From Melioribacteraceae bacterium (lineage in GTDB: Bacteria; Bacteroidota; Ignavibacteria; Ignavibacteriales; Melioribacteraceae): a stretch of DNA of 64,000 nt. Location of the stretch: NCBI GenBank assembly GCA_016927595.1, contig JAFGMI010000005.1, forward strand, positions 1 to 64,000. The letters are read 5' to 3'. How positions within the stretch are numbered: position 1 is the stretch's first letter; every line of letters begins with the position of its first letter. A model generated the notes under the pieces. That model was given only the letters and a program-made list of their open reading frames with translations. It was not told the DNA's origin and did no database searches. The position numbers were made by a program, and so were the translations under genes. Shown piece by piece: positions 1-64,000 of this stretch.

Positions 1-15
1 AAGAAGAGTCAGGGT

Positions 16-54
16 GATCCGTCTTTGTTTCGCAAGCTCAGCAAGCCCCGGATC
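16..54. repeat. Imperfect inverted repeat at the window edge
   Basis: The six-base arms GATCCG (16-21) and CGGATC (49-54) face each other across a segment holding two copies of GCAAGC. The element lies just 3' of tRNA-Pro on the minus strand. No reading frame of useful length crosses it. It could be a dispersed intergenic repeat or a weak terminator-like structure; there is no clear T-run. Only the arms are seen; any role is a guess. Confidence 0.3.
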
Positions 55-69
55 TTTTATTCATGTAAA

Positions 70-146
70 TGGTCGGGGTGATAGGATTTGAACCTACGGC
101 CTCTTCGTCCCGAACGAAGCGCGCTACCGGGCTGCGCTACACCCCG
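70..146 (-). tRNA. tRNA-Pro (anticodon CGG)
   Basis: Read on the minus strand, the acceptor arm CGGGGTG (146-140) pairs with CACCCCG (80-74). A D-arm with GCGC stems follows, then the anticodon stem CTTCG/CGAAG enclosing the loop TTCGGGA, which gives anticodon CGG and decodes proline CCG. The T-arm has the standard GTTCAAAT loop. The discriminator A and an encoded CCA end follow (73-70), unlike the tRNA-Thr at 20799, which has no encoded CCA. It is a complete cloverleaf. Confidence 0.95.
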
Positions 147-200
147 AAAAAACAGCATTAACAATTAAAAACAAAAAACACATCTAGGAAACTCTGGAAA

Positions 201-248
201 GAACCTACGGCTTTTCCGATTCCAAACGGGATTGGGACGAGCTACCGG
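201..248 (-). pseudogene. Decayed tRNA-like (tRNA-Pro-like) remnant
   Basis: On the minus strand this stretch holds pieces arranged as in the intact tRNA-Pro 55 bases away: a D-loop-like CCGGTAGC, an altered arm where the anticodon arm would be, then GCCGTAGGTTC as in the variable/T-arm of the intact gene. The central part now forms an 8-bp hairpin (CCGATTCC/GGGATTGG with wobbles) and no acceptor stem can be drawn. This looks like a partial, diverged duplicate of the tRNA-Pro gene. Chance similarity is possible because the match is patchy. Confidence 0.45.
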
Positions 249-407
249 TTGGTATTTATTCCAGGCTAAACATTGAAAATTGACTCAACAGACAATGAAC
301 ATAAAGTAAAAAAACAAATATATTTCAAAAATGAAAATATTCAAAACTTCGCAGGCAAACTATTATATTTATTTGTAAATTATTTTCCACGCTGATTGGA
401 GGTGATT

Positions 408-806
408 ATGAAAAAACTTTGCTTGTTAATCTTGCTGGCAGCTTTTGCGGGCTCTCATGCTCAAGATAGTCTCGAGATTGCCATACTTGAGAGAAGGGTT
501 GGAAATCTAGCTGAGATAACCCAGGAGCTTTTACAAAAAGTCGATTCACTTGCCATTAAAATTAATGATTTGGAAAACAAGCTTGAGAGATCAATCTGGG
601 TACAAATTGATGAAGGTATGAAGTATGAGGAAGTAATAAAACTGCTGGGTGTGCCGGATGAATATATTCAGGCTGATTTCGGATACCAGAAAATGATCTA
701 TGGCAAGGGTTATTCCGGTTACGTTTTGATTGATAAAGATAAGTTGGTTGTTGATTCGTCACCCCCGTTATATTTAAGAATGGATAGTAATTTAATCCAC
801 AGATAA
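408..806 (+). CDS. Secreted protein with coiled coil and BamE/SmpA-like C-terminal part
   Basis: The 132-residue product starts at the ATG at 408, chosen because GGAGGTG (398-404) sits at ideal ribosome-binding distance; an in-frame TTG at 396 lies upstream of it. Residues 1-18 form a signal peptide ending in SHA before QD. Residues 20-60 are a leucine-rich amphipathic helix with heptad spacing, likely a coiled coil. The C-terminal part has the pattern GMKYEEVIKLLGVPD followed by aromatic short strands, which resembles the SmpA/OmlA/BamE fold. The residue after the predicted cleavage site is not Cys, so it is probably periplasmic rather than a lipoprotein. The family link rests on motif resemblance only. 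Confidence 0.65.
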   Translation: MKKLCLLILLAAFAGSHAQDSLEIAILERRVGNLAEITQELLQKVDSLAIKINDLENKLERSIWVQIDEGMKYEEVIKLLGVPDEYIQADFGYQKMIYGKGYSGYVLIDKDKLVVDSSPPLYLRMDSNLIHR

Positions 807-943
807 AGAATGTGATTTAGAAGACATAACCAATTATTTTATTGCAAATCCATGCAAAAAATATTAAGTATAATAAATCATTTTAGAAATAAAGAGTTAC
901 AAGAATATTTTAATCTTTTACATTAACAGCTTCCGGGTAACTC

Positions 944-2047
944 ATGCTGAAATTGAGAATATTATTTGCAGTAATTTTTATCTCAATAACTTTCACTAAT
1001 TCCTATGGTCAATTAGCTAAAACCAGCTGGACATTCGGATTTGGTTTTAAATATCCCAGAATGATCAATCCGAATCTGACGAAGACTAATGAAAACTATG
1101 GCGGCTTTATTTCCATACAGCGGAACTTTTCCGAACATATCGGATTAAGGTTAAAAACGAATTATATAAGTATTATTGGATTGTCGGGGACAACAGAAGT
1201 AAAATCTATTGCCGCAACAGGTAACCTGGATTTCATTTACTATTTTGTGCCATGTGAATCGATATCACCATTTTTAAATGTTGGTTTTGGTGGATATTAC
1301 GCCACCTTCGAAAATCCTATTCCTGCAACATTGGAAGATCAGTACGATTATGAGATTAATATGGGCTTCGGCGTAGAATGGTCGCTTGATACAGACTGGA
1401 AATTGTTTACCTCGCTAGTATATCACACAACTAACGGAACTATTGACGGCAGTCAGGGAGTATCTACAGGCGGATTACTCGGAACGAGGAACGATGCATA
1501 CATGGATTTCGACCTGGGATTTATAGTCTATTTCGGGAAAGGGGAACAGTCGAAGTACTGTCAGATTTATGATGGATTAGTCAATAGCGAACTTACTGAC
1601 ATAGTTGATTATGAAAGAATCGAAAATATCGTAAAAAAATATATACCGAGAGAGGTTATAAAAGAAGTTGTTGTGGAGAAACCAGTTGTTTCGGATCTTG
1701 CAGTGGGGAAAAAATGGATACTGATCGGAGTAAATTTTAATTTCAACAGCTATCACTTAAGACCCGAAGCTTATCCGGTTCTGCTTCATGCCGTTCAGGT
1801 ACTTTTGCAGAATACTGATATGAAAATTGAAATTCAGGGCTATACTGATAATATCGGTTCTGCAAGAGTTAACCAGCAATTGTCGCTTAAGAGAGCGATT
1901 GCAGTAAAAAATTATCTCGTTGCACGGGGAGTTTCCCGAGAAAGAATTACCACCGTCGGTTATGGAGAGAACAATCCGGTCTCTGATAACAGAACCGCTC
2001 AGGGCAGAGAACTGAACAGGAGGATAGAATTTAAAATAATTCAGTAA
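944..2047 (+). CDS. OmpA-family outer membrane protein
   Basis: The 367-residue protein has an N-terminal signal peptide (about residues 1-22, ending YGQ). A region of roughly 180 residues follows with alternating strands and aromatic/glycine content typical of an eight-stranded barrel. A short charged linker comes next, then a C-terminal OmpA-like peptidoglycan-binding domain (about 255-367). The domain contains the family motif NxxLSxxRAxxVxxxL exactly, beginning at N310, plus GYTDN and the RRIEF segment. It likely anchors the outer membrane to DAP peptidoglycan, which fits the DNPR-type MurE found later in the window. It stands alone, 137 bases after the BamE-like gene. Confidence 0.9.
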   Translation: MLKLRILFAVIFISITFTNSYGQLAKTSWTFGFGFKYPRMINPNLTKTNENYGGFISIQRNFSEHIGLRLKTNYISIIGLSGTTEVKSIAATGNLDFIYYFVPCESISPFLNVGFGGYYATFENPIPATLEDQYDYEINMGFGVEWSLDTDWKLFTSLVYHTTNGTIDGSQGVSTGGLLGTRNDAYMDFDLGFIVYFGKGEQSKYCQIYDGLVNSELTDIVDYERIENIVKKYIPREVIKEVVVEKPVVSDLAVGKKWILIGVNFNFNSYHLRPEAYPVLLHAVQVLLQNTDMKIEIQGYTDNIGSARVNQQLSLKRAIAVKNYLVARGVSRERITTVGYGENNPVSDNRTAQGRELNRRIEFKIIQ

Positions 2048-2190
2048 GGCATTCGGCATTATTTTTTCTTTACTGACATTAATTGCTTTACATTTAGTAT
2101 CATTTAAGTTAGATTTCACTTCAAAATTACCTTTAATTTTATCCGGCGAGATAAAGAAGGATGCGTAAAATACAAGAATAAATCAAAGGA

Positions 2191-2223
2191 CCTCAGCGAC
2201 TTAAGTCAATGAGGATTTTTTTT
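2191..2223 (+). promoter_or_regulatory. Attenuator-like hairpin in the pyr operon leader
   Basis: CCTCA (2191-2195) pairs with TGAGG (2210-2214) around an inner GAC-TTAA-GTC stem, and a run of T residues to 2223 follows directly. This is terminator-shaped, yet it sits immediately before the pyrR start codon (ATG at 2226), leaving no room for a normal ribosome-binding site. PyrR proteins of other bacteria bind leader RNA and cause attenuation or block translation, so the hairpin is a plausible PyrR target. The Bacillus PyrR binding-loop consensus is not recognisable. A weak -7-like TACCTTTA lies at 2128-2135. Confidence 0.6.
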
Positions 2224-2225
2224 AT

Positions 2226-2780
2226 ATGAACATAAAAGCAAAAGTTATTGATGAGATTGGTTTGCAGCGAACAATTACTCGCTTAGCACACGAAATTATT
2301 GAACGCAACAGAGGCAGCGAAAATATCGTTCTTGTTGGAATGCGCACAAGAGGAGAATTTATTGCAAGGCGTATTCATGCAAAAATTAAAGATATCGACA
2401 ATTCGAATCCTTCTTTAGGAGTGCTGGATGTTACTCTGTACAGGGATGATTTCAGAACCAGACTTAAGCAGCCCGAGGTATCTGTCACAGATATTTCATT
2501 CGATATCAATGAGAAGGATATTGTTTTAATAGACGATGTTTTATATACCGGAAGAACCGTCAGAGCTGCCCTTGATGCACTCATGGATCTTGGAAGACCC
2601 AGTACTATTCAGTTTTGCGTGCTTGTTGACAGAGGTCACCGGGAGATGCCAATTATCGCTGACTTTGTCGGGAAAAATATTCCCACCTCTATTAATGAAG
2701 AAGTTAAGGTAAAACTTAAAGAAACTGACAACGAAGATGCTGTTTATCTTGTCGAAATTTTAAATAATTCAGAGAAATGA
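2226..2780 (+). CDS. pyrR: PyrR bifunctional pyrimidine operon regulator / uracil phosphoribosyltransferase
   Basis: The 184-residue product has the usual PyrR length. The type I phosphoribosyltransferase PRPP-binding motif VLIDDVLYTGRT lies at about residues 100-111, and the N-terminal IVLVGMRTRGEFIARRI segment is typical of PyrR. Family members bind pyr mRNA in response to UMP/PRPP and often convert uracil plus PRPP to UMP. The gene is first in a pyrR-pyrB-pyrC operon, with only 3 bases to pyrB. The hairpin abutting its start codon suggests autogenous control. The identity is firm; whether the uracil phosphoribosyltransferase activity is retained is not. Confidence 0.95.
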   Translation: MNIKAKVIDEIGLQRTITRLAHEIIERNRGSENIVLVGMRTRGEFIARRIHAKIKDIDNSNPSLGVLDVTLYRDDFRTRLKQPEVSVTDISFDINEKDIVLIDDVLYTGRTVRAALDALMDLGRPSTIQFCVLVDRGHREMPIIADFVGKNIPTSINEEVKVKLKETDNEDAVYLVEILNNSEK

Positions 2781-2783
2781 TAT

Positions 2784-3704
2784 ATGCCATTATCTAGTCC
2801 GCATCTTCTAGGACTGCAAGGTGTACCTGCTGAAGATATTAAACTGATTCTTGATTCGGCAACTACATTCAGAGAAGTTCTTGAAAGACCCATTAAAAAA
2901 GTCCCGACTCTGCAGGGCAAGACTATTGTGAATCTGTTTTTTGAAAATTCCACACGCACCAGGCTATCGTTCGAACTCGCACAGAAAAGACTTTCTGCCG
3001 ATACAATTAATTTTACTACTGCAAGCAGCAGTACGAAAAAAGGCGAGACGTTTAAGGATACTGTAAAAAATATTGAAGCTATGAAGATCGATATGATAGT
3101 TGTGAGGCATGAATCAGCGGGAGTTCCGCATTACCTTACTAAAATAACGAGGGCTAATATAATAAATGCCGGAGATGGCAGGCACGAACATCCTACACAG
3201 GCATTGTTGGATATGTATTCAATAAAGGAAAAACTTGGAAGAATTGAGGGTCTTAAAGTCTGTATCGTCGGTGACATTGCTCATAGTCGTGTAGCGCTTT
3301 CTAATATTCATGGTCTTATAACTATGGGAGCTGAAGTTTCGGTATGCGGACCGGCAACGATGATACCTGTAGGGATAGAATCACTTGGGGTAAAGGTATA
3401 TAACAATATAAATAAAGCGATTGAAGAGCATGATGTTCTTAATGTTCTCAGAATTCAGCTAGAACGCAAAGCAGGTACCACTTTCCCAACTCTCCGTGAA
3501 TATCATAATTACTACGGTATAACTGCGGAACGTCTGAATGAATATAACAAAGATATTTTAATACTTCATCCCGGACCCATCAACAGGGGAGTTGAGTTGT
3601 CTTCTGAAGTAGCCGACGGACCTTATCAAATAATATTGAATCAGGTAACCAACGGTGTTGCGATCAGGATGGCAGTTTTGTATTTACTTGGAACCAGACC
3701 TTAA
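2784..3704 (+). CDS. pyrB: Aspartate carbamoyltransferase catalytic subunit
   Basis: The 306-residue product has the normal length for the catalytic chain. It joins carbamoyl phosphate and L-aspartate to make N-carbamoyl-L-aspartate, the committed step of pyrimidine synthesis. The carbamoyl-phosphate motif STRTR is at residues 56-60, HPTQ at 136-139, and the HPGPINRG segment typical of ATCase is near the C-terminus. No pyrI regulatory chain follows; pyrC comes 11 bases later. Control is probably at the operon level through PyrR rather than through a regulatory subunit. Confidence 0.97.
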   Translation: MPLSSPHLLGLQGVPAEDIKLILDSATTFREVLERPIKKVPTLQGKTIVNLFFENSTRTRLSFELAQKRLSADTINFTTASSSTKKGETFKDTVKNIEAMKIDMIVVRHESAGVPHYLTKITRANIINAGDGRHEHPTQALLDMYSIKEKLGRIEGLKVCIVGDIAHSRVALSNIHGLITMGAEVSVCGPATMIPVGIESLGVKVYNNINKAIEEHDVLNVLRIQLERKAGTTFPTLREYHNYYGITAERLNEYNKDILILHPGPINRGVELSSEVADGPYQIILNQVTNGVAIRMAVLYLLGTRP

Positions 3705-3715
3705 AAGGATAAATC

Positions 3716-5008
3716 ATGAAAATTTTACTTAAAGGTGTGCACTTACTTAATCCTGAACAGAAACTTGATGAGATCGCTGATGTTCTTATTTCAAACGGCA
3801 TAATAGAAAAAATAGGCGATATTAAAGAGTCTGAATTACAGTCAGAAAATATTTACGACTTCAACGGTTTCTATTGTGTACCCGGTTTATTCGATATGCA
3901 CGTGCATCTGAGAGAACCAGGACGCGAAGATGAGGAAACAGTTTTAACCGGGTGCAATGCTGCAGCTTCAGGAGGATTTACAGGTGTAGCATGCATGCCT
4001 AATACAAGTCCTGCAATTGATTCTGCCGAAGTAATAAAACTAATTAAGGAAAAAGCTGCAAACCATCTGGTCGATGTTCATCCGATCGGCGCTGTCAGCG
4101 TTGGAAGAAAGGGAGAAGGGTTGGCTCCCATTGCCGAATTATACGAAGCTGGTGCGGTTGCATTTTCTGACGATGGTGTTTCGGTTAAGTCTGCCCAGCT
4201 GTTACGGAATGCACTCGAATACGCCGGTATGTTCAACGCTCCCATCATTGAGCATTGTGAAGATGAATCTATGGCAGACGGTGTAATGAATGAGAGTATT
4301 GTTTCTACTCAGCTTGGGCTGCCGCCCATACCTACTGTAGCAGAGGATCTTATAGTAGCCCGCGATATTCTGATTGCAGAATATACCGGTCAGAGAGTTC
4401 ACATCGCTCATATCAGTGCAAAAAAATCCGTGGAACTAGTCCGTGAAGCAAAAGCGCGAGGGGTTAGAGTTACTGCCGAGGTTACACCACATCATTTTAC
4501 TCTTACGGATGAGAACGTTAAAACATATGATTCTAATTTCAAAATGAACCCTCCACTAAGATCTGAAGAAGATGTTAAAGCTATGCATACGGGATTGAAG
4601 GACGGTACAATTGACTGTATTGCCAGCGATCATGCCCCTCATTCTATTGAAGAAAAAGAACTCGAGTTTATTTATGCTCCGAATGGTATTCTCGGACTTG
4701 AAACCGAACTTGGTTTATCAATAAGTGAGCTCGTTAATAAGAAGGTACTTAGCATATCTGATTTAATTATGAAATTGTCCGTAAATCCAAGAAAAATTCT
4801 GAATATTCCGGTTCCGCTTATTAAAGCTGGGGAAAAAGCCAATTTAACAATTTTCGACTTGCAGAATATCTGGACAGTAGATATCTCTAAATTTAAATCA
4901 AAGTCGAAAAATTCTCCTTTTGATAAAAAACTTCTTACCGGCAAATCTGTTGCAGTTTTAAATAACGGCAAAATGTTTTATGAAAACGAATTTGTTTCTT
5001 TAACTTAG
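3716..5008 (+). CDS. pyrC: Dihydroorotase (class I type)
   Basis: The 430-residue amidohydrolase cyclises carbamoyl-aspartate to dihydroorotate. The metal motif HVH (H62, H64) sits in FDMHVHLREPG; the conserved HCED and the catalytic segment SDHAPH follow, and the length matches class I dihydroorotases rather than the shorter E. coli type. The start ATG has an AAAAGGA site upstream. It is the last gene of the pyr operon here; carAB, pyrD, pyrE and pyrF are not in the window. Its stop codon abuts the end of a convergent 45-residue ORF. Confidence 0.97.
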   Translation: MKILLKGVHLLNPEQKLDEIADVLISNGIIEKIGDIKESELQSENIYDFNGFYCVPGLFDMHVHLREPGREDEETVLTGCNAAASGGFTGVACMPNTSPAIDSAEVIKLIKEKAANHLVDVHPIGAVSVGRKGEGLAPIAELYEAGAVAFSDDGVSVKSAQLLRNALEYAGMFNAPIIEHCEDESMADGVMNESIVSTQLGLPPIPTVAEDLIVARDILIAEYTGQRVHIAHISAKKSVELVREAKARGVRVTAEVTPHHFTLTDENVKTYDSNFKMNPPLRSEEDVKAMHTGLKDGTIDCIASDHAPHSIEEKELEFIYAPNGILGLETELGLSISELVNKKVLSISDLIMKLSVNPRKILNIPVPLIKAGEKANLTIFDLQNIWTVDISKFKSKSKNSPFDKKLLTGKSVAVLNNGKMFYENEFVSLT

Positions 5009-5146
5009 TTAACCAAAAATACCGTAGCCGGTAATAAGCGATAACAGCAGGTATATCAAAATAAATATTCCCGCGCTTATAAATATGTTCAGTACAAAAT
5101 TTTTAATAGTTCTTGAGTAGTTATTCAAATAATATCTGGACCTCAT
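5009..5146 (-). CDS. 45-residue single-pass membrane protein, unknown function
   Basis: This short reading frame starts at the ATG complementary to 5146-5144, 4 bases after a strong purine-rich site, GGGGGAGAAATT on the minus strand. The translated protein begins MRSRYYLNNYSRTIKNF, with five positive charges, followed by a hydrophobic helix from about residue 17 to 39 and a tail TGYGIFG. It stops at 5009, one base beyond the pyrC stop codon, so the two genes converge tail to tail. A basic head and one helix suggest an inner-membrane miniprotein with its N-terminus inside. I do not recognise a family. The strong ribosome-binding site and the clean composition support it being real. Confidence 0.6.
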   Translation of the reverse strand: MRSRYYLNNYSRTIKNFVLNIFISAGIFILIYLLLSLITGYGIFG

Positions 5147-5321
5147 AATTTCTCCCCCAATTACCATCTAAATATCTGTTCTTGACTCATGTAATTCAAT
5201 AGACAAATTTTTACAATACTTTTTTTTACCATCGGCATTAACCGCAATACTATTATTATATTTGTTTGTTGCTGGAATGTTGATATTTTAGGTTTTATTA
5301 TCTTACATTTTTTTTCAATAA

Positions 5322-5810
5322 ATGGCGTTTCCGTCAAATAGAACTGGAATTTTAATTCTGCTGGTATTCGTATGTTTTTTGCCAGTACATTCCCAGACCT
5401 ATAACAATGGTCGCATCTCAGGTACAATATTTTTGAATGAGGAAGCATATCTGCATTTTGAAGACATAATTTTCGTTCATGGATTCATTGCTCAAACCAG
5501 CAGGTTAAACAGGGTGAAAGCAATGAGAGTCTTGCATAACAACACCATCAGGGTAATTTCATTAAATATTCTAAAGTTATTCCGTGTTGACGAACATGAG
5601 TTTGGGATAGGTTTTGAGGGGACAAGGGTGGTAAGAAATTCAAGTGTAAAGATTGAGACAAAATCCCGGGAAAGTTTCGATACGCCGTATTATGAATTGA
5701 GCTGGGTCCTCGTCAGAGTATTTGATGAAAAAACCCGTCAGCTGGTTGACAAAAGAATTCAATTTGTCGAGAACAATCAGCTGAATATAAAAAAAATAAT
5801 TTTCGATTAA
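5322..5810 (+). CDS. Secreted protein of unknown function
   Basis: The 162-residue product has a signal peptide (about residues 1-25, ending VHSQ, a likely cleavage after S/Q as in many Bacteroidota exports). The rest is mostly strand-rich, with no cysteines or obvious catalytic motif, and ends in a charged stretch. No strong ribosome-binding site precedes the ATG. A -7-like TATATTTG is present at 5257-5264 but without a matching TTTG upstream. It is monocistronic between the convergent miniprotein and the FN3 lipoprotein. No family is recognised. Confidence 0.7.
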   Translation: MAFPSNRTGILILLVFVCFLPVHSQTYNNGRISGTIFLNEEAYLHFEDIIFVHGFIAQTSRLNRVKAMRVLHNNTIRVISLNILKLFRVDEHEFGIGFEGTRVVRNSSVKIETKSRESFDTPYYELSWVLVRVFDEKTRQLVDKRIQFVENNQLNIKKIIFD

Positions 5811-5939
5811 ATCCAATCTGTAATTGAGTGAGTGCAATCCTGTATATTTAACTGAACAATTGAGTTTTTGTCGCAAAAATATTCTTCCTCATATGAGCGA
5901 ATATCCTAGATTTCTGATAGGTTTTTGTGGTTCCGGGAT

Positions 5940-5957
5940 TTGGCACGCATCTTGGGA
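5940..5957 (+). promoter_or_regulatory. Sigma54-like -24/-12 promoter
   Basis: TTGGCACG (5940-5947), four bases, then TTGG (5952-5955) reproduces the -24 element of the sigma54 consensus TTGGCACG-N4-TTGCA fully and with exact spacing. The -12 element has GG where GC is normal. A transcript would start near 5967, leaving a 20-base leader that contains the AGGGGGT ribosome-binding site (5977-5983) before the ATG at 5988. The geometry is good, but the off-consensus -12 is a real weakness. No rpoN gene is in the window. Confidence 0.45.
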
Positions 5958-5987
5958 TATCTTCAGAAACAAAAACAGGGGGTAATG

Positions 5988-6824
5988 ATGAAAAATTTAT
6001 TGATTAGTTTATTTTTATCGACATTCATTTTGTTCTCAGTTAATGGCTGTGATGATCACGAATTATTTGAAGATGTAACACCGCCCAGTGCTCCGAAGAA
6101 TGTTATGATAATTAATGGAGACAACAGAGTGGATATCATGTGGGACATGAACAGGGAATCGGACTTAAACGGTTACAACATTTATTTCAGCTACGATGAT
6201 TATAAGTTCGAACTTATCGGACATACAGAAGATAATTATTATATCGATTATGATGCAACTAACGGCGAACTTTATTACTATGCTGTTACTGCTTATGATT
6301 TTGACGGGAACGAGAGTGAATTGAGTAGAAACAGTGCCCCGGGAATAGCACGTCCTGAAGGCTTTAATCAATCGATATTCGACTTTAACATATCTCCCGA
6401 TTTGTCCGGCTACGATCTTTCCGAATATCTTATTGTGGCTTTCGATGATGTTGAACATTGTGATTTCTTTTTTGAAAAATATAACGGGACATTTTACATA
6501 AATGTATGGACAGATACAGATATTCAGGACATGGGTGCCACGAACGATATCTACGACATCGGTTATGCCCCCACGGACGGATGGGTAGAATTAATTGAGG
6601 GCGATAATGTTAAATATGCCGAGGTCGTGGTTGGAAATACATATGTAATCTGGACATGGGACAATCACTTCGCAAAAATCAGAGTTAAACAGATAACCGG
6701 GGATCGGATGGTTTTCGATTGGGCATATCAACTCGTTGAAGGAGAAGTTTTACTGAAGGGCTTAAAGAACAAGAGCAGACGTGAGATTACTGATAAAAAA
6801 GTTGAAGTATATTCCAGGAAGTAA
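5988..6824 (+). CDS. Fibronectin type III domain lipoprotein
   Basis: The start is set at 5988 because AGGGGGT ends four bases before it; an upstream in-frame start at 5925 would precede both this site and the signal peptide. The 278-residue product has a lipoprotein signal with the lipobox VNGC. The residues after the Cys (DDHE) are acidic, which in Bacteroidota can mark surface-exposed lipoproteins. A fibronectin type III-like domain follows (TPPSAPKNV to the DGNESELS strand, roughly residues 30-115). The remaining 160 residues are unfamiliar, rich in Asp/Trp/Tyr, and end in a basic tail. It is monocistronic, bounded by a strong terminator. Confidence 0.8.
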   Translation: MKNLLISLFLSTFILFSVNGCDDHELFEDVTPPSAPKNVMIINGDNRVDIMWDMNRESDLNGYNIYFSYDDYKFELIGHTEDNYYIDYDATNGELYYYAVTAYDFDGNESELSRNSAPGIARPEGFNQSIFDFNISPDLSGYDLSEYLIVAFDDVEHCDFFFEKYNGTFYINVWTDTDIQDMGATNDIYDIGYAPTDGWVELIEGDNVKYAEVVVGNTYVIWTWDNHFAKIRVKQITGDRMVFDWAYQLVEGEVLLKGLKNKSRREITDKKVEVYSRK

Positions 6825-6844
6825 TTATTTTATTTTATCTTTTG

Positions 6845-6876
6845 AAAGCATACCTAAATGGTATGCTTTTTTTTTT
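6845..6876 (+). terminator. Rho-independent terminator after the FN3 lipoprotein gene
   Basis: A ten-base stem AAAGCATACC (6845-6854) / GGTATGCTTT (6860-6869) with a five-base loop is followed by an unbroken T-run to 6876. It cleanly separates the lipoprotein gene from the histidine kinase operon. Confidence 0.92.
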
Positions 6877-6944
6877 GCTTTTGTTTAATTTTAATCTGGT
6901 TTTCATTCATGTTAAAAAAATAAGATTAGCAGAGCCTTGAATTT

Positions 6945-9900
6945 ATGAATCAGCGCGGTATTAACAGCAAAATAATTGTCACGATAGGATTATTACTTTT
7001 TCTTGTAATATTTTCCGAGTTGCTGAAGCCTTGGATTCTTGATTTTTATTCCCGGAACTGGTCTGAATTTGCCGGAGAACAACAGAACGAAATTGAAATA
7101 AAAGCATCTGAATATTTTGATGATCTTCAAAACGAAATAATTAACAGATTAAACCTGCTAAAAGTAAAGATTAAGAATGCCGATTTCAGCAACGAAAATC
7201 TTGTAGATATAATTGCCGGAAAGGAATTTGAAGGATATGAGATTATTGTCTTTAATAACGACTCTGATCTAGTAGCATGGTCGAGTCCGAATTATCAGGA
7301 TGAATCGTTCTTATTCGAACCAGTTTATAATAATGGCGAATGTTTTTTCTATGAAGCCAATTTGTATACTTTTTTAACCATATACGACTCTTTAGACGAC
7401 TTGACATTTTATGTAAGCCGGCTCGTAGAGAAGGAATATAAACTTGAGAATGAATATTTCGACCTGTTAAGCTTATCAATCGAATTATCAGATTTAACAA
7501 ATACTAATATAGACATTGAGTATACCGCCACAAACCAATTCAGCAGAGACGGAAGGTATTTTACATTTCCTGTTTATAACAAATTAAATAATGCAATTGC
7601 GAATGTAAGAGCTGAAAAACCTTCGCGGTATGATTACCTGAGAGAAATAGCGAATAGTACAAGGACTATTCAATTTGTTTTATTACTGATTATCACAATT
7701 TTGCTGGGAATACTGATATATACCAACAGCGAGAATATAAAATCTAAGAGAATTAAATTTTTTATTGCCGTCATATATCTTATTTTTATAAGAATTGTCC
7801 TGTATCTGTACGATATTCCTGCTAGATTTAACAGTCTTCAAATAAATAATCCGGAATACTTTTCATCAGAATTCGGTTTCGGTTTAGTCAAATCGCCTTT
7901 GGAATTTTTTATTACTTCTGTATTTATACTTTTAATCGTATTGTATACACTTAAATACTTCAGGACATTCCTCGCTTCGTTAAATGATTTTCACAATGGG
8001 AAGTTATGGCTTTTCATTTCTTCAATTCTGCTCTTAATGGTTTTTATTTTACTTTTACGCGGTTTCGGCGCTACAATAAGGAGTATTGTGTTTGAAACAA
8101 CACTTCGATACTTTAAATATCCCTCGCTGCTCCCTGATTTATCAACACTTTTAATGGATCTCAACATATTAATAATTGGGTTCGTAACGATATCAGTGCT
8201 GATAATGATTACCGCAACTTCAATAATTATTACAAGACGATTATTGCATAAGCAGGATATATTTTTAATACCTGTCATTTTCCTCATATTTCAGTTTGCT
8301 GCCCTGATTTTCGACATGGTTCAAAAACAACCACAGGGAACCCCTTTGCTTAGAGTTTTGTCAATATTTATAATTTTTGTTTTCTCAATTTACTATACAA
8401 AATTCAGAGCCGAATCTGTTGCGTACTTTATCTTGCTTCTCTTTACATCTTCGCTCATTACTATAAGCTATCTTACATACTATAATTCTGATTATGAGCG
8501 GAAGTCTCTTAAAACAACCGCCTACGAATTAATTAAACCGAATGAAGAGTATATTCTGCAACTAGTTAACAGAATACTTCAGGACGAGAAAGCCGAAACA
8601 AAGCTTCAGTTTACGCTGGAGTCCGATAGTAAAGTGAATTTCAATTCAATAGCTTTTCAGGTTTGGAGCAACAACGGACTGGAAAAAGAAACTTTCGGAT
8701 CAATAATTAATATAATCAGTAATTCAAGAAATTTACTTGGCAAATATTCTTATCAATTCGACGAGTCATTTATATGGGACTGGCAAGATGATCCGGACAC
8801 TTCATTAAACGGTATAAGAATAAGAACAATCTATACTGACGACGACAATAAAATTATAAGAGGCTTAAAACCGATCATCAAGAAGAAAAATCTTCTTGGT
8901 TATATTGAAGTATCCATACTAATAGACAGATATAAACTTGGTATAGAAGACAATCCGGATTTCTTTTCCTCTTCAAAGACGCTCGAGAAAAGCCCTGTAA
9001 ATCTTAAGCAGTTAAGAATTTTTGATTTTCAAAACAGGGAGCTTGTAAATTATTACACAGATCTTATTCCGTCTCAGAATGAAATTCATGATATGGTTAA
9101 TGTGGAGTTTAATGAAAATTCTGAAGCATGGCTATCAATTCCTCTCAACGGTATAGAGCATATCATTTATCTTAAAAAAGTAAAAGACATAAAGAAAGAC
9201 AGAATTATAGCAATTGCATTGGCAGAGAAAGATTTATCCTGGAATCTCTTCGATTTCTTTAAAATATTCCTGATCCATTCTCTTTATATTTTGGCTGCCC
9301 TTATAGTCGGATACTTCTTTTATTATAAAAAATTCTTCAACCCCCGATATTCGTTCAGGACTCAACTGTTACTCTCATTTATTTTAATTTCAACTTTACC
9401 ACTGCTGCTGCTTGCATTATACTTTAAGAATCTGACTGATGAAAAAAATACCGCAGCAATATATTATAAACTTGGAAAAAGAGCGGATCACGTTGAGGTT
9501 TATCTGAAAGACTACCTTGAAAATAATGTTCAGCCTGACGATAAATTATTAATCAGAGCGACAAATGATCTCGGTATTAATTATGATCTGTTTAAGGACA
9601 ATTACCTTTTTTACAGTTCGAACAGTGTCTACTATGAAATTGGACTTATACCGAAAACGCTTAATGCATCAGTATTCAATGAACTTGAACTTTCGGGTCT
9701 GACCGAATACGTTGTCCGTGAAAATATTGAGAAATATTTTTTCCACTCTTTTTATCATAAAGCAGAATTAAATAATGAAGAATACCTTATTAAGGTAAGC
9801 GATGCATTCAATAGTATTCAATTGCCTATGAGCGGTACCGAGGTCGATATTTTCCTTTTCGGTAGTTATTCACTTGCAATAATTCTGGTCATAATTTTCA

Positions 9901-10748
9901 GCACGATTCTTGCAAATCAGATTTCGTCGCCCATACGTAAGTTAACCAATGCAACACTTTCTGTAGCTGAAGGAAACCTGAAACTTAAAATTGATGAAAG
10001 TGCCCGGGGAGAAGTCGGGGAGCTTATTGAAGGATTCAATTTCATGGTTGCTGAACTCGAAAAAAACCAATCCAGACTGGCTGAAATGGAAAGAGAATCG
10101 GCGTGGCGCGACATGGCAAGGCAGGTAGCACATGAAATTAAAAATCCACTTACACCTATGAAACTGGCGGTTCAGCAGCTAATAACTGCAAAACAGGATA
10201 ACTCCAGCAAGTTTGAAGATACATTCAATAAGGTGACATCTACAATAATAAGGCAGATTGAAATATTAAAAAACATCGCGTCGGAATTTTCCAATTTTGC
10301 AAAAATGCCTGAACTTAATATTAAAAAAATCAATCTTATAAATTCAGTTAAGGATACGTTAAACCTTTTTGTTGACGACAATATTAAAATTAAATTTGAA
10401 AGCAAATCCGATGAGTATATTATCAAAGCCGATAATCAGCAGCTTCAGAGGACTTTCTTTAATCTTATAAAGAACTCAATCCAGGCGAGTTCGACGGAAA
10501 TATCAATAAATTTAAGCAGTGATCTTAACAATGTTTACATGCGACTGATAGATAACGGTAAAGGGATTCCTGAAAACATTATTAATAAAGTATTCGAAGC
10601 TAATTTTACAACCAAGGTAGAAGGAATGGGTTTGGGTTTGCACATGGCTAAACGACTGTTCGATTCAATTGATGCCTCTATAGAAGTTGAAAGAACGGGA
10701 AGTAACGGTACTGTTTTACTAATAACATTTCCTGTTGCGCTGAAATGA
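6945..10748 (+). CDS. Very large NtrY-like membrane sensor histidine kinase
   Basis: The 1267-residue protein is about twice the usual NtrY length. A first helix (9-27) and an extracytoplasmic region (to about 240) lead to a block of about eight helices (242-512). A second extracytoplasmic region (about 515-770), helices at about 771-795 and 807-826, a third such region, a helix at about 974-992 and a HAMP domain follow. The kinase core has phosphoacceptor His1063 in VAHEIKNPLTP, an N-box NLIKNSIQAS, and the G-box GMGLGL near 1227. The AHEIKNPLTP box is the NtrY/NtrB type, whose partners are often sigma54 activators. No response regulator is adjacent. Its stop overlaps the start of the helicase gene (ATGA), so the two are co-translated. 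Confidence 0.9.
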   Translation: MNQRGINSKIIVTIGLLLFLVIFSELLKPWILDFYSRNWSEFAGEQQNEIEIKASEYFDDLQNEIINRLNLLKVKIKNADFSNENLVDIIAGKEFEGYEIIVFNNDSDLVAWSSPNYQDESFLFEPVYNNGECFFYEANLYTFLTIYDSLDDLTFYVSRLVEKEYKLENEYFDLLSLSIELSDLTNTNIDIEYTATNQFSRDGRYFTFPVYNKLNNAIANVRAEKPSRYDYLREIANSTRTIQFVLLLIITILLGILIYTNSENIKSKRIKFFIAVIYLIFIRIVLYLYDIPARFNSLQINNPEYFSSEFGFGLVKSPLEFFITSVFILLIVLYTLKYFRTFLASLNDFHNGKLWLFISSILLLMVFILLLRGFGATIRSIVFETTLRYFKYPSLLPDLSTLLMDLNILIIGFVTISVLIMITATSIIITRRLLHKQDIFLIPVIFLIFQFAALIFDMVQKQPQGTPLLRVLSIFIIFVFSIYYTKFRAESVAYFILLLFTSSLITISYLTYYNSDYERKSLKTTAYELIKPNEEYILQLVNRILQDEKAETKLQFTLESDSKVNFNSIAFQVWSNNGLEKETFGSIINIISNSRNLLGKYSYQFDESFIWDWQDDPDTSLNGIRIRTIYTDDDNKIIRGLKPIIKKKNLLGYIEVSILIDRYKLGIEDNPDFFSSSKTLEKSPVNLKQLRIFDFQNRELVNYYTDLIPSQNEIHDMVNVEFNENSEAWLSIPLNGIEHIIYLKKVKDIKKDRIIAIALAEKDLSWNLFDFFKIFLIHSLYILAALIVGYFFYYKKFFNPRYSFRTQLLLSFILISTLPLLLLALYFKNLTDEKNTAAIYYKLGKRADHVEVYLKDYLENNVQPDDKLLIRATNDLGINYDLFKDNYLFYSSNSVYYEIGLIPKTLNASVFNELELSGLTEYVVRENIEKYFFHSFYHKAELNNEEYLIKVSDAFNSIQLPMSGTEVDIFLFGSYSLAIILVIIFSTILANQISSPIRKLTNATLSVAEGNLKLKIDESARGEVGELIEGFNFMVAELEKNQSRLAEMERESAWRDMARQVAHEIKNPLTPMKLAVQQLITAKQDNSSKFEDTFNKVTSTIIRQIEILKNIASEFSNFAKMPELNIKKINLINSVKDTLNLFVDDNIKIKFESKSDEYIIKADNQQLQRTFFNLIKNSIQASSTEISINLSSDLNNVYMRLIDNGKGIPENIINKVFEANFTTKVEGMGLGLHMAKRLFDSIDASIEVERTGSNGTVLLITFPVALK

Positions 10749-13700
10749 ATCAGTTAACAAGTTATCAAAAAAGTGCACTGGAATACAATAAGCATATTTC
10801 ACTCACGGCTAACGCCGGTTCAGGTAAAACATTCGTTCTTGCGAAAAGATACGTACAAATCGCCCTTGAAGAAAACATATCTCTTCAATCAATTATAGCA
10901 ATTACATTCACAGAGAAAGCCGCCGCTGAATTATACTCGAGAATTTCCAGGGAAATTGATGAAAGACTAACCGGGGAAACTGTCGTAGAGGTAAAAGAAA
11001 AATTATATAGAATAAGAAGACAACTTGTTTCTGCCAAGATCTCTACAATACATTCTTTTTGTTCGGAGGTATTAAAAGAATACTCACCTGAAATAGGATT
11101 AGATGCAAATTTTACTTCAATTGATCAGAACCTTTCCGATGAAATTATAGAGAAGGAAATCTCAGATTATATCGGCAGAAAAATTTCTGTTGATGAAACC
11201 TTAAGGCAGATAATCAGATTGCTTGGCTCCAATGCTAAGGCAACGTCCTTTTTTACGGATGCGATTAAAAATATTAAAACGGTTAGAACACTCGGACACT
11301 CGCTTTATAAGAAGAACATTTCTGCTATTGTCGGATTTTGGGAGAACGAATCTGACAAGTTGTTCAATAAGATTATAATCGGCAAACTGGAATCCGTATT
11401 AAATCTTGTTGAAGAAATTAATAATTCAGTTCTCGGTCAGGATAACACAAATGAAATTGCATCTGAAATAGCAGGTGTAGTTGCTGGGATCAGAGCAAAT
11501 GATGACATTATAAAAATTCTTGATTTATTATTCTCGCTTAAATCGATGCTTTTTACTTCGGGCGGAAACCTTCGCAAACAAAAATATCTGGGGAAAAACA
11601 TCGAATCTTTCAATGATGCCGCTGAAGAAATAAACAGATTCTATTCGGATATGGACTTTTTCAAGTCAGTTGAAAAAGACAGAGATATTCTGGCTGAACT
11701 TGCTTCATTTGGTAATCATGTGATCAATTCGGTAATTGAAATTTACAAAGGATATTCAGGAGTGAAGCAGCGCATGGGTTACATGGATTTTGACGACCTG
11801 CTTCATTATGCCGAGAAACTTACCGGACTTCCGTATGTGATTGAATCATTATCGGTCAAGTACAGATATATTATGATTGATGAGTATCAGGATACCGACG
11901 AAACGCAGTTCAATATTTTTATTCCAATTCTAAAAAATTTAAGTGCCGGCAACCTGTTTGTTGTAGGCGATGAGAAACAGAGTATTTATATGTTCAGGGG
12001 AGCCGAATTAAAAGTATTCGAGAAAACCAAGGAGATGATAGCCAATTCCCCGGATTCCGGTCTTCTCTTGGAACTGCCACATAGCTTTCGTTTATCCCCG
12101 GAGATAGCTTTTTTCTGCAATCGTCTTTTCCGGAATCTTTTTGCTTCAGCTGAAACAGAATTTAATGAAGTAAGTCATAGTGAACTGATCAGCATTAAAG
12201 ATAATTATGGCGGAGGTGAATTACAGTTACTACTGAGTAACGATGCGGAAGAAGTATATGAATCTGTTCTGGTAGCCAATAAGATTAAAGAATTAGTCTC
12301 ATTAAAAAATATATGTTATAAAGATATTGCAGTTCTTGTGCGTAAGAGGGATTCATTCAAATCGCTCGAAGAAGAGTTTAACAAGCATAAAATTCCATTT
12401 AATATTATCGGCGGGAAGGGATTTTACCAACAGCAGGTTGTATCCGATATATACTCGTATCTCTCATTCCTGATCGATACTTCAGATGATATATCGTTGC
12501 TTACTGTGCTGAGATCTCCCTTCTTCTTTGTACCCGACAGTACAATATATCTGATATCTCTGGAAAGCGGCGAAACTTTTTACGATAAACTTACCGGATA
12601 TGCAGATAAAGACGGGGAATTAAGTACTGTTCTTAATCAGCTGCACAAGCATCTCTTATATGTAAATAAGCTGGAACTTCCCGATTTAATATCCCAAATA
12701 TTAATAGACACAAATTATTTTTCGGTTGTTTCGGGAAGATTCGATTCCAATCAGCAGCTGGCGAATATAGATAAGTTAATTCACCAATCATTAAACTATA
12801 ATAAGCACAGTTTCAAATCACTCTACGATTTTATAGATTATCTGAAGAATTCAATTTTAAAAAAAACGGATGAAGGACAAGCAGCAATTCCTACGGATTC
12901 AAACGCTGTAAATCTGATGACGATTCACCAGTCCAAAGGATTGGAATTCAAAGCGGCTTTTATATTCCACTCTCATTTATCTACTCAAACCGATCAGATA
13001 AAAGCAGGAGAAATAAAAATTGATAAAGAGTACGGTGTATTAACAAAATTACCTGAAGCCAATAATTACTTTAAAGAATTCTTATCTCCCCGAATTAATA
13101 GTGTATTTAACTACAAGTCGTACAGAAAAAATCTTGCGGAAACGAAAAGACTGCTTTATGTAGCCGTAACAAGGGCTTCTGATTATCTTTATATTACTGG
13201 AGAATTGAAAAACGGTTACCCTGAAAATTCATTCCTTGGTTTGTTGTTCAGAGGTTTGAACAGTTCTCCGGATTCCGAGAAAATTGAACTAACAGGGACA
13301 CATATTATTCTGAAAGACGAAAGACAGTATGAAAAACCAATAAGCGTGACTATACCGGTTATTAGGGAAACGATTTATCAGGACACAAAGCCTGACAATA
13401 CGATACCAAAATCCTCAACCGGTCAGATTAAAATAAATATTAAAAATATACCCGACAAAACGAAGAATGAAATTGTTTCAGCAACAAAAATTAATATTTT
13501 TTCACAGTGTCCCTTAAAGTATCATCTTACTTACAATCTGGGGTATATTAAATTATTCCAGGAGTTTGTCAGATCCTCGGAGAGTAATTACTATTCAAGG
13601 GAAGATGATGAGTATCAGACTGCATCGGATATTAAAGGCAGAATAATTCATAAATTGTTGGAAATGGAAACCGGACCGGAGGACCTGAAATCCTCTGTGG

Positions 13701-14239
13701 AAAATCTCATTAAGGTTGACTACAATCTCGATAACATCTCAAACAATATACTTGTTGAATCAGTGACTGATAAGTTGAGTGTTTACTTTAAATCTGATAT
13801 CTATAAAGAGATAAAATCGTTTGATAAGTATGAAAATGAACTGGAATTATATTTAAAAAGAAATGATTATTATTTATACGGTATCATCGATAAACTTATA
13901 TTTGCAAAGGACAAATTAATTGTAGTAGATTATAAAACGGATCATGTTGACAACAGAAATATTAAATCTAAATTTGAATATTATAAAAATCAGATACTAT
14001 TTTATTCTTATCTTGCGAGAAATTTTTATAACTGGTCTAAGCCTGTAGAATTAAGATTGGTATTTATAAGTAATCCGGATAAATCTATTCGTCAGATAGT
14101 AAGCGGGGATGAATTAACCGACTTTTCCAATAGAGTCGATGAAATTGTGTTAAAGATACGCGAAAACAGGTACGAAAAGAATCTTAATCATTGCAAAGCT
14201 TGTCACTATTATGTAAACAATAATTGTGTTGTAAAATAA
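10745..14239 (+). CDS. UvrD/AddA-type ATP-dependent helicase-nuclease with Fe-S type cysteines
   Basis: The 1164-residue SF1A helicase has Walker A GSGKT (25-29), motif II DEYQDTD (379-385), the TIHQSKGLEF segment (about 725) and the AVTRASDYLY box (about 807). The C-terminal RecB-family nuclease shows GRIIH, then GIID (about 1046-1049) and VVDYKT with D1062 and K1064. Four cysteines frame the nuclease: C922, C1150, C1153 and C1161. That C-(long gap)-CxxC-x7-C pattern resembles the Fe-S cluster of AddB and Cas4 rather than ordinary AddA. The likely role is end resection and recombinational repair. No AddB partner is in the window. It overlaps the kinase gene by four bases and precedes the amidase by 12. 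Confidence 0.9.
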   Translation: MNQLTSYQKSALEYNKHISLTANAGSGKTFVLAKRYVQIALEENISLQSIIAITFTEKAAAELYSRISREIDERLTGETVVEVKEKLYRIRRQLVSAKISTIHSFCSEVLKEYSPEIGLDANFTSIDQNLSDEIIEKEISDYIGRKISVDETLRQIIRLLGSNAKATSFFTDAIKNIKTVRTLGHSLYKKNISAIVGFWENESDKLFNKIIIGKLESVLNLVEEINNSVLGQDNTNEIASEIAGVVAGIRANDDIIKILDLLFSLKSMLFTSGGNLRKQKYLGKNIESFNDAAEEINRFYSDMDFFKSVEKDRDILAELASFGNHVINSVIEIYKGYSGVKQRMGYMDFDDLLHYAEKLTGLPYVIESLSVKYRYIMIDEYQDTDETQFNIFIPILKNLSAGNLFVVGDEKQSIYMFRGAELKVFEKTKEMIANSPDSGLLLELPHSFRLSPEIAFFCNRLFRNLFASAETEFNEVSHSELISIKDNYGGGELQLLLSNDAEEVYESVLVANKIKELVSLKNICYKDIAVLVRKRDSFKSLEEEFNKHKIPFNIIGGKGFYQQQVVSDIYSYLSFLIDTSDDISLLTVLRSPFFFVPDSTIYLISLESGETFYDKLTGYADKDGELSTVLNQLHKHLLYVNKLELPDLISQILIDTNYFSVVSGRFDSNQQLANIDKLIHQSLNYNKHSFKSLYDFIDYLKNSILKKTDEGQAAIPTDSNAVNLMTIHQSKGLEFKAAFIFHSHLSTQTDQIKAGEIKIDKEYGVLTKLPEANNYFKEFLSPRINSVFNYKSYRKNLAETKRLLYVAVTRASDYLYITGELKNGYPENSFLGLLFRGLNSSPDSEKIELTGTHIILKDERQYEKPISVTIPVIRETIYQDTKPDNTIPKSSTGQIKINIKNIPDKTKNEIVSATKINIFSQCPLKYHLTYNLGYIKLFQEFVRSSESNYYSREDDEYQTASDIKGRIIHKLLEMETGPEDLKSSVENLIKVDYNLDNISNNILVESVTDKLSVYFKSDIYKEIKSFDKYENELELYLKRNDYYLYGIIDKLIFAKDKLIVVDYKTDHVDNRNIKSKFEYYKNQILFYSYLARNFYNWSKPVELRLVFISNPDKSIRQIVSGDELTDFSNRVDEIVLKIRENRYEKNLNHCKACHYYVNNNCVVK

Positions 14240-14251
14240 ATTATATAAGCC

Positions 14252-15325
14252 ATGAAAGTTGAAAATATTGTTTTACTGTTTTTTTTCTCGTTGATTATTA
14301 TGTCTTGTTCTTCAGGTGAAAAGACTGTTAAGCTTAATGAATTCGGATATGAGAGCGTTGCCTATCCGTACTATGAACTACCACCGGAATTAAAAGATAA
14401 CACACTTTACTCAAAAAAGATCTCTGACAATTACAGCTACATGAATAGTCTGAAAATTTTTCTCGATCCGGGTCACGGCGGCACTGACAGAAAAAACACT
14501 TCGCGCGACAAAACTGTTGTGGAAGCTGATATTAATTTAAATGTCGCAATGCATCTCGAAAAATTTCTCGAAGACTCCGGCGCGGAGGTAATATTCTCCC
14601 GCGTTAATGATGATACAGTGTCACTTGAAGAAAGAGTAAGACTTGCAAATAATTCGGGTGCTGATTTGTTCATAAGTATCCATCACAATGCAACCGCTGA
14701 CAGCGCCAATTACTGGACAAATTATACCTCGACTTTCTATCATTCAATGCCCTGGAATTACGGATACGAACCGTACGAACATCAGATAGCAAAGTATGTC
14801 CAGCGCGATCTTGCATATGCCATGCGCAATCCGGGAAGTCTTGCAAGTTTCGACGGCACAATGTCGGATTTTCTGATAAACAGGGATAACGGATTTTACG
14901 TCTTGAAATACACATTGATTCCTTCCATACTTGTAGAGTGCTCGTTTTTCACCAACAGGCTTGAAGAAACCAGATTATCAATCGATGAATTCAATAAAGT
15001 TGAAGCATGGGGAATATACAGCGGTCTTGCTAAATTTTTTTCGGAAAATATTCCTGAAATTTATTTTGTAGGTGATGAATCCCTTCTTAGTGATGATACA
15101 CTAAAGTTGGTTTTTACTGTGAATGATATTTATCCCTTTAACAGAAGCGGTTTAAAGATTTACTACAATATGATGGAAACTCAATTTGAATACGTTGAGC
15201 CTGAAAATAAAATCGAGCTTATTTTACAGGAACCTGCTGCAGGTGAGCACGAGGTTAAAATAATTTACGAAAACGATCAGAATATTTTTTCGAAGCCGTT
15301 TATCAGGAAAATTGTCATTAATTAA
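14252..15325 (+). CDS. N-acetylmuramoyl-L-alanine amidase lipoprotein (Amidase_3)
   Basis: The 357-residue product starts with a lipoprotein signal, lipobox IMSC with Cys19. The zinc-amidase core carries all family ligands and catalytic residues: H75 in DPGHGG, E91, H144 in SIHHN and E229 in LVECSF. It cuts the amide bond between N-acetylmuramic acid and the stem peptide, aiding daughter-cell separation or wall turnover. A C-terminal segment of about 85 residues looks like a small beta domain. It lies 12 bases behind the helicase gene and probably belongs to the same transcript. The lipid anchor places it in the outer membrane or on the periplasmic face. Confidence 0.93.
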   Translation: MKVENIVLLFFFSLIIMSCSSGEKTVKLNEFGYESVAYPYYELPPELKDNTLYSKKISDNYSYMNSLKIFLDPGHGGTDRKNTSRDKTVVEADINLNVAMHLEKFLEDSGAEVIFSRVNDDTVSLEERVRLANNSGADLFISIHHNATADSANYWTNYTSTFYHSMPWNYGYEPYEHQIAKYVQRDLAYAMRNPGSLASFDGTMSDFLINRDNGFYVLKYTLIPSILVECSFFTNRLEETRLSIDEFNKVEAWGIYSGLAKFFSENIPEIYFVGDESLLSDDTLKLVFTVNDIYPFNRSGLKIYYNMMETQFEYVEPENKIELILQEPAAGEHEVKIIYENDQNIFSKPFIRKIVIN

Positions 15326-15327
15326 AT

Positions 15328-15335
15328 TATCTTTG
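15328..15335 (+). promoter_or_regulatory. Candidate -7 promoter box (TAnnTTTG type)
   Basis: TATCTTTG matches the Bacteroidota -7 element TAnnTTTG, and the extended string TATCTTTGCACC recurs upstream of the barrel gene at 37184. No TTTG is found 19-21 bases upstream, so it is half a promoter at best. A start about seven bases downstream would leave a leader of only about eight bases before the annotated ATG at 15350. Confidence 0.35.
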
Positions 15336-15349
15336 CACCTTTAATATTA

Positions 15350-17194
15350 ATGACGAAAATAGCGGCGGGTTATATGTGCGGTAGTTTTATCAACAGCGGT
15401 TTGAACGACCGGAATTCTATAGATCAAAAATTTAAATGGGATCTTACTCATATCTACCAGGAAGAGGCGCAGTGGGAAAAAGACTTTACCTGGCTCAAAG
15501 AAAATGTTAATAACTACAAGACTTTTGAAAATACATTTCTTAATACATCGAAATCACTTCTTGAATGTCTTATATTCGACGAAAGTGTCGGCATAGCACT
15601 TGGGAAAGTCTATTTATATGCTATGCTTTCAAGGGATTTGAATCTGGCAGATACCAAGCATCAGGCAAATTATCAGAGAGTAGTTTCTTTGTCAGCACAG
15701 CTCGAAGCAGCGTCCTCGTTTATCAAGCCCGGAATTATTGAATCGCCCGCAGAGAAGATATGGAAATACGTTGATGAAGAGGAAGGATTAAAGGTTTACA
15801 AACATTTATTTGAGGACTGGTTCAGGACAAAAGGGCATACATTATCCAGTGATAAAGAGGAATTGCTGGCTAATGCATTTCCTGCTTTAAACGTTTCGTC
15901 GGAAACATTCAGTTTATTCTCCAATGCCGATATTAAGTTTCCGGAGGTCGAAGATTCAAGCGGAAAATTAGTCGAGGTATCCCATGGAAGATATACAGCT
16001 GCTATGTATTCGCTGGACAGAAAATTCAGAGAAAGATTTTATAGAGCATACTATAAACCTTATGTACAGTTCAAAAATACTTTAGCATCACTTTTGGGCG
16101 GTAAAATAAAAGCCGATATATTTAATGCCCGATCGAGGAAGTACAATTCTTCACTCGAAGCTTCGTTAAATCCCAACAATATTCCGGTAACTGTTTATGA
16201 TAATCTTGTGAAAACTGTAGAGGCAAATCTTGAGCCTCTTAACAGATGGTGCTCAATCAAGAAGAAAGTACTCAAAGTCGATAGTCTGCACCCGTACGAT
16301 ATTTATGTGACATTGTTCCCGACAGAGAAAAGAAAATATGATTACAATATGAGTGTCAATATGATATATGATGCAATGAAATTACTGGGGGAAGATTATC
16401 TGGCTGATCTGAGGCAGGCATTTGAACAAAACTGGATAGACGTTTATGAAACTAAAAATAAAAGGAGCGGGGCTTATTCTTCGGGCACAACTTTTGGAGT
16501 ACATCCATATGTTCTTCTCAACTGGAACGACGAGTTGAATGACGTTTTCACCTTAGCGCACGAAATGGGTCACAATATGCACTCATATTATACCGGAAAG
16601 TCGCAGCCTTATCCATATGCTAATTACTCGATATTTATCGCTGAAGTCACTTCAACTGTTAACGAGGCTTTGCTGCTTGATTTTATGATCAGGCATGCAA
16701 CAACAAAGGAAGCTAAACTTTCTCTCATGGAAAAACACATAAATAATATTGTTAGTACATTTTACAGGCAGACTCTGTTTTCTTCATTCGAACGGACTAT
16801 TCATGAAAAAATAGAACATGGCGAGGCACTTACTTCGGATTATCTTTGCGATTTATACGGCGGACTTCATGCTAAGTACTGGGGTCCCGATATGGCAATT
16901 GATGAAGAGGAAACCTTTACCTGGACCAGGGTGCCGCATTTTTATTATAATTTTTATGTATATCAGTATGCAACAAGTTTTGCCGCTTCTGAGATACTTG
17001 TCAGTAATTTTATGACTGAAGGTATGGGCGCTGTTAACCGATACCTTGATATGCTGAAGGCAGGAAGCTCGGATTATCCGATAAATGTTCTTAAAAAAAC
17101 AGGAGTAGACATGATGTCCCCGGAACCTGTACTCAGCGTAACCAGGAAGATGACGGAACTTCTGAATGAAATGGAAAAATTATTGGACGAATAA
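15350..17194 (+). CDS. pepF: M3 family oligoendopeptidase F
   Basis: The 614-residue zinc metallopeptidase has HEMGH at 404-408 and the third ligand Glu432 in IAEVTSTVNE, with the exact spacing of family M3. It cleaves short peptides in the cytoplasm; no signal peptide is present. The length matches PepF/PepB oligoendopeptidases (about 600). The first eight residues look poorly conserved, and the ATG at 15374 (residue 9) would better suit the -7-like box at 15328, so the start is uncertain. It may read on from the amidase gene 24 bases upstream or have its own promoter. Confidence 0.92.
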   Translation: MTKIAAGYMCGSFINSGLNDRNSIDQKFKWDLTHIYQEEAQWEKDFTWLKENVNNYKTFENTFLNTSKSLLECLIFDESVGIALGKVYLYAMLSRDLNLADTKHQANYQRVVSLSAQLEAASSFIKPGIIESPAEKIWKYVDEEEGLKVYKHLFEDWFRTKGHTLSSDKEELLANAFPALNVSSETFSLFSNADIKFPEVEDSSGKLVEVSHGRYTAAMYSLDRKFRERFYRAYYKPYVQFKNTLASLLGGKIKADIFNARSRKYNSSLEASLNPNNIPVTVYDNLVKTVEANLEPLNRWCSIKKKVLKVDSLHPYDIYVTLFPTEKRKYDYNMSVNMIYDAMKLLGEDYLADLRQAFEQNWIDVYETKNKRSGAYSSGTTFGVHPYVLLNWNDELNDVFTLAHEMGHNMHSYYTGKSQPYPYANYSIFIAEVTSTVNEALLLDFMIRHATTKEAKLSLMEKHINNIVSTFYRQTLFSSFERTIHEKIEHGEALTSDYLCDLYGGLHAKYWGPDMAIDEEETFTWTRVPHFYYNFYVYQYATSFAASEILVSNFMTEGMGAVNRYLDMLKAGSSDYPINVLKKTGVDMMSPEPVLSVTRKMTELLNEMEKLLDE

Positions 17195-17212
17195 TATGTA
17201 TTGGAGAAATAA

Positions 17213-18229
17213 ATGAAAATTTACAACAAAGAAGAATTGAATGATTATCAGTTATCACTGACTTTCGACGATGTAAGTTTGGTCCCTGCACAAATTTCTG
17301 AAATAAGATCCAGGATGGAAGCCAACACTAAAACAAAATTTCTTGAACGTGAATTAGGTCTTCCGGTCTTGTCCAGCCCCATGGATTCTGTAACCGGTAT
17401 CAAGATGGCGGTTGAATTAAGTAAATTCGGTTGTTTGGGAATAGTAAACCGCTTCGGTTCGTCACTGGAGGAATTGTTAAAAAGCAACGAAGATACAAGT
17501 TATATTAAAGCTGTTTCCGTTGCATTGAACACAGAGGAATCGCTTATCCAACAGTTCGCTGAAAGAAATTATATTATATGTATTGATACCGCTAATGCAA
17601 GTAATAAAGCAGTATTGAATAAGTGCGAACAAATCAAATCCAAACACGATGTGAAGATCATTGTCGGTAATATTGCGCAGGGTTCCATCCTTAAGGATCT
17701 TGTAAATGCAGGTGCTGATGCAGTCAGAATAGGAATCGGCGGCGGATCAGTATGTACAACTTCTATTCAGACAGGTATAGGAATAGGACAGGTTTCTTCA
17801 CTGCTCGACGTTTATTTCAAACGGGAAGAACAAAAATTGAATATTGAACTAATAGCGGACGGCGGCATCAAGAGTCCCGGCGATATCGCTAAAGCAATCG
17901 CATTGGGCGCTGATGTTGTAATGCTCGGAAGGATGCTTGCAGGAACTAAAGAAACTCCCGGTGAGGTTATCAAGTATAACGACCAGTTATGGAAAAAATA
18001 TCGCGGCTCGGCTTCTTTCGGGGTTAAAATGAAAAACGAGTTTATAGAGGGTGAAGAAACTATGATTCCTTACAGGGGAACCGTCAAAAATGTTATTGAT
18101 GCTATTTCGGATGGTCTCAGGAGTTCAATGAGTTACATGAATTGTTTTACCTTGGATGATTTAAGGCAGATCAATTCCTTCGCTGTTCTTTCAAACAGTT
18201 CGTATCTTGAAAGGTTGCCTAAAAAGTAA
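17213..18229 (+). CDS. IMP dehydrogenase / GMP reductase family protein lacking CBS domains
   Basis: The 338-residue TIM-barrel enzyme has catalytic Cys181 in [15 protein letters not shown]. The N-terminal [11 protein letters not shown] is typical of the family. The insert that carries the two CBS domains in ordinary IMPDH (about 490 residues) is absent, as in GMP reductase. The flap end reads [12 protein letters not shown] and then a short PYRG segment, a mixture of IMPDH-like YRG and GMPR-like features. It could convert IMP to XMP or GMP back to IMP with NAD(P). A GGAGAAA site precedes the ATG by four bases, 18 bases after pepF. The substrate cannot be decided from motifs alone. Confidence 0.85.
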
Positions 18230-18438
18230 GCTATTTCATTTTAGCATCAACAGCTGGGAAGAGCCGATATAAATTAATGGATACAAGTATTTCCGGTTAT
18301 ATGGCAGAATCAGCTTGTTAGTATTTTCTTCATAAAATAACCTCATTGATTTTATAAAAATTCTTCTGTGATTCATTATATCAGCTTTTCATAAGGAGAA
18401 CATATATACAAAAAAGTATTCAGGTGTTAATAAAAGTT

Positions 18439-18846
18439 TTATGGTTCTTTGAATGTTTTGTGGTCAGACGGATATGGAAGTTTTTTCCTGAAATCAAAAT
18501 GACGATTGCTGTCGATAGTCAGTTCAAGGTTTTTATCGTATGATTTATTATTGTTTAACACGGTTAGTCTGTTAGTCTGTAAATTAAGAATTTTTTCATT
18601 TTTTGAAACATAAATTCTTTTTTTTACCTCCAGCGTATCTTCAAATTTTGTCTGGTAATATTTTTTGGTTGAAAGATGATGATGGAAATTCTCTGGAGAA
18701 TTATTTGATATAGATACTCCGTTTTTGTATTGAACTGAAGAACCGGATGATTTTTTCTTTGAAATAATGAAGGAACTGACAAAAAATAATAAAATTATTA
18801 TAATCAAAATTGAGAGTGTAATATATATTAATGCCGACAGTTCCAT
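18439..18846 (-). CDS. Single-pass membrane protein with polar tail, unknown function
   Basis: The start is placed at the ATG complementary to 18846-18844, although an in-frame TTG precedes it; GAGA lies upstream. The 135-residue protein has an N-terminal helix (about residues 5-29) followed at once by KKK, so the tail should be cytoplasmic. The remaining 105 residues are Asn/Ser/Lys-rich with no recognisable domain, ending FRKKLPYPSDHKTFKEP. It resembles the next minus-strand gene in plan (short outside end, one helix, disordered basic tail), though sequence similarity is slight. A terminator-like hairpin separates the two. No family is recognised. Confidence 0.65.
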   Translation of the reverse strand: MELSALIYITLSILIIIILLFFVSSFIISKKKSSGSSVQYKNGVSISNNSPENFHHHLSTKKYYQTKFEDTLEVKKRIYVSKNEKILNLQTNRLTVLNNNKSYDKNLELTIDSNRHFDFRKKLPYPSDHKTFKEP

Positions 18847-18869
18847 CAAAATCTCTTTTCCCTACAAAG

Positions 18870-18893
18870 AAACCCCTTTGGCATAAGGGGTTT
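18870..18893 (-). terminator. Hairpin between the two single-pass protein genes
   Basis: Perfect nine-base arms AAACCCCTT (18870-18878) and AAGGGGTTT (18885-18893) surround a six-base loop. On the minus strand it lies downstream of the 18935-19426 gene and upstream of the 18439-18846 gene. The T-run is short (TTTCTTTG), so termination may be partial. Confidence 0.7.
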
Positions 18894-18934
18894 AGTAATA
18901 TCTAACTTTATGAATCTTTAATGCGGGGTATTCA

Positions 18935-19426
18935 CTAAAAATCCTCATAAAATCTTAGTAAACTTTTTTCTGAATACCTGGTAAACTCCATGTTTGAAGG
19001 CGTATAACTGAACGACCTTTTAGTCGAAGCATTATTATAATTGCTAAGATTATCTATAATGCTCATTCTGCTGCCTCTGGCTACCGTGTAATTCTTACCA
19101 TTGAATTTTTGTTTTTCCGTTTTGTCCTGATCCTTACCATTATTTTTCCTGATACGGGATAACTCTTTTGGAGCTTCCTTCGTTTTATTTCTGTAATAAT
19201 TATCTTCTTTTATGAATGGAGGAATATTATTTATATTTTTTCTTACAATTATTGGATGAGATTTAATCTCTTGTGAATTAGAAGGAATATTTTTAGAGTT
19301 AGTTGAGGCTAGAGCGAATTTTCCTTGGTTCTTAAATCTATATGATATATATGAAACCGTTAGAACAAATAGAAATAATCCTCCGAAAATCAGTAAACTT
19401 GCATATACAATAGAAAGATAAGACAT
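18935..19426 (-). CDS. Single-pass membrane protein with long polar tail, unknown function
   Basis: The start is set at the ATG complementary to 19426-19424 because GAGGAAAT stands just before it; an in-frame start 14 codons upstream would put that site inside the gene. The 163-residue protein begins MSYLSIVYASLLIF with a helix at about residues 5-27, then basic residues, then about 130 Asn/Ser/Lys-rich residues of low complexity. It ends in a more ordered, aromatic patch (RYSEKSLLRFYEDF) that could be a docking peptide. No family is recognised. A TGGCAC sigma54-like element lies 28-41 bases upstream, and the gene is divergent from hup. Confidence 0.65.
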   Translation of the reverse strand: MSYLSIVYASLLIFGGLFLFVLTVSYISYRFKNQGKFALASTNSKNIPSNSQEIKSHPIIVRKNINNIPPFIKEDNYYRNKTKEAPKELSRIRKNNGKDQDKTEKQKFNGKNYTVARGSRMSIIDNLSNYNNASTKRSFSYTPSNMEFTRYSEKSLLRFYEDF

Positions 19427-19450
19427 TATTTCCTCTTTTTTTCGTTTAAC

Positions 19451-19467
19451 AAACAAACAATGTGCCA
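19451..19467 (-). promoter_or_regulatory. Weak sigma54-like -24/-12 element
   Basis: On the minus strand TGGCACA (19467-19461), four bases, then TTGT (19456-19453) has the spacing of a -24/-12 promoter. The -12 element carries GT instead of GC. The predicted start near 19441 would give a 15-base leader holding the GAGGA ribosome-binding site of the 19426 gene. It is weaker than the element at 5940, but the arrangement relative to the start codon is alike. Confidence 0.25.
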
Positions 19468-19666
19468 TTTAATTCTTTTGAAAATCAGTTGTTTTCGATA
19501 TTTCGGGAACAGATAAACGAGAATTAGTATCAATGTGAGACAGTTGTAACTCCTATAATTTAATTAAAACATCCAGGTATAAGGATTCATCTAAGAAATA
19601 ACTTAAGATTTTGAATACATAAGTCTGTTAAAAAGTCATCTGTATGAATCTATCTACAGGGCTTAG

Positions 19667-19697
19667 TTTGTAATTATTATTTTTTTTAATATCTTTA
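19667..19697 (+). promoter_or_regulatory. Bacteroidota-type promoter upstream of hup
   Basis: TTTG (19667-19670), exactly 19 bases, then TATCTTTA (19690-19697) matches the -33/-7 consensus TTTG-N19-TAnnTTTG with one mismatch in the last base. The transcript would begin about seven bases on, giving a leader of roughly 40 bases. The rest of the 317-base gap (19427-19743) is AT-rich and shows nothing else I can support. Confidence 0.6.
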
Positions 19698-19743
19698 TCA
19701 GCTCTAAAATATTTATTTTCAATAATTTAGTGGGATTCCGATC

Positions 19744-20040
19744 ATGACAAAAGCCGATATTGTTGAAAAAGTTGCTGCAGGGACCGGATTGACAAAATTA
19801 GAAACAGAAGCAATTATTGAGGGTTTTCTCAATACAGTAATTCAATCGCTCAGAGAAGGTAACGGAATAGAAATCAGAGGATTCGGTAGTTATAAGGTCA
19901 AAAAGAAAAATGCAAGATATGCGAGAAATCCGAGAACCGGTGAAAAAGTGTATGTAGAAGATCATTACGTACCTGTTTTTAAGTTCTCAAAAGATTTTAA
20001 AGCGGCTGTTGATAAGGGAATGAAAGAAAAACAAAATTAA
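19744..20040 (+). CDS. hup: HU/IHF-family DNA-binding protein
   Basis: The 98-residue histone-like protein has the normal length. It has the N-terminal MTKADIVEKVAA helix pair, the GFGSYKVKKKNARYARNPRTGE beta-arm region with the conserved R-NP-TGE tip that inserts into DNA, and the C-terminal FSKDFKAAVD helix. It works as a dimer to bend and compact DNA. A promoter fitting the Bacteroidota consensus precedes it. The TPR membrane protein follows 13 bases later. HU versus IHF cannot be told from sequence alone; the NPRTGE tip is common to both. Confidence 0.95.
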   Translation: MTKADIVEKVAAGTGLTKLETEAIIEGFLNTVIQSLREGNGIEIRGFGSYKVKKKNARYARNPRTGEKVYVEDHYVPVFKFSKDFKAAVDKGMKEKQN

Positions 20041-20053
20041 TCGGAATGCATTT

Positions 20054-20674
20054 GTGTCTAAAGTCAGAAAGAGTATAAATAATTCGCATAATAACAGTAC
20101 AAAAACAATCAGTGCTGTCAGGCAGGTTTATCTCATTCTTTTCCTGTTAATAGCGGGAATGTTCATATTATATTCAAGCGGCTCGCTGGAAGGTATTCCT
20201 GCAGGACATGTACACACAGGTAATTCGGGCTTTATGGATGACCCAACCAATCCGCATTCAGGTGCCGATCTGAATCAATTGCAGAAAATAAGGGATCTGG
20301 AAGAAAAGGTTGCAGCCGCCAATGATTTGAATCTGTTGCTTGATTTAGGGCATTTGTATAATGATTCGGGATTTTATCAAAAGGCAATCGATACCTACAA
20401 GAAGTATCTAAGTCAAAATAATAATAATGCTGATGTGCTTGTTGATATGGGTGTCTGTTATTTTAATATGAAAAATTACGATGAAGCCATCGATGTAATG
20501 CAACGTGCACTGAAGTTTAAGCCGGATCATCAGATTGCAAAGTTTAATCTCGGTATTGTATATTTTTCCAGCGGTGATATGGAAACAGCCAAAGACTGGT
20601 GGAAAGAGGCTGTGGAAATTGATCCTTTAAGCGAGATTGCGATCAAAGCGAAAAGTTTACTCGAATCACATTAA
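20054..20674 (+). CDS. Membrane-anchored TPR protein
   Basis: The 206-residue product starts with GTG at 20054; no in-frame ATG lies nearby. A basic N-terminus is followed by one helix (about residues 26-43), then a Gly/His/Asn-rich linker. About three tetratricopeptide repeats run from residue 80 to the end, including LLLDLGHLYNDSGFYQKAIDTY and ADVLVDMGVCYFNMKNYDEA. TPR domains bind partner proteins; the orientation suggests they lie in the periplasm. Similar small TPR proteins next to HU occur in related genomes, but the role is unknown to me. It is probably transcribed with hup. Confidence 0.88.
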   Translation: MSKVRKSINNSHNNSTKTISAVRQVYLILFLLIAGMFILYSSGSLEGIPAGHVHTGNSGFMDDPTNPHSGADLNQLQKIRDLEEKVAAANDLNLLLDLGHLYNDSGFYQKAIDTYKKYLSQNNNNADVLVDMGVCYFNMKNYDEAIDVMQRALKFKPDHQIAKFNLGIVYFSSGDMETAKDWWKEAVEIDPLSEIAIKAKSLLESH

Positions 20675-20693
20675 ATATTATAAGGAGAATAAT

Positions 20694-20789
20694 ATGCCTT
20701 GCGGTAAAAAAAGAAAACGCCATAAAATGTCGACACACAAACGCAAAAAAAGACTGCGCAAAAATCGTCATAAAAAGAAATTAAGATAG
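20694..20789 (+). CDS. 31-residue AURKAIP1/COX24-type (bS22-like) basic protein
   Basis: A strong AAGGAGA site lies eight bases before the ATG. The product begins MPCGKKRKRHKMSTHKR and continues with RKKRLRKNRHKKKLR, so two-thirds of the residues are Lys, Arg or His. This is the conserved Bacteroidota-group short protein annotated as an AURKAIP1/COX24 domain protein, related to the mycobacterial small-subunit protein bS22. It is therefore probably a ribosomal small-subunit component. It is too short for ordinary gene callers. It sits between the TPR gene and tRNA-Thr, consistent with a translation role. Confidence 0.9.
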   Translation: MPCGKKRKRHKMSTHKRKKRLRKNRHKKKLR

Positions 20790-20798
20790 TTTGGTTAA

Positions 20799-20871
20799 GC
20801 CATCTTAGCTCAGCTGGTAGAGCAATTCATTCGTAATGAATAGGTCGCCGGTTCAAATCCGGCAGATGGCT
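20799..20871 (+). tRNA. tRNA-Thr (anticodon CGT)
   Basis: Acceptor arms GCCATCT (20799-20805) and AGATGGC (20864-20870) pair perfectly. The D-arm is standard (GCTC/GAGC), the anticodon stem ATTCA/TGAAT holds the loop TTCGTAA giving anticodon CGT, and the T-arm has GTTCAAATC. The discriminator is T, and CCA is not encoded. It lies nine bases after the bS22-like gene and just before a terminator. Confidence 0.95.
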
Positions 20872-20888
20872 CTGGTATTTTAAAATCG

Positions 20889-20919
20889 AAAAACCCCTCA
20901 ATCAAGGGGTTTTTCTTTT
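20889..20919 (+). terminator. Rho-independent terminator after tRNA-Thr
   Basis: The stem AAAAACCCCT (20889-20898) / AGGGGTTTTT (20905-20914) with a six-base loop runs into CTTTT. It ends the hup-TPR-bS22-tRNA unit. Confidence 0.9.
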
Positions 20920-20993
20920 GCAGGACTTTCTCATCCTGCCGGTCGATTTTATTCACTGGATTTCCAGCTAAGGAGCAACCAGAGAAAATCGAC
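20920..20993. repeat. Cluster of nested inverted repeats
   Basis: Three perfect inverted repeats are packed into 74 bases: GCAGGA/TCCTGC (20920-20925, 20934-20939), GTCGATTTT/AAAATCGAC (20942-20950, 20985-20993), and inside the latter CTGGA/TCCAG (20956-20960, 20963-20967). No gene covers them; the antisense frame that does is the usual spurious tRNA-antisense product. The element may be a structured RNA, a protein-binding site or a dispersed repeat. Confidence 0.5.
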
Positions 20994-21090
20994 ATCTCAA
21001 TTAAATAAACTTTTTGAAAATATCATACTCTATAAACCCGAATACTAACATTTCCTCCGCTTGTCATCAAATTTGTGATCTTACCCAATC

Positions 21091-21194
21091 GTCAAAAAAT
21101 ATTTGAAAAATTTCTTGCTAAATGTATGAAAATCATTTATTTTGGAATCAGGTGTCAAAAAATGTTGAATTATCCCTAAAAATGTCAAATGTTC
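21091..21194 (+). promoter_or_regulatory. Repeated GTCAAA-type motifs upstream of mraZ
   Basis: GTCAAAAAATATTTG (21091-21105), GTCAAAAAATGTTG (21154-21167) and GTCAAATGTTC (21184-21194) share a GTCAAA head and an ATRTT tail. The last one contains the mraZ start codon. MraZ of other bacteria represses its own operon by binding a series of short direct repeats just upstream of mraZ, so these are natural candidates for its operator here. Other parts of the 317-base gap (20872-21188) show the terminator and nested repeats listed separately, and no promoter I can name. Confidence 0.45.
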
Positions 21195-21629
21195 CTAGGT
21201 AGCTTTAAATATTCGATTGATAACAAATGCAGAATCAGTATTCCGGCAACAATGAGGAAGTTTGTCAATCCTGAGGCGAATAACACATTTGTTATGACAC
21301 GCGGAACCGAGCCCAGTATAATAATTTATCCTTCAGATTTATGGAAGTTGGAAATTGCCAGTAAACTGGATAAGCTTAATCCATTCGACCCCAAGGATTC
21401 AAAATTTTTGAGAATGTTTCTGCACCCAGCCGCAGAAGCTAAATTTGACACACAATCTCGCCTTATGATTCCTAAAAATCTGATTGAATATGCCGGGATC
21501 AAAAAAGACATATTGATTATCGGAATGAATCAGTTCATAGAAGTCTGGAATCCTGAAAGATACGATTCATATCTCAGGGATAATAACGAACCGTACGAGG
21601 AAATTGCAAAAGAAGTAATGAAAATTTGA
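21189..21629 (+). CDS. mraZ: MraZ transcriptional regulator
   Basis: The 146-residue product has two AbrB-like halves: the first begins MFLGSFKYSIDNKCRISIPA and the second has AEAKFDTQSRLMIPK, both with the family D-x-K/R-x-R-x-x-x-P signature. MraZ forms ring-shaped oligomers and binds direct repeats in front of the dcw operon. The gene is first in the cluster, as usual. Its stop overlaps the TTG start of rsmH by four bases. No good ribosome-binding site precedes the ATG, which lies inside a candidate operator copy. Confidence 0.95.
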   Translation: MFLGSFKYSIDNKCRISIPATMRKFVNPEANNTFVMTRGTEPSIIIYPSDLWKLEIASKLDKLNPFDPKDSKFLRMFLHPAAEAKFDTQSRLMIPKNLIEYAGIKKDILIIGMNQFIEVWNPERYDSYLRDNNEPYEEIAKEVMKI

Positions 21630-22555
21630 AAAAAACAACCCGTCACATACCGGTATTGCTAAATGGGAGTGTAAGCCATTTAGTTACTAACGTTGATGGG
21701 AATTACTTTGAAGGCACTGTTGGTTTCGGAGGACATACTGAAGAGATACTTAGCAGATTATCTGAAAAAGGCAGACTTATCGGCACCGATAAGGATGTGA
21801 AAGCCTTCGAGTATTGCATAAAAAAGTTTAAAAATGAACAGCGAGTATCAATATTCAACACCAGTTATACAAATATTGATACCATAGCTAAACTGGAACT
21901 TGTAGAAAAATTTGACGGTATTTTTCTCGATCTGGGCGTTTCATCGTACCAGTTAGACGACCCGGATTCCGGTTTTACATACAGAGAAGAGGCAGAGTTA
22001 GATCTTAGAATGAACAAAAATCAGGGATACCCGGCATACTACTATTTAAACGAATTATCAGAGGAAGAATTAGCTGATATTTTCTATAACTATGGCGAGG
22101 AAAAAAAATCAAGACAAATTGCCAGAGTTTTAGTGAAATCCCGCCTTAATAAAACTCTAAAAACCACCACACAATTAAAAAGCATTATTGAAAGCATTAT
22201 TGGTAAATATAACTTAAATAAAACTCTGTCCCGTATTTTCCAGGCACTGCGCATTCATGTTAATAATGAACTTGATGAGCTTAAAGAAATTCTTAATAAA
22301 TCTACCGATTTATTGAATCCCGGCGGCAGATTGGCTGTAATAAGTTTTCATTCACTTGAAGACAGAATTGTAAAGGATTACTTCAAATATGAAGCGGCAA
22401 CATGCGTCTGTCCTGATGATGCTCCGGTATGTGTCTGCAATAAACAGCAGAGACTGAGTATCATAACAAGAAAACCGGTTACTGCCTCCGACGAAGAACT
22501 GCAGGCAAATCCGAGATCCAGAAGTGCTAAATTAAGGGTGGCAGAGAGATTATGA
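21626..22555 (+). CDS. rsmH: 16S rRNA (cytosine1402-N4)-methyltransferase
   Basis: The 309-residue product starts with TTG at 21626, overlapping the mraZ stop (TTGA). Near the N-terminus RHIPVLLNGSV and the SAM-binding GTVGFGGHTEEIL are typical of RsmH. The DLGVSSYQLDDPDSGF segment and the ISFHSLEDRIVKDYF motif further identify the family. It methylates C1402 in the small-subunit P-site. Length and position in the dcw cluster are standard. A Cys-rich stretch (CVCPDDAPVCVC) near the C-terminus is also common in the family. Confidence 0.97.
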   Translation: MKKTTRHIPVLLNGSVSHLVTNVDGNYFEGTVGFGGHTEEILSRLSEKGRLIGTDKDVKAFEYCIKKFKNEQRVSIFNTSYTNIDTIAKLELVEKFDGIFLDLGVSSYQLDDPDSGFTYREEAELDLRMNKNQGYPAYYYLNELSEEELADIFYNYGEEKKSRQIARVLVKSRLNKTLKTTTQLKSIIESIIGKYNLNKTLSRIFQALRIHVNNELDELKEILNKSTDLLNPGGRLAVISFHSLEDRIVKDYFKYEAATCVCPDDAPVCVCNKQQRLSIITRKPVTASDEELQANPRSRSAKLRVAERL

Positions 22556-22875
22556 GGAAAAACGCATTTCTTAGCGAGCTTACCATTTCACTGATGATAT
22601 TTATCGGTTCTTTGTTCGTGTATCTTTTTTCATTGAATGAAATTAAAAGATTCAATAAAGAAATTGATACTCTGCAAAGTCTGCTGAGGGAAAAAATCAA
22701 CCAGAAGGAACTCTATACAGTTGAAGTCCAAAGGCTGATGTCAGAAGACAGAATAGTAAAAATTGCATCCGACAGTCTCGGGCTTGTTAGGTCAGGCACT
22801 ATTTATAAAAGCATTTTTGTTGATGAAGCTCAATTAGCAAGGGTTAATGAAATTGTAAACAGGCGATATGAATAA
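22552..22875 (+). CDS. ftsL: FtsL-like cell division protein
   Basis: The 107-residue product starts in an ATGA overlap with rsmH. A short cytoplasmic N-terminus and one helix (about residues 12-28) are followed by an extracytoplasmic coiled coil (about 30-75). A conserved VKIASDSLGL segment follows, as in FtsL/DivIC-type proteins. FtsL joins FtsB and FtsQ in activating septal synthesis by FtsI/FtsW. Primary sequence of this family diverges strongly, so the name rests on size, topology and location between rsmH and ftsI. Confidence 0.85.
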   Translation: MRKNAFLSELTISLMIFIGSLFVYLFSLNEIKRFNKEIDTLQSLLREKINQKELYTVEVQRLMSEDRIVKIASDSLGLVRSGTIYKSIFVDEAQLARVNEIVNRRYE

Positions 22876-24877
22876 TTCAAGAGCATTGTTGATTATATTT
22901 TTTATGTTCACCGGTTTCATCCTTTTGGGCTTGAAATTGTTTTCAATTCAAATTGTAAAGCACGATTACTACGCTGAAATTGCGGAGAAGCAGCAGAATA
23001 AATCTCAAAAGCTTAAGGCTGAACGAGGATCGATAATTGACAGAAACGGAGAATTGCTAGCTATTACGAAAAACGACATTTCTCTTTATGTAGATAAAAG
23101 GATGCTTAACAAAAATGAAACGGATTCTTTAACCAGTTTTATCGCATCCGTGTTCAATAAGCCCAGGAAATATTATCAAAACCTGATCGACAAAGGCAGA
23201 AACAATGTACTGCTGGAAAAAAAAGTTTCCAGGGAGAGACTTTTGAAAATTGATGATTTTTATATTGACGGATTTATTGTGCAGGAAGATTTTTCCCGTG
23301 TCTATCCGTATGGAAGTCTCTCCTCACACGTTCTCGGCTATGTGGATAACGAATGCAATGGTGTTTACGGCATTGAAAAACAATACGATAAATATCTCCG
23401 TGGTAAGGACGGCATTAAGTTTATTGAAAACGATGTTCTGGGCAGAACAATATCGGTTAAGGAAAACGATTCAAGAAAGCCGGTTGCCGGCAACAACATA
23501 ATATTGACAATAAATAAAACCTATCAGACCATTTTGGAGAAGGAGCTTATTGCCGGTATTCACAAGTTTCATGGCGACAGTGCTACGGGAATTATAATGA
23601 ATCCAAAAACCGGCGAAATTCTGGCAATGGCTACTATGCCCGATTTTGATCCTGCAAACCACGGAAAATTTCAATTGAGTGAAAAAAGGAACAGAGCAAT
23701 TACAGATCCTTATGAACCCGGCTCAATTATTAAACCGATTATTATGTCGATGCTGATTGAAGAAAAACTGATTAAGGAAGATGAGATAATTAATACCGAG
23801 AACGGAGATTTCAGATACAGGACGACACATATTCGCGATACTCATCCGCATGCTTATTTAACTGTAAGAGGAGTACTGGAGGAATCGAGCAATATCGGTA
23901 TGGCAAAATTATCCGACAGGCTCGAAGAGAATACCTTTTATAAATATTTGCGTGATTTCGGATTTGGAAATATTACTTCGGTGGACCTGCCCGGAGAATC
24001 CAATGGATTTCTAAAAAAACCGAAGAACTATTCAAAAATATCCAAGCCGTTCATGTCTTTCGGTTATGAGTTATCGGCAACACCTGTTCAACTTATTTCG
24101 GCTTTCAGTTCAATAATTAATGGCGGAAATCTGATGAAACCTTTTATTGTCGACAAGATTACTTCGCCGGATGGAACAGTACTCTACAGCAATAAGCCGG
24201 AAAAAATAAGGTCGGTTATCAGCAGTTCGACTTCCGATAAAATAATTGACTTCATGATTGGTGTAGTTGAAGAGGGGACAGCTACAAATGCGAAACTGAA
24301 TAATGTTCTGGTCGGCGGTAAAACCGGAACAGCTCAAATGCTTATTGAGGGATCTTATTCCAAAAAAGAATATAACTCCTCGTTTATTGGATTTTTCCCA
24401 GCCGAAGATCCCTCAATTATTATACTTATTAAAGTAAGCTCGCCCGATATCGGAAGATACGGCGGACAAGTTTCGGCTCCTGTTTTCAAACGTATTGCCG
24501 AAAGTATTATAGATGCTGACTTACAAATTATTCCGGACAACATGAAGATACAAAGAAGAAAAGAGTATCTGGAAAACTTGCTGAAAGAAGACAGAAACAG
24601 CAGAGATCAGAATATTTTTAAGTTCAGCAATATCGGTAATCCTCCGGAAGTAAAAAGAGAAAAACCTTCTGTTATTAAGGGGATGATGCCCAATCTTGTT
24701 AATATGACAATTCGGGATGCAGTCGCAATCCTCAATGAACTCGGCATAAAATACAAAATATCAGGCGATGGTAAAGTGCTTGAGCAGAGCATAAATCCTG
24801 ACGAGGCTATAAGTTCAGATAGAATCTGCATTTTAAGATGTGAGACAAAAAAACTAGCTGATCTGAGGTTGAATTAA
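22868..24877 (+). CDS. ftsI: Septal transpeptidase FtsI/PBP3 with C-terminal PASTA domain
   Basis: The 669-residue class B penicillin-binding protein has an N-terminal helix (about 5-27), then the dimerisation segment ERGSIIDRNGELLA. The catalytic set is S286-x-x-K289 (GSIIKP), SSN at 340-342 and KTG at 485-487. A PASTA domain follows the transpeptidase (about residues 600-665, beginning MMPNLVNMTIRDAV), as in SpoVD-type and Bacteroidota FtsI and unlike E. coli. It crosslinks septal peptidoglycan. The start overlaps ftsL by eight bases. Confidence 0.96.
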   Translation: MNNSRALLIIFFMFTGFILLGLKLFSIQIVKHDYYAEIAEKQQNKSQKLKAERGSIIDRNGELLAITKNDISLYVDKRMLNKNETDSLTSFIASVFNKPRKYYQNLIDKGRNNVLLEKKVSRERLLKIDDFYIDGFIVQEDFSRVYPYGSLSSHVLGYVDNECNGVYGIEKQYDKYLRGKDGIKFIENDVLGRTISVKENDSRKPVAGNNIILTINKTYQTILEKELIAGIHKFHGDSATGIIMNPKTGEILAMATMPDFDPANHGKFQLSEKRNRAITDPYEPGSIIKPIIMSMLIEEKLIKEDEIINTENGDFRYRTTHIRDTHPHAYLTVRGVLEESSNIGMAKLSDRLEENTFYKYLRDFGFGNITSVDLPGESNGFLKKPKNYSKISKPFMSFGYELSATPVQLISAFSSIINGGNLMKPFIVDKITSPDGTVLYSNKPEKIRSVISSSTSDKIIDFMIGVVEEGTATNAKLNNVLVGGKTGTAQMLIEGSYSKKEYNSSFIGFFPAEDPSIIILIKVSSPDIGRYGGQVSAPVFKRIAESIIDADLQIIPDNMKIQRRKEYLENLLKEDRNSRDQNIFKFSNIGNPPEVKREKPSVIKGMMPNLVNMTIRDAVAILNELGIKYKISGDGKVLEQSINPDEAISSDRICILRCETKKLADLRLN

Positions 24878-26355
24878 TGTTCTTGTCGGATATATTAAAT
24901 AGTGTAAACGTATTAAACGTGATTGGTGAAGCCGAAAAAGCTGAAGTCAAAGGGATTACCAATAGCAGTCTGGAAGTTGAGAGTAATTTTATCTTTGTTG
25001 CTGTAAGTGGATTTAAAACCGACGGACACAAATATTTGCAAGACGCTATTAATAGAGGTGCAAGCGCAGTGATCATAGAGAACAGTGACGCATGTCCGGA
25101 TGATCTCTGTAAGCATCATAATGTTATTAAAGTATTGGTGAACAACTCGAGAATTGCACTGGCTCAATTGTCTCATGCATTTTATAACAGACCTTCTGAA
25201 AAACTATTAACAGTAGGCATAACCGGAACTAAAGGAAAAACGACTACCAGTTATTTTATAAAACATATTCTCTGGCAGGCGGAGTATAAAACAGGTTTAA
25301 TTGGGACTATTGCTAACTACATTGGAAATAAAAAGGTATCCACAAAGTTAACTACTCCGGAAGCTCATAACATTGCTGCGCTTATGTCCGAAATGAATAC
25401 AGAGGGATGCACTCATTGTGTTATGGAAGTTTCGTCACATTCACTGGCATTGCACAGAACAGATGGCATTAAATTTAATCTTGCTGTGTTCACAAATCTT
25501 ACGTCTGATCATTTTGATTTCCACAAAGATTTTACTTCGTACAGAGATGCAAAGAAAAAATTGTTCGACGATCTGTCTGTAAAATCGCAGTCGGTAATAA
25601 ATATAGACGATAAAAACTGGTCGAATATTATCCTCGAGTCGAATGCACATGCTCTGTTCTACGGTAAAAGTGAAGCTGCTCTTTATCGTCTTACAAACAT
25701 TAGTTACGATATAAACGGAACAAAGTTCGATATAGAATTTAATGAAACACTATACAACTTTAACACGAAGCTTATAGGCGAATTTAATGCCTATAATGCC
25801 ACCGCTGCAATTGCGGTCGCTCATCAGCTAGGTATGGACTGGGAGCAGATTCAAAAAGGAGTTTCTACAATGCCTCAGGTGCCGGGACGATTCGAAGTGA
25901 TCTCCCATGACAGAAAAAAAGTTATAATCGATTATTCACATACCACGGATAGTTTAAAACAGGCTTTAATCACAATTAATTCATTAATAAAAGGTAGCAG
26001 GAAAATTTACACAGTGTTCGGATGCGGGGGTGACAGGGATACAGCTAAGCGACCTGAGATGGGAAGTGTGGCTGAAATGTACAGCGATAAAATTATCGTT
26101 ACTTCGGATAATCCCCGCACAGAGAAACCGGAAGCAATTATAGATGATATTGTAAAGGGAATGAATACAAATAAATATAAGATTATTGCAGACAGGGAGA
26201 AAGCCATTGAAGATGCAATAATAAACTCGGAAGAAGATGCAGTTATATTAATCGCAGGCAAGGGACACGAGGACTATCAGGAGATAAAAGGTGTCAGAAG
26301 TCATTTCTCAGACAAAGAAAAAGCGGAAGAGTATTTAGCTAAATGTCTCAATTAA
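24877..26355 (+). CDS. murE: UDP-MurNAc-L-Ala-D-Glu:meso-diaminopimelate ligase
   Basis: The 492-residue Mur ligase has ATP-binding GITGTKGKTTTSYF. The DNPR motif at 411-414 marks meso-diaminopimelate as substrate, whereas lysine-adding enzymes differ here; the wall should thus be of the A1-gamma DAP type. VMEVSSHSLAL and the HTTDSLKQAL segment are also conserved. Its start shares one base with the ftsI stop. It adds the third residue of the stem peptide in the cytoplasm. Confidence 0.97.
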   Translation: MFLSDILNSVNVLNVIGEAEKAEVKGITNSSLEVESNFIFVAVSGFKTDGHKYLQDAINRGASAVIIENSDACPDDLCKHHNVIKVLVNNSRIALAQLSHAFYNRPSEKLLTVGITGTKGKTTTSYFIKHILWQAEYKTGLIGTIANYIGNKKVSTKLTTPEAHNIAALMSEMNTEGCTHCVMEVSSHSLALHRTDGIKFNLAVFTNLTSDHFDFHKDFTSYRDAKKKLFDDLSVKSQSVINIDDKNWSNIILESNAHALFYGKSEAALYRLTNISYDINGTKFDIEFNETLYNFNTKLIGEFNAYNATAAIAVAHQLGMDWEQIQKGVSTMPQVPGRFEVISHDRKKVIIDYSHTTDSLKQALITINSLIKGSRKIYTVFGCGGDRDTAKRPEMGSVAEMYSDKIIVTSDNPRTEKPEAIIDDIVKGMNTNKYKIIADREKAIEDAIINSEEDAVILIAGKGHEDYQEIKGVRSHFSDKEKAEEYLAKCLN

Positions 26356-27731
26356 AAATTACACTGAAAGATTTGTTCAATCTGAACGGAGCGGTTTTAT
26401 ATAATCCCGACGGATTCAAACCTGCATCCTTTGTTTCGATTGATTCGAGAAGTGTAAGAAAGAATACTCTGTTCGTTGCCGTCAAAGGAGATAGATTCGA
26501 CGGTCATAGTTTTATCGGGGAAGCTGAAAAAAGAGGGGCATGTGCGGTTGTCGTTATGAAGTCGAAGCTTAATAATCTGGGAAATGTTAGAGTGCCTGTT
26601 ATTGCCGTTCCCGATACTGTTAAAGCATACGGGGAACTTGCAGCAGCCTGGCGCAATAAACTTGGTGCGAAAGTGATTTCAATTACAGGAAGCAATGGTA
26701 AAACTTCTACCAAGGATATTCTTGCCGTTTTGCTTTCCACAAAGTACAGGGTGGTTAAATCTTCGTACAATAATAACAACCATATAGGTGTCCCCTTAAC
26801 AATCCTTTCATCTAAAAAAGGGACTGAAATACTGGTGCTTGAACACGGGACGAATCATTTCGGCGAAATTGAGTACACAGCAAAAATTGCAAGACCCGAT
26901 TTAGCGCTTATAACCAATATAGGTGAATCACATCTGGAATTTCTGAAAAACAAAAACGGTGTATATAAAGAAAAATCGAAATTGTTTGATGAATGCCTTG
27001 CAAACAATGGGACACTGATAATTAATTACGATGATCCTGTAATAAAAAGAAAAACCAAAAGGGCAGCCAAGAAAATTACATATGGGTTTAAAGGTAATCC
27101 CGAGTTTGAAGCCGTTAGAGTTACATATGATAAATTTGGAAGAACAGGGATAAAAATAAAATCGGGTAATATTATTTATGACCTTAAACTGCCCCTTTAC
27201 GGCATGTCGAATGCATTGAATGTATTGGCAGCCGTAGCAGTAGCAAAAAGGCTTGGAGTCACAAAAGCAAATATCATATCGGGTATTGACAGGGTTACTC
27301 AACCCAAAGGAAGGCTGAATGTTTTTTACGGAGACAGCGCAACACTGATTGATGATACTTACAACTCAAATCCTGTTTCTATGATTGCAGCTATCGATAT
27401 GATGGATAAAATAAAAATTCATAAAAAATCACTGCTTGTTTTAGGGGATATGTTTGAACTGGGTTCGCATGCAATAAGGTATCATTCAAGACTCTTTCAT
27501 GAGTTGAAAAATGTGAAGAACCTTGAATTGATACTGATTGGCAGATTAATGAAGCATCTTTATCACGAAGCGAAAACCAAAAAGGCTGATGCAGTTTATT
27601 TCACAAGCAGAGAAAAGCTGAAGAAGTATTTATCAGACAGGAGCTATAATGATTATAAAATTCTTGTTAAAGGCTCACGTGGAATGAGAATGGAAGAATT
27701 TGCTGCTATTATTAAATCGAGGACAGTTTAG
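26343..27731 (+). CDS. murF: UDP-MurNAc-tripeptide:D-alanyl-D-alanine ligase
   Basis: The 462-residue Mur ligase has the ATP-binding loop ITGSNGKTSTKD, then the LEHGTNHFGEI and NIGESHLEF segments typical of MurF, and a C-terminal LVLGDMFELGSHA motif. It completes the UDP-MurNAc-pentapeptide by adding D-Ala-D-Ala. The start overlaps murE by 13 bases, implying translational coupling. The ddl gene supplying D-Ala-D-Ala is not in the window. Confidence 0.97.
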   Translation: MSQLKITLKDLFNLNGAVLYNPDGFKPASFVSIDSRSVRKNTLFVAVKGDRFDGHSFIGEAEKRGACAVVVMKSKLNNLGNVRVPVIAVPDTVKAYGELAAAWRNKLGAKVISITGSNGKTSTKDILAVLLSTKYRVVKSSYNNNNHIGVPLTILSSKKGTEILVLEHGTNHFGEIEYTAKIARPDLALITNIGESHLEFLKNKNGVYKEKSKLFDECLANNGTLIINYDDPVIKRKTKRAAKKITYGFKGNPEFEAVRVTYDKFGRTGIKIKSGNIIYDLKLPLYGMSNALNVLAAVAVAKRLGVTKANIISGIDRVTQPKGRLNVFYGDSATLIDDTYNSNPVSMIAAIDMMDKIKIHKKSLLVLGDMFELGSHAIRYHSRLFHELKNVKNLELILIGRLMKHLYHEAKTKKADAVYFTSREKLKKYLSDRSYNDYKILVKGSRGMRMEEFAAIIKSRTV

Positions 27732-28841
27732 ATGTTCTACTATTTATTCGATTATATTAACAAAGCTTTCAGTCCTCCCGGATTCGATCTGTTCCGGTTC
27801 CTTTCTTTCCGTTCTATATTGTCTGCAGTAACCGGACTACTGCTCGCGTTTTATCTTGGACCCAAAATAATCAATTACCTTAAATCCAAACAGATAGGCG
27901 AAACTATTAAAGAAGAAGGTCCGCAAACTCATAAAAGTAAAGCCGGCACGCCTACTATGGGCGGTATAATTCTGATTATCTGCGTTTCGATTTCTGTTTT
28001 GCTATGGGCAGATATAAAGAGTTCTTATATAATAATAGTGCTGTCAGGAACATTATTCCTGAGCGGTGTGGGATTTATTGATGATTACCTGAAAGTTGTA
28101 AAAAAGTATCCAAAGGGACTGATAGCAAGATATAAATTAATGGGACAGGTTTTTGTTGGGCTGCTTGTTGGTATTGCAATTTACCTTATGCCCGAGTTTT
28201 CTGAATTTACCACTCAAACAACTCTGCCTTTTTTCAAAAATCTTAATTTTGATTTTTCATATATGTACATACCGGCTGTTATTTTTATTATAACAGCAAC
28301 TTCCAATGCAGTTAACCTCACTGATGGGCTGGATGGTCTCTCGATGGGCACAATGATCATTGTACTGATGGCTTTAGCCCTAATGAGTTATGTTTCCGGT
28401 AACGTTATTTATGCCGATTACCTGAACATAATATACCTGCAGGGATCAGGAGAACTCACTGTTTTTATAGCTGCGCTTATTGGTGCAGGTCTCGGATTTC
28501 TATGGTTTAATTTTTATCCGGCTCAGGTATTTATGGGTGATACCGGATCACTTGCTCTGGGAGGAGCTTTGGGAATTATCTCGATTCTTATCAAGAAAGA
28601 ACTGTTAATTCCTATACTCGGCGGAATTTTCTTTATTGAAACTACTTCAGTAATCATTCAAAGACTGTACTTCAAGTATACAAAAAAACGATATGGTGAA
28701 GGCAGGAGAGTATTTAAAATGGCTCCTCTCCATCATCATTATGAAATGATAGGATGGCACGAACCGAAAATAGTAATTCGTTTTTATATAATAACAATAA
28801 TTCTGGCATTAATGAGTCTGGCATCATTTAAGATCAGATAA
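27732..28841 (+). CDS. mraY: Phospho-N-acetylmuramoyl-pentapeptide transferase
   Basis: The 369-residue polytopic membrane enzyme has about ten helices. Family motifs include the TPTMGG loop, FIDDYLKVVKKYPKGL with the catalytic aspartate pair, NLTDGLDGLS, FMGDTGSLALGG and the late MAPLHHHYE box. It transfers phospho-MurNAc-pentapeptide to undecaprenyl phosphate, giving lipid I. It begins directly after the murF stop, and its TAA shares one base with the murD ATG. Confidence 0.98.
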   Translation: MFYYLFDYINKAFSPPGFDLFRFLSFRSILSAVTGLLLAFYLGPKIINYLKSKQIGETIKEEGPQTHKSKAGTPTMGGIILIICVSISVLLWADIKSSYIIIVLSGTLFLSGVGFIDDYLKVVKKYPKGLIARYKLMGQVFVGLLVGIAIYLMPEFSEFTTQTTLPFFKNLNFDFSYMYIPAVIFIITATSNAVNLTDGLDGLSMGTMIIVLMALALMSYVSGNVIYADYLNIIYLQGSGELTVFIAALIGAGLGFLWFNFYPAQVFMGDTGSLALGGALGIISILIKKELLIPILGGIFFIETTSVIIQRLYFKYTKKRYGEGRRVFKMAPLHHHYEMIGWHEPKIVIRFYIITIILALMSLASFKIR

Positions 28842-30187
28842 TGGATATAAACGGAAAAAAAATATCGATAATCGGTGCGGTAAGAAGCGGAGTTGGTGCG
28901 GCAAAACTTGCAAAAAAACTCGGCGGACTACCTTTTGTGAGCGACCTCTCCGAAGATGAAAAAATTTATGCGGGTATTGCTGCATTGAAAGCAGAAGGTA
29001 TAAATTTTGAAACAGGCAGTCATTCCGATAAAGTATATGACTGCGAGCTGATGGTAATTAGTCCTGGTGTCCCTTCAAAATCATCAGTTGTTCAAAATGC
29101 GCTTTCAAAAGGAATTGAAGTTATCAGCGAATTAGAATTTGCAAGCTGGTATTGCAGAGGCAGGATTATAGCGGTAACAGGTACTAACGGTAAAACCACT
29201 ACAACATCGCTTTGCAGCTATACTCTGAATAATTCCGGATACAAATGTTATGAAGCAGGCAATATTGGTTTGGCGTTTTCTGAGATAGTTCTCGGAGTAA
29301 AGGAAAACGAATATGTGGCTTTAGAAACATCAAGTTTCCAGCTCGATCATATCAAATGGTTTAAACCATTTATCTCAGTAATAATAAATATTACTCCTGA
29401 TCATCTGGACAGATACGACAATAAGTTTGAGAATTATGTTGCTTCGAAGATGAATATTGTAAGAAATCAGGATGACCTTGATTTCTGCATTATTAATTGT
29501 GACGACAGCAGAATTCCCGGATTGACCAACGATAAGGTAAACAAGATTTGTTTTTCGGTTAACAGGAGAGTTCAAAACGGTTCATTTATAAGTGATAATC
29601 AATTCCAGTATTCCAATGATAACAATGCTGAACCAATATGCAATGCGGATGATCTTCTTATTAAGGGATTGCACAACAAACAGAATGCTCTTGCTGTACT
29701 AAGCGCTGTAAAGATTGTCGGCTGTGATAACGAATCCATAAAAAAATCTTTTGCCTATTTCCCCGGAGTTGAACATAGACTTGAATTCGTCAGGAGACTT
29801 GATTCAGTAGAATATATAAACGATTCAAAAGCTACTAATGTTGATTCTGTCTGGTACGCATTGCAGAGTTTTAAAGAACCCATATACTTAATACTCGGGG
29901 GTAAAGACAAAGGAAACGATTACTCCAGGATAGAAAGCCTTGTAAAAGGGAATGTAAAAAAGATTTACGCAATCGGCTCTTCTGCCGGGAAGATATTCGA
30001 GTTCTTTAAAAATACCGTTACTACCGAAATAAAAAGCTCTCTAAAGGATTGTGTTAATTCAGCCAGGAGTGAAGCCGAACCAAATTCAGTTGTACTGCTT
30101 TCACCGGCTTGTGCAAGTTTTGATATGTTCGATAATTACGAACACAGGGGCAAAGTATTCAAACAAGAAGTAATGAGTCTGAACTGA
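28841..30187 (+). CDS. murD: UDP-MurNAc-L-alanine:D-glutamate ligase
   Basis: The 448-residue Mur ligase has ATP-binding VTGTNGKTTTTSLC, the ETSSFQLDH segment characteristic of MurD, NITPDHLDRY and a late LSPACASFDMF motif. It adds D-glutamate, the second residue of the stem peptide. One-base overlaps on both sides (with mraY and ftsW) show tight coupling. Length and motif order are normal. Confidence 0.97.
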   Translation: MDINGKKISIIGAVRSGVGAAKLAKKLGGLPFVSDLSEDEKIYAGIAALKAEGINFETGSHSDKVYDCELMVISPGVPSKSSVVQNALSKGIEVISELEFASWYCRGRIIAVTGTNGKTTTTSLCSYTLNNSGYKCYEAGNIGLAFSEIVLGVKENEYVALETSSFQLDHIKWFKPFISVIINITPDHLDRYDNKFENYVASKMNIVRNQDDLDFCIINCDDSRIPGLTNDKVNKICFSVNRRVQNGSFISDNQFQYSNDNNAEPICNADDLLIKGLHNKQNALAVLSAVKIVGCDNESIKKSFAYFPGVEHRLEFVRRLDSVEYINDSKATNVDSVWYALQSFKEPIYLILGGKDKGNDYSRIESLVKGNVKKIYAIGSSAGKIFEFFKNTVTTEIKSSLKDCVNSARSEAEPNSVVLLSPACASFDMFDNYEHRGKVFKQEVMSLN

Positions 30188-31311
30188 TGAAAACGATGAC
30201 AAGAACATTACTGATAATCGTATTAACACTTGTTGTTTTAGGATCGGTTCTCGTATTCAGTGCGAGCGGGACATACAGCGAGATACGATTCAACAATCTG
30301 TATTTTCTGTTTAAATCGCACCTGTGGAAAATTATCGGTGCTATTGCGGCGTTAATTATAGTCTCGATGGTACCATACGATATCTATAAGAAGTACAGCA
30401 AGCAATTATTAATTGGAATTCTGGTAATACTTTTTGCCACATTTATATTTTCACCGAAATTCAAAGGCGCTGCCAGATGGATCGATCTGGGCATCCTCAG
30501 ATTTCAGCCGTCTGAGCTTGCAAAATTAATTTTAATAATGCACCTGGCTGAATTGCTTGAGCGCAAGGGAGAGCTGATTAAGGATTTCAAACACGGTTTC
30601 AGATATGCGTTGTTCTGGGTATTTGTCGTAAGCGGATTGGTTCTTGTTCAACCCAATGTTAGTACGAGTATGATTATTGTATTTACTGCGGTTACGCTTT
30701 TATATGTGGGCGGATGCAGGTTTAAGCATCTGGTATACACTTTCGGGTCAGTATCTGCAGCAGGTGCGCTCGTAATGTTCGCCTTCAGTCATTCGCGGGA
30801 AAGGATTATGACATTCTGGGAAAGTCTTGTCGGCAATTCAGAACCGAACACGCAGGTTTTACAGGCTAAAATCGGATTGGGGAGCGGTGGATTCTGGGGA
30901 GTTGGAATCGGTCAAAGCCGTCAAAGTGATCTGTTTCTACCTGAATCGTATGGAGATTTCATTTTTTCAGTGCTTGGGGAAGAACTCGGATTTATAGGAG
31001 CTATTACCGTACTGTTCCTTTTCCTTGCGCTTTTTGTTATTGGTGTTCTGATATCTAAAAACGCAAAAGACAATTACGGAAAGCTTCTGGGCTTCGGTAT
31101 ATCTTTTAATATTGCTGTAAGCGCATTTATAAATGCCGGAGTCGTAATGGGTGTATTGCCGACAACTGGCATCACACTGCCGTTCATAAGTTTTGGCGGT
31201 ACTTCCATAATAATATTCTGTATCTCAGTGGGAATTCTTATAAACATAGCTCGTGAATCAATAAATCAAAACAAAATCTATACGGGAAACATTGAAGAAG
31301 TTGCAGTCTAA
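30187..31311 (+). CDS. ftsW: Septal peptidoglycan glycosyltransferase FtsW
   Basis: The 374-residue SEDS protein has ten predicted helices. The FtsW/RodA family signatures RWIDLGILRFQPSELAKL, PNVSTSM, and late GITLPFISFGGTSII are all present. With FtsI it polymerises lipid II at the septum. Its cluster position between murD and murG favours FtsW over RodA. The ATG shares one base with murD; the 3' end overlaps murG by 20 bases. Confidence 0.95.
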   Translation: MKTMTRTLLIIVLTLVVLGSVLVFSASGTYSEIRFNNLYFLFKSHLWKIIGAIAALIIVSMVPYDIYKKYSKQLLIGILVILFATFIFSPKFKGAARWIDLGILRFQPSELAKLILIMHLAELLERKGELIKDFKHGFRYALFWVFVVSGLVLVQPNVSTSMIIVFTAVTLLYVGGCRFKHLVYTFGSVSAAGALVMFAFSHSRERIMTFWESLVGNSEPNTQVLQAKIGLGSGGFWGVGIGQSRQSDLFLPESYGDFIFSVLGEELGFIGAITVLFLFLALFVIGVLISKNAKDNYGKLLGFGISFNIAVSAFINAGVVMGVLPTTGITLPFISFGGTSIIIFCISVGILINIARESINQNKIYTGNIEEVAV

Positions 31312-32398
31312 ATACAGATTTTTATTCGCAGGCGGTGGAACAGGCGGACATTTATTCCCGGGTATCGCAGTTGCCCGGAAATTGAAAGAATTAAAACCTG
31401 ATTCAAGAATAATGTTCATCGGTACAAAGAATGGGCTTGAATCACGTGTTGTACCTGACTCTGGATTCGATTTTAAGACTATTTGGATAAGCGGGATTCA
31501 AAGAAAGATTAATCTTAAAAATATTCTTTTCCCGTTTAAACTTTTGATCGCTATGCTCCAATCTGTAATGATATGCATAAAATTTAAGCCTGTAGTTGCT
31601 ATCGGTACGGGAGCATACGTGTCCGGACCTGCAGTCTGGGGTGCATCCGTTATGGGTGCTAAAATTATGCTGCTTGAGCAGAATAGTTACCCCGGATTAA
31701 CAAACAGGTTATTAGAAAAACGTGCTGAGGAAATTCATATAAGTTTCAGAGACTCCGAAAAATATTTCAGAAATAAAGAGAAGTTGAAATTAACAGGGAA
31801 TCCTATTCACGTAAGTTCCGAGAAGATGCCGTTGGAGGAATCTTTAAAAGTATTTGGTCTGCATCGTGGCAAGTTCACAATTCTCGTACTGGGAGGGAGT
31901 CTCGGCGCAAGATCAATTAACCAAGCATTTTCAAAAATTATTTCTGATATCGAAAAGAACGAAAAGATTCAGGTATTATGGCAGACAGGAAAAAACTACT
32001 ATAATGAATATAAAGTATATTCATCCGATAACGTGAAAATTATGCCTTTCATTGATAATATGGATGCTGCTTATTCCTCCGCCGATCTTGTTATTGCTCG
32101 GGCGGGCGCTACTACCATTGCCGAAGTTGCAGCTTTAAGCTTGCCGGTTATTTTTATCCCTTCTCCACATGTCGCTGAGGACCATCAGTACAAAAATGCA
32201 GAGTCCATCGAGAAAGTCGGCGGGTGTATTGTTATTAAGGATGCGGATATCAATGAAAGGCTCTATTTAACCATAATGGAGTTATATAATAACAGAACTA
32301 AACTGGATGATCTTGCAGCAAATATTAAAAAGTTTTCAAAACCTGATGCAGCAGTCATGATTGCAAAACGTGCAATTGTACTGGCTGAGGCAATTTAA
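31292..32398 (+). CDS. murG: UDP-GlcNAc transferase to lipid I (MurG)
   Basis: The 368-residue GT28 enzyme starts with TTG at 31292, inside the end of ftsW; a second TTG nine bases on is an alternative. Family motif GGGTGGH is at residues 14-20, GTGAYVSGP and LLEQNSYPGLTNR follow, then GGSLGARSIN and the C-terminal RAGATTIAEVAAL nucleotide-sugar site. It makes lipid II at the inner leaflet. A GGAG site leads on to murC 17 bases later. Confidence 0.97.
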   Translation: MKKLQSKYRFLFAGGGTGGHLFPGIAVARKLKELKPDSRIMFIGTKNGLESRVVPDSGFDFKTIWISGIQRKINLKNILFPFKLLIAMLQSVMICIKFKPVVAIGTGAYVSGPAVWGASVMGAKIMLLEQNSYPGLTNRLLEKRAEEIHISFRDSEKYFRNKEKLKLTGNPIHVSSEKMPLEESLKVFGLHRGKFTILVLGGSLGARSINQAFSKIISDIEKNEKIQVLWQTGKNYYNEYKVYSSDNVKIMPFIDNMDAAYSSADLVIARAGATTIAEVAALSLPVIFIPSPHVAEDHQYKNAESIEKVGGCIVIKDADINERLYLTIMELYNNRTKLDDLAANIKKFSKPDAAVMIAKRAIVLAEAI

Positions 32399-32415
32399 AG
32401 GAGTAATTACGAAAT

Positions 32416-33795
32416 ATGTTTCAGCAGGTAATAAAAAATATACACTTTGTTGGAATAGGCGGAATAGGCATGAGCGGTATAGCCGAAATACTGCTTAACC
32501 AGGGTTTCGAAATAACCGGTTCGGATTTGATGGAAAGCGAAGTAACCGAGCATCTCAAGAAACTTGGTATCAGGATATACAAAGGTCATTCAGCGGAAAA
32601 TCTTAAGGATGCAGACGTGCTTGTATACTCTTCTGCAGTTAGTGTTAATAATCCGGAAGTGAAGGAAGCAATAGACCGGAAAATTCCGGTAATAAAAAGA
32701 TCCGAAATGCTTGCGGAATGCATGAGGATGAAATATGGTATCGGAATTGCCGGTACTCATGGTAAAACTACAACAACTTCTATGGTCGGTCTGGTTTTAA
32801 CCGCTGGAGGAATCGATCCGACAATAATAGTGGGGGGCAAACTCAGCGGACTTGGCGGTACAAACGCACGGCTCGGCAACGGTGAATATATTGTAGTTGA
32901 AGCCGATGAATTTGACCGGACTTTCTTAAAACTGACACCGAGCATCGCTGCCATTACAACCCTCGAAACCGAACATCTCGATACTTACAAAGATCTTGAT
33001 GATATCAAAACAGCCTTCGTTGAGTTCGCAAATAAAGTCCCCTTTTTCGGTTTCGTTACTTTGTGCCTCGACGAACCGGCGCTACAGGACGTGATGCCGA
33101 TGATAAATAAAAAGATTATTACATACGGACTTACACAGCAGGCAGATGTAAGAGCAGTTGAAATATCTCATAAAGAATATACAAGTACTTATACAGTCGT
33201 ATATAAAGGGAATGAACTTGGTAAAATTACCTTAAAAATTCCCGGGGCACATAATATTAAAAACAGTCTTGTCGCAGTAATTATTGGCACAGAACTGGGA
33301 GTGGAATTTAATACTATTAAATCAGCGCTTGAACAATTTACCGGCGTGTACAGAAGATTCGAAACGAAATATTCGAACGATATATTGGTTATAGATGACT
33401 ATGCTCATCACCCGACTGAAATTAATGCCTCACTCGCTGGGATAAGAAGTGGCTGGAAACGCAGACTGGTGGCGGTCTTCCAGCCGCACTTATATTCCCG
33501 GACAAGGGATTTTTATTCCGAATTCGGAAGGTCTTTTCTCAATTCCGATGTCTTCATCTGTACGGATGTTTATCCCGCCAGGGAAAATCCTATAGAAGGT
33601 ATAACAGGTGAATTAATTGCCAACGCTGCAAAAAGCTACGGGCATAAGAATGTAGTTTATGAGAACGACAAAACTAAAATTCCCATGTTACTGAAGAGTA
33701 TATATAAAAAGGATGATATAATAATTACCATGGGAGCAGGTGATATCTGGAAGTTCGGCGAAAAATTTGTTGAGTTATTAAACAGCGGGAAATAG
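32416..33795 (+). CDS. murC: UDP-N-acetylmuramate:L-alanine ligase
   Basis: The 459-residue Mur ligase has the N-terminal GIGGIGMSGIAEILL, ATP-binding GTHGKTTTTSMV, EADEFDRTFL and the YRRFE and DDYAHHPTEI segments typical of MurC. It adds the first amino acid, L-alanine, to UDP-MurNAc. AAAGGAG stands 12 bases before its ATG. The ftsQ GTG start follows its stop with no gap. A murB gene, often next to murC, is absent here. Confidence 0.97.
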   Translation: MFQQVIKNIHFVGIGGIGMSGIAEILLNQGFEITGSDLMESEVTEHLKKLGIRIYKGHSAENLKDADVLVYSSAVSVNNPEVKEAIDRKIPVIKRSEMLAECMRMKYGIGIAGTHGKTTTTSMVGLVLTAGGIDPTIIVGGKLSGLGGTNARLGNGEYIVVEADEFDRTFLKLTPSIAAITTLETEHLDTYKDLDDIKTAFVEFANKVPFFGFVTLCLDEPALQDVMPMINKKIITYGLTQQADVRAVEISHKEYTSTYTVVYKGNELGKITLKIPGAHNIKNSLVAVIIGTELGVEFNTIKSALEQFTGVYRRFETKYSNDILVIDDYAHHPTEINASLAGIRSGWKRRLVAVFQPHLYSRTRDFYSEFGRSFLNSDVFICTDVYPARENPIEGITGELIANAAKSYGHKNVVYENDKTKIPMLLKSIYKKDDIIITMGAGDIWKFGEKFVELLNSGK

Positions 33796-34560
33796 GTGGA
33801 GAGAAACATCAAAATAACGTCTGCTGTAATGCTGAGCGCACTATTGTCGGTGATAGTATACTTGTCAATAAGTATTGAAGACAAAACCGATCAATATGCA
33901 TCGCTTATAGAGTTGAACGGAAACATTCACCTTCCCAAAGATGAGTACGTGAAATTTGCCGATCTCAGGGAAGAACAGATGATTGATATCTCGGTAATAA
34001 GAGACAGGTTGTTGAAGCATCCTTACATCGATAATGTCGACGTGGTTATAAACGGAGCGAAACTCGAAATAGAAGTAACCGAAAAAAGGTTCGATGCTCT
34101 GCTTTTATATAACGGCAGTCAGTTTTTAATAGATGAAAACTCATTGGTAATTCCCGTATTAAGGTTTACACAGAATCTTGATTATCCGGTAATCAGCAAT
34201 CCGGATTTAAAAATCGAGTTAAAGACTATGCAGAAGCTTGAAAACGGAAATGATGTGACAAATGCCCTGAAGATGCAGTACGCTTTAAAGTTGGTTAACC
34301 CTGTCCTCTATGAAAAGCTGAGTGAAACTAACTTGAGAAACGGAAAGGATATCCTGCTTCAATTCTCTGATATGGATTTCCCTTTGATAATAGGAAGAGG
34401 TGGTGAGATAAGTAAAATATTAACGTTCAGTGCTTTTTGGGAACAACTCAACAGCAATAAGGTGAACGAAGTAATCTACTACATCGATATGCGTTATTCA
34501 GAACATATTTTTCTCGGATTAAAATCCAGTATCGCAGTGGACGGAGATGATTTGATATGA
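33796..34560 (+). CDS. ftsQ: FtsQ/DivIB-like cell division protein
   Basis: The 254-residue product begins with GTG immediately after the murC stop. One N-terminal helix (about residues 8-25) leads to an extracytoplasmic POTRA-like segment (RDRLLKHPYIDNVDVVIN, followed by LEIEVTEKRFDALL), then the beta domain of FtsQ (FLIDENSLVIPVL). It links the early divisome to FtsB/FtsL. Sequence identity in this family is low; topology, motif and its place just before ftsA decide it. The end overlaps ftsA by four bases. Confidence 0.9.
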   Translation: MERNIKITSAVMLSALLSVIVYLSISIEDKTDQYASLIELNGNIHLPKDEYVKFADLREEQMIDISVIRDRLLKHPYIDNVDVVINGAKLEIEVTEKRFDALLLYNGSQFLIDENSLVIPVLRFTQNLDYPVISNPDLKIELKTMQKLENGNDVTNALKMQYALKLVNPVLYEKLSETNLRNGKDILLQFSDMDFPLIIGRGGEISKILTFSAFWEQLNSNKVNEVIYYIDMRYSEHIFLGLKSSIAVDGDDLI

Positions 34561-35801
34561 AGAAAAATTTAATTGCCGGTTTGGATTTAGGTACGACGAA
34601 GGTTTGTGCGGTAATTGCCGAACAATCGGAAAAAGGAATCGATATTCTCGGTTTCGGAGTAGCGCCTTCAGAAGGATTAAACAGAGGGCTTGTTGCCAAT
34701 ATCGCGAAGACTGCCGAGGCAATACATGAGGCGGTTGGGATTGCATCTAACAGAGCGGGTATAGAGGTTAAAGAATTGAATGTAGGAGTTGCCGGAGAAC
34801 ATATAACAAGCCTGCGACACAGGAATTATGTTACTATCAGCAATGCTGAAAAAGAAATAACAGAGGAGGATCTGAACAGGCTTAAAGCTGATGTAAGAAC
34901 AATCAGAATCCCGTCGGACAGACAGATACTTCACATTATACCTGAAGAATTTTTTGTCGATCATCAGGGCGGTATCGAAAATCCTATCGGTATGTGCGGC
35001 TCAAGGCTTGAAGCTGTTAATCATGTTGTGCTCGCATCGATTCCCGCTATTCAGAATATAAAGAAATCGGTTGAAAGAGCCGGCTTCGTTGTAAAAAACT
35101 ATATCCTCCAGCCAATTGCATCGAGCGTTTCCGTTCTGGAAGAAAATGAACAGGATCTCGGCGCAGTTCTTATAGATATTGGCGGCGGAACGACCGACGT
35201 TGCAATTTATCATGATAAGAGTATTAAGCACACTAAAGTAATCGGCGTTGCTGGCAACCAGGTAACCAACGATATTCGTGAATCGCTGGGTATTGTTTCC
35301 GTCGAAGCGGAAAAGTTGAAAAAAGAATACGGCTATGCTCTCGAAGAAGCGATTATAAAGGAAGAAGATATATTTATTAAGGGACCGGGTGCAAGAGGAA
35401 CTATAAAGATTCCGGTAACGCTGCTTACTCAGATAATCAGTGTCAGAATGAGGGAACTCTTTACAATTATCGATAACGAGCTGAGGCAAACAGGCTTGAA
35501 GAATAAAATAAAAGCTGGTGTAGTATTAGCCGGCGGAGGTTCGCTTTTGAGAGGCTGCACGGAACTTGCTGAGGAAGTATTCGGACTTCCTGCGCGTATC
35601 GGAGTGCCGATTGAACTCGGAGCCGGTTTATCAAATGAAATTGAAAGTCCGGAATTCGCAACTGTCGCGGGTTTAATTAAAGGCGTACCCGGAGCGACCT
35701 CAAGTACAACATGGACTTCTGAGGACGAAAAAAAATCCAAAGGTAAGATGAAAATATCTTCCCTGTTTAAAAAAGTACAAGAATTTTTTGATGAATTATA
35801 A
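34557..35801 (+). CDS. ftsA: Cell division protein FtsA
   Basis: The 414-residue actin-like ATPase has the phosphate-1 motif AGLDLGTTKVCAV, the DIGGGTTDVAIY phosphate-2 motif and an AGGGSLLRG adenosine motif. A C-terminal amphipathic helix (about the last 15 residues, KISSLFKKVQEFFDEL) would tether it to the membrane. It anchors FtsZ filaments. It starts in an ATGA overlap with ftsQ and lies 27 bases before ftsZ. Confidence 0.97.
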   Translation: MKKNLIAGLDLGTTKVCAVIAEQSEKGIDILGFGVAPSEGLNRGLVANIAKTAEAIHEAVGIASNRAGIEVKELNVGVAGEHITSLRHRNYVTISNAEKEITEEDLNRLKADVRTIRIPSDRQILHIIPEEFFVDHQGGIENPIGMCGSRLEAVNHVVLASIPAIQNIKKSVERAGFVVKNYILQPIASSVSVLEENEQDLGAVLIDIGGGTTDVAIYHDKSIKHTKVIGVAGNQVTNDIRESLGIVSVEAEKLKKEYGYALEEAIIKEEDIFIKGPGARGTIKIPVTLLTQIISVRMRELFTIIDNELRQTGLKNKIKAGVVLAGGGSLLRGCTELAEEVFGLPARIGVPIELGAGLSNEIESPEFATVAGLIKGVPGATSSTTWTSEDEKKSKGKMKISSLFKKVQEFFDEL

Positions 35802-35828
35802 ATACATAAACCACAACAAGGAGGTATT

Positions 35829-37088
35829 ATGCCATTTGTGACTATCGATAAAGAAGATTCCCTATCTGCAAAGCTTAGGGTTGTTGGAATCGGCGGGGGC
35901 GGCTGTAATGCTATTGAAAGCATGATTAAACGGGGGCTTGAAGGCGTTGAGTATATCGCCATTAATACCGATGCCCAGGTGCTCGATAAAAGCAGCGCAA
36001 ACCATAAATTACAGATAGGAAAAAATCTTACCAAAGGATTGGGAGCAGGTGCGGATCCTAACGTAGGACGAAAAGCAATAGAAGAGGATCGCGACAAAAT
36101 TTCAAAAATTCTTGAAGGCAGCGACATGGTTTTTGTTACTGCCGGTATGGGTGGCGGCACTGGTACCGGAGGTGCGCCGATAGTGGCTTCAATTGCACAA
36201 AGTATTGGTGCATTAGTGATCGGTATTGTTACTAAACCCTTTAAATGGGAAGGTAAAAGGAGAATGGCGAATGCCGAGGAAGGTATTAAAGATTTAAGGC
36301 AGTATGTAGACAGTCTGATTGTCATTCCAAACGAACGGATTTTGAATATTATGGATGATTCAGCTGAAGCTTTTGCCGCATTCGATAAACCTAATGAAGT
36401 GCTGCATGAGGCAACCAGGGGAATTGCCGAAATTATCACTGTTCCCGGAAAGATAAATGTCGATTTTGCCGATGTGAGATCGGTAATGAATCAGAGCGGG
36501 GAAGCATTAATGGGATGCGGTGTTGCATCGGGAGAAAACCGTGCAACTGAAGCCGCTCATAAAGCCATATCCTCTCCGCTGCTCGAAGGAATTAATATCA
36601 GAGGTGCGAAAAATATACTGTTGAATGTAACTGCTTCGAAAGATCTTACAATGAAGGAAATAACCGAAGGAAATCAAGTGATTTATGATGCTGCCGGAGA
36701 AGAGGCAAATGTAATTTTCGGACTCGTGCAGAAAGACGAGATGAATGAATATGTCTCTTACACCGTAATAGCAACCGGATTCAGTTCGGGGAGCGGTGCT
36801 CAGAGCAGAACAGCAATAAAAGATGAGGAAGAAATTATTCCGAAGAAAAAGGTTTCAATAGCTACTGGTTTCAAACCGACAAGATTCGAATTCGATGAGA
36901 ACGCAGATTTGGATATTCCTACTATCAAAAGAATGGGAGGTACCAGTCAGTCTTTTATGAAGAACGATGAATCACAGGTCAGGCTCGATTTTTTCAAAAG
37001 TGAAAGTAAGATAAAAAAAGAGGCTGAATACCAGCAGTCGGGTAATGATGACGACTCATCATCATTTTTAAGAATGATGATGGACTAG
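35829..37088 (+). CDS. ftsZ: Cell division GTPase FtsZ
   Basis: The 419-residue tubulin homologue has GGGTGTG at 108-114 and the NTDAQVL segment at 46-52. It has the best ribosome-binding site of the cluster (AAGGAGG, 35818-35824) and a 27-base gap before it, as fits its need for high expression. The C-terminus is odd: LDIPTIKRM, which resembles the FtsA-binding peptide, lies at about 361-369, some 50 residues before the end. The true end reads SSSFLRMMMD after a poly-Asp/Ser stretch. It is the last dcw gene here, followed by a large hairpin. Confidence 0.97.
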   Translation: MPFVTIDKEDSLSAKLRVVGIGGGGCNAIESMIKRGLEGVEYIAINTDAQVLDKSSANHKLQIGKNLTKGLGAGADPNVGRKAIEEDRDKISKILEGSDMVFVTAGMGGGTGTGGAPIVASIAQSIGALVIGIVTKPFKWEGKRRMANAEEGIKDLRQYVDSLIVIPNERILNIMDDSAEAFAAFDKPNEVLHEATRGIAEIITVPGKINVDFADVRSVMNQSGEALMGCGVASGENRATEAAHKAISSPLLEGINIRGAKNILLNVTASKDLTMKEITEGNQVIYDAAGEEANVIFGLVQKDEMNEYVSYTVIATGFSSGSGAQSRTAIKDEEEIIPKKKVSIATGFKPTRFEFDENADLDIPTIKRMGGTSQSFMKNDESQVRLDFFKSESKIKKEAEYQQSGNDDDSSSFLRMMMD

Positions 37089-37111
37089 ACGCTTTATACA
37101 CATCCCTTTGG

Positions 37112-37170
37112 AAGGCTGTACGGATTCAACCCTTGTTGTGGTAGATGAGAGTAACGATCTGTACAGCCTT
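37112..37170 (+). terminator. Compound hairpin after ftsZ, possible terminator
   Basis: AAGGCTGTACGGAT (37112-37125) pairs with ATCTGTACAGCCTT (37157-37170) over 14 positions with one G-U wobble. A second small stem CAAC/GTTG (37127-37130, 37135-37138) sits in the 31-base loop. The following TTTCATTTATTC is only loosely T-rich, so it may be a weak terminator, an mRNA-stabilising 3' structure or a regulatory RNA. Confidence 0.5.
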
Positions 37171-37183
37171 TCATTTATTCAAA

Positions 37184-37191
37184 TATCTTTG
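37184..37191 (+). promoter_or_regulatory. Candidate -7 promoter box (TAnnTTTG type)
   Basis: TATCTTTG fits the Bacteroidota -7 element, in the extended context TATCTTTGCACC shared with the site at 15328. No TTTG lies at the right distance upstream. A leader of about 60 bases to the ATG at 37258 would result. Confidence 0.4.
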
Positions 37192-37257
37192 CACCCATTT
37201 TTATTTTACTCAATTTTTTAATAATCTTCTCTTTCCGATTACAAAATTTTGGGAAAT

Positions 37258-37983
37258 ATGTATAAATTAAAAACGACAATTCTGGTACTCTTTGCCACAT
37301 CGGTGTTTTATGCTCAGAATGCCGGTCAGGTAGGCTGGGTATCGAAATTCGGTCTTGCAGGAGGATTCACACCAATATATTTAATTCCTGACCTGGATGT
37401 GCTTAACGAAGCAGCGCTTCAGTTTGAAGTTGAACAATTCAGTTCGTCGGGAATTGTTACATACGGCGGAGCCGGTTACGCTTATCTTATGCTGATAGAT
37501 AATGTGAGAATCGGGGGGATGGGATTCTCAGGTTCGAAATCTTCATCCAGCGGAGACAAGGAAATTATTTATGGAATCGGCGGCGGTGCTCTTTCGCTTG
37601 AGTACACATTCCCGCAGATTAAAAGAGTTGCGCTTTCCGCAGGTCTGCTTTTAGGAAGAGGATCAGTAGATGTTGAGGTATATCAGAATAACGGTGAATT
37701 TTCATGGATTGATACCTGGACAGATTTTACCGGTACTGATAAAAAACTAAGAAACAATTCGAGAAAACTTACCAATTCTTACTGGACTATTTCACCCACT
37801 TTGAATCTCGATATTCCGGTAAACAGATTCATTGCTTTCAGAATTGGTGCAGGTTATCAGTTGACATTTTACGATGAGTGGAATGTCGATAATAATAAAG
37901 AAATAAATGATGTTCCGTCGGATTTGAACGGCAACGCATTTTTTATTCAAACAGGAATATTTTTAGGATTCTTTGCTTTTTAG
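37258..37983 (+). CDS. Outer-membrane beta-barrel-like protein
   Basis: The start is placed at the ATG at 37258; an in-frame TTG at 37249 would only add three residues before the signal peptide. The 241-residue protein has a signal peptide (about 1-19, ending YAQ). Its body is a run of Gly/aromatic-rich alternating strands (for example GGAGYAYLMLIDNVRIGGMG) and it ends in GIFLGFFAF, a terminal aromatic strand as in BAM-inserted barrels. It precedes the polysaccharide locus by seven bases and may be co-transcribed with it. No specific family is recognised. Confidence 0.75.
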   Translation: MYKLKTTILVLFATSVFYAQNAGQVGWVSKFGLAGGFTPIYLIPDLDVLNEAALQFEVEQFSSSGIVTYGGAGYAYLMLIDNVRIGGMGFSGSKSSSSGDKEIIYGIGGGALSLEYTFPQIKRVALSAGLLLGRGSVDVEVYQNNGEFSWIDTWTDFTGTDKKLRNNSRKLTNSYWTISPTLNLDIPVNRFIAFRIGAGYQLTFYDEWNVDNNKEINDVPSDLNGNAFFIQTGIFLGFFAF

Positions 37984-37990
37984 GAATGAT

Positions 37991-39013
37991 ATGAAAAATC
38001 TGTTAGTAACCGGTGGTGCGGGATTTATCGGGAGTAATTTCATCAACTATATTCTGAAGAACAGAGATGACGTCTTCATTGTTAATCTCGATAACCTCAC
38101 ATATGCAGGCAACCTCGAAAATCTTAAAGCTTGTGAATTACACAAGAATTATAAATTCATAAAGGGCGATATATGCAGTCGTGAACTGGTTGATGAAATA
38201 TTCGGCAAGTACAACATTAAGCATGTAATTAATTTCGCGGCGGAATCACATGTAGATAGGAGTATTTTAGGATCTGAAATTTTTTTCACAACCAACGTTA
38301 TTGGAACAAATGTACTGCTCGAAGCAGCAAGACGTTATGAAGTTGAACGTTTCCTGCAGATATCAACAGATGAAGTCTACGGGAGCCTGGGTCCTGAAGG
38401 TTTGTTTACCGAATCGACACCGCTTTCGCCCAACAGTCCTTACTCATCAAGCAAAGCATCTGCCGATCTCATGGCATTATCTTTTCATCATACTTACGGA
38501 TTGCCGGTAGTTATAACCAGATGTTCAAACAATTATGGTCCGTACCAGTTTCCTGAAAAACTGATCCCATTGATGATAATCAATTCTTTAAACGATAAAA
38601 AACTTCCTGTCTACGGTGACGGTCTGAATGTCCGGGACTGGATATATGTTGTGGATCATAATCGTGCAGCAGAACTTGTGTGGGAAAAAGGAACTCCCGG
38701 TGAGGTATATAATGTTGGTGCTGAGCAGGAAATGAATAACATCGAGATAATTAAATTGATATTATCATATCTTGGTAAATCAGAAAAACTGATTGAGTAT
38801 ATGAAAGACCGCCCCGGACACGACAGACGTTACGCGATTGACGCATCAAGGATTAAGAATGAACTGGCATGGAAACCTGAATATAAATTTGAAGATGCAA
38901 TCAAGGAAACCATTGACTGGTATTTGAATAATAAACCGTGGTGGGAGAATATTATTAGCGGCGACTACCGGGATTATTACAGAAACATGTATGAAAAATT
39001 TTATAAACATTAA
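37991..39013 (+). CDS. rfbB: dTDP-glucose 4,6-dehydratase
   Basis: The start is set at the ATG at 37991, five bases after TAGGAA; this gives 340 residues beginning with the Rossmann motif TGGAGFIGSNF. Active-site segments are STDEVYGS and YSSSKASAD (Tyr/Lys), with NFAAESHVDRS and NNYGPYQFPEKLIP as in RmlB/RfbB. It makes dTDP-4-keto-6-deoxyglucose, precursor of rhamnose and other deoxysugars for surface glycans. The other rml genes are not in the window. Confidence 0.93.
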   Translation: MKNLLVTGGAGFIGSNFINYILKNRDDVFIVNLDNLTYAGNLENLKACELHKNYKFIKGDICSRELVDEIFGKYNIKHVINFAAESHVDRSILGSEIFFTTNVIGTNVLLEAARRYEVERFLQISTDEVYGSLGPEGLFTESTPLSPNSPYSSSKASADLMALSFHHTYGLPVVITRCSNNYGPYQFPEKLIPLMIINSLNDKKLPVYGDGLNVRDWIYVVDHNRAAELVWEKGTPGEVYNVGAEQEMNNIEIIKLILSYLGKSEKLIEYMKDRPGHDRRYAIDASRIKNELAWKPEYKFEDAIKETIDWYLNNKPWWENIISGDYRDYYRNMYEKFYKH

Positions 39014-39022
39014 TCGAAAAAA

Positions 39023-40852
39023 ATGAAAAGAAAAATTATTCTGTTAATGCTTCTCTTTTCCGCAGCGATGTTCGCTCAGAACATTACCGGAGAAGAAGAT
39101 AAGAAGGTTGAGGACCCGTTGAGGTCAGTTTCAACCAGCGATACAAAATCCGTACAGGCGTATTATGAGAACCTTTTCTCATCCAAGAAGGATAGGAAGG
39201 GTTTGGAACTGATTCCCTCTTTTGATATTCCGAAGGAAGAACTGCTCGAAAAAATTCGTGAGTCCGCTCCACTAGCTGGTCCTATTGATCCTGCAAGCTT
39301 TATTACGGGACCGGGAGATATTTTCGACATCAGTATCTGGGGCAATCTTCCGATATCCTATACCTCCATTGTTACACCAGAAGGAAGTCTGATAATACCT
39401 ACCATAGGTGTTATAGACATTAAGAATAAAACTCTAGAAGAAGTTAAGGCTACGGTTAGCGAAGCCGGGAAGAAAGTCTATGCAAAAAATGAAATATCCA
39501 CTACCTTGCTTGCCGCGAGAGTTTTCTCGGTTACGGTTGGGGGAGTGGTGGTGAATCCGGGCACCTTTTTCGCTTCGGCCGTGCAGCGGGTAGATCAGGT
39601 CATTTATATGGCGAACCTCCAAACTGATCTAACGATAAACAATATATCTTCTGTTCAGTCTGAGGAAAGACAACTCAATCAGCGTTCGGATGTGGTGAAG
39701 TATTTCAGGAATGAAGAGCTGCTGGAGAAGAATCTTGAAATGTCGCTCAGAAACATCGTCCTGATAAGGGAAAATGATACTAACACAGTGGACCTTGTAC
39801 GATATTACGCCACCGGAGATACAAAGTATAATCCTCTGCTAAGAGACGGAGACAGAATTTACGTTCCCAATAAAAGCCTCGAAGCCAACTTCATCGAGAT
39901 AAGCGGTGAAGTGAGACTGGAAGGAAAGTACGAGTACTCTGAAAACGATTACATAAGTTCGGTATTCAGTATTTGTCAGGGACCGACCTCAGCTGCTGAT
40001 CTTGAAAATGTTCAGATATACAGAACCGATTTCAGTACGGGCGAATTCAGCAAAACGGTTATTGACCTCGGGGCAGTAATGAAAGGAACAGCCGAGGATT
40101 TCCGTCTTAAACCCGGCGACAGAATAGTCATCCGAAAGAAATATCCTCTTGAGGGGGCGCTAGATGTTATAGTCCGCGGAGAGGTGAAATATCCCGGTCT
40201 GTATCCGATTGTGAAGGATAAAACGGGTATCCGGCAAATAATTGAAGAGGCCGGCGGGTTCACTCCATATGCTTCACTAAGCGAGGGGAAAGTACTCAGA
40301 ATGTCGGAGCCTCTTGACGCGGCTGAAACCAATCCCGATTTCGTAAGACTGGAAAATATGAGACTCAGCACACTGAATGAGCGCCAGAGATACTATTTCA
40401 ATTACGAATCGGCGATTAAGAGAGATTACGTAGCGGTGAATTTCACAGAGCTCTTTGAGAATGGGAATGAATCGTACAACATGACACTTAAGGACGGTGA
40501 TGTTATACTCATTCCGCCGAAGCAGAATACGATCTATGTCTATGGACAGGTTGCCTACGATGGATTCTATAATTTTGCAGAAGGCAGGGATATTGGATAC
40601 TATATTAATCTTGCAGGCGGATATTCAGATTTTGCTGATGAAGGTGAAGTAAAAATTATTAAAGCAGGAACAAAAAACTGGATTGATCCGGATGATACAG
40701 TTCTTGAGCCGGGGGACGCGATCTGGATACCGCGGGAGATGGATACTGTAGACAAGAATTTTCAGTATTACTTCGACTGGTTCGCGGATGCTGTAGGAGT
40801 TGTGGCTGGTGTCGCTACTGTTATTTACGTCTTCATTAGTTCAAATAAATAA
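39023..40852 (+). CDS. Polysaccharide export outer-membrane protein (Wza-like, SLBB)
   Basis: The 609-residue protein has a signal peptide (about 1-18, ending FAQ, no lipobox Cys). The poly-export domain has GPGDIFDISIWGN, and several SLBB repeats follow (for example VGGVVVNPGTFF, VRGEVKYPGLYPI, VYGQVAYDGFYNF). A helix lies at the extreme C-terminus (about 588-605). It likely forms the outer part of the export channel together with the Wzz-like protein next to it. It is longer than E. coli Wza (379) because of extra SLBB units, as is common in Bacteroidota. Confidence 0.9.
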   Translation: MKRKIILLMLLFSAAMFAQNITGEEDKKVEDPLRSVSTSDTKSVQAYYENLFSSKKDRKGLELIPSFDIPKEELLEKIRESAPLAGPIDPASFITGPGDIFDISIWGNLPISYTSIVTPEGSLIIPTIGVIDIKNKTLEEVKATVSEAGKKVYAKNEISTTLLAARVFSVTVGGVVVNPGTFFASAVQRVDQVIYMANLQTDLTINNISSVQSEERQLNQRSDVVKYFRNEELLEKNLEMSLRNIVLIRENDTNTVDLVRYYATGDTKYNPLLRDGDRIYVPNKSLEANFIEISGEVRLEGKYEYSENDYISSVFSICQGPTSAADLENVQIYRTDFSTGEFSKTVIDLGAVMKGTAEDFRLKPGDRIVIRKKYPLEGALDVIVRGEVKYPGLYPIVKDKTGIRQIIEEAGGFTPYASLSEGKVLRMSEPLDAAETNPDFVRLENMRLSTLNERQRYYFNYESAIKRDYVAVNFTELFENGNESYNMTLKDGDVILIPPKQNTIYVYGQVAYDGFYNFAEGRDIGYYINLAGGYSDFADEGEVKIIKAGTKNWIDPDDTVLEPGDAIWIPREMDTVDKNFQYYFDWFADAVGVVAGVATVIYVFISSNK

Positions 40853-40869
40853 TAAACAGAGAATACAAT

Positions 40870-42108
40870 ATGACCAATCAAATGCCTGATGAATCGGCTA
40901 AAGAAACAGTTGGAAGCAGTTTGGTTGAGTTCCTGACTGTACTTGTTAAATACAGAAAATTTCTAATAATATTCATCGGATCTATAACAATTATTGCAAC
41001 TGCCTATGCCTTGCTTGCGCCGAGATGGTACCTTTCAACAGCAGTTGTTCTTCCTGCCGAACAGACTGACTTACTGGGAGGTATCAGTGGTCTGTCTTCA
41101 TTGGTAAAAGGATTTTCAGCCTCCAAAGGATTGGCGGGTCTTACTGGCAGTGATGAAACCGATCGGTATATAGCAATTTTACAGAGCGCCACAGTGGTGA
41201 ATGATGTTATTAAAAAATTTGACCTGCGCAATAATTACGATATGCAGGATGATTATTACGAAAATGTAGTGAAGGAACTTGAGTCAAATATCAATTTTGA
41301 GGTTGGAGATGAAGGTCAACTGTTAATCGATGTATATGACAAACACCCGCAGAGAGCTGCAGATATGGCTAATCATTTTGTTGATCTATTGAATGAAATT
41401 AATTCCAAACTTCATGTTCTAAATGCCAAAGCGAATAGAGAATTTATTGAAAAAAGATATGAAAAAAATCTTGATGATATTATCTTATTAGAGGACTCTC
41501 TTGAGAGTTTTCAGAAAGAATACGGAGTTGTTTCAGTTCCTGAACAGCTCAAAACAACCGTAGAAGCCATGGCTGGCATTTACGGGCAGCTTGCTGAGAA
41601 AGAAATAGAAGTTGAAGTATTGAATAAAACGTACGGTAAATCACATCCGTTAACTTCTTTATCTCAAACTGAACTTGATGTGTTGAAAGATAAAATTAAT
41701 GCTATAAACAGTGGTGCAAATATTAATTCTGATGAAATTAATCTGTTAATTCCATTCAAGAAGGCTCCTGAGATGGCGAAATCGTATTTGAAAATCTACA
41801 GAGGCCTGGAAATACAGTACAAGATCCTGGAATTTGTTACCCCGCTTTATGAGCAGGCGAAAGTAGAGGAGGTCAGAAATACTCCCTCCGTTCTGGTACT
41901 CGATAGAGCCGGTCCGGCTGAAAGGAAAGCGAAACCAAGGGGGAGCTTGTACGCATTGCTTTCATTCGTCATATCCTTGTCGCTGGGTTTGTTCGCAGTA
42001 TTCACAATGGAAATGGTTTATCGGATCAGGGAAAGGGATCCTCAGAAGTACGAGTATTTGTTCGGATGGATACAACAGGGTTTCAAGTTACCTATCAGAA
42101 AAAATTGA
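40870..42108 (+). CDS. Wzz-type polysaccharide chain-length/export inner-membrane protein
   Basis: The 412-residue product has helices at about 30-50 and 358-378 flanking a large periplasmic region, the standard plan of Wzz/PCP proteins. The region has a coiled coil (about 190-245). The proximal Pro-rich motif before the second helix (LDRAGPAERKAKPRGSLYAL) is typical. There is no C-terminal tyrosine kinase, so if control is by phosphorylation it comes from elsewhere. It follows the Wza-like gene by 17 bases. Confidence 0.9.
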   Translation: MTNQMPDESAKETVGSSLVEFLTVLVKYRKFLIIFIGSITIIATAYALLAPRWYLSTAVVLPAEQTDLLGGISGLSSLVKGFSASKGLAGLTGSDETDRYIAILQSATVVNDVIKKFDLRNNYDMQDDYYENVVKELESNINFEVGDEGQLLIDVYDKHPQRAADMANHFVDLLNEINSKLHVLNAKANREFIEKRYEKNLDDIILLEDSLESFQKEYGVVSVPEQLKTTVEAMAGIYGQLAEKEIEVEVLNKTYGKSHPLTSLSQTELDVLKDKINAINSGANINSDEINLLIPFKKAPEMAKSYLKIYRGLEIQYKILEFVTPLYEQAKVEEVRNTPSVLVLDRAGPAERKAKPRGSLYALLSFVISLSLGLFAVFTMEMVYRIRERDPQKYEYLFGWIQQGFKLPIRKN

Positions 42109-42159
42109 TCCAGTTATTACGGTTGAAATGAATCTTAATATAGAAGTCCAGGATTGTAA

Positions 42160-43368
42160 ATGAAAATTCTGCAGGTCAATAATTATGCGCGTGTTGTAGG
42201 AGGAGCTGATTCTGTATTTATTAACACCATCAAGTTGTTGACAGACCGGAATCATGAAATAATACCCTTCAGCAGTAACCCGGCAGAAGAAACATTTGAG
42301 CGGTACGCTGAATATTTTATCGATTCCCCTCAGGCATATTCAAACAATAATTATTTTTCGGGGATTGTCAATAAGTTCCGAAAATTCTATTCAAAATCAG
42401 CGGCCGATTCGCTTGCAAAATTATTGATTGATTTCAACCCTCAGATAGCTCATATACATAATATTCACGGAGTTATTACCTTTTCGATCCTTCCCGTACT
42501 AAAAAGATTTGGCATACCCGTTGTCGCAACGATACACGGTTTTAAAAATCTCTGCCCGGCCTATATGTTTCTTGACGGCAAGGGGAAAATCTGTGAAAGG
42601 TGTGCGGGCAAACACTACTTTAATGTGGTACTTCGAAATTGCTCCAATGAAAGTGTGATTAAAGATTCACTCCTGATGTTCGACAGTTATTTCCGTGATC
42701 TTATATTTCCCATCGATGAGTTTGTAGATCATTATGTTTTTGTAAGCGAGTTCACGAGGCAAAAGTACTGCAGCTACAGACCGGAAGTAAAGGAAAAAAG
42801 CAGCGTTATTTACAATTTTGTTGATAATAATGATTATGTGAATGTTCGCGGCGATTATTTTCTATACGCAGGGAGACTCGATAAAGAGAAAGGACTTGCA
42901 ACACTGCTGTCTGCGTTCAGGGATCTTCCGGATCAGAAACTGATAATAGCTGGAACTGGATCGATGATGGATTTTTTGCGCAATCAGAAAACACATAACG
43001 TAGAAATAGCAGGCTACAAAAAGGGCGAAGAGTTAAAAGAACTGATTGGTTCTGCGAAATTCCTGATACTTCCCTCTGAGTGCTATGAGAGTAATCCTAT
43101 GGTAATACTGGAAGCCTTTTCGCTGGGAACACCGGTAATCGGATCAAATTTGGGGGGGATAGCAGAGATCGTGAAGGAAGGTGTAAACGGGTTCCTGTTT
43201 GAACCGAAAAATGTGCAAGTACTGAAATCGGTTGTCAGCAAATGTGATAACATTCAGAATGAAGATTATACGACAATGTGCAGAAACGCACGTGATTATC
43301 AGAGGAGCGAGTTTAGTGTCGGGCGGCATTACGAGAAATTGTTAAAAGTATATCGACAACTGGTCTGA
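42160..43368 (+). CDS. GT4-family glycosyltransferase
   Basis: The 402-residue GT-B enzyme has an N-terminal acceptor domain (MKILQVNNYARVVGGADSVF) and a C-terminal donor domain. The LYAGRLDKEKGLATLL segment and the E-x7-E motif in ECYESNPMVILEAF mark retaining GT4 enzymes. It adds a sugar to the lipid-linked repeat unit in the cytoplasm. The start is similar to that of the inverted GT4 at 46102-47319, suggesting paralogy. The sugar cannot be deduced. Confidence 0.9.
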   Translation: MKILQVNNYARVVGGADSVFINTIKLLTDRNHEIIPFSSNPAEETFERYAEYFIDSPQAYSNNNYFSGIVNKFRKFYSKSAADSLAKLLIDFNPQIAHIHNIHGVITFSILPVLKRFGIPVVATIHGFKNLCPAYMFLDGKGKICERCAGKHYFNVVLRNCSNESVIKDSLLMFDSYFRDLIFPIDEFVDHYVFVSEFTRQKYCSYRPEVKEKSSVIYNFVDNNDYVNVRGDYFLYAGRLDKEKGLATLLSAFRDLPDQKLIIAGTGSMMDFLRNQKTHNVEIAGYKKGEELKELIGSAKFLILPSECYESNPMVILEAFSLGTPVIGSNLGGIAEIVKEGVNGFLFEPKNVQVLKSVVSKCDNIQNEDYTTMCRNARDYQRSEFSVGRHYEKLLKVYRQLV

Positions 43369-43394
43369 ATAATGTATTAAACCGCGGTGCAACG

Positions 43395-44846
43395 ATGTCA
43401 GGCGTAATCTCAGTTATATATAAAAACTCCTTCTATTCGATGGTCTCGATCGTTCTCCGATTAATAGCAAACGTGATTGTCTTCTGGGCGGTGGCGAGGT
43501 ATTACGGTCCAGAGGTATTCGGACAATTCTCGCTGGCTCATACAATAGCTACGTTGTTTATTCTGCTCGGTGATTTCGGTCTGGATGTTCTGATAACAAC
43601 CGAAATCGCTCAGAACAAGCAAAAGGCACGTCAGTATTTTCAGTTATACTTTCCGATTAAACTGGTTCTCTGTGTACTCGGATTAATAATAATGTGGTCA
43701 ATCAGCGTTTTAAGCAATCTTTCACCTGAGAGCCGTCAGTTGTTGTATATCTTCAGTTTTCTGACCGTGTTCACAACAGTCACTAATTTTACTTTCGCGG
43801 TATTCAAGGGTTTTGAGCGCCTTGAATACGAGACCAGAGTTTCAATGATAGCAAACTTCTCTCTGCTGTTGCTTATTGTTGTAATGATATATTTGAATGC
43901 GGGTATATTTATAATCAGTTTTGCTTTTATTTTCACGCGCCTGGTAGCACTTTTTTTCGGAATGAGTTTTCTCAGAAATTTCATCGACGGCTTCAGTTTC
44001 AGAATGTCGCTTGAGAGTATTGTAAAGGTGAAATCGAAAATTCTGGTCTTTGGCACGCATCTTTTATTCAGTTATCTTTTTTTTCAGCTTGACACGATAT
44101 TAATCGCGTTCTTAAGGAATGAAACAGAAGTGGGCATTTATCAGTCTGTTATTAAAATTGTTATGCTGCCCTTAATAATCCCCGAAATATTAATAAACGC
44201 CATGATGCCGGTGTTGAGTCGGTATTATATAAGCGACGCCGCCGAGTGGATTAAGCTGAGCAGGATTATGAACAAGATACTTCTCGTCTCTTCCTGCGTG
44301 ATACTTGTCTTTCTAGGTATATATGCAGAGGAGCTCATAATTGCTATTTACGCCAAAGAATCCTTCCTGACCGCTGTTCCTGTTCTACAGATATTTGCCG
44401 TCACTCTCTTCATTAGGTTTAACGGTGAAACGAGCGCATTAATGCTTACTACCTCGAACAGGCAGAATATTAGGATGACTGTGGTGATAGTTGCCTCTAT
44501 TATTAATATCATTCTGAATTTTATCCTGATCCCTCGATACGGTATTATTGCCGCTGCTTTGGTTTCTTTCATCACGAATTTTGTAGTAATTTCGGTTTAT
44601 ATATATTTCAACTCTCATTTTCTGAATTGGCTTGTTAACGCAAGATTTATTTCTTTTTTGGGAGTTTCTGCATTTATCGCATTTGTAATAACAGAGTCGT
44701 ATGATAAAATCAGTTTTTATTTTGCGCTTCCGATACTTGTTATCTCCTTCGCAGCGATCGGGTATTTTATTCTGTTTACAAAGGAGGAAAAGGAATTAAT
44801 GTTTTCCGGAAAAATCAGACTTGTTAGAATAAAAGGAAGTGATTAA
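43395..44846 (+). CDS. Wzx-like polysaccharide flippase
   Basis: The 483-residue membrane protein has about fourteen helices, with the MATE/MOP-type N-terminal NSFYSMVSIVLRLIANV and ARYYGPEVFGQFSLAHT. Such proteins move lipid-linked repeat units across the inner membrane. A second, unlike flippase occurs at 55395. It lies 26 bases after a GT4 and 5 bases before the polymerase, a normal Wzx-Wzy pairing. Confidence 0.9.
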   Translation: MSGVISVIYKNSFYSMVSIVLRLIANVIVFWAVARYYGPEVFGQFSLAHTIATLFILLGDFGLDVLITTEIAQNKQKARQYFQLYFPIKLVLCVLGLIIMWSISVLSNLSPESRQLLYIFSFLTVFTTVTNFTFAVFKGFERLEYETRVSMIANFSLLLLIVVMIYLNAGIFIISFAFIFTRLVALFFGMSFLRNFIDGFSFRMSLESIVKVKSKILVFGTHLLFSYLFFQLDTILIAFLRNETEVGIYQSVIKIVMLPLIIPEILINAMMPVLSRYYISDAAEWIKLSRIMNKILLVSSCVILVFLGIYAEELIIAIYAKESFLTAVPVLQIFAVTLFIRFNGETSALMLTTSNRQNIRMTVVIVASIINIILNFILIPRYGIIAAALVSFITNFVVISVYIYFNSHFLNWLVNARFISFLGVSAFIAFVITESYDKISFYFALPILVISFAAIGYFILFTKEEKELMFSGKIRLVRIKGSD

Positions 44847-44851
44847 TCAAC

Positions 44852-46105
44852 ATGTCGATAGTAACTATAACATGTTTCATCATTTTCACGTTTCTACTTT
44901 TAACGTTTCTGAGAAGAAATGCAGATCTGCTTTCACCCGGAAGGCTATTTCTTCTGGTCTGGATGCTCGTGATTGGATTGGCTGATTTGAAGTTCAGCAG
45001 ACTGCAGGTCGACTGGTCAATTTACAGCTGGGCAGTTTTGTTCATCTGCGTTATCTCAGTTTCGGTTGGTTTGTACGGCGGATATGTCCTTAATTTTAAC
45101 AGAAGAATATTCAATATTCGTGAAATAAGAAAAGCAGCGATGACTGCAGAAATTGACACGCCTTTTCTTTTTAAGGCTATTATTGTGCTTTTTATTGCCT
45201 ATTCAGTCTCCTATTTCGTTTCCTATCTGGTAATCGGATATATCCCGGCATTTACGGCTATTCCTGATCTTTATAGAATTAACTGGGGAATTTTTGGTTT
45301 TGGTCTGTTCATTCAATCCTTTCCGGTGCTGATTTATTTAATTGTGATCTATTTGCTTCTGGCTGAAAGAAACAAACTGAAAAAATACACTTTATCAATC
45401 ATACTTCTATTTAGTTTTGCATCGTATTTTTTTCTGCTTCAGAGATACTACATAGTGTTCGCTCTTATTCTGCTTTTAAGTTTTCTTTATTACGCAAGCG
45501 ATAAGCTTAATATGAGAAATGTGTTGATTCTGCTGGGTTTGATCGGATTATCCGTGTACGGTATTTCGTTAATCCGGCTCAGTAAAGTTGCTGTGAATTT
45601 TCTTTATTATGTAAGTCAGATGAAATTTGATATTGCTTATGCTGTCTTCACGGAACCGTATATGTACCTTACGATGAATCTTGAAAACTTTGCCAACGCC
45701 GTTGAAAGGCTGGATATTTTTACATATGGTTACTTCACTTTTGATTTCATATTCGCACTATCAGGATTAAAGCACTGGCTCAGCGAATATGCATCCATTG
45801 AATCTTTTCCGCATATCGTAAGCGTTAACTACAATACTTATACGATGTTTTTTATTTACTACAGGGATTTTGGAGTTCTCGGTTTAAGTGTGATTAGCTT
45901 GTTTATGGGACTGATCATGTCAATTGTCTATTACAGAATGAAAAGATCTCCAGATCTAAACACTATTTCAACCTATGCGATTGTGGTTTTCGTTATTCTG
46001 TTTTCATTTTTTGTCCCGATTGTTTCATGGCTGCATTTCGTCTTCAATACAATACTCATATACCTTATTACAAGGAGAATTGTACTAAAGAAAGCAGTCG
46101 CCTAG
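44852..46105 (+). CDS. O-antigen/oligosaccharide polymerase-like protein (Wzy)
   Basis: The 417-residue product has about twelve hydrophobic helices and no soluble domain beyond loops. There is one large loop in the second half (around YMYLTMNLENFANAVERLDIF), a pattern seen in oligosaccharide repeat-unit polymerases. Its place between flippase and glycosyltransferases supports that. Wzy proteins share little sequence, so the call leans on topology and context. Its end overlaps the convergent GT4 gene by four bases. Confidence 0.75.
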   Translation: MSIVTITCFIIFTFLLLTFLRRNADLLSPGRLFLLVWMLVIGLADLKFSRLQVDWSIYSWAVLFICVISVSVGLYGGYVLNFNRRIFNIREIRKAAMTAEIDTPFLFKAIIVLFIAYSVSYFVSYLVIGYIPAFTAIPDLYRINWGIFGFGLFIQSFPVLIYLIVIYLLLAERNKLKKYTLSIILLFSFASYFFLLQRYYIVFALILLLSFLYYASDKLNMRNVLILLGLIGLSVYGISLIRLSKVAVNFLYYVSQMKFDIAYAVFTEPYMYLTMNLENFANAVERLDIFTYGYFTFDFIFALSGLKHWLSEYASIESFPHIVSVNYNTYTMFFIYYRDFGVLGLSVISLFMGLIMSIVYYRMKRSPDLNTISTYAIVVFVILFSFFVPIVSWLHFVFNTILIYLITRRIVLKKAVA

Positions 46106-47319
46106 CGAATTCCTTTGTATAGACTGTGGAGATCAATTCTGTATTTATTATCGTTCAGCAATTTGTCTATGTCCTGCATCGAATTCTTAAGGATACTAAG
46201 TTCCGATTCGTAGTTATTCAATATGTCCTGAAGGGACTCGCTCCAAGAAACCGCATTATTTCTCTCATAAGTCTTTCCGCATTTAATCACCTGCTCAATA
46301 ATTTCCTTCATTCCTCCAAGATCCGGTACGAGAGGAATAACACCAAGTGAGGCAGCCTCAAGTATCGTCATGGGTGCATTTTCATAGCAGCTTGAACTGA
46401 GGCAGAAAATCCTGGCTTTCGATACTTCCTCAAACAAAAGATCTTGCGGCATGAAAGGTTTAAAAATAATATCCTCATTTTTTCCGGTCATCTGCCTCAG
46501 GCGTACTTCCTCTTCGCCCTCGCCTATTAATAAAAGCCTGAAACCTTTTTCGTCTGATCTCTTCCACTTAAGAAACGCTTCAATCAGAAATCCGAGATTC
46601 TTTTCTCTGGAAAACCTGCCGAAATAACAAATGAGGTTCCCCTTCTTCTGAAAATTCTCAGGCAGCTCAAGTGTAACGGGATTTCGCAGAAGCTCAATTC
46701 TGGTAACCGGAATATTATCTTCTGCAAGTTTTCGTGCCAGAAATTCACTCGGACAGATGAATTTATCGACAATATCTCTGTGCCGGAGAAGGCTGTTGGA
46801 TACCAGGCTTCGGACTCCTTTTATGATAGAAAAAAGAATTCCCCGCCGATCGCATTTATCCGTAAAGATGCTCAGTTTCAATTTCTTACCGATGCATTTT
46901 TCACAGATCTCATTTCTGCTATTGTTGTATAAACTGGAATTTGGGCAAATAAGATGATAATCATGAATGGTTTGAACAACAGTCAGTTTTCTCTTTCTCC
47001 GCTGCATCTTTATTGCCAGAAGTATCGAAGGTGAGATTGCCGAAAAAAAACCGTGAAGGTGAATGATGTCCACGTGATTATTGTTCAGATAATTTCTAAG
47101 CAGCAAGAAGTTGTGTAGTGAAAATATATAATTAATTGCTCCTGCAAATTGGGAGTTAATTTCCCAAGACCGGAACGGAATATCGGGTATACTATTACCG
47201 CCGTCTGATTGCACAAAGCCGCTGACTATTTTAACATTATCATACGGTCTTCTCGAAATGTTAAAGACGGTTTCCGCTCCGCCTTTCTTTTCATAGTTGT
47301 TGATATGAAGAATGTTCAT
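46102..47319 (-). CDS. GT4-family glycosyltransferase, reversed in the locus
   Basis: The 405-residue GT-B enzyme begins MNILHINNYEKKGGAETVF, alike to the GT4 at 42160. The donor domain shows ICYFGRFSREKNLGFLI and the E-x7-E motif in CYENAPMTILEAASLG. It is the only minus-strand gene of the polysaccharide locus, converging on the polymerase gene with a four-base overlap. It must have its own promoter in the 137-base gap at 47320-47456. Confidence 0.9.
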   Translation of the reverse strand: MNILHINNYEKKGGAETVFNISRRPYDNVKIVSGFVQSDGGNSIPDIPFRSWEINSQFAGAINYIFSLHNFLLLRNYLNNNHVDIIHLHGFFSAISPSILLAIKMQRRKRKLTVVQTIHDYHLICPNSSLYNNSRNEICEKCIGKKLKLSIFTDKCDRRGILFSIIKGVRSLVSNSLLRHRDIVDKFICPSEFLARKLAEDNIPVTRIELLRNPVTLELPENFQKKGNLICYFGRFSREKNLGFLIEAFLKWKRSDEKGFRLLLIGEGEEEVRLRQMTGKNEDIIFKPFMPQDLLFEEVSKARIFCLSSSCYENAPMTILEAASLGVIPLVPDLGGMKEIIEQVIKCGKTYERNNAVSWSESLQDILNNYESELSILKNSMQDIDKLLNDNKYRIDLHSLYKGIR

Positions 47320-47456
47320 AAGTGCTTATTCAAATCAAAAGTTTTAAGTAAAATAATCATTTCAGATGTCAATAATCCGGACGCATTTTAATATGTCCTT
47401 ATGTCGAAAATAATATTATTTTTAACCATTTATTATAACTTTTTAATTCATTCTAG

Positions 47457-48647
47457 ATGAAGATACTCTATCTGCTGTCTCGTGTTCCGTACCCCATCGA
47501 TAAGGGTGATAAATTACGAGCGTACCATCAGCTTCGAATTCTGAAGAAATCGAACGAGATCAGTTTGTTCTGTCTTAACGACAGTAAAGGAATGAATATC
47601 GAGCCGGATGAACTTCTTAAAATCGCAGACAGGTATGAAATCTTTTCATTATCAAAATTAAAAATTGTTATTAATTTGCTCGAAGCGGTATTTTCCAACC
47701 TTCCTTTTCAGACATATTATTTCTATTCGAAAAGAATACAGAATGAACTCATTCGAACAATAAGTGAATTTAAACCTGATATTATCGTATGTCAGTTGAT
47801 CAGAATGGCCAAATATCTTGATGAGGGTGTTAATGTACCTGTAGTAATTGACTATGTTGACGTTTTGTCGAAAGGTCTCGAACGCAGGGAACAAAGTTCA
47901 ATGGGAATAATAAGACAAATTTTTAAAGCAGAGCATAAACGTGTTCTGGATTATGAAAAGTATGTGTTCGAAAAGTACAGGAATGCCGTAATTATAACCG
48001 AAAACGACCGGGATGAACTGCCTTTAATTGACAGGAATTTGATCAAAATAGTCCCCAACGGGATTGACACCCAGAACTTTAAGAGAACGCCTTCTGAAAA
48101 GGATATTGATCTTATTTTTGCAGGCAATATGTCGTATCCGCCCAATATAGATGCGGTTGAATTCATTGTAAAAAAAGTTCTGCCTATCATTAGAACCACA
48201 CATCCGGGAATAAATTTTTATATTGTCGGATCCTCTCCGTCCGCAAGAATACGAAAACTTCAGAGCAGGAATGTTATAGTAACCGGCTGGGTGAAAGACA
48301 TAAAGCATTTTTACAACAGAGCTAAAATTTTTTTGGCTCCCATGCAGATCGGAACAGGTCTCCAAAACAAAATTCTCGAAGCAATGTCGATGTCAATTCC
48401 ATGCATTATTTCATCTCTGGCACAAAGGGGAATTCAGGCAGAGAACAATGAAAACCTGTTCGTAGCGGATGATCCGGTAAAAATTTCCGAATTGATTGTA
48501 AAACTCCTCGGAGATACAGAATTGAGAGAAATAATCGGTGAGAAGGGGCGGCGTTTCGTTAGTGAAAGATACGACTGGAACGTCATTGTAAAAGAATTTG
48601 AGAATTATTTGTCAAACATAGTTAATAATACAGATCATGAAGTTTAA
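47457..48647 (+). CDS. Glycosyltransferase of the PEP-CTERM/exosortase-associated sugar transferase type
   Basis: The 396-residue GT4-like protein starts MKILYLLSRVPYPIDKGDKLR, a hallmark of the family often named TIGR03087/stp1 sugar transferases. The donor-site segment IFAGNMSYPPNIDAVEFIV and late MQIGTGLQNKILEAMS follow that family well. No exosortase or PEP-CTERM gene appears in the window, so here it is best seen as a general surface-glycan transferase. The end overlaps the next gene by 11 bases. Confidence 0.85.
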   Translation: MKILYLLSRVPYPIDKGDKLRAYHQLRILKKSNEISLFCLNDSKGMNIEPDELLKIADRYEIFSLSKLKIVINLLEAVFSNLPFQTYYFYSKRIQNELIRTISEFKPDIIVCQLIRMAKYLDEGVNVPVVIDYVDVLSKGLERREQSSMGIIRQIFKAEHKRVLDYEKYVFEKYRNAVIITENDRDELPLIDRNLIKIVPNGIDTQNFKRTPSEKDIDLIFAGNMSYPPNIDAVEFIVKKVLPIIRTTHPGINFYIVGSSPSARIRKLQSRNVIVTGWVKDIKHFYNRAKIFLAPMQIGTGLQNKILEAMSMSIPCIISSLAQRGIQAENNENLFVADDPVKISELIVKLLGDTELREIIGEKGRRFVSERYDWNVIVKEFENYLSNIVNNTDHEV

Positions 48648-49827
48648 CTACATCGTTATCGGAGCGGGCATTGTAGGGCTCGCTGCGGCCTACAAGATAT
48701 TACTGAGATCGCCGGGCGCATCCGTGCTCGTTATTGAAAAGGAAGAGGATGTTGCACAGCATCAGACAGGTAACAACAGCGGTGTGATTCACTCTGGCAT
48801 TTATTATAAACCGGGTAGTTTAAAGGCATTGAACTGTCGCAAAGGATACCGGCAGCTTCTTGAATTCTGTGATGAGCACGATGTAAAATATGATATCTGC
48901 GGTAAAATAATTGTTGCCGCAAATGATGCCGAAATTCCTCTCCTTGAAAACATTTATCTGAGAGGTATCGAAAACGGTCTTGAAAACTTAAAAAGACTCG
49001 AAGCAAAAGAACTTAAAGAATATGAACCGAATGTGAAAGGCGTATCGGGAGTCTTTGTACCGCAGACGGGTATAATTGATTTTAAAGAAGTCTGCATCAG
49101 GCTAAAAGATTTTTTGTGTTCACACGGAGTTGAATTTAAATTTAATGAAATGGTTGAGGATATCAGAAATAGTAATCCTGTGTTTGTAAGAACACAACGG
49201 AATGAGTACTTCACCGAATTCCTTGTTACTTGTGCCGGTCTTCACTCGGATAAATTGGCAGCATTGACTGAAGAAAATATAGACTTCAGGATAATACCAT
49301 TTCGCGGGGAATATTATAAGTTGAAGGATGAGAGAAAAGATTTTGTAAAAAATCTTATTTATCCGGTTCCTAATCCCGATTTCCCTTTCCTTGGTGTTCA
49401 TTTTACGAGAATGATTAATGGTGGGGTTGAATGCGGACCGAATGCAGTGTTTTCGTTTAAGCGCGAAGGGTACAGTAAAACCGATTTCAGTATCACTGAT
49501 ACATTTAATTCACTTACCTGGCCGGGTCTTCATAAAGTTGCAACAAAATACTGGAAAATCGGTCTGGGTGAATTTTACCGTTCATTCAGTAAACGTGCAT
49601 TTGTTAAAGCGCTGCGAATACTTCTTCCGTCTATTTCCGAAAATGATTTAACAGCCGGAGGCTCAGGTGTACGTGCGCAAGCCTGCGACAGAAGAGGCGG
49701 TTTGATGGATGATTTTTATATATTAGAAAACAAAAATATTTTTCATGTTTGCAATGCACCTTCACCCGCGGCAACTGCTGCATTAGCCATCGGTGAATAT
49801 ATTGCTGATAAAGTAATTAAACACTAG
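48637..49827 (+). CDS. lhgO: L-2-hydroxyglutarate oxidase-like FAD enzyme
   Basis: The 396-residue FAD oxidoreductase has the dinucleotide motif GAGIVGLAAAYKI. QTGNNSGVIHSGIYYKPGSLKA and the late GGSGVRAQACDRRG are typical of LhgO. Known members oxidise L-2-hydroxyglutarate to 2-oxoglutarate at the membrane, with electrons to quinone. It overlaps the preceding glycosyltransferase gene by 11 bases and precedes the sugar-phosphate transferase by 13, so it is part of the same transcript. Why it is there is unclear. Confidence 0.88.
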   Translation: MKFNYIVIGAGIVGLAAAYKILLRSPGASVLVIEKEEDVAQHQTGNNSGVIHSGIYYKPGSLKALNCRKGYRQLLEFCDEHDVKYDICGKIIVAANDAEIPLLENIYLRGIENGLENLKRLEAKELKEYEPNVKGVSGVFVPQTGIIDFKEVCIRLKDFLCSHGVEFKFNEMVEDIRNSNPVFVRTQRNEYFTEFLVTCAGLHSDKLAALTEENIDFRIIPFRGEYYKLKDERKDFVKNLIYPVPNPDFPFLGVHFTRMINGGVECGPNAVFSFKREGYSKTDFSITDTFNSLTWPGLHKVATKYWKIGLGEFYRSFSKRAFVKALRILLPSISENDLTAGGSGVRAQACDRRGGLMDDFYILENKNIFHVCNAPSPAATAALAIGEYIADKVIKH

Positions 49828-49840
49828 CTCTTGATGCATC

Positions 49841-51244
49841 TTGAACAAAAAGATTGAGAAAATATTTGTACTCTCCGTTGACTTCTTTACTATTAATCTG
49901 GCAGGTATATTATATTTCTATTTCAGAGTGGAAAGCGGTCTGTTCGATCTTATAACAGAACCGGTATTTGTACTTTCGGTTGTGGCTATTTACACATACT
50001 GGCTTCTTATTTTTATCTTCGTAGGAATGTACAGAACCTGGTTTGCTGCTTCACGCTTCGATGAATTGTCTACTTTGTTCAAAGCAAGCTTTGTAGGAAT
50101 TTTCCTGCTGTTTTTCCTAATTCTCTATGATGATTATTCAAAAGGTGTCAGTTCTGAAAATCGATTCCTGATTTTTATCTACTGGGGAATATTCCTCGTT
50201 GCCGTTAGTGCCGGCAGAATATTGGTGAGAAGCATTCAGCGTAATCTTTTAATAAAAGGGGTCGGAAGAAGGAATGCTGTAATTGTCGGTTTCAACAGCA
50301 AGGCAAACAACATGCACAAAACAATTAATGCATCAAGAGGGCTGGGGATTGATGTTGCCGCTTATCTGGCTGTTGACGAAAATAATATTGGCAAGGAATT
50401 CTCCGGAGCTAAGGTAGTAGACACATATAAAAAGATAAAAGAGACTATACATAAATATAACATCAAAGAAATTATACTTGCTCTGGAAAAAAATGAAGAG
50501 GATATTCTGCTTACCGTCGTGGGTGAAGTCGATACGGAAAACGTATCAATTAAAATAATTCCTGATTTATACGAGATCATAAGCGGTCAAGCACGTACTT
50601 CACAGTTGTACGGATTTCCTCTCATCGATATAATGCCTCAGCTGATGCTGGAGTGGGAGAAAAAGATTAAGAGATTAATGGATATATCCATCTCTCTGCT
50701 TATATTGTTTATATCATCACCAGTCATTCTTTTCACTTCAATAGCCATAAAAATTGACAGCAGAGGACCTGTCTTTTATAAGCAGGAAAGATCAGGGCTT
50801 AACGGCAGAATCTTTAAGATGATTAAATTCAGATCAATGGTTGTTGATGCGGAAAAACTGAGCGGACCGGTCTGGTCGTCTAAAAACGATCCTCGTGTTA
50901 CAAAAGTTGGGAAGTTTATCCGTAAGGTGAGAATAGACGAACTGCCGCAGCTGATTAATGTGCTCAAAGGCGATATGAGTCTGGTGGGACCCCGACCCGA
51001 AAGACCTTTCTTTGTTGAACAGTTATCCAGAGAAATTCCTCTTTATAAAAGGCGGTTAAAAGTAAGACCGGGGTTAACGGGCTGGGCACAGGTTAAACAT
51101 AAATATGATGAAAGTGTAGAAGATGTTAAAACAAAATTGAGATACGATTTATTTTATATAGAAAACATGTCGCTTCGAAACGATCTGAAGATTTTGTTCA
51201 GAACTATTTTTGTAGTATTATTTGGCAAAGGACATTACCAATAG
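49841..51244 (+). CDS. Polyprenyl-phosphate sugar-1-phosphate transferase (WcaJ/WbaP type)
   Basis: The 467-residue product starts with TTG at 49841. Four N-terminal helices and a Rossmann-like domain (about 145-240) precede a bacterial sugar transferase domain with all key segments: [19 protein letters not shown] at about 329-333, [23 protein letters not shown] and [10 protein letters not shown]. It starts the repeat unit by moving a sugar-1-phosphate onto undecaprenyl phosphate. This is the intact copy; the fusion protein at 51987 carries a degenerate one. Confidence 0.93.
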
Positions 51245-51256
51245 AGAGTGTTAAAT

Positions 51257-51976
51257 ATGGCAAAAACAATTGTAATTATTCCTACTTATAATGAGATCGA
51301 TAATATTAAAAAAATTATTCCGAAGGTATTTGAGTTTCTGCCAGAAACGGATATTCTTGTGGTAGATGATAACTCACCCGACGGAACAGGCAGTTATGTT
51401 GAAGATCTCACCGGATCGGATGGCAGAATCAAATTGATAAGACGCTCAGGTAAACTCGGTCTCGGAACAGCTTATGTTGAAGGATTTAAATATATGCTGG
51501 CGAACGGATACGATCTTGCTTTTCAAATGGATGCGGATTTTTCACACGATCCGAAAGAACTTGTTAATATGACAAAAGAGATAGAGAACGCTGACCTGGT
51601 AATCGGAAGCAGATATATCACTGGTGTTAATGTAATCAATTGGCCTATGCGCAGACTGCTTTTGAGTTACTTCGCAAATAAGTACACCAAGATTGTAACA
51701 GGTATACCGGTATGCGACGCAACGGGCGGATTCAAATGCTTCAGGAAAAAAGTTCTGGAGTCTATAAATCTGGATGCGATAAAATCAAACGGATACTCCT
51801 TCCAGATTGAGATGAACTTTAAAGCCTGGAAGAAAGGGTTTAAGATAGTTGAAATACCAATAATTTTTTATGACAGAATGGAAGGTAAGTCCAAAATGTC
51901 TAAGAAAATTGTAAGAGAAGCAGTGTTGATGGTTTGGAAGTTGAGGTTTAAGAGTATTTTCGGATTAATAAAATAA
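51257..51976 (+). CDS. Polyprenol-phosphate mannose synthase-like GT2 enzyme
   Basis: The start is set at the ATG at 51257 rather than an in-frame GTG nine bases upstream, since MAKTIVIIPTYNE fits the family. The 239-residue product has GT2 motifs VDDNSPDGTG and MDADFSHDP, CDATGGFKCF, and the YSFQIEMNFKAW segment of DPM1-type enzymes. It likely charges polyprenyl phosphate with mannose or a related sugar for extracytoplasmic glycosylation. No C-terminal membrane helices are present. Confidence 0.9.
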   Translation: MAKTIVIIPTYNEIDNIKKIIPKVFEFLPETDILVVDDNSPDGTGSYVEDLTGSDGRIKLIRRSGKLGLGTAYVEGFKYMLANGYDLAFQMDADFSHDPKELVNMTKEIENADLVIGSRYITGVNVINWPMRRLLLSYFANKYTKIVTGIPVCDATGGFKCFRKKVLESINLDAIKSNGYSFQIEMNFKAWKKGFKIVEIPIIFYDRMEGKSKMSKKIVREAVLMVWKLRFKSIFGLIK

Positions 51977-51986
51977 CTTTAATGAA

Positions 51987-53975
51987 ATGACCGACATCTC
52001 CATAATTATAGTTAATTATAATGTAAAGGAGTATCTTAATAATCTTCTGAATTCGCTGGAAAAAGCATCCGGTAATTTGCGAACTGAAATTATAGTTGTT
52101 GACAATGCTTCTTCGGACGGCAGTGCCGAAGAAATTCCTTCAAAGTTTCCTGCGATTAAATTCCTGAGGAATGAAAAGAATCTGGGATTCGGGAAAGCCA
52201 ACAATCAGGGATTGGAATTAGCAAATGGGGAATACATTCTTTTAATAAATCCTGACACAATCGTTAAGGAAGATACGATTGAAAGATTAATTCAATTTCT
52301 TGAGGCAAATCCTGATGCTGGGATGGTAAGCTGTAAAGTTCTTAATCCTGACGGTACACTTCAGCTAGCTTGCCGAAGAAGTTATCCTACTCCCTGGGTA
52401 TCGTTTTCTAAAATAACGGGTTTAAGCCACCTTTTTCCGAAAAGCAAGTTATTTGCAAAGTATAATCTTACCTATCTAGATGAAAACGAGATCAACGAGG
52501 TTGATGCTATCTCCGGAGCGTTTATGCTTTTCAGAAGAAATATTTATAATGAAATCGGCGGCTTCGACCCTAAGTTTTTTATGTACGGCGAAGACCTGGA
52601 TTTCTGCTACCGCATACAGCAGGCAGGTTATAAAATTTATTATGTCCCTTCAACAGAAATTATTCATTATAAAGGTGAAAGCACTAAGCGCAGCAATCTT
52701 GATGAAACCAAAGTATTCTACGACGCGATGCATCTTTTCGTTCAGAAGCATTTCTCGTCATCATTCCTTGTAAAGTGGATATTGAAATTCGCCATCGGTT
52801 TAAGAAAATCTGCAGCATTTGCCAACAGATATAAACTTCCGGCAGTTTCTTTTTTTATAGATTTACTAATCTTCATCGCTGCCTTTATTCTTGCGGAAAA
52901 TATCTACTCGAATGAATCATGGAGAGGTATACCCTATGATGTTAAACCATGGGTATATATCGTCCCTGCAATAATTCAAGGTGTAATCAGTCTCGTAGCG
53001 GGAGCTTATAAGAGAACCGCAATTTCCGTACTCAGAACATTCATTGCTCTTTTTTTCGGTATTATAGTTCTATCTGCGCTCACTTTCTTCTTTAAGCAGT
53101 ATGGCTATAGCCGGGCTGTTCTGCTTATCTGTTACGCCTTTTTGGGTGTGGGTCTTGTATTATGGCGAATATTCGCTAAGTTGTATTTTAAAGTCGGTCT
53201 TGTAGAATATAAAAACAGAAACAATACACTGATTGTCGGCACTAAATCGGGTGTCGGTGAACTTATTAACAGAATGAACAGAACAGTATCCGGAATGTAT
53301 AAAATAAAAGGTTTGATAGGAAATGATCAGAAAATGATGGGTGAAAAAATTGGTAATTTTAGCTTCATCGGATCGACTGAAAACCTGAGAAAAATTATTG
53401 AAAAAGAAAAAATTCAGAACATTGTTTTCAGTACTGCAGATATAAGCTACGAAAAAATATTTTCTCTTGTTACCGAATGTCAGGGATTAAATGTTCAATT
53501 CCTTGTTGCCGGATCAGGTCAGGATTACCTCGTTGGAAAATCCGAAATCACAAGTCTGGAAGAAATACCTTTTACACGGCTTTTCTACAATATTTCAGAT
53601 CCGGGGCATAAACTGCTTAAAGGAATTCTTGATTTGAGCGTTTCGGTACCGGTTCTGCTTTTTGTTTATCCTTTCATATATTTTTCTACGAAAGTCTCAG
53701 GTAAAAAAAGTAAATTTGCTGAGTTTGTTTTACAGATTCCCAAGGTTCTTGTATTCAAAAAAAGCCTGGTAGGTCCTGAAAAGACTTCATTTTACGATGG
53801 TCTTTATATTGGGCGGACTGGACTTACCGGATTCTGGAATCTTGAATCTGCATCAGATGGTAGCGATGAAGAAACAAACAAGCTTAATTTATATTACGCA
53901 AAGAATCAGAACATCTGGCTAGATATCGATATATTAGGTAAAACACTATCAAAGTATTTATTGAGAGGAGATTAA
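51987..53975 (+). CDS. GT2 glycosyltransferase fused to a degenerate phosphoglycosyltransferase
   Basis: The 662-residue product starts with a GT2 domain (about 1-270, ISIIIVNYNVKEYL, DNASSDGS, rhamnosyltransferase-like). Four helices follow (about 285-400), then a Rossmann-like domain (about 410-525), the same plan as the N-terminal part of WcaJ/WbaP proteins. The last 120 residues keep the start helix (KGILDLSVSVPVLLF), SLVGPE (about 593) and GLTGFW (about 611) through LDIDILGKT of a sugar transferase. The stretch with KFRSM and DELPQ is missing. The C-terminal part is thus probably inactive. No frameshift is visible. Confidence 0.85.
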   Translation: MTDISIIIVNYNVKEYLNNLLNSLEKASGNLRTEIIVVDNASSDGSAEEIPSKFPAIKFLRNEKNLGFGKANNQGLELANGEYILLINPDTIVKEDTIERLIQFLEANPDAGMVSCKVLNPDGTLQLACRRSYPTPWVSFSKITGLSHLFPKSKLFAKYNLTYLDENEINEVDAISGAFMLFRRNIYNEIGGFDPKFFMYGEDLDFCYRIQQAGYKIYYVPSTEIIHYKGESTKRSNLDETKVFYDAMHLFVQKHFSSSFLVKWILKFAIGLRKSAAFANRYKLPAVSFFIDLLIFIAAFILAENIYSNESWRGIPYDVKPWVYIVPAIIQGVISLVAGAYKRTAISVLRTFIALFFGIIVLSALTFFFKQYGYSRAVLLICYAFLGVGLVLWRIFAKLYFKVGLVEYKNRNNTLIVGTKSGVGELINRMNRTVSGMYKIKGLIGNDQKMMGEKIGNFSFIGSTENLRKIIEKEKIQNIVFSTADISYEKIFSLVTECQGLNVQFLVAGSGQDYLVGKSEITSLEEIPFTRLFYNISDPGHKLLKGILDLSVSVPVLLFVYPFIYFSTKVSGKKSKFAEFVLQIPKVLVFKKSLVGPEKTSFYDGLYIGRTGLTGFWNLESASDGSDEETNKLNLYYAKNQNIWLDIDILGKTLSKYLLRGD

Positions 53976-54926
53976 ATGGCGGGGAATGTATTGGATTTTG
54001 AGAAGCCGATTGCCGATCTTGAAAGCAAGATCAGCGAAATGAAAAAGTACGAAGATAATCTTGATATAAAGGAAGAAATTTCGCGTCTCGAAGAAAAGGT
54101 ATTTAAACTAAAACAGAATATTTACAACGATCTCACAAGATGGCAGAGAGTTCAGTTAGCCAGACATCCGGAACGCCCTTACACGCTGGATTATATATTC
54201 ATGATGACAAAGGATTTTGTAGAGCTTCACGGCGACAGACTCTACCGTGATGACAAAGCGATAGTGGGTGGATTTGCAACCCTCGATGAATACAAGGTGA
54301 TGATTATAGGACAACAGAAAGGCAGGGATACAAAATCAAACCTCTACAGAAATTTTGGCATGGCAAATCCTGAAGGCTACCGTAAAGCGCTTCGCCTGAT
54401 GAAACTGGCTGAAAAATTTAATAAACCAATAATCACCTTAATCGATACACCAGGAGCATATCCGGGCTTGGAAGCCGAGCAGAACGGACAGGCTGAGGCA
54501 ATTGCAAGAAATTTATTTGAGATGAGTCTGCTTAAAGTACCTGTGATTGTTGTTATTATTGGTGAAGGTGCCAGCGGCGGCGCACTGGGAATAGGCGTGG
54601 GCGATAGAATCTTAATGCTCGAAAATACCTGGTATTCAGTTATTAGTCCGGAATCCTGTTCAAGTATTCTCTGGAGAAGCTGGGAGTATAAAGAACAGGC
54701 AGCCGAAGCGCTGAAGTTAACGGCAAAGGATCTTTTGGAATTCAGGCTTATTGACCGGATTGTTCCTGAACCTTTGGGCGGTGCGCACAAAGATCATAAA
54801 ACAACAGCCGAAACACTTAAACAAGTTTTGAAAGAAGAACTGGCAGGACTGGTAAAATTAAAATCCGATAAGCTGGTGCAGAGCAGATTGGAAAAATTCT
54901 CCAGGATGGGAGTTTACGAAGAATAA
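53976..54926 (+). CDS. accA: Acetyl-CoA carboxylase carboxyltransferase subunit alpha
   Basis: The 316-residue product has normal length. The N-terminal helices [17 protein letters not shown] and the crotonase-like core with [23 protein letters not shown] and [16 protein letters not shown] are diagnostic. With AccD it moves the carboxyl group from biotin to acetyl-CoA, making malonyl-CoA. It starts at the base after the fusion gene ends, with GAGAGGAGA before the ATG. accB, accC and accD are not in the window. Confidence 0.97.
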
Positions 54927-54929
54927 AAG

Positions 54930-55343
54930 ATGATAAGTAATAAAACTACTTTACGTGTCCGCTATGCTGATACTGATAAAATGCAGTTCGTTTACAATGG
55001 CAAGTACTTTGAATATTTTGAGGTCGGCAGGACAGAGTTGTTGAGAAGTTATGGTCTGCCCTACATCGAGGTTGAGACAAATGGATTTCAACTTCCTCTC
55101 ATTGAAGCTGGTGTAAAATTCAAACAACCTGCATATTATGATGATATTCTGGAAGTTGAAACAAAGGTATCAAAACTGAAAACGCCTAAAGTTCATATTG
55201 AATATATCATCCGCAGGCAATCAACAGGTGAAGAACTTGCGGAGGGTTTTACTGACCATGTGTTTATAGATATCGCATCAAAAAAAGCGGTCAGACCTCC
55301 GGAATTTTATCTCAGAAAGCTTGCTCAATTCTTCGATGAATAG
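54930..55343 (+). CDS. YbgC/4-hydroxybenzoyl-CoA-type hotdog thioesterase
   Basis: The 137-residue hotdog protein has RVRYADTDKMQFVYNGKYFEYFEVGR, the active-site segment of the YbgC/FadM family with its catalytic Asp. It hydrolyses acyl-CoA thioesters; the natural substrate is open. It starts three bases after accA, an arrangement that suggests a link to acyl-chain metabolism. It is followed by a 51-base gap before the second flippase. Confidence 0.9.
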   Translation: MISNKTTLRVRYADTDKMQFVYNGKYFEYFEVGRTELLRSYGLPYIEVETNGFQLPLIEAGVKFKQPAYYDDILEVETKVSKLKTPKVHIEYIIRRQSTGEELAEGFTDHVFIDIASKKAVRPPEFYLRKLAQFFDE

Positions 55344-55394
55344 TCCCTGTCAAATTAATTAATTGAATTTTTTTGGGATTGGGTTTAAAAATTT

Positions 55395-56858
55395 ATGTTC
55401 GATAAAATCAAACAGCTTTCGAAAGAAACGCTTGTCTACGGCATCAGTAATATAGTCGGCAGATTTTTAAATTTTCTGCTGGTGCCGTTTTATTCGCACG
55501 TGTTTGCACCTTCGGAGTTCGGCGAGTTTTCGCTTGTCTACGCATATTTAACTTTTTTGAACCTCATTTATATTTACGGGATGGACGCGGCATTTCTTAA
55601 GTATCACTCTCTGGCTGAAGCGGAACAAAAGAAAGATACATTCTCAACTGGTATTTTAACGGTTATTATTACTACAGCGATATTCTCGGTAATATTTTTT
55701 CTGCTTAGGGAACCTTTCAGAAACCTCGTAGAACTGAGTATTGATTACAGTAATATTATTACTTATGTCATCCTGATTCTTTTCCTCGATACAATAGCCC
55801 TTATTCCGTTTGCAAATCTCAGGTTGCAGAACAGACCCGTTAAATTCGCATTTATTAAAACGGGAAATATAATCGTAAACATAAGTTTCAATTTTATATT
55901 AATACTGGGATTTAATTTCGGGATAGAAGCTATTTTCATCAGTAATCTGTTTGCTTCTCTGTTTTCATTAATAGCGCTTTCTTCCGACATATTTAAGAAT
56001 CTGCAGTTTAAAATTACGAAATCCACGCTGCTCAGAATGCTTAAATTCGCACTGCCTTATCTGCCCGGTAGTCTCGCGGCTATGTTTGTGCAGGTAATAG
56101 ACGTGCCGATTATTGAAATGCTGACCGACAAAGAAACTCTGGGCATTTACAGAATGAACTACAAACTTGGTCTTGTGATAATGCTCATTGTTTCGATGTT
56201 CAATTACGCCTGGCAGCCTTTTTTCTTAAACAATGCAAAAGAAGAAAATGCAAAGGAAATTTTTGCTAAAGTGTTTACGATTTTTTTAATTGCATTAAGT
56301 GGGATATGGATTATACTGACCCTTTTCATCGATGATGTGGTAACTTCAACTTTATTCGGCGCGGGTCCTATCCTCGGGCAGAAATATCACGAAGGTTTGT
56401 ATATTATTCCCGTTATTCTTCTGGCTTATATTTTTTACGGAATGTATTCCAATTTCACGGCAGGGATTTATATAAAAGAAAAGACTAAATATTTTCCGTT
56501 GGTTACAATCACCGCAGCAGCGGCTAATGTGGGAATTAATTTATTACTTGTTCCCGGAATAGGAATTATGGGAGGCGCTGTTGCTACACTGGTAAGTTAT
56601 ATAATAATGGCTGCCGGACTTTTCATTGTCTCGCAGAAGTTTTACCGGATACAATATGAATATTCAAAGGTAATTAAAATAATGCTAATGATAGCCGGGG
56701 TAGTTCTCATCTATTATTATCTGTCATATTATGAACTATTGACAATATATATTAAGATATTTATTCTTTTCGGTTTTGCCGTTTCATTTTTGTTGCTTAA
56801 AATAATTTCTCTAAAAGAATTAAAAACATTGTTTGTAAAATTAAAAATAACCGGTTAA
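55395..56858 (+). CDS. Second Wzx-like polysaccharide/lipid-linked flippase
   Basis: The 487-residue protein has about fourteen helices and an N-terminus LSKETLVYGISNIVGRFLNF with VFAPSEFGEFSLVYAY, of the MOP-type polysaccharide exporter group. It is clearly different in sequence from the flippase at 43395, so the two probably serve different glycans or steps. It lies apart from the main locus, between the thioesterase and dut, and is separated from dut by only seven bases. Confidence 0.88.
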   Translation: MFDKIKQLSKETLVYGISNIVGRFLNFLLVPFYSHVFAPSEFGEFSLVYAYLTFLNLIYIYGMDAAFLKYHSLAEAEQKKDTFSTGILTVIITTAIFSVIFFLLREPFRNLVELSIDYSNIITYVILILFLDTIALIPFANLRLQNRPVKFAFIKTGNIIVNISFNFILILGFNFGIEAIFISNLFASLFSLIALSSDIFKNLQFKITKSTLLRMLKFALPYLPGSLAAMFVQVIDVPIIEMLTDKETLGIYRMNYKLGLVIMLIVSMFNYAWQPFFLNNAKEENAKEIFAKVFTIFLIALSGIWIILTLFIDDVVTSTLFGAGPILGQKYHEGLYIIPVILLAYIFYGMYSNFTAGIYIKEKTKYFPLVTITAAAANVGINLLLVPGIGIMGGAVATLVSYIIMAAGLFIVSQKFYRIQYEYSKVIKIMLMIAGVVLIYYYLSYYELLTIYIKIFILFGFAVSFLLLKIISLKELKTLFVKLKITG

Positions 56859-56865
56859 TTAAATT

Positions 56866-57324
56866 ATGACTGAAAATATAAACGTGCATATAAAGAAAGT
56901 ATCGGATAATTTTAATGATTTACCTCTTCCAGGTTATGCTACCGATGGCAGCGCTGGTGTTGATCTGAGGGCAGCTCTTGAAGAACAGATTGTGTTAAGG
57001 TGCGGCGATATTAAAATGATCCCAACCAATCTGATGGTAGAGATACCGGATGGCTTTGAGCTGCAGGTAAGACCGCGCAGCGGACTGGCGGCAAAGCACG
57101 GCATCGGTATTTTAAACTCCCCGGGCACCATTGATTCCGACTACCGCGGGGAAATAAAAGTAATACTTTTTAATTTTGGTGACGAAGAGTTCATCATAAA
57201 ACGCGGAGACCGGATTGCACAAATGGTGTTGAATAAATATTATAAAATTAATTTTACTGAAAAAACCGATCTCAATTCCAGCAGCCGCGGTGAAGGGGGA
57301 TTCGGTCATACAGGTAAGGAGTAG
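56866..57324 (+). CDS. dut: dUTP diphosphatase (trimeric)
   Basis: The 152-residue product has all five trimeric dUTPase motifs, including GSAGVDLRA, RPRSGLAAKHG, GTIDSDYRGEI with the catalytic Asp, RIAQMVL and the C-terminal SSRGEGGFGHTG. It hydrolyses dUTP to dUMP, keeping uracil out of DNA and feeding dTMP synthesis. It comes 17 bases before dnaE, a sensible functional neighbour. Confidence 0.96.
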   Translation: MTENINVHIKKVSDNFNDLPLPGYATDGSAGVDLRAALEEQIVLRCGDIKMIPTNLMVEIPDGFELQVRPRSGLAAKHGIGILNSPGTIDSDYRGEIKVILFNFGDEEFIIKRGDRIAQMVLNKYYKINFTEKTDLNSSSRGEGGFGHTGKE

Positions 57325-57341
57325 GAAGGAGTTTTCCATAA

Positions 57342-60300
57342 ATGTGTGATTTTGTTCATCTGCATAATCATTCGCACTATAGCCTGCAGGATGCTGCATG
57401 CACTGTCGATTCGCTGGTTGCTGCCACTGTTGAAAATAAAATGGATGCTGTTGCGCTTACAGATCACGGGGTTATGTATGGTGCAACCGAATTTTATAAA
57501 AAAGCTAAGAAAGCCGGTGTTAAACCGATTATAGGTGTCGAAGCTTATATCGTCAGAGAAGGTTCCAGGTTTGATAAAGGAAGTGATGAAATTATCGGGC
57601 GCCGGAGAGCAAAGACATATAATCATATAGTTCTGCTGGCTAAGAATCTTACGGGTTATAAAAACCTGATTAAGCTCACATCAATAGGTCATAAAGAAGG
57701 ATTTTATTATAAACCCAGAATTGACTACGAAGTGCTTGAGGAATATAAGGAGGGAATTATATGTACTTCAGCATGCCTGGCTGGTCCTGTTTCGATGCAT
57801 CTGATCAACGGGAACTATGATCTGGCAAAAGCTGCGGCAGTAAAGTATAAGAATATTTTTGGTGATGATTTTTATCTTGAGGTTCAGGACCACGGTCTGC
57901 CTAACGACAAAGCAATACTCGAGGGAATGCCCAGACTTTCAAAAGAACTTGGGATAAAACTGATCGCCACCAACGATATACATTATATTAAAAATGATCA
58001 TTCAATAGCGCATAACATTCTTCTTCTGCTGGGCGATAAAACCGGATCAGCTGATTATACCGATCTCCGCTATAAAACTGATCAGGTGTATTTTAAATCT
58101 GCCGATCAAATGAAAGCACTCTTTAAACATCAGCCTGATGCGATAGAAAATACACTGGAGATCAGTGATAAAATCCAACTCGATCTGAACTTCAGTGAAT
58201 TCCATTATCCTGTATTCCCAATTCCTGATGATTCCAAAGCATCTTCTCTGGATGACTATTTTGTGCAACTCTCTGAAGAAGGATTGCAAAAACGTTTTTC
58301 AAAGATATCGCCGGAAATTCAGGACAGGTTTAATTATGAAATAGATATAATTAAAAGGATGGGATATTCGGGGTATTTCCTGATTGTGCAGGATTTTATT
58401 AACGCTGCTAAAAATCAGGGCATCCCAGTCGGTCCCGGACGAGGCAGCGCCGCCGGCTCTCTTGTTGCTTATTCATTGGGTATTACAAATGTTAATCCTC
58501 TTGATTACGATTTGCTTTTCGAAAGATTTCTTAATCCGGCAAGAAAATCTATGCCCGATATTGATGTTGACTTTGCGGATGACCAACGCAACGCAGTAAT
58601 TGAATATACAAAGAATAAATACGGCGAAAATTCGGTTTCGCAAATAATCACCTTTAACAGGCTCTCTTCCAAAGCAGTGCTGAGAGATGTTGCAAGAGTA
58701 CTTAAGATTTCTATTCCTACAGTCAATAACATAACTAAATATATACCTTCGAAGTTCGGAAGAGTATTCACTCTCGATCAGGCTCTTCAGGAAGTTCCGG
58801 AACTGAAATGGGTGCGTGATTCGGATGATCCGCAGATTCAGGAGTTGATAAAATACGCAAGAATACTTGAAGGTATGAACAGGAACTCATCGAAACACGC
58901 AGCAGGTGTTGTTATTACTCCCGGCGATGTTACGGATTTTGTGCCGCTCGCACGCAACTCAGACGGTGAACTTGTAACGCAGTATAATATGAAAGAACTC
59001 GATAATGTCGGGCTTCTTAAAATGGATTTCCTCGGACTCAGAACCTTAACCATAATACGCGACACAATAGATCTCGTAAAAAAGAACCGGTCTCAGGAAC
59101 TGATGATCGATGATATTCCGCTCAATGATCAATCGACATATGAATTGTTTGCCAAAGGTCAGACAACCGGTGTCTTCCAGTTTGAATCCTCGCCTATGAG
59201 GGAATATCTCAAAAAGCTTAATCCTCAGAGTATTACTGATCTTTCGGCTATGAATGCGCTTTACCGTCCTGGTCCGATGGAATTTATCGATGAGTTTATA
59301 GACCGGAAACACGGACGCAAAAAAATTGAATACCCGCATCCTGTTCTTGAACCGATCCTGAAAGAAACATACGGCATAATCGTATATCAGGAACAGGTAA
59401 TTCAGATAGCAAATAAAGTTGCCGGCATGACTTTAGCGGAAGCCGATTTGCTCAGAAGGGCAATGGGAAAGAAAGACCTCCAGGCGATGAAAGAACAGGA
59501 AATTAAATTCGTTGAAGGTGCAGTCAAACAAAATATTCCTCAGAAAGTTGCAGAGGACATTTTTATATTAATCGATAAGTTCGCAAACTACGGTTTTAAT
59601 AAAAGCCATGCTGTGGCTTACAGTATTGTGGCATATCAGACCGCTTATCTTAAAGCGCATTTCCTTCCGGAATTTTTAGCAGCTAATCTCACAAACGAAT
59701 ATCAGAATACAGATAAGGTAACGATATTTCTCGAGGACTGCAGGAAGTTGAAGGTTGAAGTTGAGAAACCCAGAATAAATAAACCTTCGGTTTATTTTAA
59801 TGTGGAGAAAAGCAAAATAATATTCGGTATGTGTGCTCTGAAAAACGTCGGGGTAAATGCAGTTGAAGAAATCAGATCCAGAAGAGAAGCGCTTGGAAGG
59901 GATTTTACCAGCCTGTATGATTTTTGTTCTAATGTAGATACCAGAATTGTAAATAAAAGAGCACTGGAGGCATTAGTACAGGCGGGAGCTTTCGATGGTC
60001 TCGGAGCCTCGCGTGCGCAGAATTTTGCAGCAATAGAAAATGCTCTCTCATTCGGAAACAAGGTACAGTCATCCACATTAAACGCGGTTGAAAGTCTTTT
60101 CGGTGGGATGGAAGAAGCCATTGGAATACAGGAACCCAGACTTCCTGAAGTGGAAAGATGGTCGGACCAGGAAAAGCTGAAAAGAGAACGTGAAGTACTG
60201 GGCTTTTATCTTTCTGATCATCCGTTGAGGAAATACGAACTTGAATACAGATCCTTTGCAACAGTTCATCTTGGCGAATCGGATACATTCAATAAAAGCG

Positions 60301-60794
60301 ATGTTGTTGTCGCCACCGGCGTAATAACGGAAGTGAGAACAAAGATAGACAGGTCTAATAACACTATGGCATTCTTCAAACTCGACGATTTCAGCGGCAG
60401 TTGTGAATGCCTGATGTTCTCAAAAGTCTATAAGGACTGCAGCGATTTTATCAGGCAGGAATCTACAGTTCTCGTCAAAGGCAGGCTCGAAAGCAGCGGC
60501 GATGCTATTAAACTTCATATTGATGAAGCTATACCGCTGGAAGAAGCCAGGCAGAGAATGACACAAAAAATTATATTGTTTGTTGACGAAAAAAAACATG
60601 ATAATGAGACTATTTTGAATCTCAAAGGAATATTGCAAAAGTACGAAGGCAGTATTCCCGTATTTTTATGCGTAAGAAACACCGGACCTACAAGGGACTT
60701 CTATATCGATTACAAAGTCGACCTAAATGATGAATTACTCACCGAAATTACATACCTGCTGGGAGAGCAGAGCGTGCATTTATCGGCGATTTGA
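57342..60794 (+). CDS. dnaE: DNA polymerase III subunit alpha
   Basis: The 1150-residue product has the length of DnaE1-type replicative polymerases. The N-terminal PHP domain keeps its metal-site start (HLHNHSHYSLQDA). The polymerase domain has GPGRGSAAGSLVAY and PDIDVDF at 405-411 with two catalytic aspartates. Later come the FGFNKSHAVAYS-like segment (YGFNKSHAVAYS), the beta-clamp region and an OB fold (about 988-1060). No intein or frameshift is visible. It is the last gene before a promoter at 60798. Confidence 0.97.
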   Translation: MCDFVHLHNHSHYSLQDAACTVDSLVAATVENKMDAVALTDHGVMYGATEFYKKAKKAGVKPIIGVEAYIVREGSRFDKGSDEIIGRRRAKTYNHIVLLAKNLTGYKNLIKLTSIGHKEGFYYKPRIDYEVLEEYKEGIICTSACLAGPVSMHLINGNYDLAKAAAVKYKNIFGDDFYLEVQDHGLPNDKAILEGMPRLSKELGIKLIATNDIHYIKNDHSIAHNILLLLGDKTGSADYTDLRYKTDQVYFKSADQMKALFKHQPDAIENTLEISDKIQLDLNFSEFHYPVFPIPDDSKASSLDDYFVQLSEEGLQKRFSKISPEIQDRFNYEIDIIKRMGYSGYFLIVQDFINAAKNQGIPVGPGRGSAAGSLVAYSLGITNVNPLDYDLLFERFLNPARKSMPDIDVDFADDQRNAVIEYTKNKYGENSVSQIITFNRLSSKAVLRDVARVLKISIPTVNNITKYIPSKFGRVFTLDQALQEVPELKWVRDSDDPQIQELIKYARILEGMNRNSSKHAAGVVITPGDVTDFVPLARNSDGELVTQYNMKELDNVGLLKMDFLGLRTLTIIRDTIDLVKKNRSQELMIDDIPLNDQSTYELFAKGQTTGVFQFESSPMREYLKKLNPQSITDLSAMNALYRPGPMEFIDEFIDRKHGRKKIEYPHPVLEPILKETYGIIVYQEQVIQIANKVAGMTLAEADLLRRAMGKKDLQAMKEQEIKFVEGAVKQNIPQKVAEDIFILIDKFANYGFNKSHAVAYSIVAYQTAYLKAHFLPEFLAANLTNEYQNTDKVTIFLEDCRKLKVEVEKPRINKPSVYFNVEKSKIIFGMCALKNVGVNAVEEIRSRREALGRDFTSLYDFCSNVDTRIVNKRALEALVQAGAFDGLGASRAQNFAAIENALSFGNKVQSSTLNAVESLFGGMEEAIGIQEPRLPEVERWSDQEKLKREREVLGFYLSDHPLRKYELEYRSFATVHLGESDTFNKSDVVVATGVITEVRTKIDRSNNTMAFFKLDDFSGSCECLMFSKVYKDCSDFIRQESTVLVKGRLESSGDAIKLHIDEAIPLEEARQRMTQKIILFVDEKKHDNETILNLKGILQKYEGSIPVFLCVRNTGPTRDFYIDYKVDLNDELLTEITYLLGEQSVHLSAI

Positions 60795-60797
60795 TTA

Positions 60798-60829
60798 TTT
60801 GATTTACCGAATCAGATTTATTAAGTTTG
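60798..60829 (+). promoter_or_regulatory. Bacteroidota-type promoter upstream of the enoyl-ACP reductase gene
   Basis: TTTG (60798-60801), 20 bases, then TAAGTTTG (60822-60829) fits the consensus TTTG-N19..21-TAnnTTTG with no mismatch. The start would fall near 60836, giving a leader of about 28 bases to the ATG at 60864. It is the best promoter match in the window. Confidence 0.7.
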
Positions 60830-60863
60830 GCTTCACTATTTATCAATAAACATTTGGTTTGTA

Positions 60864-61688
60864 ATGGTACAGAAATGGGCTTTAATTCTGGGTGCTTCCA
60901 GCGGTTTCGGTGGCGCCTGTGCGATAGATTTAGCTAAAGCTGGTTATAACATTCTGGGCATTCATCTGGACAGACAGGTGAATATGCCTAAAGTAAATAC
61001 TATAATAAAAAAAATTCAAAACTCGGGTCGCAAGGCGGTATTCTATAATATAAATGCAGCCGATGCGATTAAGAGGAATGACATACTTGACGAGATTAAA
61101 GAAAGATTTGCTACAAAAGAACATCCTCACGTAAACGTACTAATTCACTCTTTAGCATTCGGTACTCTTAAACCTTACATATCCAAGAATCCGAATGATT
61201 CCATTACTCAGGCTCAAATGCAAATGACGCTCGATGTAATGGCTCATTCTCTTGTTTACTGGACGCAGGGATTAATTCAGAGAGATCTGCTGGCTGAGAA
61301 AGCAAGAATTTTCGGCTTGACAAGCGCCGGCTCGCAAACCGTTATACCGAATTACGGAGCTGTTTCTGCCGCCAAAGCCGCGCTTGAATCACATATCAGA
61401 CAACTAGCAGTTGAACTGGGCAGTATGGGAGTTACCGCTAATGCAATTATGGCAGGGGTTACCGATACTCCGGCACTGAGAAAAATTCCCGGTAATGAAG
61501 CTATGCTCGAATCAGCCAGATTAAAAAATCCCGGAGCGAGATTAACTACCGCAGAAGATGTTGCGAAAGCTATCGTTCTGCTTTGCCAGGAAGGTGCAGA
61601 TTGGATTACAGGCAACGTAATTGGTGTTGACGGCGGTGAATATATAGTTAATTATACCGGCGAAAAGATCAGTAAACCTATTAAATAA
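60864..61688 (+). CDS. Enoyl-ACP reductase-like SDR (FabL/FabI type)
   Basis: The 274-residue SDR enzyme has the N-terminal LGASSGFGGACA. Its catalytic pair is Tyr164 and Lys171 with six residues between (YGAVSAAK), the Y-x6-K spacing of enoyl-ACP reductases FabI/FabL and not the Y-x3-K of most SDRs. VNVLIHSLAFG also recalls FabI. The GASSGFG cofactor loop suggests NADPH, closer to FabL. It would reduce trans-2-enoyl-ACP in the last step of fatty-acid elongation. Its partner genes are not next to it; an acyl-CoA dehydrogenase follows by 14 bases. Confidence 0.82.
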   Translation: MVQKWALILGASSGFGGACAIDLAKAGYNILGIHLDRQVNMPKVNTIIKKIQNSGRKAVFYNINAADAIKRNDILDEIKERFATKEHPHVNVLIHSLAFGTLKPYISKNPNDSITQAQMQMTLDVMAHSLVYWTQGLIQRDLLAEKARIFGLTSAGSQTVIPNYGAVSAAKAALESHIRQLAVELGSMGVTANAIMAGVTDTPALRKIPGNEAMLESARLKNPGARLTTAEDVAKAIVLLCQEGADWITGNVIGVDGGEYIVNYTGEKISKPIK

Positions 61689-61702
61689 AACTGGGATAAA
61701 AA

Positions 61703-62851
61703 ATGTTCGAATTCAAATTTACCGAAGAGCAGCAGATGCTTCGGGATATGGTAAAGGATTTTACCAATAATGAAATTAAACCTATAGCAAAAAAAATTGA
61801 TGAGGATGAAGAAATTCCCCGCGATTTAATTTCAAAACTTGCTGAACTGGGAATTCTCGGCGTTTCATTTCCCGAAGAGTACGGCGGAGGCGGATTTGGG
61901 GAAGTTGGATACTGCATCACTCAGGAAGAAATTGCACGCGGATGTATGTCTACTGCAACATTAATAGGTGCGCATCAATCAATCGGTGCCAACTCTATTT
62001 ATATAGGCGGAAATGAAGAACAAAAGAAAAAGTACCTCACACCACTGGCAACGGGCGAGAAAATTGCTGCCTATTGTTTAACAGAGGCACAAGCAGGATC
62101 GGATGCGTTTAACCTGAGAACAAAAGCTGAGTTCGACGAGAAAGCTAACGAATGGGTTATAAACGGTGAGAAACTCTGGATTACCAACGGCAGTATTGCG
62201 GATTTAGTATCACTATATGCAAGAACTGATAAAGGGATTTCCGCTTTTATAATAGATACATCAACACCCGGTTTTCATGCCGGTCCGGCTGAGAAAAAAA
62301 TGGGCATCAAAGGAAGTAAGACAAATCCTCTTACACTGGATAATGTTAGAGTGCCGGCTGAAAATCTTCTCGGCAGAGACGGAAGAGGTTTTCTGCTCGC
62401 GATGAAGGTTCTCGATGCCGGCAGGCTGGGGCTTGGTGCTGCATGCCTGGGCGCTTCAAAAGAACTACTTGAAATGTCCACCAGATACGCCAAACAACGG
62501 AAACAATTCGATCAGTTTATAAGTAATTTTCAGGCGGTTCAGTTTATGCTGGCTGAAATGGCGATCATGATTTACAATATGGAATCGATTGTATACCGTA
62601 CGGCAGTTGATTATGATAACAAAAAACTAACCTCGAAACAATCGGCATTTGTAAAATACTATTGTTCCGAATCGTTGGACACTATAGCTGATTATGCTGT
62701 TCAGATTCACGGCGGTATGGGTTATTCAAAAGAACTGCCTATTGAACGATACTACAGAGATTCGCGTATCAATAAGATCTTTGAAGGCACGAATGAAATT
62801 CAGAAAAGTATTATCGCTCATGAGCTGCTGAAGAAAAACGGTGTAATGTAA
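61703..62851 (+). CDS. Acyl-CoA dehydrogenase
   Basis: The 382-residue FAD enzyme has [11 protein letters not shown] and the middle-domain [10 protein letters not shown], with the late [17 protein letters not shown] containing the catalytic Glu of short/medium-chain ACADs. It oxidises acyl-CoA to the 2-enoyl form and passes electrons to ETF. Length is standard for butyryl-/short-chain ACADs. Coupling with the enoyl reductase is likely by transcription. No etfAB genes are in the window. Confidence 0.95.
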
Positions 62852-62880
62852 TATTGAAGTTTATTAATAAGGAGAATAAA

Positions 62881-63201
62881 ATGAAACCATTCACATTTAC
62901 AGATGATAATTTTGATGCTGAAGCTTTAAAATCAAATGTGCCCGTTCTCGTTGATTTTTGGGCTGCCTGGTGCGGTCCCTGCAGAATGATTGCTCCGATC
63001 ATTGAGGAACTGGCAGATGAATTTGAAGGTAAGCTAAAAGTCGGCAAACTTGATGTTGACTCAAATCAGCAAACAGCAATTAAGTACGGTGTGCGAAGTA
63101 TTCCTACCGTGCTGCTGTTTAAGGACGGGCAGGTCGCCGAAACAATAATCGGTGCGGTTCCGAAACAGATGTTTCTTGATAGACTGAAAAAAGTAATTTG
63201 A
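62881..63201 (+). CDS. trxA: Thioredoxin
   Basis: The start is set at the ATG at 62881, with AAGGAGA six bases upstream; an in-frame ATG at 62854 would place that site inside the gene. The 106-residue protein has the active site WCGPC (Cys31, Cys34) and the cis-proline segment RSIPTVLLF. It is a general cytoplasmic disulfide reductase. It is the last gene of the window and is followed by a strong terminator. Confidence 0.97.
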
Positions 63202-63217
63202 CCTGATTAAGTATATT

Positions 63218-63246
63218 AAAAGCCGGAGAACATCCGGCTTTTTTTT
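63218..63246 (+). terminator. Rho-independent terminator after trxA
   Basis: The stem AAAAGCCGGA (63218-63227) / TCCGGCTTTT (63233-63242) with a five-base loop runs into a T-stretch to 63246. Confidence 0.93.
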
Positions 63247-63863
63247 ATAATGAGACATAGATTACAAACAATACTTATCAACGGTAATGTTTCTATCCAG
63301 CCTTAACGAACACAATTTTTAGTCAACTGCAGAATTATTCATTCCTGCAATCAATCTCTTTTTATTATCAAAGTTATCGTATATTAAATGTACGTTTTTT
63401 TTCAATACTGATTCGGATGTTATCGATGACGGAGTTAATCTTAAATTGTGTTCAAGAACCGCCGGAAGTTAGGGCGAGATTGAAAAAAAAACTCCTAACG
63501 GTAAGATGAATATCTTCGAATATACACACGGCATTTATAAATAGAATTTTATAAGCCGAGCCGGTTTTTGAAAAGTAAAATTCATTTTGCGGAAATATGG
63601 ATCAGGATAATGGATTTAATAAAAAGCAGTTTTAATAACGGATAAAGGACTAAGGTACTATTACGAAGGGACTAATTATTATATGTTGATTTATTACTAA
63701 GTGGTAAAGTTTTGAAGTTAATTACTGTTCATACGAGATCTGATTAGTGTACCACCTTGACCTGATTTATAATGCAGAGGGAATTACTACCAAAATCGTC
63801 CCTTGAAATAATTTTAGACGTATAGTATTTTGAAAATGAATTAAAAATTAAATTTTGAATAGC
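63247..63863. other. Non-coding AT-rich stretch
   Basis: No reading frame with a start, ribosome-binding site or recognisable product is seen on either strand. The sequence is AT-rich with scattered stops in all frames and no clear decayed gene. It leads to the rRNA-leader-like element at 63864, so at least the end may be the upstream part of an rRNA operon promoter region. No promoter matches the consensus well. Confidence 0.6.
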
Positions 63864-63890
63864 AGACAGAAATGTCTTTGTTCTTTGAAA
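63864..63890 (+). promoter_or_regulatory. rRNA-leader-like antitermination element (hairpin plus boxA)
   Basis: A small hairpin AGACA-GAAA-TGTCT (63864-63877) is followed directly by TGTTCTTTGAAA (63879-63890). The latter equals the boxA of many rRNA leaders and spacers (Bacillus TGTTCTTTGAAAACT, E. coli TGCTCTTTAACA), and the order boxB-like hairpin then boxA is the rrn order. NusB/NusE bind boxA to prevent early termination. A 16S rRNA gene would be expected within a few hundred bases past the window end. Confidence 0.5.
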
Positions 63891-64000
63891 TGAGGCTTGA
63901 CTAATAGGGCATATTATGTTATTTTTTCCATGCTTTACAACATATGTTAATAATTTAGAAGAATTTTATACTATTGCGACGTTCGAAAATCCAAAAAGTT

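Follow-up and report, generated by a model that had tools for sequence, protein, structure and literature searches.

The open reading frame at positions 51987–53975 (forward strand) of the window, the 64,000-nucleotide stretch of Melioribacteraceae DNA that was analysed, encodes a GT2 glycosyltransferase joined to half of a large monotopic phosphoglycosyltransferase (Lg-PGT) that has no active site. The frame contains no internal stop and specifies 662 amino acids. Pfam searches, profile-profile alignment with hhalign and motif counts all bore out the preliminary description of this gene as a GT2 fused to a gutted PGT. We estimate a probability of about 60% that the GT2 is active and attaches an early sugar to the lipid-linked product of the neighbouring PGT, and that the PGT half acts without catalysis, as a scaffold for membrane attachment and dimerization.

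The GT2 domain (approximately residues 1–268; 51987–52790) carries DNAS, NPDT and GEDLD motifs, and its match to Glycos_transf_2 (PF00535) in Pfam covered residues 5–190 (2.2e-26) with a score of 93.2 bits, above the curated cut-off of 23.3. It is followed by the TM four-helix bundle of the Lg-PGT NH2-terminus (approximately residues 278–401; 52818–53190), delineated from AF2 helices and an alignment to the four TM helices of WbaP, and then by a PF13727 Rossmann domain (DUF, or CoA_binding_3; 53190–53515), identified by Pfam (residues 341–506; 5.9e-12) and by Foldseek matches to WbaP (8t53) and 3nkl. Downstream are a putative dimer-swap β-hairpin (residues 511–530; 53517–53576) and a re-entrant membrane helix with K545, D549 and P562 (53601–53690). 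The site of the missing catalytic stretch, from KFRSM to the DE of DELPQ, was placed at 53691–53760 by the hhalign gap and the motif counts. A COOH-terminal PGT remnant with SLVGP, GLTG and YAKNQNIWLDIDIL completes the protein (53761–53972); it was recognized from conserved columns and from a match to Bac_transf (PF02397) that comprises only positions 95–178 of the 179 in the profile (residues 585–658; 4.9e-7). The score of the fusion against NCBIfam TIGR03025 was 127 bits, below the curated cut-off of 295.55. All of these features lie on the forward strand.

Neither KFR[STA]M nor DE[LIVF]P[QE] was found in the COOH-terminal part of any of 196 distinct fusion-family proteins; of the 103 intact PGTs encoded at these loci, which served as controls, 101 had both motifs. 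The KFRSM motif and the Asp-Glu dyad (DELPQ) required of a catalytic large PGT are thus both absent from the fusion, as the preliminary description had claimed. Its further claim that the four helices, the Rossmann domain and the end pieces had been kept was upheld by an end-to-end hhalign alignment of the COOH-terminal half with the intact PGTs (probability 100%, E 8e-62), in which gaps corresponded to the KFRSM...DE stretch and to a second, shorter segment after SLVGP. The profile of this half matched WbaP on either side of the missing stretch and matched PglC from the start to near the PglC end. Given that GT-A folds dominated the Foldseek matches of the full-length model, the COOH-terminal half was also modelled alone; its first match was WbaP (8t53; E 1.3e-10), and PglC was also among the matches. 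An ancestral form with a GT2 fused to an active PGT was not detected in the sampled genomes of approximately 66 families of the phylum. Most likely, the catalytic loop and the Asp-Glu dyad were deleted before the phylum diversified.

Full-length copies of the fusion were present in 68 of 79 genomes of the Melioribacteraceae family and in many families across the phylum. Partial copies, mostly at contig ends, were found in 9 more of the 79, and the gene was missing from the other 2, both of which are incomplete; no stops were observed in the fusion in approximately 70 family genomes. The preliminary description had left room for a deletion introduced during sequencing or assembly and for an architecture confined to a single genome. 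Both are excluded, the former by the full-length copies found family-wide and by the absence of the core motifs from all 196 proteins. Given that the same fusion, always without the active site, recurs across the phylum, the dead half has been retained for a long time. The fusion is not strictly universal, however, because a few near-complete genomes lack it (for example G201, with a best match of 3e-26). A plasmid collection yielded GT2 matches only and no full-length match to the fusion.

Several copies deviated from the usual form. One genome of family f19 has the fusion as two open reading frames (L210, G225:C187; frames of 459 and 198 amino acids), reflecting either a frameshift or a real split. 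Copies from f26 (L217; 816 amino acids, with approximately 170 ahead of the GT2) and f25 (L220; 757 amino acids) are longer, and those from f34 and f55 (L266 and L267) have a short insert within the GT2 near residue 186. In family f50 (G517, G398, G593 and G555), the search reported a single in-frame TGA, although the reading frame recovered from the G517 copy (L232) is uninterrupted over 659 amino acids.

The GT2 has more invariant residues than any other part of the fusion, and its nucleotide/metal and base motifs were preserved in 87 (GEDLD), 80 (DNAS) and 75 (NPDT) of 87 orthologues. Residues K518, K545, D549, S593, G596, G612, G615, Y637 and D646 are invariant at class level, and S375, R376, G596, Y637 and D646 remain so at phylum level. 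The re-entrant helix, with its K/R, D and P residues, aligns to WbaP and PglC and was assigned on the basis of the WbaP alignment and of conservation in alignments A1, A2 and A3, with P562 being conserved at ≥90% in the class-level alignment A2. For close pairs, dN in the PGT remnant was approximately 0.02–0.2 compared with a dS of approximately 0.2–2, and pairwise dN/dS was approximately 0.06–0.3, clearly below 1, with constraint somewhat weaker than that on the GT2. With dN so far below dS, purifying selection is acting on the dead half in Ignavibacteria.

Large PGTs form dimers through the TM bundle and through a hairpin swapped between Rossmann domains, and the dimer-swap hairpin has low confidence in monomer models of WbaP (PMC10942596). 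Residues 511–530 of the fusion constitute the only long stretch of low pLDDT in both AF2 monomer models, and they align to the dimer-swap hairpin region of WbaP and other PGTs; sequence corresponding to the hairpin and the DUF is retained, and we assigned the putative hairpin on the basis of its low pLDDT, the PGT hairpin alignment and homology to WbaP (PMC10942596). The pTM values of the AF2 models were modest (0.48 and 0.58), and the placement of domains relative to one another is therefore unsure.

Two genes upstream of the fusion, as noted in the preliminary description, is an intact large PGT (49841–51244, forward strand) with both PF13727 and PF02397, the latter matched over positions 1–178 (1.8e-72), and a TIGR03025 score of 452 bits. 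This protein and the fusion are the only PF13727 proteins of the genome, although a small PGT is encoded on another contig. Between them is a gene (51248–51976, forward strand) that we take, from its motifs, its Glycos_transf_2 match and gene order, to be a DPM1-like polyprenyl-phosphate sugar synthase, and directly 3' of the fusion is what is presumably accA (53976–54926, forward strand). The accA gene was next to the fusion in 86 of 86 loci, and the DPM-like GT2 was directly upstream in 85, the remaining locus being at a contig end; the PGT nearly always preceded the DPM-like gene where the contig extended that far. This arrangement of PGT, DPM-like GT2, fusion and accA holds in the order and in much of the class, and adjacency of accA to the fusion recurs in several families across the phylum. 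Thioesterase, flippase and dut genes follow accA in most loci. In family f4, fusion and accA remain together and the PGT is not adjacent, with an orthologous PGT (49–51% identity) located elsewhere, and in f43, f42, f63 and f58 the order is permuted to fusion, PGT, DPM-like. An LhgO-like FAD oxidoreductase gene (48637–49827) lies directly upstream of the PGT here and in many family-level loci, and a second Wzx-like flippase gene (55395–56858) follows accA and the thioesterase gene in most of the loci that extend to this point.

Outside the full-length form, the length of the fusion decreases stepwise, from approximately 660 to 610 and 390 amino acids, and the GT2 is always left. Families f32 and f52 have forms of approximately 610 amino acids with TM and Rossmann regions, whereas f39, f41, f36, f59 and f66 have forms of approximately 384–417 amino acids consisting of the GT2 and a Rossmann remnant, as do Parabacteroides distasonis and Prevotella sp. 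oral taxon 299. A GT2 protein of P. distasonis encoded next to recR (WP_005856215.1) is 45% identical to the fusion over residues 2–277, and its COOH-terminal stretch resembles what the short forms keep of the Rossmann domain; it differs from the fusion in its length of 388 amino acids and in having neither TM bundle nor PGT remnant. In a GT2 tree, the short forms nest within the gutted ones, and the supported branches require the Rossmann-remnant label to have changed four times or more; given that the root is not fixed, some of these changes can be read as gains plus losses. This nesting and these required changes indicate that the gutted form is most likely the older and was trimmed repeatedly outside Ignavibacteria.

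In the scaffold reading that we favour, the PGT of the block would produce an undecaprenyl-diphosphate-linked sugar, which the GT2 would then extend by an early residue, probably the second. The four-helix bundle and the re-entrant helix would keep the GT2 on the cytoplasmic side of the membrane, near its lipid-linked acceptor, and the Rossmann domain and hairpin may mediate either self-association of the fusion or its pairing with the intact PGT. Preservation of the GT2 motifs, loss of the PGT core and retention of the non-catalytic PGT parts all point to such a role, as do purifying selection, gene order and the low confidence of the hairpin, as in WbaP. Several lineages, however, have lost both the TM bundle and the PGT remnant and kept the GT2 with a Rossmann remnant; the GT2 can therefore do without a membrane scaffold. 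The heteromer with the intact PGT put forward in the preliminary description is plausible given that gene order is strict at the level of the order and in much of the class and that the hairpin region has been retained, but its specific form, in which hairpins are exchanged between the pseudo-PGT and the intact PGT and the new Und-PP-sugar is delivered directly to the GT2, is rather doubtful. The two are the only PF13727 proteins of the genome, share a fold in the PGT-derived half, and belong to a class of enzymes for which hairpin-swapped dimers are known (PMC10942596). Mirror-tree distance correlations with the PGT were nevertheless 0.74–0.77 for the PGT-derived half compared with 0.79 for the GT2 half, and those with the DPM-like synthase were close to them, at 0.67–0.75; with PGT correlations no higher than that of the GT2 half and near those for the synthase, this comparison gives no signal specific to the PGT and does not discriminate between partners. 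The fusion has also survived in f4, where the PGT is not adjacent, and in the lineages without the TM bundle.

A regulatory role, which the preliminary description also raised, appears unlikely; in this reading, the Rossmann domain that the fusion retains would respond to uridine nucleotides or nucleotide sugars and thereby tune either the GT2 or the PGT. By analogy, UMP, UDP and UTP stabilize the WbaP DUF and UMP inhibits WbaP (PMC10942596), which might hint at such a function, and the Rossmann part survives longest as the rest of the PGT half erodes, but the short forms retain only a brief, incomplete piece of it. Nothing specific favours the version in which the domain senses undecaprenyl phosphate. 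Repeated independent truncation and the stepwise forms would also be expected of an evolutionary relic, a PGT half that no longer has a function and is disappearing step by step. We consider this quite improbable in view of the purifying selection on that half in Ignavibacteria, the residues invariant in the phylum-level alignment and the lack of stops in the family genomes.

Large PGTs start many bacterial surface glycans, and to our knowledge the reason for their accessory TM and Rossmann domains is not settled. That these domains have been kept under selection without a catalytic site suggests that they may have a job of their own, such as membrane placement, pairing or sensing, and the trimmed forms provide a natural deletion series for probing it. 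The fusion resembles Lg-PGTs such as WbaP and WcaJ (TIGR03025; PF13727 plus PF02397) in its four-helix bundle with the PF13727 domain after it, its hairpin region, its re-entrant helix and its SLVGP and GLTG ends, but it differs from them in the absence of KFRSM and of the Asp-Glu dyad, in the second gap after SLVGP and in the GT2 in front. Bi-PGTs, bifunctional monoPGT fusions named in PMC10942596, likewise join a functional domain to a monoPGT, but they possess a catalytic PGT core; with that core absent and its PGT dead, the protein described here has one active domain rather than two and is a one-enzyme fusion. The GT2 fold and motifs are shared with COG1216/WbbL-like rhamnosyltransferases (TIGR01556, RmlT), and RmlT was among the Foldseek matches, but the NCBIfam rhamnosyltransferase match (7e-15) is far below family cut-offs and does not imply sugar specificity, and these enzymes lack the pseudo-PGT half. 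Our search of the open-licence literature found no description of a pseudo-PGT of this type. We regard the gene as a widespread glycan gene without a name, encoding a GT-PGT fusion with a pseudo-PGT domain.

The gene belongs to a phylum, Bacteroidota, whose core O-glycan machinery has been reported as unidentified (PMC12871550). The block of PGT, DPM-like synthase, GT2/pseudo-PGT and Wzx-like flippase might conceivably be part of the machinery for the conserved O-glycan core (hexose plus deoxyhexose), in which case the pseudo-PGT would pass the PGT's lipid-linked sugar on to the GT2, but this is very improbable and is offered only as a lead. As a check, Bacteroides ihuae was searched and gave no PF13727 match, and PMT-family matches in the source genome were weak. 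The glycan cluster of the window also contains a GT4-like gene on the opposite strand, at 46102–47319.
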